NCBI GenBank assembly: GCA_002742845.1
Contig: DLUH01000001.1
Location: forward strand, 499,291 to 563,290
Source: Sulfurovum sp. UBA12169
Lineage (GTDB): Bacteria > Campylobacterota > Campylobacteria > Campylobacterales > Sulfurovaceae
Length of the DNA stretch: 64,000 nt
Direction: 5' to 3'
In this document: positions 1-64,000 of the stretch, in pieces
How positions within the stretch are numbered: position 1 is the first letter of the stretch
Layout: each line of letters opens with the position of its first letter
Made by a program: the position numbers and the translations under genes
The notes under the pieces: generated by a model
Told to the model about the DNA's origin: nothing
Seen by the model: the letters and a program-made list of their open reading frames with translations, nothing else
Database searches by the model: none

Positions 1-5
1 GTGTT

Positions 6-986
6 TCAGTTTTCATTAATATCTCCGATAAATTGCTCCAGAAGATACTCTTTGTCTGCAACCATAAGGTCGTCCGGCACCTCCTGTCCTACGGAAAAAT
101 AACTCATAGGCAATCCGTACAGCAACATAAAATTAAGAAGTGTTCCAAAGTGTTTTGTTTCATCAAACTTGCTTATAATCACACTGTCAAGATTTAAAAA
201 AGAAAAATTTTTATAAATATCTTCCATATCCTCATATTTGACTGTTGCCGCCAGCACCAAAGCAACTTCGATCTTTTTTGCAGCGTCACAGGAAACAAAC
301 CCTATCGTCTTTATGAATTTACGCGTATCATAAGGAGACATGCCTGCAGTATCAATTAAAATCACATCATAAGCGGCAAAACGTTCAAGATTTTTCTTGA
401 ATTCATCCGTGGAGCTGATCGATACATGCTCTATTTGCATAATATCCGCATAATGCTCCAATTGTTCAACCGCACCCACCTTGTAATTGTCAAGATTCAA
501 CAGGGCAACCTTATAGGGCCTGTCCATCAAATAAGCATAACGTGCGGCCAATTTCGCAATTGTTGTAGTTTTTCCGGCACCCGTAGGACCTACAAGCATC
601 ATCACCTTGGGAGATGAGAGGTCTTCTTCTTTTATTTTTAAAGCCTCATCGATCTCTCCGACAAGATAGGAAACAAGAAGCGGCTTATCCTCCAAAATAG
701 AATTTTCTTCAAGAGACTCAAGTATCATCTCAAGCCAAACAGAAGAGATTCCTTTGTCTAAAAACAACTTTTTGACTTCCTCGATAGCACTGCTTGCTGG
801 CAACTTTCCAAAAGATTTTTCCATAAAAAGATTTTTTGCAACTTCAATAACAATTTCGCTACGCAACTTTCCATCTTCGTGTTGTATCTGTTTAGCAGAA
901 ACCAACGTCACATTGTTTCCATATTTTTTAATGGCCTGTTCGTATGCGCTGATTGGATCAGAGGCTACAAATGTTTCATTTATCAT
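6..986 (-). CDS. flhF: Flagellar SRP-family GTPase FlhF (short form)
   Basis: SRP-type GTPase that places and times assembly of polar flagella, acting at the cell pole on the inner membrane. The P-loop GPTGAGKT lies at residues 133-140, the LDNYKVGAVEQLEHYAD element at about 165-181 matches the FlhF/Ffh G2 region, and DTAG at 212-215 is G3. SKFDE near 275 stands where SRP GTPases have TKLDE. The ATG is at 986. At 326 residues it is well over 100 residues shorter than Campylobacter or Helicobacter FlhF; the missing part is in the variable basic domain before the P-loop, while the N and G domains look complete. It is the last gene of aroQ-pepQ-folK-flhF, the H. pylori order, so flhG would be expected just outside the window. 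Ffh and FtsY are excluded by the lack of an M domain or an acidic A domain. Confidence 0.93.
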   Translation of the reverse strand: MINETFVASDPISAYEQAIKKYGNNVTLVSAKQIQHEDGKLRSEIVIEVAKNLFMEKSFGKLPASSAIEEVKKLFLDKGISSVWLEMILESLEENSILEDKPLLVSYLVGEIDEALKIKEEDLSSPKVMMLVGPTGAGKTTTIAKLAARYAYLMDRPYKVALLNLDNYKVGAVEQLEHYADIMQIEHVSISSTDEFKKNLERFAAYDVILIDTAGMSPYDTRKFIKTIGFVSCDAAKKIEVALVLAATVKYEDMEDIYKNFSFLNLDSVIISKFDETKHFGTLLNFMLLYGLPMSYFSVGQEVPDDLMVADKEYLLEQFIGDINEN

Positions 987-1052
987 ACCGCTACCTTTAT
1001 CATTAAATTCTTTTCAGCAAGAAATAGAGACTCTCATTGATACTCTTCTCTC

Positions 1053-1574
1053 TTACGGACATGCTCTCTTTGGGAAAGTTTTTCTTTTATCTCTTTTTTG
1101 CCCCATATACGCCAAAGGGATCAATACTGAGTCTCTTTGCACCCATCCCGGATGAGGCAGTGTCAAGGTTTTTGTTTTCATTTTCACATTTTCATAAAAT
1201 ATGATATCGATATCCAGCGTTCTTGGCCCATCTTTAAAAAGCCGTTTACGACCAAAAACTTTCTCCACTTTCAATAGATACCGCAACAATGCCTTAGGCG
1301 TTAAAAAAGTTTCTACCGCCATTAAAGTATTGTAAAAATCTTCCTGCTGTGTATATCCAAAAGGCGGATTCTTTAAGATGGGTGCCGTCTGAAGTATATG
1401 AATAAAAGCTGAACGATTAAAATACCAAAACAAATGTTTGAAACGGCGCACCGTGTCTCCCATATTGCCTCCAATACCGAGCAATGCTTTGCGCCCGCCT
1501 TTTGGCGATGACCCATAAGGAAAACAGGGTGTCGTGATTAATGTATTGCAACTATCGAGATGCTTTTTTAGCAT
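1053..1574 (-). CDS. folK: 2-amino-4-hydroxy-6-hydroxymethyldihydropteridine pyrophosphokinase
   Basis: Transfers pyrophosphate from ATP to 6-hydroxymethyl-dihydropterin, the step before dihydropteroate synthesis in folate biosynthesis; cytosolic. The HPPK signature DGPRTLDIDIIF sits at residues 115-126 and is followed by LPHP at 139-142. The pterin-binding start of the fold, GIGGNMGD, is at 33-40. There is an N-terminal extension of about 28 residues ahead of the usual HPPK start. The ATG at 1574 is preceded by a good ribosome site (GAAGGG), so the extension is probably translated. The start lies 3 bases from the stop of pepQ, which implies coupling. FolK beside flhF and aroQ is normal for Campylobacterota. 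Confidence 0.93.
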   Translation of the reverse strand: MLKKHLDSCNTLITTPCFPYGSSPKGGRKALLGIGGNMGDTVRRFKHLFWYFNRSAFIHILQTAPILKNPPFGYTQQEDFYNTLMAVETFLTPKALLRYLLKVEKVFGRKRLFKDGPRTLDIDIIFYENVKMKTKTLTLPHPGWVQRDSVLIPLAYMGQKRDKRKTFPKRACP

Positions 1575-1577
1575 ACG

Positions 1578-2603
1578 CTACCCTTCCAACACAATGGCTT
1601 TTCCGTCAACCATTGCTACCATATCTTCGATACGAATACCGAATTTACCCGGTATATAAATTCCCGGCTCGATAGTGTATACCATCCCGTCCTCAATGAT
1701 TGCATCAGATTTGCTTGAAATATAAGGCATTTCATGGATATCAAGTCCTACGCCATGACCCGTAGAGTGAACAAAGTATTCTCCAAATCCTGCTCTTGTG
1801 ATAATATCCCGCGCCAAAGCATCTACTTCTGCGGCTTTCATCCCGGAACGTGCCTGCGTAATCGCACTGTCATGCGCTTTACGCACTGCATCGTAAGCTT
1901 TTTGTCTTTTTTTGCTCTCAAAAGCTTGCTTGGTATTGAAAGCAAAATTTTTATCAAACCGCACGGTACGCGTTCTGTCCGAACAATATCGTTTATATTT
2001 TAAACCTGCATCTACCAATAAAAGATCGTCTTTGCGAAGAATTCGATGCGTCGGCATAGCATGCGGTTTGGCCGCATTGGCTCCGATTGCCACAATAGGG
2101 TTAAAACTAAGCTCACGCTTTCCAAAATCGCTCAAAGCAGATCTTGCCATATAGGTGAGATGAAATTCATCTTTACCTGCACCTTCTTTCTTGAAAACAT
2201 TGGCCAACTTATCAAACGCTTTGGCTCCAAGCTTGGCAGCTTTAGCGAGAATTTTGAGCTCATCGTCACTTTTGATAATGCGTTTTTTGTGGGAATAATC
2301 TGCAACCGCTTTAAAAGCGATCTTACAATGTGAACTTATTTTCTCATATCCTGCTACCGTCCATTCTTTGGGATCAAAAACGATCTTCTTTATTTTTGAT
2401 TTTTCCAAAAGCTTTGCGGCCGCCCCATACAGATCACTATCGATAACGACCTGTGCATCCCTCACACTCTCTTGCGCCTCAATCATATAGCGGCTGTCGG
2501 TAATTAAAAAAGCTTCGCTTCCCAGTCGCAGGTACAGAGCATTATCGCAACTATAACCGCATTCATAATAGATAGCATTTTCATCTTTGAGCATATAATT
2601 CAT
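1578..2603 (-). CDS. pepQ: M24 family aminopeptidase P / proline dipeptidase
   Basis: Metallopeptidase of the pita-bread fold that removes an N-terminal residue next to proline or splits X-Pro dipeptides in the cytosol. The five metal ligands are present: Asp198 (in VDAG), Asp209 (SDRTRT), His283 (STGHGVG), Glu312 (IEPG) and Glu326 (IRIED). The shorter non-catalytic creatinase-like N domain fills residues 1-110, giving 341 residues, about the size of H. pylori PepQ. It sits between aroQ and folK. Sequence alone does not separate Xaa-Pro aminopeptidase from prolidase; the symbol follows the H. pylori name. Confidence 0.9.
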   Translation of the reverse strand: MNYMLKDENAIYYECGYSCDNALYLRLGSEAFLITDSRYMIEAQESVRDAQVVIDSDLYGAAAKLLEKSKIKKIVFDPKEWTVAGYEKISSHCKIAFKAVADYSHKKRIIKSDDELKILAKAAKLGAKAFDKLANVFKKEGAGKDEFHLTYMARSALSDFGKRELSFNPIVAIGANAAKPHAMPTHRILRKDDLLLVDAGLKYKRYCSDRTRTVRFDKNFAFNTKQAFESKKRQKAYDAVRKAHDSAITQARSGMKAAEVDALARDIITRAGFGEYFVHSTGHGVGLDIHEMPYISSKSDAIIEDGMVYTIEPGIYIPGKFGIRIEDMVAMVDGKAIVLEG

Positions 2604-2655
2604 AGTCTGGTCTTTTAGGGCTAATTATTTTAAAAGCTATCTTCTCAATAAAGTA

Positions 2656-3138
2656 CTATTTTGCTTGAGCTTGTGCTTTTTGAACACGCGCTCTCATTGC
2701 AGCCACTTCACTAAGTATCTGCTTCATTCCTATCATTGCCAAATGATAGCCAAACGGTCCCATCCCTACAATTTGGCCCGCACATACCGGAGCAGTAAGA
2801 GAAACATGTCTGAACTCTTCTCTTTGGTGGATATTTGAAAGATGCACTTCTATAGTCGGGATTTGTACTGCTGATATTGCATCACGAATTGCGATAGAAG
2901 TATGGGTATAGGCTGCAGGATTGATGATGATGCCGTCCGCATCTCCCAAACACTCCTGAATGCGATCTACAATTTCACCTTCAAGGTTGCTTTGAAAAAA
3001 TTCGATTTCAAGTTTATTTTGATCTGCATATGCTTTCATTTGCGCATGAATATCTTCTAGCTTCATTGAGCCATAGACATTTTGCTCTCTCACACCTAGC
3101 ATATTAAGATTTGGACCTTGGATAACGACGATTTTCAT
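2656..3138 (-). CDS. aroQ: Type II 3-dehydroquinate dehydratase
   Basis: Dehydrates 3-dehydroquinate to 3-dehydroshikimate in the shikimate pathway; the type II enzyme is a cytosolic dodecamer. GPNLNMLG begins at residue 8, with Arg17 and catalytic Tyr22 just after. [10 protein letters not shown] at 72-81 carries the substrate-binding Asn and His, and [14 protein letters not shown] at 97-110 carries the catalytic His and the closing Arg. At 160 residues it matches the family length, with a slightly extended Ala/Gln/Lys-rich tail. It is the first gene of the minus-strand aroQ-pepQ-folK-flhF run and is divergent from mqnF, separated by 65 bases that should hold both promoters. Confidence 0.95.
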
Positions 3139-3203
3139 TGGATTACCTTATTTATTTATTTTGGGTATTATTTTATCTAACATAGTATTAAAGGATAGCA
3201 TTT

Positions 3204-4415
3204 ATGAAAATAATCGCGGCTGACTATATCTACACACCTGCTGGTTTTTTGAGCAATCATGCAATCGCATTTACCAAAACCATCAACGAAATAGCTCCCC
3301 TGGAAGTGTTGCAACAAAAATATCCCGATGCCAAACTGATTACCGCAGAACCTCATTCCGTACTTTATCCGGGCTTCATCAACACCCATGTACATCTTGA
3401 ATTTTCTTCCAACAAAACCACACTGGAGTACGGTTCATTCATTCCATGGCTATACTCAGTCATAGATGATCGCGATGCATTAACCAAGGGCTGCAATACA
3501 CACATCATGCAACATGCCTGCGAAGAGATGCTTCGCTCAGGTATCACTTCTTTTGGTGCAATTTCAAGCTTCGGATTGGAGCTGGAAGTCTGCATCAAGG
3601 CCCCCCAAAGAGTCGTCTTTTTTAATGAATTTATAGGAAGCAATCCTCAAAATATTGATATACTTTATGCCGATTTTCAGGAACGGCTCAAAACGTCATG
3701 CAACCACAAAGAAGATCGAATTATTCCCGCGATAGCAATACACGCACCCTATTCGGTCCATCCGGTTGCGCTTAGACGTATTGTCAGTCTTGCCAAAGAA
3801 AATCATTATCCCCTTAGCGCACACTTGCTTGAGAGTTTTGCTGAAAGATCATGGCTGGATCAGGGAGACGGAGAATTTAAACCTTTTTTTGAAACCTATT
3901 TCAATCAAAGCAGGCCTTTTACTGCGGCTAAAGAATTTATAGAAACATTTGATGAATACCCTACTCATTTTGCCCATTGCACACAAGCCGATGAAAAAGA
4001 GTTAAATCATCTAAGCAAACAAGGACACTCTATCGCGCATTGCCCGAGATCCAATCGTTATCTAGGATGCGGAAGACTTGCATTAGAAAAACTAAATCTT
4101 CCTTTTTCCCTTGCCACGGATGGACTTAGCTCCAACAACACTCTTTCAATCTTTGATGAACTTAGAGCAGCACTTATGATACACGAACATCTCGAACTCA
4201 AAAGCTTGGCTTCAAAACTGATAGAAGCTATCACTTCAAATGCCGCACAAATATTGCATCTTAATTGCGGCAAGATAGAACAGGGCAGATTGGCGGACTT
4301 TACCGTTATTACTCTTCCGGATTCCCCAAAAAGAATAGAGGAAATCCCGCTTTGGACCATTCTGCACACCAAAGAGGCTTCACAAGTGCACATAGAAGGA
4401 GAGCAATATGTTTAA
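3204..4415 (+). CDS. mqnF: Aminofutalosine deaminase-like amidohydrolase (menaquinone pathway)
   Basis: Amidohydrolase-superfamily protein related to the H. pylori HP0267 type of 6-amino-6-deoxyfutalosine deaminase, which makes futalosine in the alternative menaquinone pathway. The metal centre is visible: His62 and His64 in GFINTHVHLEF, His207 in SAHLLES, a later His in HFAHC at about 258, and Asp306 in ATDGLSSNN. HAPYSVHP at 180-187 lines the active site. The length of 403 residues fits. The ATG at 3204 has AAAGGA upstream. The neighbouring sppA starts inside its last 8 bases, so the two are translationally coupled. S-adenosylhomocysteine or chlorohydrolase relatives are possible, but this subfamily in Campylobacterota is normally the futalosine enzyme. 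Confidence 0.85.
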   Translation: MKIIAADYIYTPAGFLSNHAIAFTKTINEIAPLEVLQQKYPDAKLITAEPHSVLYPGFINTHVHLEFSSNKTTLEYGSFIPWLYSVIDDRDALTKGCNTHIMQHACEEMLRSGITSFGAISSFGLELEVCIKAPQRVVFFNEFIGSNPQNIDILYADFQERLKTSCNHKEDRIIPAIAIHAPYSVHPVALRRIVSLAKENHYPLSAHLLESFAERSWLDQGDGEFKPFFETYFNQSRPFTAAKEFIETFDEYPTHFAHCTQADEKELNHLSKQGHSIAHCPRSNRYLGCGRLALEKLNLPFSLATDGLSSNNTLSIFDELRAALMIHEHLELKSLASKLIEAITSNAAQILHLNCGKIEQGRLADFTVITLPDSPKRIEEIPLWTILHTKEASQVHIEGEQYV

Positions 4416-5259
4416 AACATTGGGAAACATTATCAAATGGATAGGCCAACATTTTTTTGGTATGCTTTTTTTACTCATCGCTTTTGCTGTTCTTATGCCA
4501 GAATCTGCGCCGCTGAATCCGGCAAATCTTCAAAAAATTGACCTTTTTGGACCTATTTTAGATGCGGATGATATTGTCAAACAAATTGAAAAAGCACAAA
4601 AAGATCCCTCCATCAAAGGCGTACTTTTTAATGTCAACTCTCCCGGAGGCTCCGTTCCTCCTTCGGTGGAGATTGCTTATGCCATCAAAGAGCTCAAACA
4701 GCATAAGCCGGTCATTGCTTATGCCAGCGGGATTATGGCAAGCGGCAGCTACTACAGCTCTATTTATGCCAATAAAATTATTGCCAACCCGGGGGCGATT
4801 GTTGGCTCTATCGGTGTTATCATGGAGAGTGCCAACATCAAAGAGCTGATGGATAAAATTGGCATCAAGCCCCAAATTGTTAAACAAGGTACCTACAAAG
4901 AAGCCGGCACTCCCACTAGAGAATGGACTCAACAGGAGCGCACAGAACTTGAAACATTAACGCACGATACCTATACACTTTTTGTTCAGGATGTTGCTGC
5001 GGCGCGAGGCTTGGATATCAACAGTTCTGCCGACTATGCAGACGCGCATATCTTCTCATCTATGCGAGCCAAGACGGCGGGCCTGATAGATGAAATAGGT
5101 ACAATGAGCGCCGCCAAAACTCAACTTGCTCTCTTGGCAAATGTTAAAAATCCTGTCTGGAAAGAAAAAGATAAGTTTGAAGCTTTCATGGATCAACTCG
5201 GAAATAAAAGCATTCTTGCGATACAAAATTATTTTTACGGGCTCAAGGCCTCGCTTTAA
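4408..5259 (+). CDS. sppA: Signal peptide peptidase SppA (S49 family)
   Basis: Membrane-anchored serine protease that cleaves leftover signal peptides, with its active site on the periplasmic side. One transmembrane anchor spans about residues 13-31. The Ser/Lys dyad is visible: Ser112 in GIMASGSYY and Lys164 in GTYKEAGTP, with the oxyanion-hole segment NSPGGSV at 77-83 and GSIGVI at 133-138. At 283 residues this is the short single-domain form, half the size of E. coli SppA. It overlaps mqnF by 8 bases and its stop codon overlaps the convergent CAP-protein stop by 4 bases. Confidence 0.93.
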   Translation: MFKTLGNIIKWIGQHFFGMLFLLIAFAVLMPESAPLNPANLQKIDLFGPILDADDIVKQIEKAQKDPSIKGVLFNVNSPGGSVPPSVEIAYAIKELKQHKPVIAYASGIMASGSYYSSIYANKIIANPGAIVGSIGVIMESANIKELMDKIGIKPQIVKQGTYKEAGTPTREWTQQERTELETLTHDTYTLFVQDVAAARGLDINSSADYADAHIFSSMRAKTAGLIDEIGTMSAAKTQLALLANVKNPVWKEKDKFEAFMDQLGNKSILAIQNYFYGLKASL

Positions 5260-6479
5260 TCTATCAGGAGTTTTACGCTTCTGTTTTTTGTATTGAGCGT
5301 ATAGCTTTTGTCTGGAAAATTGGGGGGAACTTTTACCCAAAGCGTATTTTGATCTATACAGCCTATGTTTATCCCCGTAGTATAAGAAACACACTCAAGC
5401 AAATCTTTTGGGTGCTTGGGTTCAAAATAAAAAATGACTTTCTCTCCCTTCTTTACCTGCAGAGTTGTTTGCTTTTTTGTAATTTTATAGAGCTTTCCTT
5501 TTGGCCTTAACGTGGTAAACTTCCATGATTTTTTAATAGTTTTTCCATCACACAAAGCTTCAAATTCTACACGATACACCCTGCTATATTCCAATCTTTG
5601 CAAGGGCATCAAGGCAAACTGCAAAGGAGTAAAACGACGATGTATATCATTTTGATAAGTTAAAATTTTTCGCTTACTGATTTCTTTGCCATTGGCATCA
5701 AAAAGTTGAAATCTTTTAAGCTTTACTTGGCGATATATAGCAGGATTGAATTGCACACTTACAGGAAAGCCGCTGACTTTATGTTCGGGCAAAGGATCGG
5801 GCGACTCGTCAAAAAAAACAGGGGGCACATTGCGTTGATTTGCATAAGGATAAACTATTATGTTATTGTTTTTTTTGCGTATCTCATTTTCTTTTTGCTC
5901 ATAAAGAGATTTTGGTACCGCAAGAGAGATATTTTTACATATGTTTTGCATATAATATACGCCGTTTTGCATCGGATGGGTTGTTTTGCAAAGTGTATTT
6001 GCTGCAGTTGATCCAAGATTATAAACATAGGAAGAGAAAAATCCTTTTTTTTCCTTTTTAGATGCATAGCCTACACCTGCTTCGTCTTTATCAAAATTTA
6101 AAAATACAAATCGATGATAAATAGCCGCAAAAAGGGTATCGACAGACTCTTGAGGCGTATCTGTATTGACAGACACATTTTCCATCACAGCTTTAGATGC
6201 ATAGCCGACGTGCACTACCCTATCAGAAGGAGTAACGCCTGTAAACCCCGTCATGCCCAGCCGCTCATAATGTCCGCCGTCTTGATGCCTTATCAGGTAG
6301 CGTGCATGATTTGCGGCAGCCTTCTGAAGCAATGCATTAGATTTTAACCTAACCAGGCCGCTATGTTCACGCAAAGTATTAAGATACATCAGGGCATCAG
6401 CAGCATTATCTGCCTTAACAGTCCCGGAAGAAACAACAAAAAAAACAATACCTGCACCCAATGCACGAAAAAACAACAT
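5256..6479 (-). CDS. Secreted CAP/SCP-domain protein
   Basis: Exported protein with a CAP (SCP/PR1-like) domain of unknown job. I place the start at the ATG at 6479, where AGG lies 7 bases upstream and a clean signal peptide follows (MLFFRALGAGIVFFVVSSGTVKA). An in-frame TTG at 6590 would add 37 residues but lacks a ribosome site. The CAP domain covers roughly residues 25-165 of the short form: YLNTLREHSGL, HARYLIRHQDGGHYE, then GYASKAVMENVS and AAIYHRFVFLNFDKDEAGVGYA, a typical bacterial CAP order. The remaining 240 residues look like one or two beta-rich Ig-like modules. Transcription converges on sppA with a 4-base overlap of the stops and no room for a terminator. Confidence 0.8.
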   Translation of the reverse strand: MLFFRALGAGIVFFVVSSGTVKADNAADALMYLNTLREHSGLVRLKSNALLQKAAANHARYLIRHQDGGHYERLGMTGFTGVTPSDRVVHVGYASKAVMENVSVNTDTPQESVDTLFAAIYHRFVFLNFDKDEAGVGYASKKEKKGFFSSYVYNLGSTAANTLCKTTHPMQNGVYYMQNICKNISLAVPKSLYEQKENEIRKKNNNIIVYPYANQRNVPPVFFDESPDPLPEHKVSGFPVSVQFNPAIYRQVKLKRFQLFDANGKEISKRKILTYQNDIHRRFTPLQFALMPLQRLEYSRVYRVEFEALCDGKTIKKSWKFTTLRPKGKLYKITKKQTTLQVKKGEKVIFYFEPKHPKDLLECVSYTTGINIGCIDQNTLWVKVPPNFPDKSYTLNTKNRSVKLLID

Positions 6480-6761
6480 CACTCTGCCTAAAACAGTATA
6501 ATAATATATAAAAATTCTTGAGTTCTCATTTTTTACCTTCAAGCCTTGCATATATACACGTTTATTGAAAATTACGCCTGGTATTCTCAAACATATATAA
6601 GATTTTTAAATTGTATCTAATTGTTGTAATTATCATGCATGTGTGGAGGCTGATTGTTATCGTTTGTCCAAAACTCAAGTAAATGGATACCTACGGATAT
6701 GCAGATAAAGTATTATTTACTAACTATGCTAATCAATAGAAAGTAACTACGAAAAAGAAGG
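6480..6761. other. Intergenic stretch without a recognised gene
   Basis: This A/T-rich stretch lies between the CAP-protein start and the terminator of the cytochrome c553 gene. It should hold the minus-strand promoter of the CAP gene. I see no convincing ORF, tRNA, repeat or structured RNA in it. The first 110 bases could be coding only if the CAP protein used its upstream TTG. Confidence 0.5.
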
Positions 6762-6796
6762 ATTCCAAAAGCCTAAAATTTTATGGCTTTTGGAAT
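6762..6796 (-). terminator. Rho-independent terminator of the cytochrome c553 gene
   Basis: A perfect 12-bp inverted repeat (ATTCCAAAAGCC at 6762-6773 against GGCTTTTGGAAT at 6785-6796) encloses an 11-base A/T loop. Read on the minus strand, the stem is followed by CC and then a pyrimidine-rich TTCTTTTTC stretch. It starts 13 bases beyond the cytochrome stop codon. Confidence 0.8.
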
Positions 6797-6808
6797 AAGG
6801 TAAAATGA

Positions 6809-7105
6809 TTATTTCATTGCAGCAATATAATCAGCAAGTTCTTTGATCGCTGCGTCATCCAATGATGCAACTTGACCTTTCATTAGTCCACCCATGCCAT
6901 GCTGGTTAAGTGTACCTGCTTTATAGCCATTAAGTTGCTCGATTGTTTTAGCAGCGTCTTGTCCGGTAATAACAGCAGATTTACCAAGTGCAACTTTTTC
7001 ACCGTTTGTTCCATGGCATCCTGCGCATTTTGCATACGCTGCCGCAGCATCTGCCATAAGAAGTGTACTACCTGCAAGTAACATTGTGATTGCAATTTTT
7101 TTCAT
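6809..7105 (-). CDS. Periplasmic monohaem cytochrome c553
   Basis: Small class I c-type cytochrome that carries electrons in the periplasm, typically to cbb3 oxidase or a cytochrome c peroxidase in Campylobacterota. A signal peptide covers about residues 1-19 (MKKIAITMLLAGSTLLMADA). The haem motif is CAGCH at 27-31, and the distal Met ligand is Met71 or Met75 in GMGGLMKG. The mature protein is near 79 residues, usual for c553. The ATG at 7105 follows AAAAAGGAAC. It is monocistronic by context, with its own terminator downstream and an unusually structured leader upstream. Confidence 0.9.
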   Translation of the reverse strand: MKKIAITMLLAGSTLLMADAAAAYAKCAGCHGTNGEKVALGKSAVITGQDAAKTIEQLNGYKAGTLNQHGMGGLMKGQVASLDDAAIKELADYIAAMK

Positions 7106-7143
7106 TCTAAGTTCCTTTTTAACTTGTTAAAATTTATCTTGAA

Positions 7144-7243
7144 GAAGAGTAACATTCCTCTTCCCTGCCTCTTGTCCAAGCATCCCCCTCTCGGGGTTTG
7201 CCACCCATCCTTCTTGCTTAAGATCTGTGCAACGCCAGACCTT
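7144..7243 (-). ncRNA. Candidate structured RNA leader upstream of cytochrome c553
   Basis: Read on the minus strand, this intergenic stretch folds into consecutive helices. The first is an 8-bp stem (7236-7243 with 7220-7227, one G-U). The second is a 5-bp closing stem AAGCA/TGCTT (7215-7219 with 7178-7182) that encloses CCCC-GAGA-GGGG (7193-7196 with 7185-7188), a GNRA-capped hairpin. The third is GAAGAG/CTCTTC (7158-7163 with 7144-7149), close to the ribosome site. It is far more G/C-rich than surrounding spacers. GGCAAACC before the GNRA hairpin recalls the 5' half of c-di-GMP-I riboswitches, but I cannot find the 3' half. The class is unassigned, and it could also be the 3' UTR of the upstream gene. 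Confidence 0.4.
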
Positions 7244-7292
7244 AGCTTTGAAAGTTAAAATTATAACTTCTGAAACTTTAAGTTATTTGATA

Positions 7293-7607
7293 TTAGCAGC
7301 TTGGTACGTTACCTGAATCGGATGCAAATTCGTATGCGAAATCATAAATATCTTTTGCATGGGCTGGCTTCATGCTTGCTTTAGGACAGATTTTTTTTAC
7401 TTCTTCCTCAAATTTACCGGCAGTATTGATTTCTTCCCACTCGTCTTGAGTGTGAGTTGCTGCAAATTTACTTCCTGACATACCACACGGTGCTTTAAGT
7501 GTTTTCATATAAAGCTTTTGTCCTTTTTTTGAGTCCGCTGATGCAGTTGTTGAAAGTACAGCAAAACCAAGCAATGCAGTAAGTGCCAATTTAGTCATTT
7601 TAGTCAT
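7293..7607 (-). CDS. Secreted tri-cysteine protein, paralogue 1
   Basis: Family not recognised. The 104-residue protein has a signal peptide (residues 1-24, ending TASA) and a mature part of about 80 residues with three cysteines at 41, 74 and 104, the last being the C-terminal residue. Shared with its neighbour at 7733-8062 are KGQKLY/F, a Cys, SGxKFAxxHTQxEWEE, KFxEE, K/RICPK, IYxF and a final Cys. There is no CxxCH, so it is not an ordinary c-type cytochrome, though the setting is cytochromes and a two-component system. An ATG at 7607 with AAAGGA upstream is a good start. Candidate roles are a metal- or sulfur-binding periplasmic protein or a redox partner; this is inference. Confidence 0.75.
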   Translation of the reverse strand: MTKMTKLALTALLGFAVLSTTASADSKKGQKLYMKTLKAPCGMSGSKFAATHTQDEWEEINTAGKFEEEVKKICPKASMKPAHAKDIYDFAYEFASDSGNVPSC

Positions 7608-7684
7608 TTCTTATCCTTTATTTTTTAAGATTCGGTATTTTAGCATGAAATTGTGAAAATATTGTGAAGATAAAAGAAAAAAAA

Positions 7685-7709
7685 GAAGCAATTCAATAAA
7701 AATTGCTTC
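7685..7709 (-). terminator. Rho-independent terminator of the 109-residue tri-cysteine gene
   Basis: A 9-bp stem (GAAGCAATT at 7685-7693 against AATTGCTTC at 7701-7709) has a 7-base loop. On the minus strand it is followed directly by a run of eight T and then CTTTTATC. It lies 24 bases beyond the stop of the upstream paralogue, so the two paralogues are probably separate transcripts. Confidence 0.85.
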
Positions 7710-7732
7710 AAGAAGTTACAATAAAATGCTGT

Positions 7733-8062
7733 TTAGCATTTTGGTACATGGGCCCCTCCCTCTCCATATTCTCGAGTGAATTCATAGATAGGCTCCCACC
7801 ACGAAGGCTTAATCGTTTTTAGATCTAATTTCGGGCAAATCCTTTTTGCTTCTTCTGGAAATTTCGCTTGCTCGTAAAACTCTTCCCACTCTTCTTGCGT
7901 ATGATATCTGGCGAATTTAATGCCTGAAAATTTACACGCTTTACGTAATTTTTTCTTAAAAAGTTTCTGTCCTTGTTCAATTTTTGACCCAACTTCAGCA
8001 TTGGAAAAAGAGGTCATTCCCACAAGCAATCCTGATGCTAAAAAAAGGTTTAACTTTTTCAT
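7733..8062 (-). CDS. Secreted tri-cysteine protein, paralogue 2
   Basis: Tandem paralogue of the gene at 7293-7607, family not recognised. It has 109 residues with a signal peptide ending near residue 22 (SFSNA). Cysteines at 43, 76 and 109 match those of the paralogue, with exactly 33 residues between the first two in both proteins and the last Cys again at the C-terminus. It differs by a more basic patch before the first Cys (FKKKLRKACKF) and a PSWWEP insertion. Upstream on the same strand are a small cytochrome c and a two-component system. The products may be periplasmic sensors, carriers or redox proteins; nothing in the sequence fixes the function. Confidence 0.75.
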   Translation of the reverse strand: MKKLNLFLASGLLVGMTSFSNAEVGSKIEQGQKLFKKKLRKACKFSGIKFARYHTQEEWEEFYEQAKFPEEAKRICPKLDLKTIKPSWWEPIYEFTREYGEGGAHVPKC

Positions 8063-8119
8063 TCTCTTCTCTTTTTTTTAAGATTTTCCCATTTCTTTTT
8101 TCAAACCAATTGATAATAC

Positions 8120-8455
8120 CTACTTTAGTTTATTAAAAACCTTAAATTTATTCCAATAGATATCTATTGCTTCATCAAGCTCTTTATCACTTAAAGCGCT
8201 TTTTTCCTTGATGCCAAAGTTATCTATAAATAAATCAGGCATGACAGAAATATCTCTGGAAGGATAACGCAGATAATGTTTAAGGGCTGCTTTAAAATTA
8301 TGTTCGCCTCCATATACAAGCAAATAATTCATAAACATTCTTTGCAATGAAGTTGGAAGCGGTGCATGGCATGACACACAGTGGCGCTCATAAGCATCTT
8401 CGGCAATCCCCCATGACATTATCACTATTATTGGAAGTAAAAATTTTTTTACCAT
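8120..8455 (-). CDS. Small periplasmic cytochrome c in a two-component operon
   Basis: A 111-residue monohaem cytochrome: signal peptide over residues 1-18, CVSCH at 26-30 right after it, and a likely distal Met72 in ISVMP. LSDKELDEAI near residue 89 is the usual C-terminal helix of class I cytochromes. Its ATG at 8455 lies 7 bases inside the 3' end of the sensor kinase gene, so it is translationally coupled to the kinase and should be the third gene of the regulator-kinase-cytochrome operon. The electron partner is unknown. Coupling to a sensor suggests either a regulated respiratory component or an accessory sensing protein (inference). Confidence 0.85.
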   Translation of the reverse strand: MVKKFLLPIIVIMSWGIAEDAYERHCVSCHAPLPTSLQRMFMNYLLVYGGEHNFKAALKHYLRYPSRDISVMPDLFIDNFGIKEKSALSDKELDEAIDIYWNKFKVFNKLK

Positions 8456-9636
8456 TTTATGATTATCCTCGTACCTTTTTTTATTTCCGATTCGACTTCA
8501 ATGGAAATATGATATTCATCTAAGATTTTTTTCACGATACTTAGTCCTATGCCAAATCCTCCCTCGCTTTCATTGAAGCGCATATAGCGATCAAACATAA
8601 AAGGAATTTTTTCTTTTTCTATGCCAATGCCGGTATCCCAAACCATCAACATTCCCTCTTTTAGCTCAAAACCGATAGTTCCCCCTCTTTGATTATATTT
8701 AATCGCATTGGAAATAAGATTATCAATCACGCGTGTCAATTTTCTTTTATCAATCACAATTGCTACATCTTCCATATCCATAAGACATTCTAATTTTTTA
8801 GACTGGATCCAAACATTAAAATACTCCACCCTGTCTTCCAGTAATGGCTTAATTTCTACGAGCTCATCTTCATTGCGTCTTTCATGCTCCAACGTTAAAT
8901 AAGTCAAATCCTGATAAAGTGTGGAAACTGTTTTTGCGGCGATATTAATACGGGCCAGTCTCTTTTTATTTTTTTCTGCCATCACGTCCATATCCATCAT
9001 TTCAATATTTGCAAGAATGGCTGAAAGCGGAGCATTAAGCTCATGGGTAGTATCTTTAATAAACCTATCAAGCAATACAATCGAATCACGCATAGGCTTC
9101 AAAAACAACTTAGCAAGATAAAAGCCAAAAAGCATAAAAAAGATAAATATAGCCGATCCATACCCAAAAATACGTTTCCATATTTCCGTTCTCCATCCCG
9201 TATCATCATCAATTTCAATAACCAAATATCTTGCACCCAAATAATAATTGTCTAATGTTTCAATAAAATGAATCATATTGCCTGCAATATAGATTTCTCT
9301 ATCAAAATTGATATTTTTTTCTTCAATCAAAGAAAAAATCTTTACGAATTCATTATCATATATGGCAGATCTAAAACGGGGGTCGCGCGGATAGGTTGTC
9401 CTCTCGTCAAAAAAATGATGCAGGACTTTCAATCTTTTGGTTTGGATGTAAGCATATTTTGAAAGTATTGCCCTTTCTTGTGCAAGCATAAGTTTTTCTT
9501 GGCTTTGATAGTAAAAAACAGAAAGAAGCGTGATCATCAATATAACCATTGCCATATAAAGTACTAAAAATCGAAATAAAGATTTTTTTTCACTTTTCAG
9601 CAATGAACTTGTACCCTTGTTTTTTAACACTAACAA
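8449..9636 (-). CDS. Sensor histidine kinase (OmpR-partner type)
   Basis: Inner-membrane sensor kinase. TM1 spans about residues 22-42 and TM2 about 156-178, with a periplasmic domain of about 110 residues between them that has no recognisable fold. The phospho-acceptor is His198 in KDTTHELNAPL. The ATPase domain shows the N box near Asn310 (NLISNAIKYN), DTGIG at 334-338 and GFGIGL at 360-365. The HAMP linker is minimal or absent. The start is TTG at 9636 with AAGGA five bases upstream. It lies 47 bases inside the regulator gene, so the two are coupled. A cytochrome c gene overlaps the other end. The signal sensed is unknown. Confidence 0.9.
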   Translation of the reverse strand: MLVLKNKGTSSLLKSEKKSLFRFLVLYMAMVILMITLLSVFYYQSQEKLMLAQERAILSKYAYIQTKRLKVLHHFFDERTTYPRDPRFRSAIYDNEFVKIFSLIEEKNINFDREIYIAGNMIHFIETLDNYYLGARYLVIEIDDDTGWRTEIWKRIFGYGSAIFIFFMLFGFYLAKLFLKPMRDSIVLLDRFIKDTTHELNAPLSAILANIEMMDMDVMAEKNKKRLARINIAAKTVSTLYQDLTYLTLEHERRNEDELVEIKPLLEDRVEYFNVWIQSKKLECLMDMEDVAIVIDKRKLTRVIDNLISNAIKYNQRGGTIGFELKEGMLMVWDTGIGIEKEKIPFMFDRYMRFNESEGGFGIGLSIVKKILDEYHISIEVESEIKKGTRIIIKW

Positions 9637-10267
9637 TTCTGTCCTTGCCTATTATTTTTCGTAAATTCTTGATATACGTACGCAATGCCGTATCACTGGG
9701 CTCTTCATCAAAATTCCATAAATACTCATAAATGCGCTCATGTACAATCACCTCGTTTTCATGCTTCATAAAAAGTTTTAAAAGTTTCGATTCTTTATTG
9801 CCCAATCCGACTGCTTTACCGTCAATGATTAACTCATTATTCTTAATATTATAGGCAATTTCTTTAGAAATAGGCATCAATTCACTCGATGCGTGAAAAA
9901 AACTTCTTTTAAGGAGGGTGTCGACTCGTATTTTCAGCTCTTTAAGCGCAAACGGTTTTCGGATATAGTCGTCGCATCCGCTTCCAAATCCTTTTTCTAA
10001 ATCATCTACGGAGTTCATAGAGGTAATATAAATAGCTGGTGCCGTCACTCCGTTTTCTCGAGCTTCTCTCAAAAGCTCAAAGCCATTTATTTTTGGGATA
10101 TTGACATCCAAAAGCAAGAGATCATAAGGACTCTCATACAATTTTTCCTGAGCTTCATGTCCGTCATGCACAGAAATTACTTCATAGCCTTCCTCTTCAA
10201 GAAACTCAGCGATAGTCTCATTGAGATTGGCATCATCTTCCACTACTAATATTTTTGCTTTATCCAT
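9590..10267 (-). CDS. OmpR/PhoB-family response regulator
   Basis: Cytosolic transcription regulator paired with the kinase downstream. The receiver domain (residues 1-115) has the acidic pocket Asp11/Asp12, phospho-acceptor Asp54 in LLLDVNIP, Thr82 and Lys104 in IRKPF. A winged-helix DNA-binding domain fills 130-225, ending with the family-typical VKKQGYKFI. The ATG is at 10267. It is first in the regulator-kinase-cytochrome c operon. Plausible targets are its own operon and the adjacent tri-cysteine and cytochrome genes, but no operator can be assigned from the sequence. Confidence 0.92.
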   Translation of the reverse strand: MDKAKILVVEDDANLNETIAEFLEEEGYEVISVHDGHEAQEKLYESPYDLLLLDVNIPKINGFELLREARENGVTAPAIYITSMNSVDDLEKGFGSGCDDYIRKPFALKELKIRVDTLLKRSFFHASSELMPISKEIAYNIKNNELIIDGKAVGLGNKESKLLKLFMKHENEVIVHERIYEYLWNFDEEPSDTALRTYIKNLRKIIGKDRIVSVKKQGYKFIAEK

Positions 10268-10357
10268 CTAATTTTCTTTCTAATTTATGCTCAAAAATTG
10301 AACAAAGTCCAATTTTAGCTTTTGATTTTATTTCTGCAAGATTTTTATAAGATACAT

Positions 10358-10789
10358 TTATGCTATATATTGTTTCACCCAGCTTTGCAATCTGCTTGCA
10401 CTCAAAGCTCCGCTAAGTCTTTCGATTTCTTTGCCGTCTTTAAATAGAATCAATGTGGGAATACTTCGGATACCAAAACGTGCCCCCAGCTGCGCCTCCT
10501 CTTCGGTATTAACCTTTAGAAACTGTGCCTTCAATGGCATATTAAGCGCAGCTTCTTCAAATGCCGGAGCCATCTGACGGCACGGCCCGCACCACGGCGC
10601 CCAAAAGTCTACAACCAGGGGGGTATCGGAATTGACTAAAAACATCTCAAACTTTGCCGTATCTACTTCAACAGGCTTATTGTTAAGTAAAGAATTTTTA
10701 CAATGACCGCAGTTAGCTTTGGTGTAGCCCTGTTTTTTGGGAACGCGGTTCACTTTAAGACAATGGGGACATACTACATTTACGTTCAT
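10358..10789 (-). CDS. trxC: Thioredoxin 2 with N-terminal zinc ribbon
   Basis: Cytosolic disulfide reductase. An N-terminal zinc ribbon is visible as Cys7/Cys10 (CPHC) and Cys27/Cys30 (CGHC), the hallmark of TrxC over TrxA. The thioredoxin domain follows with the redox motif WCGPC at 66-70 and the cis-proline IPTLILF near 117-123. It has 143 residues, as usual. The ATG at 10789 has AAGGAAGAG upstream. It sits between the two-component operon and the acylphosphatase operon, all on the minus strand, with 82 bases separating it from the latter. Confidence 0.93.
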   Translation of the reverse strand: MNVNVVCPHCLKVNRVPKKQGYTKANCGHCKNSLLNNKPVEVDTAKFEMFLVNSDTPLVVDFWAPWCGPCRQMAPAFEEAALNMPLKAQFLKVNTEEEAQLGARFGIRSIPTLILFKDGKEIERLSGALSASRLQSWVKQYIA

Positions 10790-10871
10790 CTGTATCTCTT
10801 CCTTTTAAAAATGGAGTTAAGTTTCAAAGGTATTATAGCAAAGATAGCAAATACATATTTCCTGATGACAT

Positions 10872-11072
10872 TCATCTGTTCTTCAGAGGATGATCGCTCC
10901 GATTCTTCACTTTTTTCTGCTGATCTTCGGAGATATTTGGCTGAGTGGAAGTTACCTGATTGTAGATAACGCACCCCTTGCACCCCGGATCACATTCATG
11001 AGAAAGTTTCATGCACCAGTTATCCCGGTCTTGATACCTGCCCATATATTGACATCCCCATCCGCTGCTCAT
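10872..11072 (-). CDS. Small Cys-rich cytosolic protein
   Basis: A 66-residue protein without a signal peptide or TM segment; family not recognised. The first 36 residues hold five cysteines (7, 20, 27, 31, 34) in an aromatic context: WGCQY, NWCMKL, HECDPGCKGC. The tail is polar and probably disordered. Its ATG is one base beyond the acylphosphatase stop, with ATAAGG in front, so it is coupled to that gene and very likely real. The CxxxCxxC cluster could bind zinc or an iron-sulfur cluster; this is inference. Confidence 0.65.
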   Translation of the reverse strand: MSSGWGCQYMGRYQDRDNWCMKLSHECDPGCKGCVIYNQVTSTQPNISEDQQKKVKNRSDHPLKNR

Positions 11073-11073
11073 A

Positions 11074-11349
11074 TCAATACCTTATCTCAAAACCGTCGGT
11101 AGTAAAATCGGCATCTTGAATGACTTGATAGGTAATTTTCTTTACCTTGCTTGCAGGAGAGCCTTCTTTAAGTATCTTCATCACCGTATCAAAATCCTCA
11201 TCAAAAACCACAGCCACAACCTCAACCGTGCCGTCTTCAAGATTCTTTATATACCCTTGAAACTGCTTTTTCATCATGGATTGAGAAACAAATTTTCGGT
11301 AAAATACACCTTGCACTTCACCGGCCACAAGAAATTTATATCTTTGCAT
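11074..11349 (-). CDS. acyP: Acylphosphatase
   Basis: Small cytosolic enzyme that hydrolyses acyl phosphates such as acetyl phosphate or 1,3-bisphosphoglycerate. The 91-residue ferredoxin-like fold keeps both catalytic residues: Arg18 in GVFYRKF and Asn36 in GYIKNLEDGTVEV. The ATG is 14 bases inside the end of the TerB-like gene and its stop is one base from the Cys-rich gene, making a tight three-gene operon. Confidence 0.92.
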   Translation of the reverse strand: MQRYKFLVAGEVQGVFYRKFVSQSMMKKQFQGYIKNLEDGTVEVVAVVFDEDFDTVMKILKEGSPASKVKKITYQVIQDADFTTDGFEIRY

Positions 11350-11791
11350 TATCTTTTTTTCCGTACTCTTCTTTTAAATCTTCCAAAAACTCCAAAATGC
11401 GTTCCTGAAAAAGATAATTTTCTTCATCATCCGCTGCGCACTCGTGCAGCTCTTTTAAGAGCTCCAAATCTATCTTTTGAACGAAACGTCTTACCTCTTT
11501 TGTTTCTTTTGCCACCTGCCAAACAAGATGGTCAAAATCCAATCCGTTCCTTGTTATTATCTTATTATGATATTCCATAACCGTATCAACAAGCAATTCT
11601 GCCCTCTGTGTATCTTCGTTATATATCCTGCAGGCGATCTCTTTGAGCTTTTGTTTTTCGCATTCATCAATTGCGCCATCAGAAGAAACCATCAATGTAA
11701 GAATTTTAGCCCTATACTCCATAGAACTATGATGATAAACCAGAAACTCTCTAAACATTTTCAAAATATTTCGTTTTATGATTTTAAACAC
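11336..11791 (-). CDS. TerB-like alpha-helical protein
   Basis: About 151 residues, all-helical by composition, without signal peptide or TM segment. The stretch ILTLMVSSDGAIDECEKQKLKEIA resembles the acidic helix-loop segment that opens TerB/TerB-like domains; the match is by eye and the function is unknown. I choose the GTG at 11791, because AGGA lies 6 bases upstream; an adjacent TTG at 11794 is too close to it. The C-terminal third is rich in Glu (ECAADDEENY, EFLEDLKEEYGKK). It heads the operon with acylphosphatase and the Cys-rich mini-protein and is divergent from the membrane protein at 11889. Confidence 0.7.
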   Translation of the reverse strand: MFKIIKRNILKMFREFLVYHHSSMEYRAKILTLMVSSDGAIDECEKQKLKEIACRIYNEDTQRAELLVDTVMEYHNKIITRNGLDFDHLVWQVAKETKEVRRFVQKIDLELLKELHECAADDEENYLFQERILEFLEDLKEEYGKKDNAKI

Positions 11792-11888
11792 CAAATTTCC
11801 TACAAAAAATACTTAAGAATGGAACCTTAATATTATTTTAACAAAATAATACTATAGTTCTGCTATTCTTCACTATATTAGAGTTTTC

Positions 11889-12638
11889 ATGGAAAATATT
11901 GATTTATTCATCATTCTAGCTACAGCTTTTTTAGGAAGCGTTGGTCATTGTATCGGCATGTGCGGGGGCATAGTTGTTGCTTACAGCTCAAGTAAAATAG
12001 ATCCCAAAACTTCATGGATGCAGCAAACCGCCTCTCATCTTTCTTACAACTTCGGTCGTGTTGCAACCTATACTGTGCTGGGAGCCTTTTTTGGTCTCTT
12101 GGGAAAAGCAATTGCTTTTACTCCCGCAACCAAAGGGATACTTTTTTTGCTTACAGGAGTACTGATGATACTTGCAGGACTTTCTCTGGTAGGCAATCTT
12201 AAGTTTTTACTCTCTGCGGAATGGTCTATCTCAAAAAACGGTTGGTTTCAAAAAGCATTTAGATCTCTCATCTCAAGCAAAACCTATGCAAGTTTCTTTT
12301 TGCTTGGAGTATTAAATGGCATGATTCCTTGTGGGCTAGTCTACTCTTTTGCCATCTTTGCAGCAAGCACAGCCTCTCCTTTATGGGGTGCTGTTGTTAT
12401 GGCAACTTTTGGTTTGGCTACCATACCTGCTCTTTTTTTTCTGGGTACTATGACCAAATTTTTACAAAAAGGTTCCTTGCGGGGAACAATGATAAAGCTT
12501 GCAGCTCTCTTGGTTGTCGGCTATGGATTTTTTACTATCTACAAAGGGTATAAATTCATAGCTTCCCCTGAACAGATGCAACAAAAAATAAAAAAGATGC
12601 AACAAAATAGCATCAAAGAAATACTTGAACATCCATGA
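11889..12638 (+). CDS. UreH/SafE-type membrane protein with GHCxGMCGG motif
   Basis: Polytopic inner-membrane protein of the sulfite exporter TauE/SafE-UreH group, about six TM segments in 249 residues. The N-terminal motif GHCIGMCGG at 19-27 and a second proline-cysteine pair MIPCG at 145-149 in the matching half place it among the DsbD-like/metal-handling members often found near cytochrome oxidase assembly genes. In these proteins the motif is thought to bind copper or to pass electrons; which applies here cannot be told. The basic C-terminal tail QMQQKIKKMQQ is cytosolic. It is divergent from the TerB-like operon. Confidence 0.8.
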   Translation: MENIDLFIILATAFLGSVGHCIGMCGGIVVAYSSSKIDPKTSWMQQTASHLSYNFGRVATYTVLGAFFGLLGKAIAFTPATKGILFLLTGVLMILAGLSLVGNLKFLLSAEWSISKNGWFQKAFRSLISSKTYASFFLLGVLNGMIPCGLVYSFAIFAASTASPLWGAVVMATFGLATIPALFFLGTMTKFLQKGSLRGTMIKLAALLVVGYGFFTIYKGYKFIASPEQMQQKIKKMQQNSIKEILEHP

Positions 12639-12648
12639 AACAAAAACC

Positions 12649-12669
12649 GCAAGAGTCTTTTCTCTTTGC
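12649..12669 (+). terminator. Possible weak terminator after the UreH-type gene
   Basis: GCAAGAG (12649-12655) pairs with CTCTTTGC (12662-12669) with one bulged T and a 6-base loop, and outer AAAAACC/GGTTTTT arms could extend it. It sits 11 bases after the stop and before truD. There is no clean T run directly after the stem. Confidence 0.35.
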
Positions 12670-12704
12670 ATGTTTTATGAGAGGTTTTTAGGTATACTTC
12701 GTCT

Positions 12705-13787
12705 ATGAAAACATATGCCTACCCCCACGATCCGATATCTTTTGATTTCAAGCAGACTATTGAACGTTTTTTTGTTGAAGAAATACCCCTTTATGCTTTT
12801 ACCGGTTCAGGAAACTATCTTGTACTAAAAATAAAAAAAACCGACATGAGCACATGGAAGCTCATCACTGTTTTGGCCAAGGCAACAGGACTCAAAGAGC
12901 AAGATATAGGTTATGCAGGACTTAAAGACAAAAGCGCAACAACCATCCAGTATATCTCATTGCCAAAGCAGTATGAACGAGAACTGAAAAAAAATCTTAC
13001 TACTGAAAAAATAGAAATTTTAGAAAAAACCTTCAACAAAGCTCCGCTTAAAATAGGACACCTTAAAGGCAATCGTTTTTCTATTGTGCTGCACCACGTC
13101 AATGAAAAAAATGCATCCCTTTTTAACAAAACAGCCCAAAAAATGCAAACAGACGGCATTCCCAACTACTTTGGCTACCAACGCTTCGGAGAGGACAGCA
13201 AAAGCTATCTTCAAGGCAAAGAAATTGCCCATAGCGGGAAAAAACTCAAAGGATCCAGAGAGAAACTTCTCGTCTCTGCCTACCAAAGCCATCTTTTTAA
13301 CGAATGGCTGCATTCGCGCATCAAACTCTCTTCTGTTCTTTTCAAAGAAGATGCTCAATCTGCTGCAAAAAAATTGAGATACCCTTTAGAGCTTGTCAAA
13401 GAACTTCAAAAACAGCCGCAATTTTTTAAACTTTTTTTAGGGGATGTAATTATGGCCTATCCTTATGGAAAACCGAACTTTATAAAAGATATGATACAAA
13501 GTGCGCAAGCCTTCAAAGAAGGCAAACTTTCTCCTACCGGACTGCTCTGCGGCGCCAATGCCTTAAGAGCGCAAAGCGACGCCTGCCATCTAGAAGAACC
13601 CTATGACGATACGGAGATGGGAAGCCTCAAAGGGGATAGAAGATATGCATGGATATGGCCGCAAGATGTAAAAACACTCTATGACAAAGAGGCTCAGAAA
13701 CTTACTGTAGACTTTTATCTCCCCAAGGGATCTTATGCAACTACGTTTTTAGAAGAAATAGGAAAATTTTCTTTAAAGGAAAAATAA
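12705..13787 (+). CDS. truD: tRNA pseudouridine(13) synthase TruD
   Basis: Isomerises U13 in tRNA-Glu to pseudouridine; cytosolic. The TruD signature GYAGLKDKSATT is at 69-80 with catalytic Asp75, and NYFGYQRFGEDSKSY is near 155. The TRUD insertion domain lies in the second half (SAYQSHLFNEWLHSR, then LCGANALRAQSDA). The length of 360 residues matches the family. The ATG at 12705 has only a weak AGG 12 bases upstream. It converges on the RNA helicase at 13807 with 19 bases between stops. Confidence 0.94.
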   Translation: MKTYAYPHDPISFDFKQTIERFFVEEIPLYAFTGSGNYLVLKIKKTDMSTWKLITVLAKATGLKEQDIGYAGLKDKSATTIQYISLPKQYERELKKNLTTEKIEILEKTFNKAPLKIGHLKGNRFSIVLHHVNEKNASLFNKTAQKMQTDGIPNYFGYQRFGEDSKSYLQGKEIAHSGKKLKGSREKLLVSAYQSHLFNEWLHSRIKLSSVLFKEDAQSAAKKLRYPLELVKELQKQPQFFKLFLGDVIMAYPYGKPNFIKDMIQSAQAFKEGKLSPTGLLCGANALRAQSDACHLEEPYDDTEMGSLKGDRRYAWIWPQDVKTLYDKEAQKLTVDFYLPKGSYATTFLEEIGKFSLKEK

Positions 13788-13806
13788 AGAGGAACTTTTC
13801 TTTCAC

Positions 13807-15132
13807 TTATGAGCGTTTGGGTTTTCCTTGTTTTCTATTCTCTTCTTTTGATTTTGAAATTTCAAATTTAGCATATCCGTCACGCTTGGTGGTTTTTCTT
13901 TTCTTGGTTGAGTTGTCTTGTTTTTTCTTTTTCCCAAAAGCACCATCTACTTTTTTCTTTTTGTCTTCTGTGTTTCTTGCTCCTTTTTGTTCTTTAAGCA
14001 CATGCGGTGCATATCCTTCAAGTTTTTCTTGAGCAATAGCTTTTCCCATCATGCGCTCAACATCCCTGAGTGCAACCATCTCCTTTTCATTAACAAGAGT
14101 AATAGCCAAACCGCTTTTCCCTGCTCTTCCGGTGCGGCCGATACGATGAATGTAGTCCTGCACAATATGAGGAAGGTCATAGTTGATAACCACTTCAAGA
14201 GCAGGAATATCCAGTCCCCTAGCAGCGATATCGGTTGCCACAAGCACCCTGGCTTTCCCCTCCTTGAAATCACTCAATGCCCTGCTTCTTACACCAGAAG
14301 TTTTGTCTCCATGAATGCATACGGCATAAAGACCGCTTTCGTTAAGTTCTTTTTCTACCGTGTCCGCTATCTCTTTTTTACGCACAAAAACCAACACTTG
14401 CTTATAGTTTCGCGAGCCGATAAGGTAAGAAAGCAACTCAAGTTTTTTTTCACTTTCTACAGGATATACAATTTGTTTGACTTGTGCAGCACCCGCTCCC
14501 ATGCTGTCAACCTCTATTAGTTTGGGTCTATAGAGCATTTGATCGGAGAGTCTTTTAAGCGATCCCGAGAGTGTTGCAGAGATAAGAATATTTTGACGTC
14601 TTTGCGGAAGCAGGGAGAGTATCTGCGTTATTTCATGCAAAAACCCCATATCCAAAATTGTATCAGCCTCGTCCAGCACCAAATATTCAATACTCTCAAG
14701 CGAAATGTTTTTTTGACCCAGATGTTCAAGCAAACGCCCGCTTGTAGCTACAACAATGTCGCAGCCGGCCTTGAGTCTATTGGCTTGGGTTTGCAAATTG
14801 GCCCCTCCGAAAAGCACGGCACTTTTAAGAGGAAGATATTTTGCATAGGTTGCTACCTGTTCTTGAACCTGCTTTGCAAGTTCACGCGTTGGCACCAAGA
14901 TGAGTGCTTTGGGGTAATGTTTGCCTGTTTCAAAATTTAAGAAGAGTGATTGAAGAATAGGGAGGACAAAACCTGCTGTTTTTCCTGTGCCCGTTTGTGC
15001 TCCGGCCAAAATATCGCGGCGCGTAAAAATGGCCGGAATAAGTGCTTTTTGTATGGCTGTCGCCTCTTGGTAACCCTTGTCTTGCAAGGCGTGAAAGATT
15101 TCATCAGATAATCCTAAAGTAGCAAATGACAT
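13807..15132 (-). CDS. DEAD-box RNA helicase, RhlE-like
   Basis: ATP-dependent RNA helicase of the RhlE/SrmB type. The Q motif is ATAIQ at 24-28, the Walker A AQTGTGKT at 45-52, PTRELA near 81-86, DEAD at 154-157 and SAT at 185-187; the C-terminal lobe ends with HRIGRTGRAG near 330. A basic, low-complexity tail from about 385 to 441, rich in Lys (KKKKVDGAFGKKKKQ), is the usual RNA-tethering extension. Likely roles are ribosome assembly or RNA turnover. A second helicase of the DeaD type lies at 23419. Confidence 0.92.
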   Translation of the reverse strand: MSFATLGLSDEIFHALQDKGYQEATAIQKALIPAIFTRRDILAGAQTGTGKTAGFVLPILQSLFLNFETGKHYPKALILVPTRELAKQVQEQVATYAKYLPLKSAVLFGGANLQTQANRLKAGCDIVVATSGRLLEHLGQKNISLESIEYLVLDEADTILDMGFLHEITQILSLLPQRRQNILISATLSGSLKRLSDQMLYRPKLIEVDSMGAGAAQVKQIVYPVESEKKLELLSYLIGSRNYKQVLVFVRKKEIADTVEKELNESGLYAVCIHGDKTSGVRSRALSDFKEGKARVLVATDIAARGLDIPALEVVINYDLPHIVQDYIHRIGRTGRAGKSGLAITLVNEKEMVALRDVERMMGKAIAQEKLEGYAPHVLKEQKGARNTEDKKKKVDGAFGKKKKQDNSTKKRKTTKRDGYAKFEISKSKEENRKQGKPKRS

Positions 15133-15189
15133 AATAACTCTTTTCGTATTTAAGTATCGTAATTATAGCCGGATATATGGCATCCGTCT

Positions 15190-16368
15190 TCAATAATAAG
15201 CAGCAATAATGGCATAACACACAAAGAACATCAAATGCGACATCCCCTCAAAATAGTTTGTCTGCCCTTCTTCGGTGCTCTTCCAAGCTAAAATAATCGT
15301 CATAATCAACGCGCCTATCTGAAGGGGATTAAAATTCAAAAAAAGATCGATCCCGCTCATATATGCCATTGCCAGCAGCACGGGTACCGTCAAAAGAATA
15401 GATACTGTCGAGGCGCCCATGGCAATATTCACAACCCTTTGAATCTGATCATTTCTGGCTGCTTTAATTGCCGTAAATATTTCTGGGGCAACAGCGACAA
15501 TGGCGATCATTAAACCCGAAAGTCCTGCAGACACCCCATATTCTTTGGCAAGAGCGACTCCATCGGTTGCAAACACCTCTGCACCCAAAGCAATTACACC
15601 AATCAAAATAAAAATCATAACAAAATTACCCAAATTGTTAAACTTTTCAAAAACGTAACCGCTGTGTTCATTTTCGTCAATCTCCTGCCCTTCGTCTCTC
15701 AGTTTTCTTTTAAGTCTAAAAAATCTACTCTTGGCTGTTGCCTGAAAAAAATGCGTATGGGTTCTTGTTTGAAAAATAAACATGATGATATAAAAAAGCA
15801 TCAACACTCCAGCGATAATACTGCTCGCTTCTCTGGTTGCCTCGCTGCCATGCTCTGTTTGACTTAAAAGACTTGGAACCAAAAGAGCTAATGCCGTCAC
15901 AAACAATATTGTAGTGTAAGTACTGGAGGTCTCCTTATTGTGTTCTTGTTCGGTAAATTTAAGTCCGCCAATAAATACGGCGAGCCCCAAAAGTACATTC
16001 ATGTCTACAATGACCGCAGAGATGATGCCCCCCTTAACTGTCTCTATAACTTCAGGAGAATGCACCGCCTCAAGTAAAATAATATACAAAAGAACGATCT
16101 CTACAATAACCGCACTGAAGGTAAGTACCATACTTGCGTAAGGTTCCACAAGTCTCTCAGAAAGGATCTCTGCTACCTCGGCAACAGTCAATGAAAGTGC
16201 GGCGATACCAACGGCTGCAAATGCAACAGCCATCCCCATATTGCCATTTTTGTGCATTAAAATAGCCACACTAATAGCTATTGCGCCTAGAACGATATCC
16301 CAATAGTCTTCAATATAATATTTCCAAAGATAAGGTTTACTTTTTTCTATCTGATTTTCTTCATCCAT
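15190..16368 (-). CDS. CaCA-family cation/proton antiporter
   Basis: Inner-membrane antiporter of the Ca2+:cation antiporter superfamily, with about ten to eleven TM segments in 392 residues. The two inverted NCX-type repeats are visible: SLTVAEVAEILSERLVEPYA with its acidic residues in the first half, and VAVAPEIFTAIKAARND followed by NIAMGASTVSILLTVPV in the second. A charged cytosolic loop at about 215-240 joins them. It follows mgtE by 12 bases and should be cotranscribed with it. ChaA-like Ca2+/H+ or Na+/H+ exchange is the best guess; the ion is not certain. Confidence 0.85.
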   Translation of the reverse strand: MDEENQIEKSKPYLWKYYIEDYWDIVLGAIAISVAILMHKNGNMGMAVAFAAVGIAALSLTVAEVAEILSERLVEPYASMVLTFSAVIVEIVLLYIILLEAVHSPEVIETVKGGIISAVIVDMNVLLGLAVFIGGLKFTEQEHNKETSSTYTTILFVTALALLVPSLLSQTEHGSEATREASSIIAGVLMLFYIIMFIFQTRTHTHFFQATAKSRFFRLKRKLRDEGQEIDENEHSGYVFEKFNNLGNFVMIFILIGVIALGAEVFATDGVALAKEYGVSAGLSGLMIAIVAVAPEIFTAIKAARNDQIQRVVNIAMGASTVSILLTVPVLLAMAYMSGIDLFLNFNPLQIGALIMTIILAWKSTEEGQTNYFEGMSHLMFFVCYAIIAAYY

Positions 16369-16380
16369 ACTTTATTTTCC

Positions 16381-17742
16381 TTATAGCAAAATCAAAGTTG
16401 CCAATCCCAAGAAACTGAAAAATCCTACAACATCTGTCACGGTTGTTAAAAGCACTGTCGATCCAATGGCGGGATCCACGCCAAATTTTTTCAATGCAAG
16501 AGGGATAACTGCCCCAAAAAATCCTGCAGAAAAAAGATTGATCAGCATCGCAGCAGCAATCACTACGCCCAACATAGGCATCTGAAACCACGCATAAGCA
16601 ATAATACCCATCACCACAGAATAAACCGCTCCATTCATCAAAGAAACAAGTACCTCTTTGACAATTGTCTCTTTTGCTTCATCGGCTTCAATATCTCCCA
16701 ATGCCATCTGCCTTACGGTTACGGTTAGTGTCTGCGTTCCCGCATTGCCTCCCATAGAAGCAACAATAGGCATCAATACTGCAAGCGCCACTATAGACTG
16801 TATGGTAGCATCAAATAATCCTATTACCGAAGATGCAGCAATTGCGGTTAAAAGATTAAGCCCCAGCCACACTCCTCTGGATTTTCCTATTTTCCATACA
16901 CTTTCTTCTTGTTCAGCCTCATCATTGACCCCTGCCAAATTATAAATCTGCTCAGTTGCCCCTTCTTCTATAATATCATAAATATCATCCGATGTAATAC
17001 GCCCAAGCAGCATACCTTTTTCATTAACAACAGCGATAACACTCAAGTCATAATTGCTTACTACTTCTACTACATTTTTAATCTCTTCATGCGAATCAAC
17101 AGAAACCGTAATCATCCCTTCTTCAATCACATCTTTGTACACCTCTTTGGGGCCATGAAGGATCAAATCTTCCAAAGGAATCATCCCGATAAATTTTTTC
17201 TTCTCATCCACAACAAATACATGATGCACATTATCAATCTCATTGTTTTCTTTCAAGCGTTTAAGGCGTCTGACCGAATCTCCGATCGTTTCATCCAAAT
17301 GTGCATCAAAAAGCTCAGTTTGCATATAGGCGCCCGCCTCATCCTCATCATAGGAAATAAGCTCTTCGATGGTTCCTCTGTCTTCGTCTGAAAGATTCGA
17401 AAGAACTTCGTCAGCCTTTTCTTCATCCAGCTCTTCGATATGCAAGATCAGGTCGGCCGCTTCATCGGTATCCAAAAATTCTGCCAAAGTAGCAAGCTCT
17501 TTGGCCCCATAATGTTCATAGATTTCTTCTTGAAGTGTTTTTGGAAGCTCGACCAATACCTCTGCTAAAAGATCTTTTGGCAGTTTTTGAAGAAAATCAT
17601 TATACGCTTCTTCACTCTCTTCTTTAACCTCCACAAGCAGATCAGCAATTTCATAAGGATGCACCCCAAGATCCATTCCTTCAGTATGCCTTACCAAGTG
17701 ATCTTCTAGCTCTTTTATATTTTCTAAAATTTCTTTATTCAT
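16381..17742 (-). CDS. mgtE: Magnesium transporter MgtE
   Basis: Mg2+-gated Mg2+ channel of the inner membrane. Order: a superhelical N domain (to about residue 130, acidic, with repeated LPKDLLAEVLVELP/LHIEELDEEKADEVL units), two CBS domains (about 135-265, including GRITSDDIYDIIEEG), the connecting plug helix, then five TM helices from about 285 to the end. The channel-lining segment PIVASMGGNAGTQT near 335 is the family signature. The length of 453 residues is typical. It is first in a two-gene operon with the CaCA antiporter. A/T-rich sequence upstream should hold the promoter; no Mg riboswitch fold was recognised. Confidence 0.94.
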   Translation of the reverse strand: MNKEILENIKELEDHLVRHTEGMDLGVHPYEIADLLVEVKEESEEAYNDFLQKLPKDLLAEVLVELPKTLQEEIYEHYGAKELATLAEFLDTDEAADLILHIEELDEEKADEVLSNLSDEDRGTIEELISYDEDEAGAYMQTELFDAHLDETIGDSVRRLKRLKENNEIDNVHHVFVVDEKKKFIGMIPLEDLILHGPKEVYKDVIEEGMITVSVDSHEEIKNVVEVVSNYDLSVIAVVNEKGMLLGRITSDDIYDIIEEGATEQIYNLAGVNDEAEQEESVWKIGKSRGVWLGLNLLTAIAASSVIGLFDATIQSIVALAVLMPIVASMGGNAGTQTLTVTVRQMALGDIEADEAKETIVKEVLVSLMNGAVYSVVMGIIAYAWFQMPMLGVVIAAAMLINLFSAGFFGAVIPLALKKFGVDPAIGSTVLLTTVTDVVGFFSFLGLATLILL

Positions 17743-17993
17743 GTTTTTATCCCAAGGTTAAATTAATCTAGCTGTTGATATCTTTAAAATTTATAATATT
17801 CTTTTATATTGTTCCCGTTGAACCTGTTTTTACCTACAGTACACATCGATACATTCTTATGAAATGTATTGAAATACACTTAATATCACTAAATTTTTGA
17901 GTGTCTTTGAAAGCTCTTTAATAATACAAAATTATCTTTTAACACTTATTTAAAGATATATCTTTGTGATAATTAATAGAGAAGGAGAAGATC

Positions 17994-18023
17994 AACACGA
18001 ACAAGTTGATACTTGTTCGTGTT
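17994..18023 (+). terminator. Strong plus-strand intrinsic terminator with no upstream gene
   Basis: A perfect 13-bp stem (AACACGAACAAGT at 17994-18006, ACTTGTTCGTGTT at 18011-18023) with a TGAT loop is followed on plus by TTTATTTTATTT, the form of a rho-independent terminator. No plus-strand gene precedes it for several kilobases. On the minus strand it lies just after the DUF2892 stop but is followed by GATCTTCTCC rather than T. ATCAAC at 17991-17996 can alternatively pair with GTTGAT at 18005-18010, so two exclusive hairpins exist. Confidence 0.7.
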
Positions 18024-18025
18024 TT

Positions 18026-18214
18026 TTATTTTATTTCAGTGTCACACTTTTTAGTAATAATACAAAGCGGACAAAAGTTTGAAAGCCCTGCAATCAATGG
18101 GATAATCCCAAGATAGAACCATTTAATGCCGGTATAAACGCCTGCACCGATCAATACAAGCCCTACTGCAATTCTAATTGGTCTGCATACTTTTCTAATT
18201 TTGTTTACATCCAT
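18026..18214 (-). CDS. DUF2892 (YgaP-like) small membrane protein
   Basis: A 62-residue protein starting at the ATG at 18214, with AAAGGA seven bases upstream. Two short hydrophobic helices (about 13-28 and 29-44) are followed by FCPLC and a further KKC, the CPLx pattern of the DUF2892 membrane modules, which in YgaP are fused to a rhodanese domain. Here the membrane module stands alone. It follows pckA on the same strand at a distance of 105 bases. The function is unknown; association with sulfur or thiosulfate handling is only by family. Confidence 0.75.
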   Translation of the reverse strand: MDVNKIRKVCRPIRIAVGLVLIGAGVYTGIKWFYLGIIPLIAGLSNFCPLCIITKKCDTEIK

Positions 18215-18319
18215 TTGCTTTTCCTTTAGACTTTGATATATGGAACTATACTCTAGATTTCTTAGAGTCACATAAGTGCAAAGACCCTCCTGTAGAGAAT
18301 CTTTGTAAAACAAGAGAAT

Positions 18320-19912
18320 TTAAAGTTGAGGGCCGGCGGAAGCATAGTCAAATTCACCGCCCCTATCGTCGTAACGACGGAAGTTTTCTTGGAACATGCT
18401 TGCCAATTTTGTAAGCATTGCATCATATTTGGTTTTATCTTTCCATGTCTCTCTTGGATTAAGTATGGCATTATCATTTACACCGTCTAGTGCCTTGGGT
18501 ATGGCAAGATTGAAAATAGGAAGAGTATCGAACTGTGCCTCATTGATTGAGCCGTTAAGAATTCCTTCTATGCAGGCTCTGGTATCTTTGATGCTCATGC
18601 GTTTTCCTTTTCCGTAAGAGCCTCCTGTCCAACCGGTATTCACTAAATAAACATTGACACCGTGTTTATCTATTTTTTCGCCCAAAAGTTTAGCATATAC
18701 CGTTGGATGCAACGGTAGAAAGGCTTCACCAAAACAGGCAGAAAAAGTTGCCACAGGCTCCGTGATCCCTCTTTCGGTACCGGCCACTTTAGCAGTATAT
18801 CCGCTAAGGAAATAGTACATTGCCTGCTCTTTGGTAAGCTTGCTTACCGGAGGAAGCACACCAAATGCATCTGCTGTAAGAAAGATTATGTTGCTTGGAT
18901 GCCCCGCTTGAAGTCCCACTTGATAATTTTCAATATGTTCAATAGGATATGAAACTCTGGTGTTTTCCGTTTTAGAAGCATCAGAATAATCAACCGTTCC
19001 ATTATCATCATAAACAACATTTTCCAAAAGGGCATCTTTTCTGATAGCACCATAAATCTCCGGTTCGCTTTTGGGGTCCAGATTGATTACTTTCGCATAA
19101 CAGCCGCCTTCAAAATTGAAAACGCCGTTATTGTCCCAACCATGCTCATCGTCGCCTATAAGCGCTCTGTTTGGATCAGTCGAAAGCGTTGTTTTTCCCG
19201 TGCCCGAAAGACCAAAGAAAAGACAAACATCACCATTTTTGCCCACATTGGCCGAACAGTGCATGGGAAGTTTATTTTCAAGAGGCAACCAATAATTCAT
19301 CATCGAGAAGATACCTTTTTTCATCTCTCCGCCATACCAGGTACCGCCGATTACACAAATGGCATCTTCGATATCAAAAACAACAAATACATCAGAATTT
19401 AAACCATGTGCTTTGTAGTTTTCATCTACTGTTTTACATGCATTGTAGACTGTAAAGTCGGGTTCAAAATTTTCCAGTTCGTCTTGAGTCGGCCGAATAA
19501 ACATATTGGTTACAAAATGTGCCTGCCAAGCCACTTCAGTAATAAAGCGAATAGATCTTCGACTTTCTTTACTTGCGCCGGCATATACATCGTTGATGTA
19601 AATATTTTTTCCTGAAAGTTCTTTTTTTGCAAGATCAAAAAGTTCACTAAATATCTTTTTTTCAATAGGCTTATTCACATTTCCCCATGCAATGTGTTTA
19701 TTGGATGGTTCTTGGTTAACAAAATATTTATCTTTAGGACTTCTTCCTGTAAAGATACCCGTATCACAAATAGCTGTGCCTGATGTAGAGATTTTACACT
19801 CTCCACGATTAACTTCATGCGCTTGAAGTTCATCAAAACTTAAATTATAATATATCTCTTTAATATTTTTTAATCCTAGTTTTTCAAGCCCCCTGGGCGT
19901 CTTAATACTCAT
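18320..19912 (-). CDS. pckA: ATP-dependent phosphoenolpyruvate carboxykinase
   Basis: Interconverts oxaloacetate + ATP and PEP + CO2 + ADP; cytosolic, for gluconeogenesis or anaplerosis. GLSGTGKT at 234-241 is the ATP-type kinase-1a loop, with metal-binding Asp254/Asp255 in [20 protein letters not shown] at 55-63 holds the substrate-binding Arg, and MHCSANVG at 217-224 the metal His. Its 530 residues match the ATP-type enzyme and exclude the GTP type. It starts 15 bases after oadB, which makes it the fourth gene of an oadG-oadA-oadB-pckA run in which two enzymes share oxaloacetate. Confidence 0.96.
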
Positions 19913-19927
19913 TATATCCTCTTTGTT

Positions 19928-21247
19928 TTATTTAAATATCGACAGCAATACACCTGCTGCAACAGCTGATCCTATTACGCCTGCAACGTTTGGCCCCATT
20001 GCATGCATGAGTAGAATATTTCCAGGTCTTGCTTCAGAACCTACTTTACTTGCAACTCTTGCTGCCATCGGCACAGCTGAAACTCCTGCTGCACCAATGA
20101 GCGGATTGATCGGTTCTTTTGAAAACTTATTCATCAGCTTGGCCATCAAAACGCCTGCGGCAGTACCTGCGGCAAACGCAAAAAGGCCGATAATCATAAT
20201 CCCCAACGTTTCCATCACAAGGAATTTGTCCGATGCAAGCTTGGACCCGACACCAAGACCCAAGAAGATGGTTACGATATTGATCAATGAGTTTTGCATT
20301 TCATTGCTCAGCCTATCAACTACGCCGGATTCTTTGGCAAAATTTCCAAACACAAATGCTCCGATAAGCGGTGCGGCATCGGGTAAAACGAGAAATGTCA
20401 TCGTGATTACAAGCAATGGAAAAATTAATTTTTCAAGTTTATGCACTTTCCGTGTTGGCTTCATCACAATTCGACGTTCCTCTTTTGTTGTTAGCGCCTT
20501 CATAATCGGAGGCTGAATAACCGGAACAAGTGCCATATAGGAATAAGCTGCTACAGCGATAGCCCCCATAAGTTCAGGCGCCAATTTTGAAGCAATAAAG
20601 ATAGATGTCGGGCCATCTGCTCCGCCAATAATGCTGATCGCCGAACATTGCTGTAATGAGAAATTAACCAATCCTGTATATTGAGAAAGCGCTGCAGCTC
20701 CAACCAACGATCCAAAAATAGCAAATTGTGCTGCACCTCCCAAAAGGGCTGTTTTGGGATTGGCAAGCAATGGACCAAAATCAGTCATTGCTCCAACTCC
20801 CATAAAGATGAGCAAAGGGAAAAACTCATTGGCAATACCCATGTTGTAGATAATACCAAGCATTCCGTGATCACCTGTCATATTGGCAACAGGAATATTG
20901 GCGAGCAGTCCACCAAAAGCAATCGGCAACAGCAATAATGGCTCAAACCCTTTTGCGATGGCCAGATAAAAAAGAAGAAAAATAATTATAAACATGATCA
21001 ATCGACCCCAACTCTGGGCAAAAAGACTCATCTTTTCACCTTCGCCATTGGTTACTTCTTCTTTTGGGGAAACCATTGCCTTGAGACCTGTAGTATCATA
21101 AAAACTAGAAGCTAATTGGCTAATTGATTTTTCAACATATACATCAGTCTGGGATTGTTCTGTTTGGGTTGTGCCTGACGCCTGCAAAGAAGAAACCGAT
21201 GCAACAAAGGCAATCAGTATCGAAAAAAAGAGATGTTTTATCTTCAT
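19928..21247 (-). CDS. oadB: Oxaloacetate decarboxylase beta subunit (sodium pump)
   Basis: Integral membrane subunit that decarboxylates carboxybiotin and moves Na+ across the inner membrane. The core from about residue 73 is a standard Oad[38 protein letters not shown], the [10 protein letters not shown] region with the essential Asp, and a C-terminal [25 protein letters not shown] block. Ahead of it is a signal-peptide-like N-terminus (residues 1-23, ending LQAS) and about 50 polar residues not found in Klebsiella OadB. It starts 2 bases after oadA, so the two are coupled. Confidence 0.93.
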
Positions 21248-21249
21248 CG

Positions 21250-23082
21250 CTACTCCATTGTTGCCAAAAGTTGTCCGTCTATCACGCTATCATTCACTTT
21301 GACATTAATGGAAGCAATTACACCATCTATGGGCGCTACGATATCTATTTCCATTTTCATTGCTTCAAGGATCATAATCTTTTCTCCCTCTTTGATGCTG
21401 TCGCCTGGATTGGCTAAAATCTTCCAAACGGTTCCTGGTGTCTGAGAATGTATCTCAATACTTCCTGCGCCTCCCACCGGAACAGTTAATTTTTCTGGGG
21501 CCGTAACAGTGCTTTCTGTACTCCCTGCCGGAACAGTTAATTTTTCTGGGGCCGTAACAACCGAAACTTCCTTAATTTCGATGTTTGCATCACCCTCTAT
21601 TACCTGAACATCGTATTGTTTTCCATCTACTACTACTTTATAATTTCCTGCCATTTGAGTTTCTCCACTTTTATGTTTACCTTTTCTTACCATGAGAGGA
21701 CTTTCCCCCTTCAAGAACGCAATTCCTTTTTTATCACATGCTCCTGCAATAAAAATATTCTCTTCACTTGTTTTTAAGCCCTCATTTTGAAGTGCTTTAG
21801 TCCAATACGCAATCGACTTTGTTTCATCGCGGTCTGCAATATCCAAAGGATTTTCTGTGGTAGGCTCCAACCCAAGTTTTTCACTTGCAAGTTTGATAAT
21901 TTCATCATCTGCCTTTACGGGAGTCTTTCCAAAATAACCAAGCACCATCCGTCCATATCCCGGAGCAATCTGCTTCCATGGACCAAACATTACGTTTGCA
22001 TATGCTTGCTGCCAATAAAACTGGCTCACCGGTGTTACAGATGTCCCATATCCTCCACGCTCTACGACCTCTTTCATCGCAGCAATCACTTCATCAAATC
22101 TGTCCAATTCTCCTGAATCTCTCATCATTTGTGTATTGGCAGTAAGGGCACCGCCGGGCATTGGAGAAAATGGAATCAAAGGCGATACCTGTGTTGCTTC
22201 AGGAGGAATCATATAATCAGCCAAACACGCTTTAAGCGTTTCTTCATATTTGAGTACTTTGTCCAATTGCAAATCGCCAAGATTGTAATTGCTTCCTTTT
22301 GTAGCATGCAGCATGGTAAGGATATCCGGTTGCGAAGTTCCTCCGCTTACAGGCGAAGCTGCCATATCTATACCATTGGCTCCGGCCTCAAGTGCGGCAA
22401 GATAAGATGCCACTGATACTCCTGCCGTCTCGTGGGTATGCAATCTCAAATGCACACTTTCACCCAACAATTTTCGTGCCATATAGATGGTTTCATAAAC
22501 CTTATGAGGATTTGCGGTGCCTGATGCATCCTTAAAGCATACGCTGTCAAATGGAATGCCGCTATCCAAAATATTTCTCAATGTATTCTCATAAAAAGTT
22601 ACATCATGCGCGCCCTTGCATCCCGGAGGCAAGTCCATCATTGTTACAACTACTTCATGATTCATATCATATTTTTTAATACACTCTGCACTATAGGCAA
22701 GATTGTTGACATCATTGAGCGCGTCAAAGTTACGTACAGTTGTTGTGCCGTGCTTTTTGAACATTTTAGCAAATAGCTCAATCATTTCGCGGCTTCCGGT
22801 ATCAAGCATAACGGTATTAATGCCCCGAGAAAGCACCTGCAGGTTTACATCAGGCCCCACGATTTCCCTAAAACCATCCATCATTTCAAAAGCATTCTCC
22901 TGCAGATAGAAAAAGAGTGATTGAAATCTTGCGCCACCACCAAACTCAAAATGTGTAATCCCTGCTTTCTTTGCTGCTTCTACTGCAGGAAAGAAATCAT
23001 TCATAAGCACACGACCGCCAAAGACAGATTGAAAACCATCCCTGAAAGTTGTATCCATTACATCAATATATTTTTTAGCCAT
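21250..23082 (-). CDS. oadA: Oxaloacetate decarboxylase alpha subunit with biotin carrier domain
   Basis: Carboxyltransferase that moves CO2 from oxaloacetate to biotin, working on the cytosolic face with OadB and OadG. The TIM-barrel domain occupies roughly residues 5-300 ([11 protein letters not shown], metal-binding LHTHETAG with its His pair), then the conserved PYC/OadA domain, then a biotinyl domain at about 540-610 with biotinyl Lys576 in EAMKMEI. The linker before the biotin domain holds a recent tandem duplication (TAPEKLTVP twice). The PycB subunit of two-part pyruvate carboxylase is similar, but the linked oadB and oadG support the decarboxylase. It should need the biotin ligase BirA. 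Confidence 0.93.
21477..21559. repeat. 51-bp-period tandem duplication inside oadA
   Basis: A 32-base block at 21477-21508 is repeated identically at 21528-21559, a period of 51 bases or 17 codons. It encodes TAPEKLTVP twice in the Pro/Thr-rich linker in front of the biotinyl domain, keeps the frame, and changes only linker length. Confidence 0.9.
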
Positions 23083-23102
23083 TTACGATACCTTATGTAT
23101 GA

Positions 23103-23345
23103 TTAATTTTTACGAAACTCTGAGACTGCTGCGATGATTGCTGCGATACGGCGCGATTCATCCTCTGCCGTCCCGCCAGAGGCAGTACTCGAAGCAGAAG
23201 AAGCAATTGGCTGCTTTTTTTCAGGAAAAAATTTTTTAATAATTTTTGCCTGAAAACCCATTAGTACAACGAGAACGTAAAGAAAGGTAAATACCACTAA
23301 CATTCCCAGCACCATAAATTTAATGCTTTCGCCCACTATATCCAT
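23103..23345 (-). CDS. oadG: Oxaloacetate decarboxylase gamma subunit
   Basis: Small membrane subunit that joins OadA to OadB. The 80 residues hold one N-terminal TM helix (about 7-31, VLGMLVVFTFLYVLVVLMGF) and a polar Ser/Ala-rich linker, ending with AAIIAAVSEFRKN, which matches the C-terminal docking helix of OadG. It is the first gene of the oadGAB-pckA run, 20 bases before oadA. The family is short and weakly conserved; position supports the call. Confidence 0.85.
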   Translation of the reverse strand: MDIVGESIKFMVLGMLVVFTFLYVLVVLMGFQAKIIKKFFPEKKQPIASSASSTASGGTAEDESRRIAAIIAAVSEFRKN

Positions 23346-23418
23346 CTAAGACAACCTTATTTCAAATTTGTAACGAAATTTTAAAACACTTTTGCTTGTT
23401 TCAAGGTAAAAAAAATAA

Positions 23419-24801
23419 TTATCTTCTTTTTTTTCTTCGATTGTTCTGTCTCGTAACTTTCTGCTCATCTGCATAATTTTGCATCATATCGTCTACCATC
23501 CCCTGATCAAACCCTATACGGGAAGTCATCGCGTGATGTTCTTGTTCAATGATGCGAGACATAAGTTTTTCTAGCAAAATCTGTTGGTCCATCTCTCCCA
23601 TAAATTCTACCATTGCAGAAGCATCAGGATGAATAGGAATATCTCTGATCTGTTCGGCCAAATACTCACGGCCGGACTCATCGATGCCTTCACCTCCTTC
23701 TATAGTAGACAAACGCATATGCGCCCCTACCTCTTTTTGAATACGCTGAAGTTCCCTAAACTCTTCAGTTGTAACAAGGGTAATGGCTTGACCGCTTTTG
23801 CCTGCACGTCCCGTGCGACCGATACGGTGAACATAGCTTTGCGGATCAAAAGGGATGTGGTAGTTAAATACATGAGTGACATCTTTTACATCAAGTCCCC
23901 GTGCTGCCACGTCTGTTGCAACCATGATCTTCACTTGTCCTTTTCTATACGCCTTGACGACTTCGTCTCTCTCTATTTGCTCCATATCTCCATGAAGTCC
24001 TTTAGCATTGAATCCCATGGCTTCAAGATGCTCCGCCACTCGTTCAACCTCACGTTTCATGCGACAAAACACAAGACACTTGTTCGTCTCTTCTGTTTCA
24101 AGCAATCTCACCAACGCTTCATCTCTTTGTTCTTCGTTAATCACATAATAGCGTTGGTCGATTATATTGTTTGTTGTCTCCTCTTGGTCCACCACTGAAA
24201 TAAATTCCGGTTTATATAAAATATCATTTGCCAATGCCTTGATCGGTTCGGGCATCGTAGCAGAAAAAAGCAACGTTTGTCTGTTTTGAGGAATATATTC
24301 AAATATCTCTTTGATCTCATCCAAAAATCCCATATCGAGCATCTCGTCAGCTTCATCCAAAACGACAATCTCTGGATTGAATGTCTCTATTTTTCCTTTT
24401 TTATAAAGATCTTTAAGTCTGCCGGGTGTAGCCACAACAATCTGTACCCCCTTATGAATCAGAGCTATCTGTCTCCCGTATCCTACCCCGCCATAAACAG
24501 TCAAAGTTCTTATGCCGGCAAAACGCCCCAAATGGTAAAGTTCATCGGCTACCTGTGTAGCCAACTCTCTTGTCGGGGTAATTACCAGTGCGCGCTCTAT
24601 TTCACCTTTGGCAATTTTATCTATAATCGGCAGACCAAATGCTGCTGTTTTTCCTGTGCCCGTATGGGCCTGCCCTACCATATCGCTCCCGTTTGCAACG
24701 ATAGGTATCGCCATCTTCTGAATGGGACTTGGTTCTTTAAATCCTGCTATTTTTATCCCTTTAAAGAGGTCAGGATGAAAATCAAAATCACTAAATTTCA
24801 T
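23419..24801 (-). CDS. DEAD-box RNA helicase, DeaD/CshA-like
   Basis: ATP-dependent RNA helicase, 460 residues. The Q motif EPSPIQ is near 23-28, Walker A AHTGTGKT at 45-52, PTRELA near 76, DEAD at 149-152, SAT at 180-182 and HRIGRTGRAG near 325. The tail is short and basic (TRQNNRRKKRR) without the RNA-binding DbpA-type domain. Such helicases help ribosome assembly and mRNA decay in the cold. It is separated from oadG by 73 A/T-rich bases and is probably a separate unit. Confidence 0.92.
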   Translation of the reverse strand: MKFSDFDFHPDLFKGIKIAGFKEPSPIQKMAIPIVANGSDMVGQAHTGTGKTAAFGLPIIDKIAKGEIERALVITPTRELATQVADELYHLGRFAGIRTLTVYGGVGYGRQIALIHKGVQIVVATPGRLKDLYKKGKIETFNPEIVVLDEADEMLDMGFLDEIKEIFEYIPQNRQTLLFSATMPEPIKALANDILYKPEFISVVDQEETTNNIIDQRYYVINEEQRDEALVRLLETEETNKCLVFCRMKREVERVAEHLEAMGFNAKGLHGDMEQIERDEVVKAYRKGQVKIMVATDVAARGLDVKDVTHVFNYHIPFDPQSYVHRIGRTGRAGKSGQAITLVTTEEFRELQRIQKEVGAHMRLSTIEGGEGIDESGREYLAEQIRDIPIHPDASAMVEFMGEMDQQILLEKLMSRIIEQEHHAMTSRIGFDQGMVDDMMQNYADEQKVTRQNNRRKKRR

Positions 24802-24894
24802 ATTTTACCTTCATGTCAATGTTCAAATAGATTTTGAACTTAAATAAAGTCCTCGCAAGAACTTTTATAAATTCAACTCTTTTTGTTTTGCAAA

Positions 24895-25659
24895 CTAAAA
24901 CAACGCCAACAAAACCGCTCCAAAAACAATACGATATACACCAAATGCCACAAATGTAAAATGTTGCAAAAAAGTTAAAAAAAGTTTAATCGTAGCGTAT
25001 GCCACTATAAAAGCAACGACAAAACCTACAATGAACGCCATCCAGTGTGCATCGGCAAACTCATGGTAATGTTTTAGCAGATCATATCCGCTTACTGCCA
25101 TCATAACAGGAATGGCAAGCAAAAAAGAAAACTCCGAAGATGTTTTTCTGTCTAGCCCAACCAATAAACCGCCAATGATCGTAGCTCCGGCCCTGCTGGT
25201 TCCCGGAATCAAAGAAAATATTTGGGCTATTCCTATCCAGAATGCCTGTCTGTAGCTTACTTCCTCAACATCTGCAAGATGGATTTGTTTGTTTTTATAA
25301 AAATACTCTACCGCCAAAAACACAACCCCGCCTACAATGAACATCCATGCGACAATTTGCACAGTAAAAAGTGCTTTGACCTCGTCTTTAAAAAGAAAGC
25401 CCACTATGGCCAAAGGGAAAAAAGCCAAGAGAAGCTTTTGCCAAAGTTCATTTTTTTCAAAACTGAACTTTTCTCTATAGATAATCATCACAGCCAAAAT
25501 CGCAGCAAATTGTATAATCACTTCATAAGCTTTGGTTAGATTATTTTGTGAAATTCCCAAAAAATGACTCGCCACTATCATGTGCCCTGTCGAAGAAATA
25601 GGTAAAAATTCGGTAAAACCTTCAATAATCCCGATTATAATTGCTTGAAAAATATCCAT
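24895..25659 (-). CDS. uppP: Undecaprenyl-diphosphatase UppP (BacA)
   Basis: Inner-membrane enzyme that dephosphorylates undecaprenyl diphosphate, recycling the lipid carrier for peptidoglycan and O-antigen. Both family signatures are present: [15 protein letters not shown] at 13-27 and [18 protein letters not shown] in the second half. There are about eight TM segments in 254 residues. The ATG is at 25659. It lies 39 bases after the ABC exporter on the same strand, a plausible envelope pair. Confidence 0.95.
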
Positions 25660-25698
25660 ATATATCCCTTAAAACAAAAGAGCATACAATACCCCTTT

Positions 25699-27468
25699 TT
25701 ATATCATTTTACTAAAGTAACTCTCGTCCTTTTTTAAAAGTGCTTCAGGCGTACCGCTGTCGGTCATTCGTCCATCTTCAATCACATAAATAAATGCTGC
25801 ATTTTGTATAGTGCTCAATCTGTGAGCGATAGTAATGACTGTTTTTTCTTTTAAAAATTCCTGCAATGCCCTGAAAAGTTTGGCTTCCGTATGAACATCT
25901 AACGCTGAAGTAGACTCATCAAAAATTACTATCTTGGGATTACTCAATACCATTCTTGCGATAGCAACACGCTGCCGCTGACCGCCGCTCAGTTTTATAC
26001 CGTCTTTTCCAATACGCGTATCAAGCCCTTCGCTTAACCCATTAACCACTTCTGTAAGCTGCGCAATTTCAAGTGCTTTTTGCACCAATGCATCACTATA
26101 GCCTTTACCAAGTGTTAAATTGAAACGCATTGTATCATTAAAGAGTTTAGGATGCTGTAAAATCAAATGAATATTTTCTCTAATCGTTGAGAGTTTTAAG
26201 TTTTTACCCGATACGCCTCCATATAAAATATCACCCTCATTGGGCGGATAAAATCCCACAAGAATATTGGCTAAAGTGGTTTTTCCGCTTCCGCTTGCAC
26301 CGACAATGGCAACCTTTTCGCCCTCTTTAATCCTCATAGTGATATTTTCTAATATATTCTTCCCGTCTATATACGAAAAAGCGAGATTTTTCACTTCAAC
26401 GTCTAAAGCTCTTCTTTCCTTAAACGGATTTATATTCTCCTTCCTTAGGGTCTCCTGCTTTAATGCATAGATTTCGTTGATACGATCACACGCTGCTTTT
26501 GCCGTAGAAAGCGAATACTGAAAATTAATAATATCCTGCGTAGGCGTAACCATGACCCAAAGATAGGAGAAAATAGCCAGCATAAGTCCCACGCTTAGAT
26601 CGCTGTAAGCCACCGCAAGAATACTCGCTGCCCTAAATATCTCGTATCCGCCCAAAAGGATAAGATACGAATAGCGTATCGCTGCATCACTTTTATATCC
26701 AAATGCAATGGCATGCTCTTTAAGCATCTTAGCTTTCTCTTCGCTCTTACCGAAAAAATAATTTTCCTTATTGGCAGCCCGTATTTGATGAAAAAGTTCA
26801 AGTGTCTCCGTAAGTGAGGATTGAAACACCTCAACAGCTTTGTTTTCCTCTTTTTTTAATCTTCCTATATTTCTAGACAATCTGGCCGTAAAAAAAACAA
26901 CCAGAGGATTGGTTATTAAAATAAAAAGTGCCAACTGCCAGTGAATCCACAGTAAAACAATTGCAGAAAAAAAGAGCGTTAAAGATGCTATGATCAGCCT
27001 AGAGATCGTTGAGCTTACAAAGCTATCAATCGTTTCTACATCCGTTACCAGCTTGGATGTTACCGATCCTACACGCATCATCTCATACGCCTTGAGCGAA
27101 ACTCTCTTAAGATGGTTAAGTAAAGAAACTCTCATTTGGTATGTAATATTTTTTGATATAGAAATAAATATTTTTGTTTGCATGATTGAGAGTACGGTGC
27201 TTAGCAGGCGAAGCATTAGGATTAAAATTAAAATGGCAAATATATACCCTTTAGTATCGCTTTGCCATAAGTTCGCCTCTATCCAGGCGATATAGCCATG
27301 CGGTTTACCCAAAAGCAGTTCATCGACAAGGATCGGGATAAACAGCGGGATAATAACAACCAAAAACGCTGCCAATAGCGCAATAATATTACCTAATATC
27401 AATGCATCTTTATAGGCTGTTAGCTGCTTGACAATCCCTGCAATGCTGCATTTGTTTTGACGGTCCAA
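25699..27468 (-). CDS. ABC exporter, fused permease and ATPase (MsbA-like)
   Basis: Half-transporter of 589 residues that forms a homodimer. The type-I exporter membrane domain covers about 20-325 with six TM helices; the nucleotide-binding domain has Walker A GASGSGKT at 390-397, LSGGQRQR near 494 and Walker B IVIFDEST near 512-519. The translation start is TTG at 27468, with GGGAGGG upstream and no nearby ATG. Lipid A-core (MsbA) or another lipid or peptide substrate is possible; context next to uppP favours envelope lipids but does not prove it. Confidence 0.88.
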   Translation of the reverse strand: MDRQNKCSIAGIVKQLTAYKDALILGNIIALLAAFLVVIIPLFIPILVDELLLGKPHGYIAWIEANLWQSDTKGYIFAILILILMLRLLSTVLSIMQTKIFISISKNITYQMRVSLLNHLKRVSLKAYEMMRVGSVTSKLVTDVETIDSFVSSTISRLIIASLTLFFSAIVLLWIHWQLALFILITNPLVVFFTARLSRNIGRLKKEENKAVEVFQSSLTETLELFHQIRAANKENYFFGKSEEKAKMLKEHAIAFGYKSDAAIRYSYLILLGGYEIFRAASILAVAYSDLSVGLMLAIFSYLWVMVTPTQDIINFQYSLSTAKAACDRINEIYALKQETLRKENINPFKERRALDVEVKNLAFSYIDGKNILENITMRIKEGEKVAIVGASGSGKTTLANILVGFYPPNEGDILYGGVSGKNLKLSTIRENIHLILQHPKLFNDTMRFNLTLGKGYSDALVQKALEIAQLTEVVNGLSEGLDTRIGKDGIKLSGGQRQRVAIARMVLSNPKIVIFDESTSALDVHTEAKLFRALQEFLKEKTVITIAHRLSTIQNAAFIYVIEDGRMTDSGTPEALLKKDESYFSKMI

Positions 27469-27745
27469 ACCCTGCCCTCCCGTATTTACTGCGGATATTA
27501 TAACATAACGGGCATTCTATCTTTCTGCTCTTGTGTGCCGTATATATGGCTTAGACGCCAAGACAAAAGGGAAGATAAGAAATATGGCAATTTGTAATAT
27601 CCTCTCATCTCCAATCCGGAGTTTGGGGACGAGGGAATAACCAACCGCCATCAAAGGTTTCAGACAGACCAAATACTGCCCGATATACAATTGAAGTCTA
27701 ACTTTGGTTTTGAGACTATTTGTTGGGGCAAATCACGTTTAAACA
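27469..27745. other. Intergenic stretch without a recognised gene
   Basis: These 277 bases lie between the serB stop and the ABC exporter start, both minus strand. I see no credible ORF, tRNA or strong T-tailed hairpin. It should carry the terminator of serB and the promoter of the ABC-exporter gene. Base composition shifts here from the A/T-richer exporter to the G/C-richer serB. Confidence 0.4.
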
Positions 27746-28369
27746 TCAAACAATCTTCAAAATCTCTCTTAAATCTTTCACATCTACGCAGTGCGTCGCC
27801 GCTTCTTTGAGGATGGGTTTGGCGCAGAATGCCACACGGGTATCGGCATAGGCAAACATACTCAGATCGTTCGCGCCGTCACCGACTACCAGCGTATCTT
27901 CGCGTCCTATGCCCAGCAATCCCTGAAGACGTACGATCATATCGCCTTTGGCATTGGAGTACATCATCTCTCCGCCTACCTGTCCGGTTAAGACGCCGTT
28001 TTCTGTATGCAAAAAGTTGGAAAATTCCGCATGGATGCCAAGCTTCCGGCACACAGGTTTGGTGGCGTTTCTAAATCCGCCGGAGAAACACACCACCGTG
28101 TAGCCTTTTGCTTTGAGTCCCGCTACCACTTCCGCAGCGCCCGGCATCATCGGCAGATCGGCACAGATCTCATCGACTTTTGAGGCTTCAAGCCCTTCGA
28201 GCAGCGCCACTCTGGCCCTAAGGGATTTGTAAAAGTCCAATTCTCCCGCCATCGCACGCTCTGTGATCGCCGCTACCTGCGCTTCAAGCCCCAGGGGTGC
28301 TGCCAAAAAGTCGATGGTCTCCCCGTCCATCAACGTCGAATCAAAATCAAATACTGCCAGTTTTGACAT
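27746..28369 (-). CDS. serB: Phosphoserine phosphatase SerB
   Basis: HAD-family phosphatase for the last step of serine synthesis; cytosolic. The nucleophile and acid are Asp8 and Asp10 in VFDFDST, motif II is CFSGGFRNATK near residues 94-104, Lys is in the following helix, and motif III GDGANDLSMF is near 163-172. At 207 residues it is the single-domain form lacking the N-terminal ACT region. G/C content (about 55 percent in the stretch I counted) is higher than in most neighbours. It is divergent from the metF-like gene across a REP-like palindrome. Confidence 0.92.
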   Translation of the reverse strand: MSKLAVFDFDSTLMDGETIDFLAAPLGLEAQVAAITERAMAGELDFYKSLRARVALLEGLEASKVDEICADLPMMPGAAEVVAGLKAKGYTVVCFSGGFRNATKPVCRKLGIHAEFSNFLHTENGVLTGQVGGEMMYSNAKGDMIVRLQGLLGIGREDTLVVGDGANDLSMFAYADTRVAFCAKPILKEAATHCVDVKDLREILKIV

Positions 28370-28394
28370 CTTATACCCTCTTTCGCATATTGCC

Positions 28395-28457
28395 CGTCAT
28401 CCTCGGGCTTGACCCGGGGATCCAAACTCTGGATTTCCATTCGGGTCTGGAATGACG
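28395..28457. repeat. REP-like imperfect palindrome
   Basis: Nested complementary arms in order: CGTCAT, GACCCG and ATCCA, then TGGAT, CGGGTC and ATGACG, with small mismatched gaps. The whole folds into one long hairpin of about 60 bases, G/C-rich in an A/T-rich spacer. GTCAT-cccggg-GACCCG-type palindromes of this kind are dispersed in many proteobacterial genomes. Only one copy was seen in this window. Confidence 0.7.
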
Positions 28458-28482
28458 CAAGCCAATAAGTCTTATGTAAAAT

Positions 28483-28502
28483 TTGGATAAAATTATATCC
28501 AA
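28483..28502. promoter_or_regulatory. Perfect inverted repeat upstream of metF-like gene
   Basis: TTGGATA (28483-28489) and TATCCAA (28496-28502) are perfect 7-base arms around AAATTA, 36 bases before the start codon. The A/T-rich core could include a -10 element. It could be an operator for a dimeric repressor or chance; no known box is recognised. Confidence 0.35.
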
Positions 28503-28537
28503 CTAACCAAAAATCCCTATAAAAGGCACATCACAAG

Positions 28538-29455
28538 ATGTTTGAAACTTTCTGTAAAAACCTTCACAACGACCAGCCTTTCATCACCGTAGAGGTCAAT
28601 CCGCCCCACGGCGCATCGCTTGATCCGATTATCCAGATGATCAAAGCCAGCAATCTTGCTTCAAAAGTATCGGGCTTTTCTTGTACAGACAATCCGCTGG
28701 CAAAACTCAAGATGTCCGGTGTCCTTTCTGCCATTAGACTCCAGCAGACTTTCGGAAAACCGGTCATAGCGACTATGAGCATGAGAGACAAAAACAAACT
28801 CTCCTTGCAGTCTGAGGTGCTCGGTGCCAACGATTTTGACGTGCGCTGCATCCTGGCGCTCACGGGTGATCCGGCCAAATACTCTGATCAGCCCGAGGTT
28901 AAGGGTGTTTTGGAGCGTGATTCGACGCTGCTTTTGAGCATCATCTACCATCTAAACCGTGGCGTAGACTACTCCAACAAACCGCTCAACCCCGCCCCTA
29001 AGCCGATCTATCCGTTTGCAGTAAGCAATGCCTATGCCAAAGATATGAAAAAACTTCAAAAACGAATTGTTAAAAAACTTGATTATGGTGCACGGGCCAT
29101 CATCACGCAGCCGGTGTATGATCTTGAAAACGCCAAAGAATTGTTAGAAATTTTTGAAGAGGCCAAAGCGCTTAGTATCCGCGACACCGCCAAAGAGGCG
29201 CAGCTGATTTTGGGACAGTTTCCTCTCGTGGCGGCCAAGACAGCCAACTTCATCAACGACAAAGTGCCCGGTATCCATGTGCCAAAAGTGATCATCGATG
29301 AGATGAACCTTGCAAGCATGGACGGGGCAGAAAAAGAAAAAGAGGTAGGCTTTGCCCTTTCCAAAAAGATCTTTGACGAGATGATGAAACTGCATGGCAA
29401 AGTGCATCTGATGACACATAACCGGTTTGATCTGTGCTCGGAGTTGATCGGCTAA
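28538..29455 (+). CDS. metF: Methylenetetrahydrofolate reductase-like protein
   Basis: FAD-dependent TIM barrel that reduces 5,10-methylene-THF to 5-methyl-THF for methionine synthesis or, in autotrophs, C1 metabolism. Residues 16-24 (FITVEVNPP) carry the conserved active-site Glu, the FAD-binding region runs through LALTGDPAKY near 107-116, and IITQPVYD near 190 and GQFPLVAAKTANF near 229 match the family. The length of 305 residues is normal. Some MetF-like proteins of Campylobacterota are divergent paralogues, so the exact reaction is likely rather than certain. Base composition is G/C-richer than the flanks, like serB. Confidence 0.85.
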   Translation: MFETFCKNLHNDQPFITVEVNPPHGASLDPIIQMIKASNLASKVSGFSCTDNPLAKLKMSGVLSAIRLQQTFGKPVIATMSMRDKNKLSLQSEVLGANDFDVRCILALTGDPAKYSDQPEVKGVLERDSTLLLSIIYHLNRGVDYSNKPLNPAPKPIYPFAVSNAYAKDMKKLQKRIVKKLDYGARAIITQPVYDLENAKELLEIFEEAKALSIRDTAKEAQLILGQFPLVAAKTANFINDKVPGIHVPKVIIDEMNLASMDGAEKEKEVGFALSKKIFDEMMKLHGKVHLMTHNRFDLCSELIG

Positions 29456-29506
29456 CTCTGTTAACCTTTGCCCGTTATACTTCTCCTAAAAAATCTAGGA
29501 GTAATT

Positions 29507-29812
29507 ATGTCTGAATTAATAAGATTCAAACTTATCAACAAGATCGAGGGAATCTCATTCCTCATCCTTGTCTTCATCGCCATGCCGCTTAAATATATAT
29601 TCGGATACCCCATGGCTACTAAAATTGCCGGGATGATCCACGGATTGCTTTTTGTGCTATTTGTCTATCAGCTTGCAAAAGCCAAGCAAGAGGTACCGTT
29701 GGCTGCAAAAGAAACCGTGTTATTTTTTGTTTTGTCGCTTATCCCTTTTGGAAGCTTCTACACCGAAAAACTCTGCAAAAGCAAAGAGCTGCAACCCTTG
29801 GCAGTCAAATAA
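29507..29812 (+). CDS. DUF3817 small integral membrane protein
   Basis: A 101-residue membrane protein with the start at the ATG at 29507, which has AGGAG six bases upstream. Three TM helices are visible (about 15-33, 36-57 and 70-88). The pattern IRFKLINKIEGISFLILVFIAMPLKY followed by GMIHGLLFVLFVYQLA matches the DUF3817/YdzA-like group. The function is unknown. It follows the metF-like gene by 51 bases. Confidence 0.75.
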   Translation: MSELIRFKLINKIEGISFLILVFIAMPLKYIFGYPMATKIAGMIHGLLFVLFVYQLAKAKQEVPLAAKETVLFFVLSLIPFGSFYTEKLCKSKELQPLAVK

Positions 29813-29855
29813 ACCGTTTTGCCCGATCTTAAAAATAACATATTCTTACAAATTG

Positions 29856-29864
29856 TGCTACAAT
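29856..29864 (+). promoter_or_regulatory. Extended -10 promoter of the universal stress gene
   Basis: TGCTACAAT is an extended -10 element (TGn then TACAAT), located 33 bases before the start codon. No clear -35 is seen, as is common in Campylobacterota sigma70 promoters. Confidence 0.5.
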
Positions 29865-29896
29865 AAAAGATATAAGTTAAAAAAAGGGAGAGGGAG

Positions 29897-30718
29897 ATGA
29901 AAATGTTATCTAGAATTCTTTGTGTGTGCAACGATATAAATAAATCCCAGATGCTGTTTGACAAGGCGGCGCAAATTGCCAAAGAGCAAAACACAACACT
30001 TACTTTTCTTTTTGTGGTAGAAAAGACGCTGTTTGAATTGCCGGTTTATGAAACAGAGGAGACAAGCACAAAAACGATTAAAAATATACTTGAAGCACAA
30101 GCAAAAGAAACAGGATTGGAAAATACAGTTATTTTTGTTTACGAAAATGACACGGTAGGCCGTGTTATGTTGGAACTCGAGAGGGAACACAACAGCCTTG
30201 TTATTACACCTTATGAAGAAAAAATAACCAAAGCGCTTGTTTTGATTTTAAACACTCCTATTCTTGTGCTCAAAAAAACAAAAGCAGCGTATGAAAATAT
30301 TCTAGTGGCACTAGATAATACACGGGTAGAAGAATATTGCCTGCCACTGGTTCAAAACCTTTTCAAAGAGAGCAAGATTCATCTTCTGCAAGATGCACAA
30401 TATTTCTTTTACCCTTTAACTGATCCTTTTTTATCATCCGGCATGATTCCTTACGACACCATTCAGGAAATGGTAGAGGAAGAGGAAGTTATCGCATCCC
30501 AAAGAAGTCATTTTGATCATTTTTGTAAAGCACATGGGCTTGAAGGCACCTTTAAACTAGGCACGCAAAGTATAAATGAAGGTATCATGGAGATGTCAAA
30601 GCAATATGCTTCGGATTTACTGGTCATACTTTCTACCGAAGAGACGCTCCTGGATATGGCCATTAAAAACATCTTGCCTCTGCATGAAAATGATATATTT
30701 GTATGTAAAGAAAAATGA
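29897..30718 (+). CDS. Universal stress protein (tandem UspA-like)
   Basis: A 273-residue cytosolic protein with two UspA-like halves. The first (ILCVCNDINKSQMLFDKAAQIAKEQ) covers about 1-130 and the second begins ENILVALDNTRVEEYCLPLVQNLF near residue 135. The ATP-binding GxxGxxG loop is not evident, so it may be a non-nucleotide-binding form. The ATG at 29897 follows GGGAGAGGGAG; a second ATG at 29903 is possible. A small helical protein gene follows 69 bases on, after a short hairpin. Confidence 0.78.
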   Translation: MKMLSRILCVCNDINKSQMLFDKAAQIAKEQNTTLTFLFVVEKTLFELPVYETEETSTKTIKNILEAQAKETGLENTVIFVYENDTVGRVMLELEREHNSLVITPYEEKITKALVLILNTPILVLKKTKAAYENILVALDNTRVEEYCLPLVQNLFKESKIHLLQDAQYFFYPLTDPFLSSGMIPYDTIQEMVEEEEVIASQRSHFDHFCKAHGLEGTFKLGTQSINEGIMEMSKQYASDLLVILSTEETLLDMAIKNILPLHENDIFVCKEK

Positions 30719-30720
30719 AA

Positions 30721-30734
30721 CATGCTTTGGCATG
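30721..30734 (+). terminator. Short hairpin with T run after the stress-protein gene
   Basis: CATGC (30721-30725) and GCATG (30730-30734) flank a TTTG loop, followed by CATTTTTAT. It begins two bases after the stop codon. The 5-bp stem is short, so it may be a partial terminator that lets the next gene be read. Confidence 0.45.
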
Positions 30735-30787
30735 CATTTTTATAACATTGTGCTGAATTTTTAATTTTTAAAAAAGGAGAAACTAAA

Positions 30788-30997
30788 ATGGATATTATAG
30801 AAAAAGAGTTAGATAGCCGAAAAGATGAAATCCAAAAGGAAGTAGAATTACTTTTTAAAGCTAATATGAAAATTACCAATTGGGATGTAGCGGAGGCAGA
30901 CAATAAAAAAGCCGCCGGCTTGCTGTTGGAGATCATGCAAGAGAAACTCGATATGATGCGTGGCGATATCCTTACGGGAAAATATGACAATTATTAA
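30788..30997 (+). CDS. Small helical protein, unknown function
   Basis: A 69-residue charged, helix-forming protein (MDIIEKELDSRKDEIQKEVELLF, then NNKKAAGLLLEIMQEKLDMMRGD). It has no cysteine, signal peptide or TM segment. AAAAAGGAGA lies 8 bases before the ATG, a strong ribosome site that supports it as a real gene. The family was not recognised. It is probably expressed with the preceding stress protein. Confidence 0.65.
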   Translation: MDIIEKELDSRKDEIQKEVELLFKANMKITNWDVAEADNKKAAGLLLEIMQEKLDMMRGDILTGKYDNY

Positions 30998-31109
30998 AAT
31001 ACATTAACTTGTGCTCCCCGTACCCGGCATCACTGATAAAAGCATTTTATTTTCAAGAAGAGAGAAGCTATACTATCAAAAATGATATTTTCATAAAGAG
31101 TGCAGCGGC

Positions 31110-31820
31110 TTATAAGATTTCTTCAAATACTATTTTTCCATTTTTAAATATGCCTACTTTTTTTTGGCAGGCAAGAGAAGGCAATGAAATATATTTGCCT
31201 ATGATTTTTGATTGATGAAAATGCCCCTCAATAACACAATCAGCCTCCCGATAATGCAAGAGTATCTGGTCTACCCTCTTTTCAAAACCGTCAAAGCGGT
31301 GACATATCTTTTTTTTAGAGAGGATCGCCATCCTATGATTTATAATGTTTTTTTCGAAAGGTTTTAAAAGAGTCAATACGACAGAATTTCTTAGAATCTT
31401 GCAATAGAGATCATAGATAAAACCTGTAGCATATTTATCTCCATGGGAAATCGCGATCTTTTTTTCTCCGAAATTAAAAAATACAGGCTGCTGTTCTCTG
31501 GTGTATACGGCAATATTTGGAAAAAGTGTTGAGAGACAAAAATCATGATTGCCTTCAAAATAGTGAATTTCAAGAGTCATCGACAAAGTTTGCAAAAGCC
31601 CGATAGCTTCTTTTGAGAATGTTTGAATGTATTTATTGTAGCCAAAAAGCAGATCAAAATTATCGCCCATCAGAAAAAGCTGAGGCAAAACAATCTCACC
31701 GTCGACTATTTTTTGAAGCAACAGTAAAAAAGCGTCTCCATGATGCGGATAGTGCGAATCAGCTACAAAAACAGCTCCATCCTTAATGCAACCCGGTTCT
31801 TTATGCTTCAATTTGTCCAT
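31110..31820 (-). CDS. UDP-2,3-diacylglucosamine hydrolase-like metallophosphoesterase
   Basis: Calcineurin-like phosphoesterase resembling LpxH-type enzymes, which cleave UDP-2,3-diacylglucosamine to lipid X in lipid A synthesis. The metal motifs are all present: DSHYP (Asp21, His23), GDNFD (Asp53), GNHD (91-93), SHGD (His126) and GHFH near 198. The 236-residue length fits. It starts at ATG 31820, where its A is shared with the argC stop (TAATG), so it is coupled to argC. Membrane association is expected from the family. Assignment as LpxH rather than another phosphoesterase is probable. Confidence 0.82.
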   Translation of the reverse strand: MDKLKHKEPGCIKDGAVFVADSHYPHHGDAFLLLLQKIVDGEIVLPQLFLMGDNFDLLFGYNKYIQTFSKEAIGLLQTLSMTLEIHYFEGNHDFCLSTLFPNIAVYTREQQPVFFNFGEKKIAISHGDKYATGFIYDLYCKILRNSVVLTLLKPFEKNIINHRMAILSKKKICHRFDGFEKRVDQILLHYREADCVIEGHFHQSKIIGKYISLPSLACQKKVGIFKNGKIVFEEIL

Positions 31821-32827
31821 TATGGCATATACGCGATCGTTGGTATACCCATCCCTTCATCAAAACCGCACATTAAATTGGCGGCAGCCAATGCTTGTGA
31901 ACTTGCTCCTCTCAACAGATTGTCAATCGCCGAATTTACAAAAAGCGCATTACCGTTTTTGGCCGCATAAATATCACAAAAGTGTGTGCCTGCTGTGCTT
32001 TTAACGTCAACCGGATTTTCGCGTATACGTATAAATTTATCATGAACGTAATGCTTTTTGAGTATTTCCAAAGGATCAATATCCTCTTTGAGCGTAGCAT
32101 ATACCGAAATCAATTCACCTCTTGTTGCAGGAATAAGATGGGGGACAAAGCTGACATTCATTTTTACTTGATGTATCTTTTCTATTTTTTCTGCAATCTC
32201 CGGCGCATGGCGGTGTTTTAGAGGATTATAGGCGAAAATATTATCATTGATTGTTACGAAATGAGCAGTCTCAGACAATTTCTTTCCTGCCCCGCTCACA
32301 CCCGACTTCGCATCCACAAACAAAGGAGCCGAGGCGTCAATATAAGGAATAAACGGCAATATTCCAAGCAAAGTTGCCGTAGGATAACATCCCGGACATG
32401 CTGCAAGTTTTGTTTTTTTTAGATCTTCTCTGTAATATTCAATCAATGCATAAACAGCATCATTCAAATGCGCTTTATCTTCATGCTTACAATATGTTTT
32501 TTCATATGTATCAAGCTCCAAACGATAATCAGCAGAAAGATCGACTACCTTTACACCTTTATCTATGATATCTTTGGCAAATCCCATAGAAGCCTGATGC
32601 GGCAATGCCAAAAAAACCAATTCACAATGCTTCACCACAGAATCAGCATCTGCTTTTTCAACGCTCATCCTCACCACGCCTGCAAGAGAAGGGTGCAATT
32701 GCTCTATCACGCTGTCACCTGCTGTGGTTGCCAGATAAGACAATTCAAATTCAGGGTGACCGATAAGCATCTTAATCAACTCCAACCCTGTATATCCGCT
32801 TGCGCCTACAACACCTACTTTTACCAC
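31820..32827 (-). CDS. argC: N-acetyl-gamma-glutamyl-phosphate reductase
   Basis: NADPH-dependent third step of arginine synthesis. The Rossmann start GVVGASGYTGLELIKML is at 5-21, the active-site Cys147 lies in CPGCYPTATLL, and GVSGAGKKLSE near 195 and HRHAPEI near 220 match the type-1 ArgC. The length of 335 residues is typical. The start is GTG at 32827 with AAGGATAGG upstream. It overlaps the LpxH-like gene by one base. Confidence 0.95.
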   Translation of the reverse strand: MVKVGVVGASGYTGLELIKMLIGHPEFELSYLATTAGDSVIEQLHPSLAGVVRMSVEKADADSVVKHCELVFLALPHQASMGFAKDIIDKGVKVVDLSADYRLELDTYEKTYCKHEDKAHLNDAVYALIEYYREDLKKTKLAACPGCYPTATLLGILPFIPYIDASAPLFVDAKSGVSGAGKKLSETAHFVTINDNIFAYNPLKHRHAPEIAEKIEKIHQVKMNVSFVPHLIPATRGELISVYATLKEDIDPLEILKKHYVHDKFIRIRENPVDVKSTAGTHFCDIYAAKNGNALFVNSAIDNLLRGASSQALAAANLMCGFDEGMGIPTIAYMP

Positions 32828-32853
32828 TTGCCTATCCTTTTTTTTCTTGCTAT

Positions 32854-33345
32854 TTATTCGCTAATGATAATCTCTTTATAAAACACTTCTTCAATCTCAT
32901 ACGTTTTTTGTCCGCTTGGCAAATTCAATTCAACCTCATCGCCCTCTTCTTTTCCCATCAACACTCTTGCCATCGGCGACTGGATAGAGATAAGTCCTTT
33001 TTGGGGACTCGACTCCTGTCCTCCTACGATGGTATAGCATATCTCTGTTTGACTTTCCTGATCCGTTAAAACTACCGTAGAACCAAAACAGACACGCACA
33101 TGGGTTAAAGTAGACGGATCAACTATCTGCGCCCTGCTTGTCAAATCTGACAATTCGGTAATCCGCGCCTCCATTAATCCCTGCTTTTCTTTTGCAGCAT
33201 GATACTCTGCATTTTCTTTTAAATCTCCCAATGCACGCGCCTCATCTATAATTTTTGCAATTACAGCTCTTTCTACTGTTTTCAAACGCTCCAACTCTTT
33301 AGAAAGTTTCAAATAAGTTTCTTTAAGCATCGGCTCTTTTTGCAC
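32854..33345 (-). CDS. greA: Transcription elongation factor GreA
   Basis: Binds the RNA polymerase secondary channel and stimulates cleavage of backtracked RNA. The N-terminal coiled coil (about 8-77) carries the catalytic acidic tip ARALGDLKENAEYHAAKE, and the C-terminal FKBP-like domain contains YTIVGGQESSPQKGLISIQSPMA and GKEEGDEVEL. The start is GTG at 33345 with AAAGGA seven bases upstream; a later ATG at 33330 has a poorer site. 163 residues. It lies 26 bases before argC on the same strand. Confidence 0.95.
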   Translation of the reverse strand: MQKEPMLKETYLKLSKELERLKTVERAVIAKIIDEARALGDLKENAEYHAAKEKQGLMEARITELSDLTSRAQIVDPSTLTHVRVCFGSTVVLTDQESQTEICYTIVGGQESSPQKGLISIQSPMARVLMGKEEGDEVELNLPSGQKTYEIEEVFYKEIIISE

Positions 33346-33506
33346 GTCAGGTCCTTTAAAATACTGAATTTATTGTTTATTTTAAGTATTATACCAAAAA
33401 GGCTATAATAGCGATTAAAATCAATGAAAAATCTATAGAGTCGTGCATAACGTCGCAAAGAGATGTCAAATTTTTGGCTCCCTACAATCCACACTAAAGT
33501 AATAAA

Positions 33507-34286
33507 ATGAAACAAATACTAATAACAAATGATGATGGCTTCGAATCCAAAGGGCTTCTTGCATTATTGGAGGCGCTTAAGCCTTTGGGAAATATCACGG
33601 TAGTAGCTCCCACTGTAGAAAAATCGGCATGCGGGCATTCATTAACCCTCACTCGTCCGCTTCGCTTCATTGAATTGGACGATGACTTTTTTAAACTTGA
33701 TGATGGCACTCCTACGGATTGTGTTTTTTTATCGCTCAATAAACTTTTTAACGATTCCCATCGTCCTGATCTTGTGATCTCCGGCATCAACAAAGGTGCC
33801 AATATGGGAGAGGATATCACTTATTCCGGTACCGCTGCGGCTGCAATGGAAGCAGTGCTGCAAGGTATTCCCGCAATTGCTATCTCGCAAGTTTGTCATG
33901 ACCAATGTCAAAACATAGATGATTTTGGTTACGAATTGGCACAAGAAAGCATTGCCTTGCTTGTAAAACGTATTTTTGAAGACCGCTTTCCTTTGCCTGA
34001 GCGTAAGTTTCTCAATATCAATATTCCTCCTATTGCAAGAGATGAGTGCAAAGGATTTAAAATCACCCGCGCAGGCAACAGAATCTATGGCAATGATGCC
34101 GAGGTACATAGGAATCCCAGGGGTCTGGAGCATTACTGGATAGGATTGCCTCGGCTTGACTGGAAAGAAAACAAGGGGCACATTACGGATTTTGAAGCTG
34201 TCCATCAAGGCTATGTCTCTATCACCCCTATACATCTGGACATGACCAGCCATAATGATATCCAAATCCTAGAGCAGTGGTTATGA
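33507..34286 (+). CDS. surE: 5'-nucleotidase SurE
   Basis: Metal-dependent nucleoside monophosphatase and survival protein. The signature ITNDDGFES begins at residue 6 with metal ligands Asp9 and Asp10, followed by VVAPTVEKSACGHSLTL (35-51) with the metal-binding Ser/Gly loop, and SGINKGANMGEDITYSGTA near 92-110 with the metal Asn. The length of 259 residues is usual. It overlaps the next gene by the ATGA pattern. In Campylobacterota surE commonly sits beside a ThiF/TcdA gene. Confidence 0.95.
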   Translation: MKQILITNDDGFESKGLLALLEALKPLGNITVVAPTVEKSACGHSLTLTRPLRFIELDDDFFKLDDGTPTDCVFLSLNKLFNDSHRPDLVISGINKGANMGEDITYSGTAAAAMEAVLQGIPAIAISQVCHDQCQNIDDFGYELAQESIALLVKRIFEDRFPLPERKFLNINIPPIARDECKGFKITRAGNRIYGNDAEVHRNPRGLEHYWIGLPRLDWKENKGHITDFEAVHQGYVSITPIHLDMTSHNDIQILEQWL

Positions 34287-34924
34287 GATTTGAACGTTGC
34301 AGGATGCTGTTTGGAGAAGAGGATTTTACAAAACTTCAAGCAGCAAAAATTCTTATTCTGGGTGTAGGGGGCGTAGGAAGCTATGTGCTTGATTGTCTTT
34401 ATCGCAGCGGTGTTCACTCTATCACAATTGTAGATTATGACACTTACGATGAAACCAACCAAAACAGACAAATCGGCTCAGATGCTATCGGTATGCTCAA
34501 AACAGAACGCTTAAAAGATCTCTATCCCGGCATCCAAACGATTCATCAAAAAATGGATATTGCGTGGGTGGAATCTTTCGATTTTGATCCTTATGATCTT
34601 ATCATTGATGCAGCCGATACCACCAAAGTTAAGATAGAAGTAGCCAAAAAATGCTACAAAAAGCTCATTATGTCCCTGGGTTCAGCTAAACGCTTTGAAG
34701 CTTCCAAGATAGAAGTCGCTTCCATCTGGAAAACGCACGGAGATGCACTTGCGCGAAAAATACGCAATGAACTCAAACGTGCCAAATTTGACAGAAACTT
34801 CACCGTCGTTTTTTCTCCGGAAGAGGACAAGTGCAAAGAAAAAGGCTCATGCGTTGCCGTAACAGGTGCATTCGGATTGACAATTTGCTCTGAAGCAATC
34901 AAGAAAATTATCAACAAAGTCTAG
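34283..34924 (+). CDS. ThiF/TcdA-family E1-like ATP-binding enzyme
   Basis: Cytosolic E1-like adenylating enzyme, closest by eye to tRNA threonylcarbamoyladenosine dehydratase TcdA (CsdL). The nucleotide loop GVGGVGSYVLDCLYRSGV starts at residue 27, and DYDTYDETNQNRQ at 51-63 matches the family's ATP-site Arg/Asn motif. The insertion after KRFEASKIEVASIWKTHGDALARKIR also fits TcdA. At 213 residues it is shorter than E. coli TcdA (about 268), lacking the C-terminal membrane helix. I use the ATG at 34283, forming ATGA with the surE stop, rather than a GTG 6 bases earlier. Confidence 0.85.
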   Translation: MRFERCRMLFGEEDFTKLQAAKILILGVGGVGSYVLDCLYRSGVHSITIVDYDTYDETNQNRQIGSDAIGMLKTERLKDLYPGIQTIHQKMDIAWVESFDFDPYDLIIDAADTTKVKIEVAKKCYKKLIMSLGSAKRFEASKIEVASIWKTHGDALARKIRNELKRAKFDRNFTVVFSPEEDKCKEKGSCVAVTGAFGLTICSEAIKKIINKV

Positions 34925-35027
34925 CTTATTGCATCGTGCCTAAACCAAAACATTCCCGGTATCCGGCAGAAAAAGATATCAGACTAAGTAAAAACAGAAA
35001 AAGCAAAAGCAAAAAAGGAGGTAACGC

Positions 35028-35528
35028 ATGATCATCGATAAATTGGAAAATTGGAAATATTATCATTTTGGCCCTGCATGGAAACAGATATTTGAATTTT
35101 TGGACACGTTGTCCCCTCACTCTCCAGAAGGCAAATACACCATCTTAGGTGATGATATCTTTGCAATTGTTATGAGTTATGAGACTCGTGCTCCAGAAGT
35201 ATCGGTTTTCGAATCACATCAAACGTATGTGGACATCCAAACTGTTTTGATAGGAAGCGAGGGGTTTGAATGCTCTTTTAAAGATGATCTTTTGATTGAT
35301 GTTCCTTATGACGCATCCAATGATATTCAATTGTACCAACGAACAGTTCCGGGACAAACACGTATTGATATATATCCGGGGACATTTGTAATGCTTTATC
35401 CCCATGATGCCCATATGGCTGCTTTAATAATCGATAAAAAATCAGAATACACCAAAAAAGTGGTTGTCAAAATAAAAACAGAACTTTTACTTACTTCTTG
35501 TTTTGCATATAAACTACAGTGCCCATAA
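35028..35528 (+). CDS. YhcH/YjgK/YiaL (EbgC) family protein
   Basis: DUF386 cupin-type protein of 166 residues, related to the beta subunit of evolved beta-galactosidase and to sugar anomerase-like proteins. The family pattern is visible: MSYETR, FESHQTYVDIQTVLIGSEGF (51-79) and GTFVMLYPHDAHMA, which carries the metal-binding His. The ATG follows AAAGGAGG, an ideal ribosome site. The last 20 residues (LLLTSCFAYKLQCP) look unrelated to the family. The role is probably sugar-epimer handling, unproven. A terminator follows 7 bases after the stop. Confidence 0.8.
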   Translation: MIIDKLENWKYYHFGPAWKQIFEFLDTLSPHSPEGKYTILGDDIFAIVMSYETRAPEVSVFESHQTYVDIQTVLIGSEGFECSFKDDLLIDVPYDASNDIQLYQRTVPGQTRIDIYPGTFVMLYPHDAHMAALIIDKKSEYTKKVVVKIKTELLLTSCFAYKLQCP

Positions 35529-35534
35529 ACGTCG

Positions 35535-35571
35535 ATCGGTAAGCGGATCTCGGAAGAGACTCCTTACCGAT
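35535..35571 (+). terminator. Terminator after the YhcH-family gene
   Basis: ATCGGTAAG (35535-35543) pairs with CTTACCGAT (35563-35571). Inside, GGA-TCTC-GGAA-GAGA-CTCC extends it to a long interrupted stem capped by GGAA. On plus it is followed by AGTCTATTTTTT. It lies between convergent genes and may also serve mscL on minus. Confidence 0.75.
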
Positions 35572-35574
35572 AGT

Positions 35575-35979
35575 CTATTTTTTAAGAAGGTCTCTTATCT
35601 CTGTAAGCAAAACCTCTTGAGCAGGTGCTTGCAGCGCTGCCTCTACCGGCGGCTCTTTAAGTTTGTTGTATGCCTTAATAAACATAAAGACAACAAATCC
35701 AAGAATCACAAACGAAATAATATCATTAATAAATATACCAAATTTGATAGCCGGAGCTCCCGCTTTATCCAAAGCCTCTATCGTAGCATATTCTTTACCG
35801 TCCAGCGCAATAAACAGTTGGGAAAAATCTACTTTACCCATCAGCATGCCCACCGGAGGCATAATAACATTATCCACCATCGATTTGACTACTGTGGCAA
35901 ACGCGCCCCCGAACATAAACCCGATCGCCATATCAACCATATTTCCCTGAATAAGAAACTTTTTGAACTCTTGAAACAT
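35575..35979 (-). CDS. mscL: Large-conductance mechanosensitive channel MscL
   Basis: Inner-membrane pentameric channel that opens under hypo-osmotic tension. TM1 (about 14-46) contains GNMVDMAIGFMFGGAFATVVKSMVDNVIMPPVG, the gate and pore signature; the periplasmic loop follows, then TM2 (about 77-102, FGIFINDIISFVILGFVVFMFIK) and a cytosolic helix PAPAQEVLLTEIRDLLKK. The length of 134 residues is typical. It is convergent with the YhcH-family gene. Confidence 0.95.
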   Translation of the reverse strand: MFQEFKKFLIQGNMVDMAIGFMFGGAFATVVKSMVDNVIMPPVGMLMGKVDFSQLFIALDGKEYATIEALDKAGAPAIKFGIFINDIISFVILGFVVFMFIKAYNKLKEPPVEAALQAPAQEVLLTEIRDLLKK

Positions 35980-36017
35980 TATCGTACCTCCTTTTAAAAA
36001 ATAATACTATTTTTTGC

Positions 36018-39000
36018 TTAAACGTTATTTTCTAGATTTTTATTTCTTGCTGCCAAAAGCGTAAGAACAAACAATCCCGTGATTGCATAATATACCCACA
36101 TAGGAATCGGCACAGGATCACCCGCTGCATAGGAGTGCAATCCTGAAAGGTAATAGTTTACTCCAAAATAGGTCATCAATACTGTGCTGTAAGCCCATGT
36201 CGCAACAACATTGTAAAGAAAAATTGATCTGAGTGCGGGGATAAATCTCATATGCAAAACTGCCGCATAAATAAGAATAGTCACCGCTGCCCATGTCTCT
36301 TTTGGATCCCATCCCCAGTAGCGTCCCCAACTTTCGTTTGCCCAGACACCGCCAAGGAAATTTCCTATTGTAAGCAAGAAAAGTCCTACGATCAATGCCA
36401 TTTCTGACAGATTGGTCAATTCTTTAATAGAGCGGTCGATGTTTTTATGCCCGCCCTCTCCTCTAACAATAAAAAGAATAAGTACCAGCAAAGACAAGAT
36501 AGAACCCAATCCCAAGAAACCGTCACCGGAAATAATTGTTGCTACATGAATCATCAACCAGTACGATTTCAATACAGGCACAAGATTGGTGATCTCAGGA
36601 TTGATAAAACTCATATGTGCCACCCCCATAGTGATACCTGCCAAAAGTGCCGTACCTGCTAAAGCAAAAGGAGAATGTCTGGCCAGCAAGATTCCGGCCA
36701 AAGCGGTGGAGGCTGCGATAAACACGATAGACTCATAAGCATTTGACCACGGGGCATGTCCCGCGATATACCAACGGATACCCAAACCAATCATATGCAT
36801 TATAAAGCCAAAAACAAAGATACCCAATGCCCCGCGCATAATCCATTTCATAGAAAATGTCGGCTTAAGAACATGAATAAAGGCAAACACCAGCATCGCT
36901 AGACCCACCAAAAGATACAAGGGTACCAATTTGCCAAACAAGCCGAGTTTATTGTAGGCAATCTCCATATCAATGTGCCGTTCGCTTGGAAGTACGGCTG
37001 CGCCATAGGTTTTTTGATACTTTACTATTCCTTTTAGAGCTAAATCCGCATTTGTCCAGCTGCCTGTTTTTAACCCTTCTGCTACCGATTGAAAATAAGC
37101 CGAAACGCTTAGTGTCACCAAATCGCGTGTTTTTGATTCAAACGTCTTAATGGCCTCAAGCGGTGCAGCCCACTTGTTATTTACGTCATCCGCTTGGGGA
37201 TAAATGCGCAATATAGTCCCTTGATAAACCATATATGAGACATTTACCCTCTCGTCTATCTTTATAAGCTCTTTGTCGTAAGTGCTTTGGTCTAAAGGTT
37301 TTTTACGGTTTGCATCACTCACTGCATCATAAATCTTATAGCTGTTATCTTCCTTACTGAAGAAATCGGAAAATTGAGCAAACTTCGCATCTTCGGGCAG
37401 GCCGAGTGTCAAAGCTATTTTCTTGTGTCCGATCTTAATCATTGGCACATTTTGATACACTTCGGGCTGCGTGATCATTCCCAACAGTACTTGCATAGGC
37501 TCCAAACCAAACATTGCACTTTTGCCTGTAATTTTTGCCACTACTTCATGTGCTACAGTATCCAAGGGCTTCATGCGCCCCATATAATCTTGCACCGCAA
37601 GTTTTCCCATTTTTTGAGCATGATCACTATCGTATGCCGATATTGCCTCTTTCACTGCAGGATCTACTTCCGGTTCTTTGGCATGAAGATCTGCGGCATT
37701 AAAAATCATCAACGCCAACAAGATTGAAACTGCAGCCCCCTGTAGTTTGCGTGCCCCCTTAAGCAATTTTTGAAACCTTCCGTTCGACAAAAATAAACTC
37801 CAAACCATTCCCAATGTCATCAGAAAATATCCCACATAGGTAGGAAGCGTGCCGGGATCATGGTTCACAGAAAGAATGGTTCCTTTTTCATCCATATCGT
37901 AAGAAGATTGAAAAAAACGATAATTTCTGTGATCAAGAATATGATTCATGTAGATTTTATATGGCATCGTAAGATTTTGTTCTTTATCTATAAGCACAAC
38001 ATCACTTGCATACGATGAAGGGGTCATAGAGCCCGGGTAACGTTCCAATGTAAACTTTTCAAGCTTAACGGCAAACGGTACTTCTATGGTTTTTGCTCCG
38101 ATGCGCAAATCAAGACGCACCCCGTCAATCTCTATCGTATTTAATTCCCCTGGTTGTCCGCTCATTGGCTTGCATACAATCTCCCTGCTTTGATCACCCG
38201 CACTCACTTTTAGTTCAATATATTCAGGTTTTCCCGATTCTGTTTTGAGACTGCTTGAAACGGTTTCAAGTTTTGATTTTTCATGAATAGATTTTAAAAC
38301 TATTGCGTTGCTTCCGAAACGATAAAGTATTCTTTGTGTAAAATTATGATCGCCTGCATCAATTTCACCGGAACTTTTGTCATCCATCTTAAGAAAAGAC
38401 ATGGCAAAAGGAAAATTAACCTTAAATCCGTCTTCGGCTTCTTTGATCAGAAATGTGGGTTTATCGGTTTGCGAAGAGGTAGCATATCCGATATAAAATG
38501 GGCCAAAATCTTTCAAATCGCCTTTGCTGAAATAGTATGTTTTTCCCTGTTCGTCTGTAGAAACTTTTAATTCTAAAATCGTTTTGCCTTCAGGGTCAGG
38601 AGCCACTTTGTGCTCTATCGTGGGTAAATATTTCAAAAGAGAGAGATGTATTTTTTTGCCGCCCACATCAAGATCTTCTTCTAGGCTGTTTTGGGTCATT
38701 GTAGAAAAATAAAGCGGTTTTTCAAGAGAGACGCTTTTGCCCTCAAACGTAGCTACAGCCTCAAGTATCTTTTCATCGGAAACCATCATGTTGACACTTT
38801 GTCCTTCACGAATATGCATAATACCCTCATACCCGACATAACGTGTAATAAGTGCGCCGATGGCAATGACAAAAAATGAAAAGTGGAAAAGAAAGACTGC
38901 CAGGTTTTTTTTGTATGTCTTGTATTTAAAAATATTGTATACTAAAATCGCGGTGAAATAGGCTAAAAAAAGTTCAAACCATTTCGTTTTATAAATCAAT

Positions 39001-39113
39001 GCCTTTACCGTCAGCGTTCCATAGTCATTCTCTATAAACGTAGCAGCTCCAATTATAAAACCAAATACAAACAGCATTAATACAGCCATTTTCATCGAAA
39101 AAATATACCTCAT
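36018..39113 (-). CDS. ccsBA: Fused cytochrome c biogenesis protein CcsBA (ResB-ResC)
   Basis: System II cytochrome c synthetase that exports haem and ligates it to CxxCH motifs on the periplasmic side. It is a single 1031-residue chain, as in H. pylori and Wolinella: the N-terminal ResB/CcsB part has TM segments near 8-27, 44-60, 68-90 and about 425-445 with a large periplasmic domain between; the C-terminal CcsA part has about eight TM segments and the WWD-type signature WGRYWGWDPKETW at about 928-940, with haem-ligand histidines in nearby helices. It is needed for the cytochromes at 6809, 8120 and 49808. A -10 box lies 40 bases upstream. Confidence 0.95.
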   Translation of the reverse strand: MRYIFSMKMAVLMLFVFGFIIGAATFIENDYGTLTVKALIYKTKWFELFLAYFTAILVYNIFKYKTYKKNLAVFLFHFSFFVIAIGALITRYVGYEGIMHIREGQSVNMMVSDEKILEAVATFEGKSVSLEKPLYFSTMTQNSLEEDLDVGGKKIHLSLLKYLPTIEHKVAPDPEGKTILELKVSTDEQGKTYYFSKGDLKDFGPFYIGYATSSQTDKPTFLIKEAEDGFKVNFPFAMSFLKMDDKSSGEIDAGDHNFTQRILYRFGSNAIVLKSIHEKSKLETVSSSLKTESGKPEYIELKVSAGDQSREIVCKPMSGQPGELNTIEIDGVRLDLRIGAKTIEVPFAVKLEKFTLERYPGSMTPSSYASDVVLIDKEQNLTMPYKIYMNHILDHRNYRFFQSSYDMDEKGTILSVNHDPGTLPTYVGYFLMTLGMVWSLFLSNGRFQKLLKGARKLQGAAVSILLALMIFNAADLHAKEPEVDPAVKEAISAYDSDHAQKMGKLAVQDYMGRMKPLDTVAHEVVAKITGKSAMFGLEPMQVLLGMITQPEVYQNVPMIKIGHKKIALTLGLPEDAKFAQFSDFFSKEDNSYKIYDAVSDANRKKPLDQSTYDKELIKIDERVNVSYMVYQGTILRIYPQADDVNNKWAAPLEAIKTFESKTRDLVTLSVSAYFQSVAEGLKTGSWTNADLALKGIVKYQKTYGAAVLPSERHIDMEIAYNKLGLFGKLVPLYLLVGLAMLVFAFIHVLKPTFSMKWIMRGALGIFVFGFIMHMIGLGIRWYIAGHAPWSNAYESIVFIAASTALAGILLARHSPFALAGTALLAGITMGVAHMSFINPEITNLVPVLKSYWLMIHVATIISGDGFLGLGSILSLLVLILFIVRGEGGHKNIDRSIKELTNLSEMALIVGLFLLTIGNFLGGVWANESWGRYWGWDPKETWAAVTILIYAAVLHMRFIPALRSIFLYNVVATWAYSTVLMTYFGVNYYLSGLHSYAAGDPVPIPMWVYYAITGLFVLTLLAARNKNLENNV

Positions 39114-39152
39114 ATTTTAAAAACCTTTTATATTAGAATGAATTAAGCCCGA

Positions 39153-39158
39153 ATTATA
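39153..39158 (-). promoter_or_regulatory. -10 promoter element of ccsBA
   Basis: On the minus strand this reads TATAAT in the context TTAGCTATAATTCGG, 40 bases before the ccsBA start. No clear -35 element is seen. It lies in the 105-base spacer behind polA. Confidence 0.45.
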
Positions 39159-39218
39159 GCTAAGCTTTGTTAACAGTGTATTAAGATAAATTATTTTACA
39201 TTATCATCACAGAGGGCA

Positions 39219-41918
39219 CTACTTTAACTCTCCCCAGCTGTCTCCCATGCTCACCGAGCAGACTAACGGCACATTGAGTTTTAAAATATGTTCCATCACA
39301 TACGTAAACCGTTTGGATAGCGATTCTGCGATCTCTTCTTTGATCTCAAAGATCAGTTCATCGTGTATCTGTAAAAGCATCGATGCATCCAAATTCTCTT
39401 CAAGAATCATCGCATCTATATGATTCATCGAAAGCTTAATAAGGTCCGCTGCCGATCCCTGAAAAACCGTATTGACCGATTCTCTCAAAAATGCGGCTTT
39501 TTGCATAGCGTTGGCATTTTCATAGTCAAACAGTCTTCTTCTGCCCAGTATCGTCTCTACGTATCCATCAATTTTGACACGCTCCTGTATCTCCTCCAGA
39601 AATCTTTTTACCGTAGGAAAAGAGGCGAAATAACTGCGTATAATCTCTTTGGCCTCCACCGGTGTAATTCCTATATCCTCGGCAAGTTTACGCTGCCCCA
39701 TGCCATAAAGCAAACCAAAATTCACTGATTTTGCTACGTTACGTTTGGATTTTGCTTCTGCCTCCCCGAACAATCTAGCCGCCGTAGCCAAATGAATGTC
39801 TTCCTGATTCACGAATGCATCGCTTAGCGCCTTGTCTCCGGAAAAATGCGCAAGCAGTCTCAACTCTATTTGGGAATAATCGATACTCACAAGTTTATAC
39901 CCTTCCTTGGCCACAAAAGCTTGCCGCACAGATCTTCCAAGCTCAGAGCGTACAGGAATATTTTGCAAGTTCGGTTCTTTTGAACTTAACCGCCCTGTAG
40001 CTGTTCCGGTCTGGATAAAAGAAGTATAGATGCGATGATCTTTGTCTTCTTCTGCCAATTTCAACAAGGGATCAACATAAGTGGAAAGCATTTTTTGGTA
40101 TTCACGGTAAACAAGAAGTTTAGAAATAATCGGATGTTCGTCTTTTAGAGTTTGAAGAACGGCTTCATTGGTGCTGTACCCTGTTTTTGTTTTTTTAACG
40201 CCTTTGAGTCCTAATTTTTGAAAAAGTATATTTCCTAGTTGCTGGGTGGATTTGATATTAAATTCGCTTTCTGCCAATGCATAGATCTCCCCGGTTAAAT
40301 GCTCCAAATCCAAACGTAAACTCTTTTGAAGACTCATTAGATGCCGGATATTGACTTTAATTCCTGCCCGCTCCATGCGCGCAAGCACATTGATAAAAGG
40401 ATATTCTACATTTTTTGCTTCCTCTAATAAAGATATCAAGCCGCCCAATTCCATTCGTTTTTTAAGTGAAAAATAAAGCAGATAGGTCATCCATGCATCT
40501 TCGGCGGCATAAAAAGCAGCTTCCCCGATATGTACGGAAGAAAAATTTTCTCCTTTTTTAACCATCTCTTTAAAAGGCTTCATTTTATAGTTGAAAAACC
40601 TCTCCGCCAGAGCATCAAGCCCGACTTTAGCTTCAGGGTTATTCAGCCATGCCATAATCATCGTATCCGCAAAAGGTGTAATTTCAGAAAAACCATACTG
40701 ATTGTAAAGCAAAGAAAAATCAAATTTAAGATTTTGTCCTATTGTCTTGTGTGTTAAAAGCTTTTTGAGCACCCTTAAAGCATCCTGGATATCTACTTGC
40801 GATTCTATACCGAGATAAGCATGGCCAACCGGCACATAGTACGCTTTGTTTTCCGAAACACAAAAACTAAATCCAACCATTTTTGCGCTTTTAGTGTCCA
40901 GACCCGTTGTTTCTGTGTCAAATGCAATGATCGCATCCTCATCCAAATTATCAACTACTGCCTCCAGTTTCTCTTTGGTATCGAGCGTTACAGCCCCGAA
41001 AGACAAAGAAGAATATTTTTTTTGAGGGATTGGAACCGGGCACCCCCGTTCGCCTTCTCTTAGCTCTGATTTTCTGATCGCCTGTTTCATTTCATATTTT
41101 TCGAACTGGTCAATCAGGCACGAAAGATAGTTCCTGTCCTCAAAAACAAAATTCTGCAGATCGACCTCCTCAAAAACATCCGTTCGCATCCTCACAAGTT
41201 TTCTCGATAAAAAGGCTTTTTCTTTTCCTTCCAGCAGCAGCTTTTGAATGCGCGGCGTGCCGCAATTTTCGATATCTGCATAAATCGCTTCAAGGGTATG
41301 ATATTGGTTGATCAGCTGGCTTGCTCCTTTTTGTCCTATCCCTTTGACGCCGGGCACATTGTCAGACGAATCTCCCAAAAGTGCTTGAAAGTCAACAAAA
41401 TCACGCGGATTTACCCCAAACTTTTCGATACATCCTGCCTCATCAATCTCTTTTTTCTTTACTGAATCAACCATCACGACACGTCCGTCGTCAATCAGCT
41501 GGTATAAGTCTTTATCATGTGAAACGATGCGGACTTTCATGCCTTTTTCTTTAGCAAATTTTGTGACAGTGGCGATCACATCATCTGCCTCGAAACCATC
41601 CCTTGTAAGGTTTGCAAAACCCATCTGCTCTATCCACTCAATAGCCACAGGAAGTTGCTTGAGGAGATCTTCCGGAGGAGGCTCGCGGTGCGCCTTATAT
41701 TCCCCGTAAAGGTCGCTTCTGAATGTCTTCGTTTTGCTGTCAAGCGCAAAAACCAAATACTCCGTGCTGTGTTCACGATGCAGCGAATCAATCAAATTGA
41801 TAAATCCGGTCAATAGGCCTGTAGGGAAACCTTCTGAATTACGCAAAGGAGGAAGCGCATAGTAAGACCGAAAAAAGAAGCCAAAAGTGTCAATGATCGT
41901 GATTGTTTTCAATAGCAT
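39219..41918 (-). CDS. polA: DNA polymerase I
   Basis: Repair and Okazaki-fragment polymerase. The 5'-3' exonuclease domain is at about 1-290 (IIDTFGFFFRSYYA, FEADDVIATVTKFA, GDSSDNVPGVKGIG), the 3'-5' exonuclease-like domain at about 305-500, and the polymerase domain at about 510-899 (motif A SIDYSQIELRLLAHFSGD, motif B RNVAKSVNFGLLYGMG, motif C QIHDELIFEI). The proofreading residues appear intact: FDTETTGLD, then QNLKFDFSLL and a YxxxD in YAAEDAWMT. The length is 899 residues. It is divergent from the small membrane protein at 42036. Confidence 0.96.
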   Translation of the reverse strand: MLLKTITIIDTFGFFFRSYYALPPLRNSEGFPTGLLTGFINLIDSLHREHSTEYLVFALDSKTKTFRSDLYGEYKAHREPPPEDLLKQLPVAIEWIEQMGFANLTRDGFEADDVIATVTKFAKEKGMKVRIVSHDKDLYQLIDDGRVVMVDSVKKKEIDEAGCIEKFGVNPRDFVDFQALLGDSSDNVPGVKGIGQKGASQLINQYHTLEAIYADIENCGTPRIQKLLLEGKEKAFLSRKLVRMRTDVFEEVDLQNFVFEDRNYLSCLIDQFEKYEMKQAIRKSELREGERGCPVPIPQKKYSSLSFGAVTLDTKEKLEAVVDNLDEDAIIAFDTETTGLDTKSAKMVGFSFCVSENKAYYVPVGHAYLGIESQVDIQDALRVLKKLLTHKTIGQNLKFDFSLLYNQYGFSEITPFADTMIMAWLNNPEAKVGLDALAERFFNYKMKPFKEMVKKGENFSSVHIGEAAFYAAEDAWMTYLLYFSLKKRMELGGLISLLEEAKNVEYPFINVLARMERAGIKVNIRHLMSLQKSLRLDLEHLTGEIYALAESEFNIKSTQQLGNILFQKLGLKGVKKTKTGYSTNEAVLQTLKDEHPIISKLLVYREYQKMLSTYVDPLLKLAEEDKDHRIYTSFIQTGTATGRLSSKEPNLQNIPVRSELGRSVRQAFVAKEGYKLVSIDYSQIELRLLAHFSGDKALSDAFVNQEDIHLATAARLFGEAEAKSKRNVAKSVNFGLLYGMGQRKLAEDIGITPVEAKEIIRSYFASFPTVKRFLEEIQERVKIDGYVETILGRRRLFDYENANAMQKAAFLRESVNTVFQGSAADLIKLSMNHIDAMILEENLDASMLLQIHDELIFEIKEEIAESLSKRFTYVMEHILKLNVPLVCSVSMGDSWGELK

Positions 41919-42000
41919 ACCTCATATTTTTTTTATTTTAGCCTATTCTTTGTTAGAGATGGCATGTTTTTAATTTAAAAAATTTTAAGCTATTAATCAA

Positions 42001-42006
42001 TATAAT
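42001..42006 (+). promoter_or_regulatory. -10 promoter element of the 118-residue membrane protein gene
   Basis: TATAAT on plus within an A/T-rich track, 29 bases before the ATG at 42036. The ribosome site downstream is the unusual homopolymeric run AGGGGGGGG. Confidence 0.45.
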
Positions 42007-42035
42007 TAAAAAATATTAAAATTAGGGGGGGGACA

Positions 42036-42392
42036 ATGGATACTCATATATTAACCCACAATGATTTGGAACACAAAACTAAAACATTAAAAAAACGTAA
42101 AGAAATAAGACACTTCTTGCGCCAAGAAGTAGACCTTTCCAATACCCCGGTTTTTTTGCCTGAAGGGTGGGAGATGCCTTTACTGGGTATTTATATCATT
42201 TTTTTACCCTATATCGCAGGCGTTCTTTTCGTTTTTTTCTCTGTAGCAAATATGGATTATAAAACTTTTTCATCACTCAACGATAATTTATTTTTTATCA
42301 TGAGCTGGCTGGTCGGCTATGAAATTATCGCGGCCTCAATTCTTCTTCTGATCGCTAAAAGTGCTATTTTGTTTCATCTCAAAAATAGTTAA
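42036..42392 (+). CDS. Two-TM membrane protein, unknown function
   Basis: A 118-residue protein, family not recognised. The N-terminal 50 residues are polar and basic (HKTKTLKKRKEIRHFLRQEVD), followed by VFLPEGWEMP and two TM helices at about 50-69 and 86-110 with a short loop between. The start is supported by a run of eight G four bases before the ATG and a TATAAT upstream. It stands alone between polA (divergent) and uvrA (convergent, 24 bases between stops). Confidence 0.65.
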   Translation: MDTHILTHNDLEHKTKTLKKRKEIRHFLRQEVDLSNTPVFLPEGWEMPLLGIYIIFLPYIAGVLFVFFSVANMDYKTFSSLNDNLFFIMSWLVGYEIIAASILLLIAKSAILFHLKNS

Positions 42393-42416
42393 AAAAAAGA
42401 TAAAATACTCTATTTA

Positions 42417-45266
42417 TTAACTTTTTGACGTCTTAGAAGAGGTGCGTTTTTGCATCTCTTTAAACTCTTTTGCAAGATATTCTCCCGTATAGCTGCCGGT
42501 GGCATGATACTCTTTTGCCAGCTCTTCGGGTGATCCCACAGCAACAATGAACCCCCCCTTGTTTCCCCCTTCGGGTCCCATATCGATGATATAGTCTGCA
42601 TTTTTAATCATATCCAGATTGTGTTCTATGACAACAAGGGAATTGCCCAGATCCACAAGATGGTGAAGCACTCCTGTCAATCTATCTATATCCGCAAAAT
42701 GAAGTCCCGTTGTGGGTTCATCTAAAATATAAAGTGTCTGGCCCGTATCTTTTCGGCTGAGTTCTTTGCTGAGTTTAATACGCTGGGCTTCACCGCCGGA
42801 AAGCGTTGTTGCATTTTGTCCCAAAGCGATATAGTCAAGTCCCACATCGACCAAAGTCTTTAGTTTGCTTGCTATGGCAGGAATGGCTTTAAAAAACTCC
42901 AAAGCTTCTCCTACACTCATGGAGAGTACATCGGCAATAGATTTACCCTTGTAGTGCACTTCAAGGGTTTGTGCATTATAACGTGTGCCTTTGCAAGCAT
43001 CGCAACGCACAAGAACATCGGGCAAAAAGTGCATCTCAATCTTGATCTGTCCGTCACCCTGGCATTTCTCACAGCGTCCGCCCTTTACGTTAAACGAAAA
43101 ACGTCCTATTTTGTATCCGCGGAGTTCTGCTTCTTTGGTCTGCGCAAAAAGCTTTCGTATCTCGTCCATTATCCCTGTATATGTAGCAGGATTGCTTCGG
43201 GGTGTGCGTCCTATGGGGCTTTGATCAAGATAGATCACCTTATCAAGTTTTTCCAATCCGTTAATCTCTACCCCGTCAACCTTATTGACTTTTCTGGCAT
43301 GATTGAGCAATTCTCTGGCAACGGGCAACAGTGTTTGCAAAATAAGTGAACTTTTGCCGCTTCCGCTTACCCCGGTCACACATACAAAATTTTGTAACGG
43401 TATTCTTACATCGAGATCTTTGATATTGTTTAGCGTTACATTTTTGATCTCTATCCATTCATTTTGCGGCTTATTATGGGGATAATTAATCTCTTTTTTC
43501 CCAAACATATAATCTGCTGTAAGAGTCTTTGCTTTAGCTAGCTTCGCAGCGTCTCCTGCAAAAACAATATGTCCGCCGAATTTACCTGCTCCGGGTCCAA
43601 TATCAACGATATAATCAGCCGCCAGTATGGTTTCTTTGTCATGTTCGACAACGATAACAGAATTTCCTTTGTCGCGAAGAGAGTTAAGTGTGCGGATAAG
43701 TTTCATCGTATCACGCTCATGCAATCCGATGCTAGGCTCATCAAGCACATACATGACACCGGTTAAACCGGAACCTATCTGAGAAGCGATACGGATACGC
43801 TGCGCTTCACCTCCGGAGATGGTTCTGGCATCACGGCTAAGCGAAAGATATCCAAGCCCAACGTCATATAAAAAAAACAGTCTTTCTTGTATTTCTTTGA
43901 GAATGGATTTTGCTATCATGCTTTGCTGCTCATTCAAGTGTGAGAAACTTTCCTCATCTGCAAAATACGCATAGCTTTTGTCGATCGGCATATCAATCAT
44001 ATCCGCAATATTTTTATCCGCTATCTTTACCGCCAAAGAACTGGGTTTTAGTCTATGTCCTTGACACTGGTCGCATACCTTTTCAGTCATATACTCTGAA
44101 AGATCTTTTTCTTCTTTAAACATATCATGTGCAAACCTGATAACACCCGGCCACTCACGAGTGAGCTTATGCTTTTTCCAAATAAAATCAACCGTACCGC
44201 CTATACCGTAAAGTATTGCTTTTTGCTGAAAAGAGGGAAGCTCTGCGTAAGGGATTTTGATATCAATACTGTTTTGTTCACAAAAAGATGTTAAGAATTT
44301 AGTATAATAGCTTTTGTTAAACCCGTACATGATTTTGATTGCGCCTTTGTCTATACTCAAATCAGAATCTATAATTTTTTTAAGATCTATGGTATATCTG
44401 ATTCCCAATCCATCGCAAGCAGGACATGCGCCTTTGGGGGAATTAAAAGAGAAACTTATGGGCTCCAACGGCTCGAAGCTGATCTTGCAGTCAAAGCAAG
44501 CCAAATGTTCAGAGTAGTGGAAATGCTCACTCTCAAGTCCCAACTCTTCAAAATTGAGCACCTCAATTTCCATCTCCCCATAACTCTCCTTGAGTGCCTT
44601 TTCAACATCCTGACCTATGCGGTCGCGGCTTTCTTCTTTTACGACCACCCTGTCTACAATCACCTTAATCGTATGTTTTTTGGTTTTAGAGAGCTCTATC
44701 TCTTCATCTAGGCGCACCACCACTCCATCTACCATTGCACGTACATAGCCTTTGTGGCGCAAAGATTCGAACATATCTGCGAATGTACCTTTTTTTTCTT
44801 TCACCAGAGGCGCCATGATAACCAGTTTGGCTCCCTCGGGAAGTTTGAGCACCTCTTCTATGATATCACTTGCGGACATCGAAGAGATAGGTTTGCCGCA
44901 TTCATGACAATACTGTTTTCCTATACGGGCAAAAAGCAGTCTGAGATAATCATAGATTTCAGTGATAGTCCCTACCGTTGAACGAGGATTTTTGGAAGTT
45001 GTTTTTTGGTCTATAGCGATTGCCGGAGTCAACCCCTCTATTTTGTCAACGTTCGGTTTGCCGGCCTGTCCCAAAAACTGTCTGGCATAGGAAGAGAGTG
45101 ATTCGATATAGCGACGCTGTCCTTCCGCGTAAAGCGTAGAAAAAGCGAGAGTTGACTTACCGCTTCCGCTGATTCCGGTAAACACCACCAGTTTATTTTT
45201 AGGAATCTGCAAATCAATATTTTTTAAGTTATTCTCTTTTGCTCCAAAAATTTTAATCATATTCAT
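42417..45266 (-). CDS. uvrA: Excinuclease ABC subunit A
   Basis: Damage-sensing ATPase of nucleotide excision repair. Two ABC modules: Walker A GISGSGKST near residue 31 and GVSGSGKSS near 640, with signature motifs ISGGEAQRIRIA and LSGGEAQRIKLS. Zinc modules show as CFDC...CPAC in the first half and CEKC...CDAC in the second (with CHECG in the insertion). The length of 949 residues is usual. It is four bases from the TauE-type gene upstream on the same strand. Confidence 0.97.
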   Translation of the reverse strand: MNMIKIFGAKENNLKNIDLQIPKNKLVVFTGISGSGKSTLAFSTLYAEGQRRYIESLSSYARQFLGQAGKPNVDKIEGLTPAIAIDQKTTSKNPRSTVGTITEIYDYLRLLFARIGKQYCHECGKPISSMSASDIIEEVLKLPEGAKLVIMAPLVKEKKGTFADMFESLRHKGYVRAMVDGVVVRLDEEIELSKTKKHTIKVIVDRVVVKEESRDRIGQDVEKALKESYGEMEIEVLNFEELGLESEHFHYSEHLACFDCKISFEPLEPISFSFNSPKGACPACDGLGIRYTIDLKKIIDSDLSIDKGAIKIMYGFNKSYYTKFLTSFCEQNSIDIKIPYAELPSFQQKAILYGIGGTVDFIWKKHKLTREWPGVIRFAHDMFKEEKDLSEYMTEKVCDQCQGHRLKPSSLAVKIADKNIADMIDMPIDKSYAYFADEESFSHLNEQQSMIAKSILKEIQERLFFLYDVGLGYLSLSRDARTISGGEAQRIRIASQIGSGLTGVMYVLDEPSIGLHERDTMKLIRTLNSLRDKGNSVIVVEHDKETILAADYIVDIGPGAGKFGGHIVFAGDAAKLAKAKTLTADYMFGKKEINYPHNKPQNEWIEIKNVTLNNIKDLDVRIPLQNFVCVTGVSGSGKSSLILQTLLPVARELLNHARKVNKVDGVEINGLEKLDKVIYLDQSPIGRTPRSNPATYTGIMDEIRKLFAQTKEAELRGYKIGRFSFNVKGGRCEKCQGDGQIKIEMHFLPDVLVRCDACKGTRYNAQTLEVHYKGKSIADVLSMSVGEALEFFKAIPAIASKLKTLVDVGLDYIALGQNATTLSGGEAQRIKLSKELSRKDTGQTLYILDEPTTGLHFADIDRLTGVLHHLVDLGNSLVVIEHNLDMIKNADYIIDMGPEGGNKGGFIVAVGSPEELAKEYHATGSYTGEYLAKEFKEMQKRTSSKTSKS

Positions 45267-45270
45267 AGTT

Positions 45271-46008
45271 TTAACCTAATAGTAATTTATTTGCTGTAAT
45301 AATCAATATAACAACGTAAAAAGCAACCAAAAACTGCTTATAGTGAGTAATTTTAATCTTTTGGAGCAGCCAGATGCCTGCTCTGATTCCAATCAAAGAA
45401 CCTAAAGCCATTATGGCCCCTGCCTGATACTGCATCATCCCAAGCCATGAAAGCGTGACAAAAGAAGAGATCGATGTAAACATCACATAAAAAAGACCGA
45501 CCGATGACGCTTTTTTAAGCGGAAACCCCAAAAAACTGACCAGAATAGGCGTCATCAGGATCGATCCGCCTACGCCAAGCATTCCCGAAAAGACCCCAAC
45601 TCCGGTTCCGATAGCCAAATAAAGCGGATAATTGACAATCTTTTCATGAATTGGTTCAGGATTTGCCAAAAAAAGTTTTGCCAAAGTAAAGATAACCAAT
45701 GCAAGAAATATCCATCCCAAAATCGCACCATGGAGAATGGAAACCAGATATCCGCCGATCATCGCACCCACAATACCGCCGTAGCCGAAATACTGCATAT
45801 CTCCCAGCGAATAAGTCTGTTTTTTTCGATGAATCAAAGCACCGGCAACAGAACTGACTGCCATTTGCATCACCGATATTGCAATCGCCTGCTTAATGTC
45901 AAATCCAAGATAGAGTAAAATCGGAACACTCACAGTTCCCCCGCCAATCCCGAAAAAACCTGACACGATACCGATAAAAATACCCAGCAGCCCCAATTCC
46001 ATAAACAT
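45271..46008 (-). CDS. TauE/SafE family sulfite/organosulfonate exporter-like protein
   Basis: Inner-membrane protein of 245 residues with about eight TM segments and the two-repeat TauE layout: GIVSGFFGIGGGTVSVPILLYLGF in the first half and GVFSGMLGVGGSILMTPILVSFLGFPLKKA in the second. The start at ATG 46008 has AAGGAA eight bases upstream; a TTG at 46011 and an ATG at 46002 are alternatives. Members export sulfite, sulfoacetate or other anions; the substrate is unknown. It is close upstream of uvrA, probably without functional meaning. Confidence 0.85.
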   Translation of the reverse strand: MFMELGLLGIFIGIVSGFFGIGGGTVSVPILLYLGFDIKQAIAISVMQMAVSSVAGALIHRKKQTYSLGDMQYFGYGGIVGAMIGGYLVSILHGAILGWIFLALVIFTLAKLFLANPEPIHEKIVNYPLYLAIGTGVGVFSGMLGVGGSILMTPILVSFLGFPLKKASSVGLFYVMFTSISSFVTLSWLGMMQYQAGAIMALGSLIGIRAGIWLLQKIKITHYKQFLVAFYVVILIITANKLLLG

Positions 46009-46098
46009 CAATGGTTCCTTTTTTGAAAATGGAGATTATAGCATTTTTATCGTTGATTTGTTCAAGGTTACGGCTATTGGCCATCAAAAGATTTCTAT

Positions 46099-46851
46099 CT
46101 AAAATGCTTCAAGATCATCCATTTGATATTTGAGTACTCGACCCTCATCGTCTGCAAGATACATCATTCCTTTATTATCAAAAGTGATACCTTCCTGGGC
46201 AAATTTTGGCAACTTTCTCACCCAAACAGTTTTAGCTTTTTTCAAATCATACTTGATTAAAAGGTCTTCTTTGTCACTCACCATATAGAGATACCCTTTA
46301 TAAAAACTCAATCCGGCTATATCTTTGTATTGTGGGTCAATGATCGTTACGATCTTTGCTTCTTTATCATTGTACTTATCAATCACAACAATGAGTGAAG
46401 GGTCATCTTTTGGATAAGGATTTTTCGACTGATTTGCCAAATAGATCTTATCTCCGGCTATAGCAATCCCCTCTAATCCATGTTCTTCATCTTTTACGAG
46501 CAGCTTTTTACCATGATACATTCTCTCAACATTCATCTCTTTGAGCACTTGAAGCGTACTTTGATCAACGATCAATAGATTATCCTTGCCCTCGATCACA
46601 AAATAAAGCTGTTTTTGGGCATCATCGCATGCCACACCTTCAAGATCATATTTACCCAATTTCTTATGACGCAAAATCTTGCCGCTAGTCGAAACTTCAT
46701 AGACTTTACCTTCATCATTGGCAACAAAAAGCGTATCTGTTGTGCCTGAATAACAAATTCCCGAAGCTTCAGGAATATCAGCAATAATTTCCATATCTTT
46801 TTTGGCGCAGGAAACAAACAAAAAAGCAAAAAGGAAAAAATAGTATTTCAT
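46099..46851 (-). CDS. YjiK/SdiA-regulated-like beta-propeller lipoprotein
   Basis: A 250-residue exported lipoprotein: the signal peptide MKYYFFLFAFLFVSC has a lipobox-type cysteine at 15, so it should be lipid-anchored. The mature part is repeated beta-propeller blades (TDTLFVANDEGKVYEVS, KQLYFVIEGKDNLLIVD, DKIYLANQSKNP, GYLYMVSDKEDLLIKYD, GMMYLADDEGRVLKYQ), matching the SdiA-regulated (YjiK) group by pattern. The function is unknown. The ATG forms ATGA with the dus stop, so it is coupled to it. Confidence 0.78.
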   Translation of the reverse strand: MKYYFFLFAFLFVSCAKKDMEIIADIPEASGICYSGTTDTLFVANDEGKVYEVSTSGKILRHKKLGKYDLEGVACDDAQKQLYFVIEGKDNLLIVDQSTLQVLKEMNVERMYHGKKLLVKDEEHGLEGIAIAGDKIYLANQSKNPYPKDDPSLIVVIDKYNDKEAKIVTIIDPQYKDIAGLSFYKGYLYMVSDKEDLLIKYDLKKAKTVWVRKLPKFAQEGITFDNKGMMYLADDEGRVLKYQMDDLEAF

Positions 46852-47804
46852 TGCATGTGAACCAAAAAAGGTTGAGAAAAAAATATACTCGCGGCCTCTC
46901 TCATTTCACCGGCATTTTCGATACGGTTAATCAGATCTCGAAATACCGAAGCGCCCTGATATCCTGCTTTTGAATACGTATGCAAATGCTTACGGAACAA
47001 GATAGCCCCATACTCGCCATAATAAGCGACCATCTGATCAAAATGCTCTAAAACGACCGCTTTGACAAGCTCTGAAGAAACCTCTTGCATCCCTTCTTTC
47101 ATCTGATGAAAAATCCAGGGTCGTCCAACCGCTGCACGCCCCACCATAACTCCGTCAGCGCCGGTATAGTCAAGCACCCACTTCGCCTTTTGCGGTGAAT
47201 CAATATCCCCGTTGGCAATGATAGGAATAGCAACCGTTTCCTTTATCTCTCGTATCGCATCATAATCGACAGCTGCCTTATATCTTCCTGCCCTTGTTCT
47301 TCCATGAACAGCGATAAAATCTGCGCCGTTATCTTCACATACTTTAGCAATCTCGATATGATTCTTTTCATTAAACCCTAGTCTAAACTTCACTGAAGTA
47401 TAGGGTTTGTTTGAATATTTTTTGATTGTTCTGATCGTTTCACCCATTTTCGGCAAATCAGTCAACAGGGAGGAACCTTGAAGGTTATTGACAATCTTTG
47501 GAGCCGGACAACCGCAATTAAGATCGATACAGCTTACGCCTTCAAGCGTATTTAGATATTCAACAGCCCGTCTCATGACGTTTTGATCAGAGCCTGCCAA
47601 CTGAATGCTATACGGATCTTCCAAGGGGCTTTTTTCAAGCATTTTAATCGTTTTTTTACTTTGATAAACCAAAGCATTCGAACTGATCATTTCGCTTACC
47701 GTCAGATCTGCACCGAATTTTTTAACAACGGAACGGAAAGGAAGATCTGTGTAGCCGGCAAGAGGGGCTAACACATAGAGAGGTTGAGAAAAATCAAGCT
47801 TCAT
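46848..47804 (-). CDS. tRNA-dihydrouridine synthase (Dus family)
   Basis: FMN enzyme that reduces uridines in the tRNA D-loop. The N-terminal LAPLAGYTDLPFRSV at 12-26 binds FMN, DLNCGCPAPKI at 94-104 has the catalytic Cys, KFRLGFNE and HGRTRAGRYKAAVDY follow, and IIANGDIDSPQKA near 195 and GADGVMVGRAAVGRPWIF near 215-232 are typical. The length of 318 residues fits DusB-like enzymes; the exact uridine is not fixed by sequence. It overlaps the upstream membrane-protein gene by 11 bases and the lipoprotein gene by 4. Confidence 0.92.
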   Translation of the reverse strand: MKLDFSQPLYVLAPLAGYTDLPFRSVVKKFGADLTVSEMISSNALVYQSKKTIKMLEKSPLEDPYSIQLAGSDQNVMRRAVEYLNTLEGVSCIDLNCGCPAPKIVNNLQGSSLLTDLPKMGETIRTIKKYSNKPYTSVKFRLGFNEKNHIEIAKVCEDNGADFIAVHGRTRAGRYKAAVDYDAIREIKETVAIPIIANGDIDSPQKAKWVLDYTGADGVMVGRAAVGRPWIFHQMKEGMQEVSSELVKAVVLEHFDQMVAYYGEYGAILFRKHLHTYSKAGYQGASVFRDLINRIENAGEMREAASIFFSQPFLVHMQ

Positions 47805-48831
47805 TGCAAACGGTATCTACCTCTATAAGATCTTCAAGTTTATATTTTTTATGTTCCTGCTTTAGTTCATAAAGTGCTCTGAATTTTATAAACTCGCTTT
47901 CGTTCTGCTCTTCAAGATATTTACCCACTTCTTCTAAAAGCTCATATTCAAAAAGAAGATAAAGATAGGCATTTTGGGCCTTGAGATTGTTTTGCTGATA
48001 TTTTTTAAACAGTGCCAAATTTTGATCAGGTGTAAATTGCTTCTTTGTGATACTTGCAATATAGACAAAATCGCTGCACTCAAGCTTTAATCCTTCAACA
48101 AATTCATTGAGAATTTCGACACTCAAACCCATATCTTCTGTTCCGCCAACTCTTTTAAGCATTGCTTTGAAGTTTTTTGCATCAAAAGTTTTCGCATATT
48201 TGCGTGCTTTATAAAAAGTCTCGCGGGCTGCAAAAATTTCTAATGCTTTTTTTTGCACAGCCTTGGAAAATAGAGAGGGAGATTTCATGACCTCTTCCAC
48301 AAACTCTTTATCTGACTCCAAACGGTTAAGTCTATTTTGTATCAAAAGAGGATTGTTTTCGCTAAATAATTTTGTCATTTTATGCTCTTTGAGATCTACA
48401 TACTCCCCGCTTTTTATCTTCTGAATGAGATTTATGATTTTTGTCAGTCTTGAATTTAAACCTTCAACATTCTCCTTCATATCAATAGAAGCTTTACTTA
48501 AAAGCATAGCCGAATTTTTTATCTCATCTAGCGCATATTTTTGATCTTTAGGCTCATTAATCAAAGACCAATAAAAGGCGTCATCCAATGTTGCAGCATC
48601 CCTTTGCCATTTTTTTAGTTTTAAATAGTTTTTAAATCCATAAAAAAGCATATGTATGATTGTGAACACTAGCAACAAAAGCATAGGCAGGATAATCCAA
48701 ACGGCCACAGGAAGATTAAAATGAATTCCAGTAACTTCAAGAAGATAATTATTTGGATTTACCGTATATACAAATGCCCCTACAATTGCTGCAAGGGTAA
48801 GTGTGGCAAAAATATATAAACCTATTCTCAT
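47794..48831 (-). CDS. Membrane protein with two TM helices and a long helical domain, unknown
   Basis: A 345-residue protein; I choose the ATG at 48831 with AAAGGA six bases upstream. Two TM helices lie at about 2-24 and 44-68, followed by a large cytosolic alpha-helical region with several coiled-coil-like stretches (DEIKNSAMLLSKASIDMKENVEGLNSRLTKI; KKYQQNNLKAQNAYLYLLFEYELLEEVGKYLEEQ). No catalytic motif is seen. It lies between dksA and dus with tight spacing (10 bases after dksA). It resembles conserved hypothetical proteins of Campylobacterota by layout, but I recognise no named family. Confidence 0.75.
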   Translation of the reverse strand: MRIGLYIFATLTLAAIVGAFVYTVNPNNYLLEVTGIHFNLPVAVWIILPMLLLLVFTIIHMLFYGFKNYLKLKKWQRDAATLDDAFYWSLINEPKDQKYALDEIKNSAMLLSKASIDMKENVEGLNSRLTKIINLIQKIKSGEYVDLKEHKMTKLFSENNPLLIQNRLNRLESDKEFVEEVMKSPSLFSKAVQKKALEIFAARETFYKARKYAKTFDAKNFKAMLKRVGGTEDMGLSVEILNEFVEGLKLECSDFVYIASITKKQFTPDQNLALFKKYQQNNLKAQNAYLYLLFEYELLEEVGKYLEEQNESEFIKFRALYELKQEHKKYKLEDLIEVDTVCNEA

Positions 48832-48841
48832 GTTTCGTCCT

Positions 48842-49198
48842 TTACTTCTGTTCTTTTTCGTTGATCTCCCGACATGTGATACAAAAACGTGCAAAATTTT
48901 TAACCTCTAACCGTTTGCGGCCTATAGGTTCTTCGCACATTTCACAAATACCGTAAGTTCCTTTTTTTATTTTATCCAAAGCAAGTTCAATTTCGTTTAA
49001 TTCTTTACGTTGTTGTATTAAAATGGCACTATCAACTGCACTTTCAGCAGATGCTGCTGCATAATCTCCCTCATCATTTAAATCAAGATTTCTCATTTCG
49101 TCTAACTCAAGTGCGGTTCCGGCAAGATTTTTTTCTATCTGTGCCTTTCTTGCAGTCAATTTTATTCTAAACTCTTCTAACTGAGATTTGCTAAGCAT
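48842..49198 (-). CDS. dksA: DksA/TraR-type zinc finger regulator
   Basis: Small RNA-polymerase-channel regulator acting with ppGpp. The N-terminal coiled coil (about 1-75) has an acidic region DLNDEGDYAAASAES near the tip, and the C-terminal zinc finger is CEMC-x17-CITC (about 82-106). The start is at ATG 49198, with AGGA eight bases upstream; this gives 118 residues, near H. pylori and Campylobacter DksA. It lies 10 bases after rlmH, in the run rlmH-dksA-membrane protein-dus-lipoprotein. Confidence 0.9.
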   Translation of the reverse strand: MLSKSQLEEFRIKLTARKAQIEKNLAGTALELDEMRNLDLNDEGDYAAASAESAVDSAILIQQRKELNEIELALDKIKKGTYGICEMCEEPIGRKRLEVKNFARFCITCREINEKEQK

Positions 49199-49208
49199 AT
49201 GTATATTC

Positions 49209-49670
49209 CTATTTGTGATATGGGTGATTGTGATTGATGGCAAGCCCTCTAAATATCTGCTCCAACAATACTACTTTCACCAACTTATGTGAAAGCGTTA
49301 TTTTACCAAATGATATAGCATAATTACATTTAATCAAAAAATCCCTTTCAAGCCCGTATGCACCGCCGATAAAGAAGTTTATCTCCGCACTATCCTTAAG
49401 CAGTTTTGCAAAATCAAAACTATCGACTTCTTTTGAAGAAGGATCCAAAGCGATAGCGGTACCCCCGCTGAGATATCTCTGCAGTGCATTGGAATAGGAT
49501 CGCTGTGCTGCTATCGCCGAAAGATCTTGCGCCTTAGCAATCTCTTTGTCAAAAATTTCTATCACTTCAACTTTGGCAAACGGTTTGGCAATCTTTTTGT
49601 AATGCTCTATGAGGGGAGCATAAAGTAACTCTTTGCTTTTTTTGTCTATAACGATTATATTAATTTTCAT
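49209..49670 (-). CDS. rlmH: 23S rRNA (pseudouridine-1915 N3) methyltransferase RlmH
   Basis: SPOUT-class methyltransferase acting on assembled 70S ribosomes. The knot-forming C-terminal half shows FFIGGAYGLERDFLIK near residues 98-113, ISFGKITLSHKLVKVVLLEQIFRG and the conserved end NHNHPYHK. The length of 153 residues is typical. The ATG at 49670 has AAAGGCGTGAG upstream. It heads the minus-strand run with dksA. Confidence 0.95.
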   Translation of the reverse strand: MKINIIVIDKKSKELLYAPLIEHYKKIAKPFAKVEVIEIFDKEIAKAQDLSAIAAQRSYSNALQRYLSGGTAIALDPSSKEVDSFDFAKLLKDSAEINFFIGGAYGLERDFLIKCNYAISFGKITLSHKLVKVVLLEQIFRGLAINHNHPYHK

Positions 49671-49777
49671 CTCACGCCTTTTTGTATGTGCAATTGTACA
49701 CTATATGAAAAAATAATCACATATAAAATACTTTTCAACCCTGTCTTGAGCTTGCGTTTGAGTGTTTTTGTATTTTT

Positions 49778-49786
49778 TGCTATGAT
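49778..49786 (+). promoter_or_regulatory. Extended -10 promoter of the cytochrome c-thioredoxin gene
   Basis: TGCTATGAT (TGn plus TATGAT) lies 22 bases before the ATG at 49808. It leaves only a short leader that still includes AAAAGGAG. It excludes an upstream in-frame TTG at 49787 as the real start. Confidence 0.55.
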
Positions 49787-49807
49787 TTGACAATAAAAGG
49801 AGAAGCA

Positions 49808-50581
49808 ATGAAAAAGTTATTTTGGTTTATTTTGGCCGGATGTTCATTTTTATTTGGAGTAGAGGGCAAAGAGGTATTTGATGCCAAGTGTGCCTCCTGT
49901 CACAGTTACTATATCCCCCTGAATGAACTCAAAAAAAATGCACAGAGCAACAATACTCTTCTTAAATTAAAGGCGCCGACGCTCAACCAACTCTCCTTTG
50001 GCGTACGTCTGAATATTGGGGATATAAAAGCCGATGAAGAATCCCAGCGCCTGGAAGTGGAAGCGTTTATCGAAAACTATATTGCGGCTCCGGATAAAAA
50101 GAAAAATGTGGTGCCGCCGGAGATGACAAAATTCTTCCCCGCCATGCCAAGCATGAAAGATTTGTTAAATGAAGACGAGATTGAAGCGCTCAGCAACTTT
50201 ATTTTTAGCTATGGCGAAGCGATGATCGCCGAACACAGTGCCCCTTTTGTCAGTTTTGAAAAAGCCAAAGAGTTAGCCAAACAAGAGGATAAAATCATTA
50301 TGATACGGGGTATTTTGCCTTATTGCAAATGGTGCATCAAAATGGACAGAGAAGTGATGGTCGAAAAAGAGGTGGTCGAAGCGCTGCTCAAAGACTTTGT
50401 CATTGTCAAAACTGATGTAGCGCTTGAAAAACTTCCTCTAGGGATGAAATCATTGGGAACTCCCTCTTTTTACTTTATCAATAAGGATGGTGAAACTGTT
50501 ATCGCTCAGATACAGGGCTACAGAGACAAACAAGAGTTTTTAGAGCTGTTAAATACTGTTAAACAAAACGCGAAACAATGA
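49808..50581 (+). CDS. Cytochrome c-thioredoxin fusion protein
   Basis: A 257-residue exported protein joining a monohaem cytochrome c domain to a thioredoxin-like domain. The signal is MKKLFWFILAGC...; LAGC at 9-12 could be a lipobox. The haem motif is CASCH at 28-32, with likely axial Met113 or Met116 in FFPAMPSM. The thioredoxin-like part begins near 145 with the redox pair CKWC at 173-176 and a cis-proline in GTPSFYFI near 222. CASCH beside CKWC suggests electron exchange between haem and a disulfide in the periplasm. The ATG follows AAAAGGAGAAGC. DUF255/SoxW-like thioredoxins are the nearest relatives of the second domain. Confidence 0.82.
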   Translation: MKKLFWFILAGCSFLFGVEGKEVFDAKCASCHSYYIPLNELKKNAQSNNTLLKLKAPTLNQLSFGVRLNIGDIKADEESQRLEVEAFIENYIAAPDKKKNVVPPEMTKFFPAMPSMKDLLNEDEIEALSNFIFSYGEAMIAEHSAPFVSFEKAKELAKQEDKIIMIRGILPYCKWCIKMDREVMVEKEVVEALLKDFVIVKTDVALEKLPLGMKSLGTPSFYFINKDGETVIAQIQGYRDKQEFLELLNTVKQNAKQ

Positions 50582-50648
50582 TAAAGCCTCAAGCTTCTCT
50601 CGTCATTGTCCCGAATTAAATTCACAAGGGGATGAGAAAAAGGCTTTA
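50582..50648. terminator. Long imperfect hairpin between convergent genes
   Basis: TAAAGCCT (50582-50589) pairs with AGGCTTTA (50641-50648). Inside, a TTCTC stretch with TCAT and TCCC can pair with GGGATGAGAAA. The outer arm covers the last codons of the sensor kinase. It probably acts as a two-way terminator although a clean T run is missing. Confidence 0.4.
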
Positions 50649-51887
50649 ATCTTCCGGCACGGTAATGATAAACCGATTTTCATTTTTTTCATAGGTATAT
50701 GTCAGCTTCAATTTTAATACTTCCATAATCGTATAAACAATATACAATCCCAACCCCAATCCATGTCCTTTCTCGTGAAAAGGCTGCTGATAGTCTTCAA
50801 TAGTGTGGGTAAATTGTTCTCCGCTGTTGGCAAAAAGAATGCTTTTTTCTTTTATTGTGATAGAAACCCGATGATCAGGCGAGTATTTGATGGCATTGTC
50901 CATAAGATTCTTGAATGCCAGTGAGAGAAGCTCAAAATCGCTCAAAAAAACAAGCGGTTCTTCTTCTGCAATATGCACTTGTTTTTGCACCCCCTCTTCA
51001 TCGATAAACATCAGTTCCATTGCCTGCTCTACAATATCCCTTGCATTGTACTTTGATATTTTAAGCATATATTTTGCTGAAAGCATCTGTTCAATTTTTG
51101 AAAATTCTTCTATGAGCAGTTCTAACCGTTCAAATACGGCCTCATAGCTCTCTTTTTGCGAAACGTCCTCTAAAAATACATTGAGCAGTTTTCCTTTTCC
51201 AATGGGCGTTTTAAGCTCATGCATGATCATACGCAAAAAAAGCTGTCTGGACTGGATAAGGGATTCGAGCTTTTTAAGTGCACTATCAAAAGCATTGGAA
51301 ACCTCTGCTATCTCATCTTTGGCCTCACTTTTAAACGATATTTTAAGATCTCCTTGAGCAACCTTGTGGATATTCTCCTGTAAAATTTTTAATGGCTCGA
51401 GACTCCGTGTCAACCATAAATAAAGGCTTAACAGAAAAACCAAACTGACCAAATACCAAAAAAATATTTGCCATGGAAAAGAATTTTCCTGCTGATCTTC
51501 CAAAAGCAACTCAAAATGCGGATGCTCTAGCCAAAGATACATTTTTTGTTTCAGCTTCAATATTTCAAATCTGCTATGCAATATCCTTTTTTTCTGCATC
51601 AAGTAGGTATGCTCGCGAATAGATTTAACGGCTTGGGTATCATCTATCAGTTTAAAGCCGCTCTCTTTTAAATAAAGATTGAAGCTGGGATCGTCAAAAT
51701 CAAGAGGATCTCCATTTTGTGCGCTTTGCCTAAAATACTTATGAAGAAAAAGAGACGTCTGTATGTATCGTTTCTCTATTTTTTGGAAATGCTGTGCTTT
51801 TTGTATATACAAATAAGAGGCAAAAAAAGCGCTGACAAAAACAAAAGAAACCAAAAAAATAATACGTATCTTGCTGTAAATGGTCAT
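50646..51887 (-). CDS. Sensor histidine kinase (ArsS-like)
   Basis: Inner-membrane kinase of 413 residues. TM1 spans about 8-27, a periplasmic domain of about 110 residues follows, TM2 spans about 139-160, then a HAMP domain at about 161-215. The phospho-acceptor is His223 in IMHELKTPIGKGKL, a form common in Campylobacterota ArsS-type kinases. The N box NLMDNAIKYSPD and the G2 loop KGHGLGLGLYIV are in the catalytic domain. It overlaps its regulator by 4 bases, giving a spy-regulator-kinase operon. The signal is unknown; envelope stress, copper or pH are family-based guesses. Confidence 0.9.
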   Translation of the reverse strand: MTIYSKIRIIFLVSFVFVSAFFASYLYIQKAQHFQKIEKRYIQTSLFLHKYFRQSAQNGDPLDFDDPSFNLYLKESGFKLIDDTQAVKSIREHTYLMQKKRILHSRFEILKLKQKMYLWLEHPHFELLLEDQQENSFPWQIFFWYLVSLVFLLSLYLWLTRSLEPLKILQENIHKVAQGDLKISFKSEAKDEIAEVSNAFDSALKKLESLIQSRQLFLRMIMHELKTPIGKGKLLNVFLEDVSQKESYEAVFERLELLIEEFSKIEQMLSAKYMLKISKYNARDIVEQAMELMFIDEEGVQKQVHIAEEEPLVFLSDFELLSLAFKNLMDNAIKYSPDHRVSITIKEKSILFANSGEQFTHTIEDYQQPFHEKGHGLGLGLYIVYTIMEVLKLKLTYTYEKNENRFIITVPED

Positions 51888-52534
51888 GATAGCAATTTAT
51901 ACCCTACACCGCGTACGGTTTTAATATTTACCTCATCTGAGAGTTTATTGCGCAGACGATTGATAATCACCGCCAAAGAGCCGTCGCTTCCAAACTGAAA
52001 TACATCAGAATCATAAAGTATCTGCTCTTTAGACACAGTATTGCCGCGATGCTGTATAAGCAGCTTAAGCACCACATACTCCGCAGGAGTAAGATCAAGT
52101 TCTTCGCGGTTAAACAATATCTGCTCTCTTGCTTCATCCAATGTTAAACTAAAACGAGATTCTTCTTCGTGGATTTTTTTGTAGCGTCTTAACAGCGAGA
52201 TAATCCGGGCATACATCTCTTGGGGGTCATAAGGTTTGGGCAGATAATCATCTGCTCCCAATTGCAACCCTGTCACTTTGTCGCTCACATCAGACCTGGC
52301 CGAAGAGATGATGATGGGAATATCATATTTTTTAACCACCTCCTTGCATACTTCAAGGCCATCCATCCCGGGCAATGTCAAGTCAAGGATAAGCAAATCA
52401 TATTTTTGCACACCGGCACTCAGGCCAAGGTAGGGATCTTCGTAATTGGTGACTTTTATATTGTATCGCTCTAAAAAATCGCTTAGAAGCGACGCATACT
52501 GCGCGTCATCTTCTATCATCAAAATATTTATCAT
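51884..52534 (-). CDS. OmpR/PhoB-family response regulator
   Basis: Receiver domain at 1-115 with Asp9/Asp10, phospho-acceptor Asp51 in ILDLTLPG and Lys in LPKPYD near 101. The winged-helix domain (about 125-216) ends with VRGVGYKL, typical of OmpR-type regulators. The ATG is at 52534. It lies 13 bases after the Spy-like gene and overlaps the kinase gene by 4 bases. Regulation of the Spy-like gene by this pair is likely by analogy with CpxR-CpxP. Confidence 0.92.
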   Translation of the reverse strand: MINILMIEDDAQYASLLSDFLERYNIKVTNYEDPYLGLSAGVQKYDLLILDLTLPGMDGLEVCKEVVKKYDIPIIISSARSDVSDKVTGLQLGADDYLPKPYDPQEMYARIISLLRRYKKIHEEESRFSLTLDEAREQILFNREELDLTPAEYVVLKLLIQHRGNTVSKEQILYDSDVFQFGSDGSLAVIINRLRNKLSDEVNIKTVRGVGYKLLS

Positions 52535-52547
52535 GGAGTATTATAGC

Positions 52548-52973
52548 TTATTTGTTTTGCTCTTTTAAAAGCGCCACAAACTTTACTCTCTGTTCAGGTG
52601 TCAAAATTTGCATCGTTTTTTCAAACCTTTGAGCATGCATATCGGCTCTCATCTGTATTCTTTCCATCTGTGCATTGATAAACCCCTGTTTATCAAATCC
52701 ATTTACACTCACAAATTGTCCTTGAGTGCGTTTGCCTTTCATCTGCGCATGCATCGCCTGTCTGCTTTGTCTCATCTCCTGACGGTTTGCCTGCAAGGCT
52801 GTTTTTTGCTCATTGCTTAAATTTAATTGTTCAAATATATTTTGCATATCGGCTCTTTGTTGCTGCATCTGTTTGCATTGCTTTTGCTTGTTTGCATAGG
52901 GGCCTGCATGAGCGGCGGTTAGACCTGCTATTGCAAACACAGTGGCTATCGCTACGATTTTTAACTTTTTCAT
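52548..52973 (-). CDS. Spy/CpxP-like periplasmic protein
   Basis: A 141-residue exported protein with a signal peptide at 1-23 (AGLTAAHA), start at ATG 52973 with AAGGAAATAAA upstream. The mature protein is all-helical and very rich in Gln, Met, Arg and Lys (KQKQCKQMQQQRADMQ, MHAQMKGKRTQ). Two LTxxQ-like motifs, LSNEQKTAL and LTPEQRVKF, identify the Spy/CpxP family, which act as periplasmic chaperones or sensor inhibitors. The Met-rich composition could also bind copper. It is first in the operon with the regulator and kinase. Confidence 0.85.
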   Translation of the reverse strand: MKKLKIVAIATVFAIAGLTAAHAGPYANKQKQCKQMQQQRADMQNIFEQLNLSNEQKTALQANRQEMRQSRQAMHAQMKGKRTQGQFVSVNGFDKQGFINAQMERIQMRADMHAQRFEKTMQILTPEQRVKFVALLKEQNK

Positions 52974-53083
52974 TTTATTTCCTTTTTCATAATGTGTCTC
53001 TTTCGACACCGCAAGTATGAACCATGAAATTAAACGAAACTTTACCGTTTTTTTAACGAAGCTTAATACAAATTGTTATTTTG

Positions 53084-53932
53084 CTATTTTCTGTATCTGC
53101 TCATGAACGGTTCGCTCTGCCTAAAAACGATCAAATGATGTTTTTTGATATCAGATACACTCATTACCGGACCGTCAACGCACAGCCTTATGTCCCCCAT
53201 ATAGCAGTGCCCGCACTTGCCGATACCGCATCTCATATTTCTCTCAAGTGTAAAAAATATATTTTTTTCATCAACCAAAAATAGTTTCAATTTTTCAAGA
53301 ACAGAAGAAAACATGGGGGGTGGGCCGCAGACAAAAAAGGAAGAATTTTCATCTATTTTTTTAAGTTTTTCTATCATGTCGGTAGATCTTCCGATATACC
53401 CTTTCCATTTTATATCAGCTTCTGCAGCAGCGAGATACAGAGCTATTTCTTTTTCATTTTGCCAACTCTCCAAATCATCCAAAAAGAGAAACTTGGAAGC
53501 TTTGTTTGCGCTGTAGATGATGTTTATCTTGGGTCTGTCGTCGTATGCCAGCAACTCCTGTATCAAAAACCGCAAGGGTGCTATCCCGATGCCGCCTGCA
53601 ATGATCGTAATATTTGATGAGTTGACAGCCTTTTGCACAGAAAAACCTTTGCCGTAACCGCCTCTTATACCAATGATATCACCCGCATGCATTGAATGAA
53701 GCTTTGATGTCAGCCTGCCCACAAGGTTTATGGCGATCTCAAAACTGCCGTCCTCTTTAATGCATGAACAGGGAGTAAAAGCCGCTTCGCCTTCCGGAAA
53801 CACAGACACCATAAGAAATTGCCCCGGAGTGAAAAATATGGGCTCTTTTGGAAGAAGTGTAAATATTTTTACATATTTGCCGGGATGTTCTACGTTTCTT
53901 ATCACTGCGGGTATCGGTCTCTGGGTGTTCAT
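53084..53932 (-). CDS. FAD/NAD(P)-binding, [2Fe-2S] electron-transfer subunit (hydrogenase gamma-like)
   Basis: A 282-residue oxidoreductase of the ferredoxin-NADP reductase fold, like the gamma subunit of sulfhydrogenases and anaerobic sulfite reductase subunit B. The FAD domain covers about 1-100 (FTPGQFLMVSV), the NAD(P) domain 105-225 with IAGGIGIAPL at 111-120 and CGPPPM at 202-207, and a C-terminal [2Fe-2S] motif has Cys235, Cys240, Cys243 and Cys251. The ATG at 53932 overlaps the stop of the Fe-S subunit by 4 bases. It is the NAD(P)-facing end of the formate dehydrogenase encoded upstream (inference from the operon). Confidence 0.85.
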   Translation of the reverse strand: MNTQRPIPAVIRNVEHPGKYVKIFTLLPKEPIFFTPGQFLMVSVFPEGEAAFTPCSCIKEDGSFEIAINLVGRLTSKLHSMHAGDIIGIRGGYGKGFSVQKAVNSSNITIIAGGIGIAPLRFLIQELLAYDDRPKINIIYSANKASKFLFLDDLESWQNEKEIALYLAAAEADIKWKGYIGRSTDMIEKLKKIDENSSFFVCGPPPMFSSVLEKLKLFLVDEKNIFFTLERNMRCGIGKCGHCYMGDIRLCVDGPVMSVSDIKKHHLIVFRQSEPFMSRYRK

Positions 53933-54897
53933 ATGTGATCCTTTGATTGCGCCAGCATCAAAATACTTTTCATTCCTATATTGCTCGGACAAGTCATGTC
54001 GCACCTTCCGCATCCTATGCAGCTTCGATCATTCATGACAAGCTTGCAGGAGAGCCTTCTGCTCCAGGCATGGGCAAAGGTGGGCTCAGGGTCATATCCT
54101 TTGGCCATCTTCGTAAAACTTGAAAAGAGGCAGGAATCCCAGAGCCTAAGTCTTTCTCCTTTTATTTCATCGCCATGATCGGCTATATCATAGCAGGTGC
54201 AGGTAGGACACAAGAATGTACACCCGTCACAAAGCTGACAGCGCTTGGTTATCTCACCGTATAACTCTGTATTTTTTTCAAAATCATTTATAGTATGTGC
54301 GTTTCCAAGATCCAAAATGACGGTTTTTAGCTCTTTTGGTTCATACGATATCTCTTCGAGATGTTTTGGCAGTTCAAACATGGGATTTTTTGCCTGCACA
54401 ATATAACCGGTTTCTTCTTTTATAAGCTGAAGTTCATAATCTTCCTTTTCTATAGGATCAACCCCAAAGGTTGAGCAAAAGCAGTGGGGTCCAATCAAAT
54501 GGCACCCTAGGGTGACAAGCGTAAGATTTTCTCTAAACTTTTTATAGTTTGCATCCGCCATGTCTTGTTCGAACCACACATCCAGAAGCCTGATTGCTTT
54601 TATGTCGCAGTTTCTTAAAAAAATAATTCTTTTTTTGGACTTTTCTTCAAAAGTTTCTATAGCAGCCTCATTGCCGGCCAAATTCCATCTGATAAGACTT
54701 TTATAGTTTTCATAGATAAAATCTTTGGGGGTATTGATCGGGGTGCCCGCAAAGTCCAGGCAAACCGCGTCTGAAGGCTCCACAATAGAGTAGAATATAT
54801 CGCCGTTCGGCTCTTTTTTGGGCGCGATTACCTCATGGGATTGGCAAAGTGATTTTATCCATTCTGCAATGGAGTCGCCATCTGTTTTGTAATTCAC
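53929..54897 (-). CDS. Two-[4Fe-4S] electron-transfer subunit (hydrogenase beta-like)
   Basis: A 322-residue cytosolic iron-sulfur protein resembling the beta subunit of sulfhydrogenases and anaerobic sulfite reductase subunit A. Cluster cysteines are 220, 223, 226 and 230 (CQLCDGCTFLC), with further Cys233 and Cys235, and 293, 296, 299 and 303 (CIGCGRCDMTC). The N-terminal 200 residues match the globular domain of that family (GCHLIGPHCFC near 131-141). The start is GTG at 54897, sharing GTGA with the fdhA stop. It should pass electrons between the molybdenum subunit and the flavin subunit. Confidence 0.85.
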   Translation of the reverse strand: MNYKTDGDSIAEWIKSLCQSHEVIAPKKEPNGDIFYSIVEPSDAVCLDFAGTPINTPKDFIYENYKSLIRWNLAGNEAAIETFEEKSKKRIIFLRNCDIKAIRLLDVWFEQDMADANYKKFRENLTLVTLGCHLIGPHCFCSTFGVDPIEKEDYELQLIKEETGYIVQAKNPMFELPKHLEEISYEPKELKTVILDLGNAHTINDFEKNTELYGEITKRCQLCDGCTFLCPTCTCYDIADHGDEIKGERLRLWDSCLFSSFTKMAKGYDPEPTFAHAWSRRLSCKLVMNDRSCIGCGRCDMTCPSNIGMKSILMLAQSKDHI

Positions 54898-56951
54898 GTT
54901 TCGCTCCTTTTGATAGCTGCTGCACAGACTTTTACTTCGCTGACTCCGCTTTTTTCATCCATTGCATCATTGGTAAGAAGATTGGTGCGGCTCTTGTAAA
55001 AATTGATAGGCATCCAAAGAAGGCCGGGAGCAGTTTCATCAGTCACTTTTGCCCTTACGCTGATCTCCCCTCTTCTTGTTGAGACGATCACCTCCTGATG
55101 CTCTTCAATGCCAAGCCGCCTTGCATCTTCAGGATTTATCATGACAAAGTTTTCAGAAAATTCCCTTGCGAGCCTTGTCGTCCTGCCGCTCATGGAACTG
55201 CAATTATAGTGAAAAAGTATCCGTCCGGTGGAAAGGTAAAACGGGAACTCGGCATCAGGAGTTTCCCTCGGCTCCAAAAATTCAGGAACATAAAACTCCC
55301 CCCTCCCTCTTGCGATGCCTTCACGGTGCAATATGGGTGTGCCCCCGGAGTCTTCTTTTGAGCAGGGCCATTGAAGACTCCCTTTGTCTTCAAGTCTCTT
55401 GTAGCTTATACCTTCATATTGGGGAGTGAGACTTTTCATCTCTTCAAACACCTCTTCAAAACTTTTATACTTCATAGGATAACCCATCTTCGAAGAGAGG
55501 AGACTTGTGATCTCAAGGTCGCTTTTTGATTCCCCCAAAGGTTCGATCACTTTGTTTATCCTCTGGACCCTTCTTTCGGTGTTTGTAAAGGTCCCCTCTT
55601 TCTCGGCAAATGAACAGGCGGGAAAAACCACGTCTGCCATCTGCGCAGTAGGCGTTAAAAACAGATCGCTTACAATCAGAAAATCAAGGTTTTCAAGGGC
55701 TTTTCGTGTTTTATGCGCATTGGCTTCGGTAGTCAGAAGATCTTCACCTATGATCCACATCGCTTTCATGGTACCGTTTAGTGCACCTTCGATCATTTGC
55801 GGCGTCATAAGACCCTGCCGAATGGGAAAAGGCGCACGGCACACCTCTTCGTATTTTTTGATCGTTTCCCTATCGCTTTTGCCTCCGCACAGAGGGTTGA
55901 TGAATTTATATCCGGGAAGCATAAACGGAGCCACACCCATATCGCAGCCGCCCTGCACGTTGTTTTGACCCCGCAAAGGGTTTATGCCCGATCCTGGTTT
56001 TCCTATATTACCCGTTAAAAGCGTGAGGTTTGCCAAGGCCCTGACATTTGCCGTTCCCGTGTAGTGTTCGGTGATACCAAGGGTATAGATGATAGAGGAG
56101 GGTTTTTGTGTTGCATACTTTCTTGCCGCCACCCTAATCTTCTCTTCGTCTATGCCTGTTATAAATTGTGCTTCTGCCAAAGAAAGATCTTTGAGAGACC
56201 TCCTGAACTCTTCATACTTTTCAGTATTGTTTTTTATAAACTCCTGATCGGTAAGATTTTCATCTATAATGACCTTTGCCATCGCGTTTATAAGCGCTAT
56301 GTCTGATCCGGACTTTAGCTGCAAGTGCATAGCGGCAAAATCGCACAGTCTTGTGCGTCTTGGATCCGCCACAATCAGTTCGGTTGCGTTGTCTACAGCA
56401 TTGATGATATGTCCGGCTATGATTGGGTGCGCTTCAAAAGGATTGCCTCCTATCAAAAATATCGTTTTCGCATTTTCGATATCTTTTATCGGATTGGTCA
56501 TCCCTCCGCTTCCAAGCGAAGCTATCAGCCCCGTAACAGTCGGGGCATGACAAATACGTGCACAATGATCGATATTGTTCGTTCCGATCGTTGTGCGGGC
56601 AAACTTCTGGGCAAGATAGAGTTCCTCGTTTGTACATCTTGCAGAACCTATGATACTAATCGCATCAGGGGACTGCTTAGTTTTGATTTCAAGCAGTTTT
56701 TGGGCGGAAAATTCCAAGGCTTCTTCCCACTCGCACTCTGTAAGTTCTCCGTTTTTCCTAATAAGAGGTTTTTTCAAGCGATCCGGATGGGTAATGAACT
56801 CGGGGATATTCCACCCTTTTACACACAGTTTCGCACTATTGACATCATTATGACAAGAAGGATGCACACCAACCACTTTGCCGCTTTTGGAAGTCAAATA
56901 GATATTGCATCCGGTACCGCAGTAGGGACATATCGTAGGAACTCTTTTCAT
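54894..56951 (-). CDS. fdhA: Molybdopterin formate dehydrogenase catalytic subunit (Cys type)
   Basis: A 685-residue molybdenum or tungsten enzyme of the FdhF/FdhA group. The N-terminal [4Fe-4S] ligands are Cys8, Cys11, Cys15 and Cys43. CARICHAPTV at 130-139 supplies the metal-ligating Cys134 (Sec in E. coli FdhF) and His135. The MGD-binding C-terminal domain contains TGRILFHYNCSSMSGR and VMINPEDARRLGI. No Tat signal is present, so it should be cytosolic. I start at ATG 56951; an upstream in-frame extension to 57116 lacks a ribosome site and does not resemble the family. It is first of three overlapping genes. Confidence 0.9.
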   Translation of the reverse strand: MKRVPTICPYCGTGCNIYLTSKSGKVVGVHPSCHNDVNSAKLCVKGWNIPEFITHPDRLKKPLIRKNGELTECEWEEALEFSAQKLLEIKTKQSPDAISIIGSARCTNEELYLAQKFARTTIGTNNIDHCARICHAPTVTGLIASLGSGGMTNPIKDIENAKTIFLIGGNPFEAHPIIAGHIINAVDNATELIVADPRRTRLCDFAAMHLQLKSGSDIALINAMAKVIIDENLTDQEFIKNNTEKYEEFRRSLKDLSLAEAQFITGIDEEKIRVAARKYATQKPSSIIYTLGITEHYTGTANVRALANLTLLTGNIGKPGSGINPLRGQNNVQGGCDMGVAPFMLPGYKFINPLCGGKSDRETIKKYEEVCRAPFPIRQGLMTPQMIEGALNGTMKAMWIIGEDLLTTEANAHKTRKALENLDFLIVSDLFLTPTAQMADVVFPACSFAEKEGTFTNTERRVQRINKVIEPLGESKSDLEITSLLSSKMGYPMKYKSFEEVFEEMKSLTPQYEGISYKRLEDKGSLQWPCSKEDSGGTPILHREGIARGRGEFYVPEFLEPRETPDAEFPFYLSTGRILFHYNCSSMSGRTTRLAREFSENFVMINPEDARRLGIEEHQEVIVSTRRGEISVRAKVTDETAPGLLWMPINFYKSRTNLLTNDAMDEKSGVSEVKVCAAAIKRSET

Positions 56952-57078
56952 TTTTGTTACTGCTCTTTGGTTTTTTTTATCATACCAAAAAATATTTATT
57001 TTTAAAGCAGTTTTGTTTTTTGCGTCAAAAAGAAATACTAAAACAGTTTTATTGACCGGATACTTTTTGCCGATCCCG

Positions 57079-57681
57079 TCACACAAGAGGAATGGACCAT
57101 TTTCTGTAGTAAGCAACCAGTCGAAGCACTACGCCCAGAACAAACACAACAGCGATCGTATAAACCTGCACAAGATCATAGCGATCCAGCACATAAAGAC
57201 AAAATCCTATCAAAAGTGCAATAGTTCCGTAGAATCCTGTTTTAAAGACAAAAGGAATCTCATTGATAATAATATCCCGCATGATTCCTCCGCCAACTGC
57301 CGTCACAAAAGCCAATGCCAATACACCCGTGAGATTAAATCCGTATTCTAACGCGATCATTGAGCCGGTAATACTAAAAGAGATCAGCCCTATAGAGTCA
57401 CTGACGATAAAAAAAGCTTTGTTTTCAAGACTGTCTTTTTTGTGAAAACGAAATAAGATCAGCGCCGTCATCACTCCTATCGCCATAATGGCAGGCGTAT
57501 TTTGCGTGAAAGCATAAGGTATCCTGTCAACGGCAATATCCCGCATGATTCCTCCGCCAAGCGTTGTCAAAAATACAGAGATAAGCACTCCTAAAAAATC
57601 CAGCCTATTTTGAACCCCGACGAAAAACCCGCTCGTAGCAAAGGCAACAATTCCTATATATTCGGCTATTTCAAACAACAT
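57079..57681 (-). CDS. TRIC-type / UPF0126 (YicG-like) membrane channel
   Basis: A 200-residue inner-membrane protein with six to seven TM helices and the family duplication: TTLGGGIMRDIAVDRIPYAF in the first half and TAVGGGIMRDIIINEIPFVF in the second. Prokaryotic members form trimeric cation (K+) channels. The ATG at 57681 overlaps the FAH-family gene by 11 bases, so it is coupled to it. Ion selectivity here is unproven. Confidence 0.88.
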   Translation of the reverse strand: MLFEIAEYIGIVAFATSGFFVGVQNRLDFLGVLISVFLTTLGGGIMRDIAVDRIPYAFTQNTPAIMAIGVMTALILFRFHKKDSLENKAFFIVSDSIGLISFSITGSMIALEYGFNLTGVLALAFVTAVGGGIMRDIIINEIPFVFKTGFYGTIALLIGFCLYVLDRYDLVQVYTIAVVFVLGVVLRLVAYYRKWSIPLV

Positions 57682-58294
57682 CTTTCGCTTCTGCTTTCCA
57701 GCTTTTTTCCAAGATAAGCACGTTATGGCTGTAAATCTGTCCTACAAATCTGTCACCTGCGGCATACGTTCCGACTCCTTTGGGCGTACCGCTCATGATT
57801 ACATCGCCGTCTTCGAGGTGCATAAAGCTTTCTATTTCATCGATCATCGTTTGGGGTTTATACATCATCAGCTCATAGGTTGCAAATTGTATCAAAACAT
57901 CATTGATATAGAGTTTCATGCTCAATGAACCAAGATTCCCTTCAAACGGCACAAACTCACTTAGTACCGCCGAATGATCAAATGCCTTGGCTCTCTCCCA
58001 GGGCAGGCCCTTGGATTTAAGATAATTTTGAAGTGTTGCCTTGGTCAGATCAAGCCCAAACCCTACCCCTGCAATCTTTCCTTTTTGAATCAAAAAAGTA
58101 ATCTCACCCTCAAAGCGTGTATCTTCGCTTACAAAGTATAACCTGTCGCTTATGGCTGAATTTGGTTTGTTGAAAACAACCATAGCAGCAGGGATCTCAT
58201 TGCCAAGTTCTTCTATATGCTCTACATAGTTTCGTCCGATACAGACAACTTTAGAAGGAAAGATTTCTTGATGATTGTATCGTATGGCTTTCAT
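57671..58294 (-). CDS. Fumarylacetoacetate hydrolase-family protein
   Basis: A 207-residue FAH-fold hydrolase or decarboxylase resembling the short YcgM/FAHD1 group (acylpyruvase or oxaloacetate decarboxylase activity). VVCIGRNYVEHIEELG at 17-32 is the usual start of the catalytic domain, FEGEITFLI holds a metal-binding Glu pair, and DVIMSGTPKGVGTYAAGD near 165-181 is the C-terminal signature. The second Glu of the usual xExE is partly altered (EGEI). It lies 18 bases after the thioredoxin-fold gene and overlaps the TRIC gene. Confidence 0.85.
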   Translation of the reverse strand: MKAIRYNHQEIFPSKVVCIGRNYVEHIEELGNEIPAAMVVFNKPNSAISDRLYFVSEDTRFEGEITFLIQKGKIAGVGFGLDLTKATLQNYLKSKGLPWERAKAFDHSAVLSEFVPFEGNLGSLSMKLYINDVLIQFATYELMMYKPQTMIDEIESFMHLEDGDVIMSGTPKGVGTYAAGDRFVGQIYSHNVLILEKSWKAEAKDVV

Positions 58295-58312
58295 TGTATA
58301 TCCTGTGACATA

Positions 58313-59155
58313 CTACTGTTTCCTTGCATGACCGGCAACCTGCTTAAGAAACTGCAAAAATGATTCATGGTTATTGTAGCCTACAAAGGTATTTTCGATT
58401 TTTTCGGTCTGAGGATCGAGAATGTAAAGCACCGGCGTTATGGCAATATCATTGAATTGTGAAGGAAAGTTTTTTTCACTAAAATTGAGCATCAAAGGGA
58501 CAAACTGCGCTTTGATATCTTTGTCGATATCTTCTCTGGAAAGCACACGATTTTCAAGTTTTCTGCACCATGGACAATAATTTGTGCTCATGAAAACCAT
58601 CAAAAGCTTTTGTTCTTTTTTTGCTTTGCCTAAAGCTTTTTTATAATCGGTTTCATAGTGCATTTTTGTAGCAAAAGGTATATGCTCAGAGGCAGATTTT
58701 ACAGTAAGTGTTTTGCTGTTGTCCTCTTCATATTGTGAAGCAAACTTTGCTAGCATCTCATCAACGGCATCCATAAGATCTTCTTCTAAATCCTCGGGCA
58801 CAAAAACATGTGTATCTGCATAAGAAAGAACAAACAGCTGCTCCCTCTCCTGCGGACGCTGCAGGTTTTCGCTCACCATGAGATCTACTTTGATTGCTAT
58901 CGTTTCGCCCACACTAATACGCTTTATATCAAAAGCAAAAGCACGGGAAGTATCGCTTTTGGTATCGATACCGAGTTCTTTGCTGATCCTTTCCATCTCT
59001 TCAAGGATCATGGGTTTAATCTTTTTATCCACCTTGCCTGATTCTATGGCAACCACCGGGGTATAGCTTTTCAGACCCGTTAAGACAAAAGGGCTTTGCG
59101 CCCACACTAAAGAAAATGCCCAAAACAATAAAAATCCAAATGCAGACTGCTTCAC
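58313..59155 (-). CDS. Secreted thioredoxin-fold protein, CPWC type
   Basis: A 280-residue exported protein. I choose the GTG at 59155, which has AGAGGA six bases upstream and begins a signal peptide (MKQSAFGFLLFWAFSLVWA); a TTG at 59173 is less likely. Residues 20-150 form a domain with acidic stretches and no recognised family. The thioredoxin-like part starts near 165 with CPWC at 194-197 and TPVLYILDPQ with the cis-proline near 240. The redox pair and length resemble SoxW/DUF255-like periplasmic thioredoxins, as in the fusion at 49808. Confidence 0.8.
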   Translation of the reverse strand: MKQSAFGFLLFWAFSLVWAQSPFVLTGLKSYTPVVAIESGKVDKKIKPMILEEMERISKELGIDTKSDTSRAFAFDIKRISVGETIAIKVDLMVSENLQRPQEREQLFVLSYADTHVFVPEDLEEDLMDAVDEMLAKFASQYEEDNSKTLTVKSASEHIPFATKMHYETDYKKALGKAKKEQKLLMVFMSTNYCPWCRKLENRVLSREDIDKDIKAQFVPLMLNFSEKNFPSQFNDIAITPVLYILDPQTEKIENTFVGYNNHESFLQFLKQVAGHARKQ

Positions 59156-59405
59156 ATATGTTCCTCTTGCCAAAAATGATCGAAATCAATCTGATCTCTC
59201 AAATTTCATCGAAAAAACTTTTTGGGTGACTAAAATTTATTTGTATAATAGTAGCTTAATATTTAAAAATTATCCCTATATTATCCCATGGGACAGAACA
59301 TCAATCTAAATTTACCAATCCTCAAGAATCTTTGTTTTTACAGGGTTGTTGCCGGTAAAGTAGCCAAATCATTAAAGGTCTGTTTTTAAAAACTTTTTAC
59401 CTATT
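59156..59405. other. Intergenic stretch without a gene
   Basis: These 250 A/T-rich bases lie between the TonB receptor stop and the thioredoxin-fold gene start. TATAAT at 59244-59249 reads on plus, where no gene follows. AGGT at 59376-59379 can pair with ACCT at 59399-59402 around a GTTTTT/AAAAAC core, a weak candidate terminator for the receptor gene. No tRNA or convincing ORF is seen. Confidence 0.4.
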
Positions 59406-61547
59406 TTATTTACTGCCAAAAGGCACAGAGAGCCCAAAACTGACATCTCTTCCCATTCCAAGCGCATATCCTTTGTAGGTATCAAGATAACCGCGGTACG
59501 CTCTGTCGAAAAGATTGGAGATCTTCACATTGGCATCTACTTTGCTTTTGCCTATTTGAAGCTGTGTGCTGTATCCGATATCAAACAAAGCATATCCGGA
59601 CGTATCGGCGCTGCCAAAAGGCATTGTGTTGTATTGGGCAAACGGTTCAAACGCTCCGGCAACCTTTTGCGCTTCAAATACGCGCATATCAACCGTAAGT
59701 TCATTGTTGCTGCCTATCCCGAATGCGCCAAACTGCTGCGTAATGCCAAGGGAAGCATTGCTGGGCGGGATATACGCCAAACGCGTATCGTTTTTTGTAT
59801 CCTCGCCTTGAATGTATTCTGCCGTAGCCCGAAGTGTTGTCGCGGAGCCAAGCGGCACCTCAAACGACCATTCTATCCCCTGTATAACCGCATCGGTCTG
59901 CTCATGCTTCATCTCAGGAATGCCCGTTGGAGCCACTTCTCCTGTCACAGGATTGCGATACAAACCGGTATTGGCAAGATAAATATAACCATCAATGGTG
60001 TTGCGATAGAATGTTAAACTGCTATAGGTCTCCTCATTTTTGTATCTCAAAGAGAGATCAACCCCAAAGGTATTTTCTTCCTCCAGATAAGGATTGCCTA
60101 TCTGAAACGCTTGCACCCCGCCATGCATACCCCCTGCAAAAAGTTCAAAAATTCCCGGAGCTCGAAATCCTTTGCTCAGATTGGTTGCCAATGCCCATGT
60201 CTCATCGATCTTATAAGTTGCCCCCAGCGAGCCCCCCCACGAAGCAAACTCCTGACTGTTGGTAGAGTCGTCATAAATGCCTTGATCAACAAAATAACTG
60301 CTGGTCCCGTCAAGCGCTGCCTTAACGCTTCTTGTATCGTAGCGCAGCCCTGCCTGAAGGATCCACTTTTCAAGGTTTGCTTCCTCAAAAAGATAGACAG
60401 CCTTGCCCCATTCTTTCGCACTTGGAAGCAATTTGCCCTCTTTGAGCTCTTGATCTTTAGCGTATCCTTCAAGCCCGACCTCCCCCATAAACATTCCTAT
60501 CATGGGATGCCCGACTGAAACATGGAAATCTTTTCGATCGGTATCAATATCAAGATACAATGGCGTACCTCTGACTGTCTGCATCTGCTGATAAGGGGTA
60601 TTGGTCGCCGCCTCTCTTTGGTTACGGGTTGCCGAAACCCTTGTATCTATACTCCACTCTCCCAGATTCTTAGTCGCACTCAGCTGTGTTTCGTCATTGG
60701 TCAGTTTTTGCCCCGCAGAAGAAACGGCTTCAAACGTGGGTGAAGACGTATGGCCCAGATAATTTTGCTTGCTTTGCCAGTAGGTGTGCTGCAATGCAAA
60801 TTTAAAATCATCATCCGTATATCCTACCCCCGCGCGCGCAGACTGATTTTTGAAATCTGTGTAAGGCAGTTCTCCGGCAAAAAGAGGCAAAGTGCCCGGC
60901 GCATCACCGCTTTCCCATGTTGCACTGTCTCCCGTATGGTAATTATCTGCCTCTCTTACAGAAGCGGCCACATTGACACCCCATTTTCCTTTCGCGCTCT
61001 GTGTTTTGAGCACAGTTGCTTTTTCATTATTGTTGGTATGATATTCGCCCAAAAGCGTTCCTCTAAAAAGCGTTTCCCCTTCCTCTGCGGTCAAAAAAGA
61101 AGGAGCTATCACATTGACTACGCCCCCTAGTGCGTCTGATCCATAAAGCACTCCCTGAGCTCCGCGGATTACCTCGATACGCTCAGCCAAAAGAGGGTCT
61201 ATATTGTCAATATGCCGAATCCCATAAGTTTGCGAATCGGTAGGATTGCCATTGGAAAGCATTTTGATGCGCTCTCCGCTAAATCCTCTTATCACCGGCT
61301 TGCCTGCTTGTGAACCCGTCGAAAGATTATTCACTCCTGGTATATTTGAAAGGATTTTGCCCATAGAAGCAGTCGAAGCTGATTTTATATCAGTGACGGC
61401 ATCGATTTGACATGGCACGTCAAAAGCCTCATGCTCTAAAACAGGAGACGCCGAAATGGTTATAGCATCAAGATCAACACTCTTTTGTGCTTCAGCCGCC
61501 CACAAAAAAGAGAACCCCGCTATCACTACCCCTGCTGTATATTTCAT
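59406..61547 (-). CDS. TonB-dependent outer-membrane receptor, probably for zinc
   Basis: A 713-residue TonB-dependent receptor. The signal peptide ends at about residue 20 (LWAAEA). The TonB box region is near 24-33 (VDLDAITISAS), the plug at about 45-155 (ISNIPGVNNLSTGSQAGKPVIRGF-type, VIRGAQGVLYGSDALGG) and the beta barrel to the C-terminus, which ends in a typical amphipathic strand (GRDVSFGLSVPFG). His-containing loops (EYHTNNN, NYHTGD, MKHEQTD) and a Fur-family operator in its promoter shared with zur-znuA suggest a ZnuD-like zinc receptor. Haem, siderophore or copper substrates are alternatives. No exbBD or tonB is in the window. Confidence 0.88.
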   Translation of the reverse strand: MKYTAGVVIAGFSFLWAAEAQKSVDLDAITISASPVLEHEAFDVPCQIDAVTDIKSASTASMGKILSNIPGVNNLSTGSQAGKPVIRGFSGERIKMLSNGNPTDSQTYGIRHIDNIDPLLAERIEVIRGAQGVLYGSDALGGVVNVIAPSFLTAEEGETLFRGTLLGEYHTNNNEKATVLKTQSAKGKWGVNVAASVREADNYHTGDSATWESGDAPGTLPLFAGELPYTDFKNQSARAGVGYTDDDFKFALQHTYWQSKQNYLGHTSSPTFEAVSSAGQKLTNDETQLSATKNLGEWSIDTRVSATRNQREAATNTPYQQMQTVRGTPLYLDIDTDRKDFHVSVGHPMIGMFMGEVGLEGYAKDQELKEGKLLPSAKEWGKAVYLFEEANLEKWILQAGLRYDTRSVKAALDGTSSYFVDQGIYDDSTNSQEFASWGGSLGATYKIDETWALATNLSKGFRAPGIFELFAGGMHGGVQAFQIGNPYLEEENTFGVDLSLRYKNEETYSSLTFYRNTIDGYIYLANTGLYRNPVTGEVAPTGIPEMKHEQTDAVIQGIEWSFEVPLGSATTLRATAEYIQGEDTKNDTRLAYIPPSNASLGITQQFGAFGIGSNNELTVDMRVFEAQKVAGAFEPFAQYNTMPFGSADTSGYALFDIGYSTQLQIGKSKVDANVKISNLFDRAYRGYLDTYKGYALGMGRDVSFGLSVPFGSK

Positions 61548-61599
61548 CTTTGTTTCCTTCTAAGTGCTATCAATTGGCCGAATAGTAATGGAAAAGATC

Positions 61600-61624
61600 T
61601 TAGATGCAACTTAGTCGCATTTAA
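61600..61624. promoter_or_regulatory. Zur-type palindromic operator upstream of the TonB receptor
   Basis: TTAGATGCAAC (61600-61610), spacer TTA, GTCGCATTTAA (61614-61624): 11-base arms with two mismatches. It shares ATGCAAC-TWA-GTyGCA with the operator at 62092. It lies 53 bases before the receptor start, where a repressor would block the promoter. Confidence 0.75.
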
Positions 61625-61662
61625 TATTTTTGTGAAGGGACAGCATGAAAACAGTAGAAGCA

Positions 61663-62055
61663 TTAAAGCCGTGAAGAGGGTTTACTTTCTGTTTGGTTGC
61701 ATTTTTTACATATTCCTTTTAGGATGACATCTTCTATCTTGTAGCCGTCTACTTTTACATTTGTTACGGTTTTCATACACTCGATAGAACTGCATATGTG
61801 GCAAATAAAATGGGCATGCGCAGAGGCATATATGCCGTAGTATCTTTTTTTATCATTGGATTCAAAACTATTGACGATGGACTCTTCTTCAAACCTTGAA
61901 ACATTTCGATAAAATGTTGCTTTATCCATGTTTATTTTATCTTTTACATCTTCATACGAAAGAGGTCTTTGGGCATTTAAAAATAATTCCAAAAGCTCTT
62001 TGCGGGCACTTGTCAATTTTAATTTTTTTTCTTCTATCAGTTTTTCTATTTGCAT
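61663..62055 (-). CDS. zur: Fur-family regulator, probably the zinc repressor Zur
   Basis: A 130-residue Fur-family repressor. The winged helix covers 1-80 with recognition segment KATFYRNVSRFEEE at 45-58. The dimerisation domain has HAHFICHIC (His80, His82, Cys85, Cys88) and a C-terminal CKKC (116-119), the two CxxC pairs that bind structural zinc. Divergent znuA and a nearby TonB receptor, both with the same palindrome, favour Zur over Fur or PerR. The operator at 62092 lies in its own promoter, so it is probably autoregulated. Confidence 0.85.
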   Translation of the reverse strand: MQIEKLIEEKKLKLTSARKELLELFLNAQRPLSYEDVKDKINMDKATFYRNVSRFEEESIVNSFESNDKKRYYGIYASAHAHFICHICSSIECMKTVTNVKVDGYKIEDVILKGICKKCNQTESKPSSRL

Positions 62056-62091
62056 AAAATAATCTTAGCACTTTAAATCTTTATTGTATCT

Positions 62092-62122
62092 GACTTAAAT
62101 GCAACTAAGTTGCAATTAAGTC
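62092..62122. promoter_or_regulatory. Zur-type palindromic operator between zur and znuA
   Basis: GACTTAAATGCAAC (62092-62105), spacer TAA, GTTGCAATTAAGTC (62109-62122): 14-base arms with a single mismatch. It sits in the 106-base divergent spacer, 36 bases from the zur start and 39 from the znuA start, so one bound dimer could govern both genes. Confidence 0.85.
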
Positions 62123-62161
62123 GTCTGAAAGTACCATTCGTAAAACCATAAAAGGATCAGG

Positions 62162-63022
62162 ATGAAAAAAATAATATTTTTGCTGTGTAGCGTTCTGTAT
62201 TCTCTTGCTTATGCAAAACCGAACATTATCGTGAGCATACCTCCGCAAAAAACATTTGTTCAAAAAATTGCAAAAGATAAAGCAGAAGTTACAGTGATGG
62301 TAGAGCCGGGAAACTCTCCTCACTCGTATGAACCCAAACCTTCACAGATGATCTCTATTTCAAAAGCCGATCTCTATTTTTCCATAGGTGTTGAGTTTGA
62401 AAATGTTTGGCTCGATAGATTTAAAGCACAAAATCCGAAACTAAAATTTGTAGACATGGACAACAAGGTACCTAAAATACAAATAGCAGAGCATCATCAA
62501 CATGAAAACAAACATCCCGACAAAGGACATCATCACAACGGAACAGACCCCCATACTTGGACTTCACCAAAAAACGTAGCGATCATGGCAAAAAATATCT
62601 ATACAGCCTTAGTGCAAACAGATCCTCAAAACGAACCGTTTTATAGATCCAATCTGGATAATTTCATAAAAGAGATTCAGGATACTGATACACAGATAAA
62701 AAATGCACTTAAAGAGGTAGGGCCTAAAAGTAAATTTATGGTTTTTCACCCCTCATGGGGCTATTTTGCTCACGAATATGATCTGGTGCAAATCGCTGTT
62801 GAAATAGAAGGCAAAACTCCAAAACCAAAAGAGATGATCAAAGTCATCAATGAAGCCAAAGAAGAAAAAGTAAAGGTGATTTTCACGCAGCCTGAATTTT
62901 CAGACAAAAGCGCTCAAATCATAGCAAGAGAAACCGGTATAGTTGTCAAAAAAATCTCACCGCTTGATCCAAATTGGTCTGAAAATCTTATCAGCATAGC
63001 CCATGAAATCGGAAACAGATAG
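62162..63022 (+). CDS. znuA: Zinc ABC transporter substrate-binding protein ZnuA
   Basis: Periplasmic zinc-binding protein of 286 residues. The signal peptide covers 1-18 (LYSLAYA). Metal ligands are His54 (NSPHSYEPK), His131 (DPHTW), His196 (FHPSWGYFAHEY) and Asp269 (PLDPNW). A His-rich flexible loop at 111-125 is diagnostic of zinc-specific rather than manganese-specific members. AAAGGATCAGG precedes the ATG. The operator 39 bases upstream implies repression when zinc is plentiful. The ABC permease and ATPase (ZnuB, ZnuC) are not adjacent; the next gene is on the opposite strand. Confidence 0.93.
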   Translation: MKKIIFLLCSVLYSLAYAKPNIIVSIPPQKTFVQKIAKDKAEVTVMVEPGNSPHSYEPKPSQMISISKADLYFSIGVEFENVWLDRFKAQNPKLKFVDMDNKVPKIQIAEHHQHENKHPDKGHHHNGTDPHTWTSPKNVAIMAKNIYTALVQTDPQNEPFYRSNLDNFIKEIQDTDTQIKNALKEVGPKSKFMVFHPSWGYFAHEYDLVQIAVEIEGKTPKPKEMIKVINEAKEEKVKVIFTQPEFSDKSAQIIARETGIVVKKISPLDPNWSENLISIAHEIGNR

Positions 63023-63094
63023 CATATTCCAAACGATCAGCACCCAAAAAATAAATTCGATTGCTCCACAAAAAGGTCTTGGAAGCTGAGATTT

Positions 63095-63376
63095 TTATGA
63101 TTTTTCGATCTTTCCTATGGCGCAGGATACAAAACTTTTTGCTGTAGCGCCAATGCTTTGCAGCTTAGAAAGCTCATCGCTAACCAACGGATAGCCCAAA
63201 CTTCTTAGTTTGAGTTTCAACGCCTCGATCTTGCCATCCTCTATATCCAAGGTGATCTCTCTTGGGTCTGCTTCCAAATTGACCTCAATTTCGCCAAACT
63301 CTTTAAGCAACTCTTTTTTTAGTGTCCCTGCACACCCTCCGCACTTGACATTTCTTACTTTAAAAATCTGTTTCAT
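63095..63376 (-). CDS. Heavy-metal-associated (HMA) domain protein
   Basis: A 93-residue cytosolic protein with one HMA ferredoxin-like fold (about 1-70) and CGGC at 12-15 in place of the usual MxCxxC; the residue before the first Cys is Lys, not Met. The tail SFVSCAIGKIEKS adds one more Cys. It is copper-chaperone-like by family, but the altered motif and the zinc-locus setting leave the metal open. It lies 30 bases after the nitroreductase gene on the same strand. Confidence 0.8.
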   Translation of the reverse strand: MKQIFKVRNVKCGGCAGTLKKELLKEFGEIEVNLEADPREITLDIEDGKIEALKLKLRSLGYPLVSDELSKLQSIGATAKSFVSCAIGKIEKS

Positions 63377-63406
63377 TCTGCACCTCCGGTACTCTATGCA
63401 AATATC

Positions 63407-64000
63407 TCATGAAATAAACTCAACTACCTCATCAAACGCCAATCTCAACTGTCCATACTGCTCTCCCGCACGATATCCAAAAGCAGACAGTACGCTTACC
63501 TGCCATTTGCTTGTATCCAAGCCGAGTATCTCTTCTACTCTTTCTTTCTCAAACCCTTCTATAGGACAGGAGTCTATGCCTATAAAGGCAGCGGCGGTCA
63601 TCATATTGGCCAAAGCAATGTACGTTTGTCTCGCCGTCCACGCAAACGTCTTTTCATCTGATTTCAGGGCCTCTTTGAGGTGATTTTCATACCGCACCAA
63701 GTAGGCATCTATCTGCTCCTGAGAAAGCGGACGTCTGGCAAATCTTTGAGAGGGTATGCCACTTTGAGGTTTGGCATTTTCAATGGCTGCAAGCAGAACC
63801 ACCAGATGCGAACAGGAAGTGATCTGCACTTGTTCCCAGCACTCCGGGCGCAGTTTTGCTCTGAGTGTTTCATTGGTGATGACCAAAAATTTCCACGGCT
63901 CCATCCCAAATGAAGAAGGAGATTTTCTCCCCGCTTCCAAAATGTAATGCATTTGATCATCTGGTATCTTTTTATGGTCGTCAAAGATCTTGCACGCATG
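63407..64000 (-). CDS. Nitroreductase-family FMN protein (5' end beyond the window)
   Basis: Partial gene: the reading frame stays open to the last base of the window (HACKIFDDHKKIPDDQMHYILEAG...), so the N-terminus lies outside. An in-window ATG at 63952 would cut the FMN-binding start. Visible features are AGRKSPSSFGMEPWKFLVI, the usual FMN/substrate segment, ANMMTAAAFIGIDSCPIEGFE, and a C-terminal SVLSAFGYRAGE. It resembles NfsB/YdgI-type NAD(P)H-dependent nitro- or quinone reductases. It is cotranscribed with the HMA gene. Confidence 0.88.
   Translation of the reverse strand, partial: HACKIFDDHKKIPDDQMHYILEAGRKSPSSFGMEPWKFLVITNETLRAKLRPECWEQVQITSCSHLVVLLAAIENAKPQSGIPSQRFARRPLSQEQIDAYLVRYENHLKEALKSDEKTFAWTARQTYIALANMMTAAAFIGIDSCPIEGFEKERVEEILGLDTSKWQVSVLSAFGYRAGEQYGQLRLAFDEVVEFIS

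Follow-up and report, generated by a model that had tools for sequence, protein, structure and literature searches.

The window, a 64,000-nucleotide stretch of DNA from Sulfurovum sp. UBA12169, holds three genes that follow one another on the minus strand: fdhA, for a formate dehydrogenase (FDH) alpha subunit (54894-56951; 685 aa, ATG start), beta, for a sulfhydrogenase-beta/AsrA-like iron-sulfur subunit (53929-54897; 322 aa, GTG start), and gamma, for a sulfhydrogenase-gamma/AsrB-like FAD-[2Fe-2S]-NAD(P) subunit (53084-53932; 282 aa, ATG start). The fdhA and beta genes overlap by 4 bp, GTGA (54894-54897, minus strand), as do beta and gamma, with ATGA (53929-53932, minus strand), which suggests translational coupling across both junctions. 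Three genes overlapping by 4 bases had been described in an earlier, sequence-only reading of this DNA, and the open reading frame listing and the translations bear out its coordinates to the base. A candidate fdhA promoter with an extended -10 element, TGGTATGAT (56979-57006, minus strand), is a consensus match and carries no weight for function; its extended -10 is kept in 4/4 genomes that carry the trio, with one base differing in one of them (L009). Downstream of the trio, genes for a Spy/CpxP-like protein, an OmpR-type regulator and a kinase (50646-53009, minus strand) are found in all carriers, beyond a conserved 75-bp spacer. The spacer contains a mostly conserved direct repeat, TTCGTTAA / TTTCGTTTAA, a candidate that could serve as a regulator site. 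A single operon made up of the trio and the Spy, response regulator and histidine kinase genes was considered and rejected: a 57-62% identical histidine kinase is present in five genomes of the genus that have no trio, and the conserved spacer lies between the two groups of genes, so that we do not read their linkage as functional.

Identity of the three subunits

Judged by its sequence, FdhA is a genuine, short, cytosolic FDH alpha subunit, with predicted activity. Its score against the TIGR01591 Fdh-alpha model (801 bits, cut-off 666) lies above the curated equivalog threshold. The catalytic motif NNIDHCARICHAPTV (CARICHAPTV) is of the Cys type, with a Cys-His pair and no TGA codon, the Arg motif GINPLRGQNNVQGGCDMG (PLRGQNNVQG) is the FDH-type RGxNNVQG, and both agree with E. 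coli FdhH, HDCR and F420-FDH. Inspection of the N-terminus revealed no Tat signal. Together, the model score, the motifs and the missing signal uphold the earlier claim of a short, Cys-type, non-exported FdhA. The protein begins at its sole [4Fe-4S] motif, followed by the bis-MGD domain, and a domain search found no Fds/Nuo-type N-terminal extension. In this it differs from FdsABG, the NAD-FDH of R. capsulatus and C. necator, which is soluble and NAD-linked with a Mo/W bis-MGD alpha subunit, as proposed for the trio, but whose FdsA has about 250 extra N-terminal residues and works with a NuoE/F-type diaphorase, whereas the trio FdhA starts at the catalytic domain. The closest solved chains in a PDB search are the alpha subunits of F420-dependent FDH (FdhAB; 9t1s_L) and of HDCR (FdhF; 7qv7); their partners are an FrhB-type F420 subunit and a hydrogenase, respectively, in contrast to the beta/gamma pair of the trio. 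In the FdhA tree the four Sulfurovum proteins form a fully supported group of their own on a long stem, and the Sec-type FdhF of other Campylobacterota join HDCR FdhF, apart from this group.

FdhA is set apart from the assimilatory nitrate reductases (NasA/NasC) by score and motif: it scores 502 bits against the NasC model, below the cut-off of 1100, and has CARICH instead of LCMASAV at the active site. Nor is it the Tat-exported membrane FDH of Campylobacterota, given the lack of a Tat signal, its length of 685 aa vs about 940 aa, and the absence of FdhB/FdhC. Full-length matches to FdhA in other Campylobacterota are 33-36% identical. These were considered as solo FDHs and set aside, since the one inspected (L041) carries the NasA motif LCMASAV; on this motif, they are probably nitrate reductases.

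Beta has a Fer4_22 domain and matches the AsrA, ShyB and HydB models (E 1e-36 to 1e-25), in each case under the equivalog cut-off; its sole PDB match is the beta chain of sulfhydrogenase I (SHI) of Pyrococcus (9nez_B, E 1.6e-25, 27% identity). Gamma has NAD_binding_1, FAD_binding_6 and DHODB_Fe-S_bind ([2Fe-2S]) domains, and its top PDB match is SHI gamma (9nez_C, E 3e-41, 36% identity). In alignments, 14 Cys of beta are invariant relative to SHI, AsrA, Flox and Photobacterium beta, and the four [2Fe-2S] Cys of gamma are invariant across the SHI, Asr, Flox and Photobacterium copies. The matches to SHI and the conserved cluster cysteines agree with the hydrogenase beta/gamma (AsrA/B) type assigned before. 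An Arg of SHI gamma that possibly contacts the 2'-phosphate of NADP is replaced by Asn-Lys in the Sulfurovum gamma; thus, NAD and NADP both stay eligible. AlphaFold models of beta and gamma, built on few homologues, have a mean pLDDT of 28 and 40, respectively, too low to be of use.

The trio resembles the NADPH-dependent group 3b sulfhydrogenases I and II (HydBG/ShyBC) in pairing an Fe-S beta with a FAD/[2Fe-2S]/NAD(P) gamma that have the same ligand Cys, but there the catalytic unit consists of [NiFe] large and small subunits, and here it is FdhA. A group 3b [NiFe] sulfhydrogenase was rejected in spite of the homology of beta and gamma, because the large and small subunits are not adjacent and the HydB/HydG equivalog cut-offs are not reached. 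Likewise, AsrA and AsrB of AsrABC are homologous to the trio beta and gamma, a shared diaphorase pair, but their catalytic subunit, AsrC, is absent beside the trio, and the models fall short of their cut-offs (AsrA on beta, 126 bits vs 323; AsrB on gamma, 151 vs 289), so that an anaerobic sulfite reductase was also rejected. In both trees beta and gamma form a deep lineage of their own, apart from the AsrAB, group 3b hydrogenase and Flox modules, with the Asr clades separated at full support. An orphan AsrAB or hydrogenase pair does not fit either, since the pair is coupled to fdhA in every carrier.

Distribution and descent of the trio

Beta is present in 4/78 genomes of the genus Sulfurovum. 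A sample of 397 genomes from the phylum yielded it twice, both times within this genus, and none of the other Campylobacterota genera sampled has it; the carriers in public databases comprise Sulfurovum MAGs and one Campylobacterota MAG. A scan of viral contigs returned no relative. All four carriers have the same trio, in the same order and with the same flanks. Relative to the three other genomes, the trio proteins are 79-90% identical (FdhA, 82-89%) with dN/dS of 0.08-0.15, about 0.1 in every subunit, which indicates purifying selection and argues that the trio is not a chance arrangement. The synonymous divergence of the trio resembles that of the flanking genes. The shared site, the low dN/dS and this flank-like divergence point to a trio that is ancestral to the carriers and was then retained. 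The GC content of the trio (0.42-0.46) is near that of its surroundings (0.40) and gives no compositional sign of recent arrival. At this site the closest genome that lacks the trio (G067) carries two genes unrelated to it.

Outside this group, Photobacterium sp. DA100 encodes all three subunit types, ordered as in Sulfurovum, at 42/25/29% identity (FdhA/beta/gamma) to the Sulfurovum trio; a gene for a formate/nitrite-family (FNT) channel precedes them in the row. Thus, the three genes co-occur both in the three other Sulfurovum-group genomes and in this distant row. A common origin of the Sulfurovum and Photobacterium sets is neither shown nor rejected by the trees (FdhA 68/69, beta 69/85, gamma p-AU 0.12). 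As a side observation, records of 2.1-2.6 Mb labelled as plasmids (Photobacterium DA100, L014; Acetoanaerobium noterae, L015; Fusobacterium vincentii, L115) resemble chromosomes or second chromosomes.

Genome context of FdhA

The source genome has seven PF00384 matches, which, named from motifs and length, are FdhA, NapA, a polysulfide/thiosulfate-reductase-like protein, a solo FDH-like protein, a short molybdoprotein, a Ttr/Soe-like protein and NuoG; a Tat-exported FDH is not among them. The solo FDH-like alpha (L004/L048; L048:7096-9225, minus strand; C5, about 150-152 kb) is cytosolic and Cys-type, with the motifs CARVCHSPSL and RGQNNVQG; it has no partner genes, and thioredoxin and purF genes lie a few genes away, recalling the solo fdhA near purine genes of Thermococci (PMC10025317). 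Another locus, on C1, codes for a molybdopterin oxidoreductase of 610 aa (L052:5993-7825, minus strand), about 2 kb from 2-oxoacid:ferredoxin oxidoreductase-like genes. No match to FdhD, to an FNT formate channel or to formyl-THF synthetase was found in the source genome; of the two formate users, formyl-THF synthetase and PurT, the search covered the former. FdhD is present in 5/78 genomes of the genus and in 0/4 of the trio carriers. In another Campylobacterota genome, a Tat-type, TGA-containing fdhAB is followed by ModE-, YedF- and SelD-like genes (L118:462-6291) with no fdhC or fdhD in between, and that genome has no FdhD match.

Proposed reaction and alternatives

With a probability of roughly 0.65, the three subunits form one cytosolic FdhA-beta-gamma enzyme that oxidises formate to CO2 and passes the electrons to NAD(P). 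FdhA would oxidise formate at a bis-MGD site whose Mo or W has a Cys ligand, and the electrons would leave through its single [4Fe-4S] cluster to the clusters of beta, and from there reach the [2Fe-2S] and FAD of gamma and, finally, NAD(P)+. FdhA would sit on this diaphorase pair where sulfhydrogenase has its [NiFe] core and sulfite reductase has AsrC. For the host, a sulfur-oxidising rTCA autotroph that must otherwise spend energy on reverse electron transport to obtain NAD(P)H, the enzyme would make NAD(P)H from formic acid taken up from outside or from formate released in the cell by deformylase, GTP cyclohydrolase and similar reactions. This reading draws on the FDH score and motifs, the short alpha subunit, the SHI-type beta and gamma with their redox Cys, the gene overlaps, the conservation in four carriers at dN/dS of about 0.1, and the Photobacterium row. 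It also draws on the pair serving other catalytic subunits elsewhere, since at other loci it stands beside group 3b hydrogenase, beside AsrC and in Hdr-Flox, and on the precedent of the reversible Thermococcus Fdh3/Nfd, in which a short cytosolic FdhA likewise works with a separate NAD(P) flavoprotein (PMC8965080). In Fdh3, however, the NAD(P) subunit, modelled on NfnI and accompanied by two small Fe-S proteins (PMC8965080), is not of the beta/gamma type. The reading is weakened by the lack of FdhD in the four carriers, the lack of an FNT channel and the SHI gamma Arg that is not conserved. Of the soluble, NAD(P)-linked FDH proposed from the sequence, the cytosolic FdhA and the diaphorase-type beta and gamma stand, and with Asn-Lys in place of the SHI gamma Arg the cofactor may be either NAD or NADP.

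The potential of the CO2/formate couple lies about 100 mV below that of NAD(P). NAD(P)H would thus be too weak a donor unless formate were very low, and net reduction of CO2 would require just that; moreover, no Hdr or bifurcating subunit adjoins the trio. An enzyme that mostly reduces CO2 at the expense of NAD(P)H, to supply formate for biosynthesis, is therefore unlikely, although FDHs are reversible, Sulfurovum fixes CO2 and Fdh3 reduces CO2 with NADPH and ferredoxin in vitro (PMC8965080). The absence of FdhD, formate channel and formyl-THF synthetase also counts against a role from CO2 to formyl-THF, and the CO2-reductase option raised in the sequence-only reading is weakened accordingly. 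Oxidation of formate is preferred on the redox potentials and on the missing formyl-THF synthetase. That ferredoxin, or polysulfide/S0, is the acceptor in place of NAD(P) would be in keeping with a sulfur-dependent host, with a subunit type shared with sulfhydrogenase, which reduces sulfur in vitro, and with the use of ferredoxin by Fdh3 as well (PMC8965080); however, the FAD and NAD-binding domains of gamma are intact and the row has no additional ferredoxin or rhodanese gene, and we give this acceptor little chance.

E. coli and R. capsulatus depend on FdhD, the FDH sulfurtransferase, to make their FDHs active (PMC10609526, PMC12140954), and the R. capsulatus enzyme has no activity at all when produced in the absence of FdsC and FdhD (PMC12140954). 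With FdhD missing in 4/4 trio genomes, FdhA might lack the sulfido ligand and have no FDH activity in vivo, the complex being idle or serving another role. We consider this improbable in view of the strong purifying selection and the perfect FDH motifs. Moreover, some FDH-expressing organisms have no fdhD (PMC10609526), so that the missing FdhD is an anomaly and does not exclude the protein from the FDH class; the fdhAB of L118 is a similar case, and the R. capsulatus enzyme made without chaperones can be chemically sulfurated and restored by sulfide and a reductant (PMC12140954). It is conceivable, as a tentative proposal that we hold to be less probable than not by some way, that FdhA matures without FdhD, taking its sulfido ligand from the sulfide of a sulfide-rich cytoplasm or from another sulfurtransferase, and feeds NAD(P) through the sulfhydrogenase-type diaphorase.

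A search of an open library of papers found none on an FDH joined to sulfhydrogenase subunits. The cytosolic NAD(P)-linked reading of the trio would add another wiring of the common formate-splitting subunit to NAD(P), and would extend the use of the sulfhydrogenase/Asr beta-gamma pair, as an exchangeable diaphorase, from hydrogenase, sulfite reductase and Hdr-Flox to FDH. A short, Sec-free, Cys-type NAD(P)-FDH of three genes would suit cofactor regeneration or CO2 conversion. The most interesting point of the system is the possible maturation without FdhD. The absence of this protein offers a way to test FDH maturation in a sulfidic organism.
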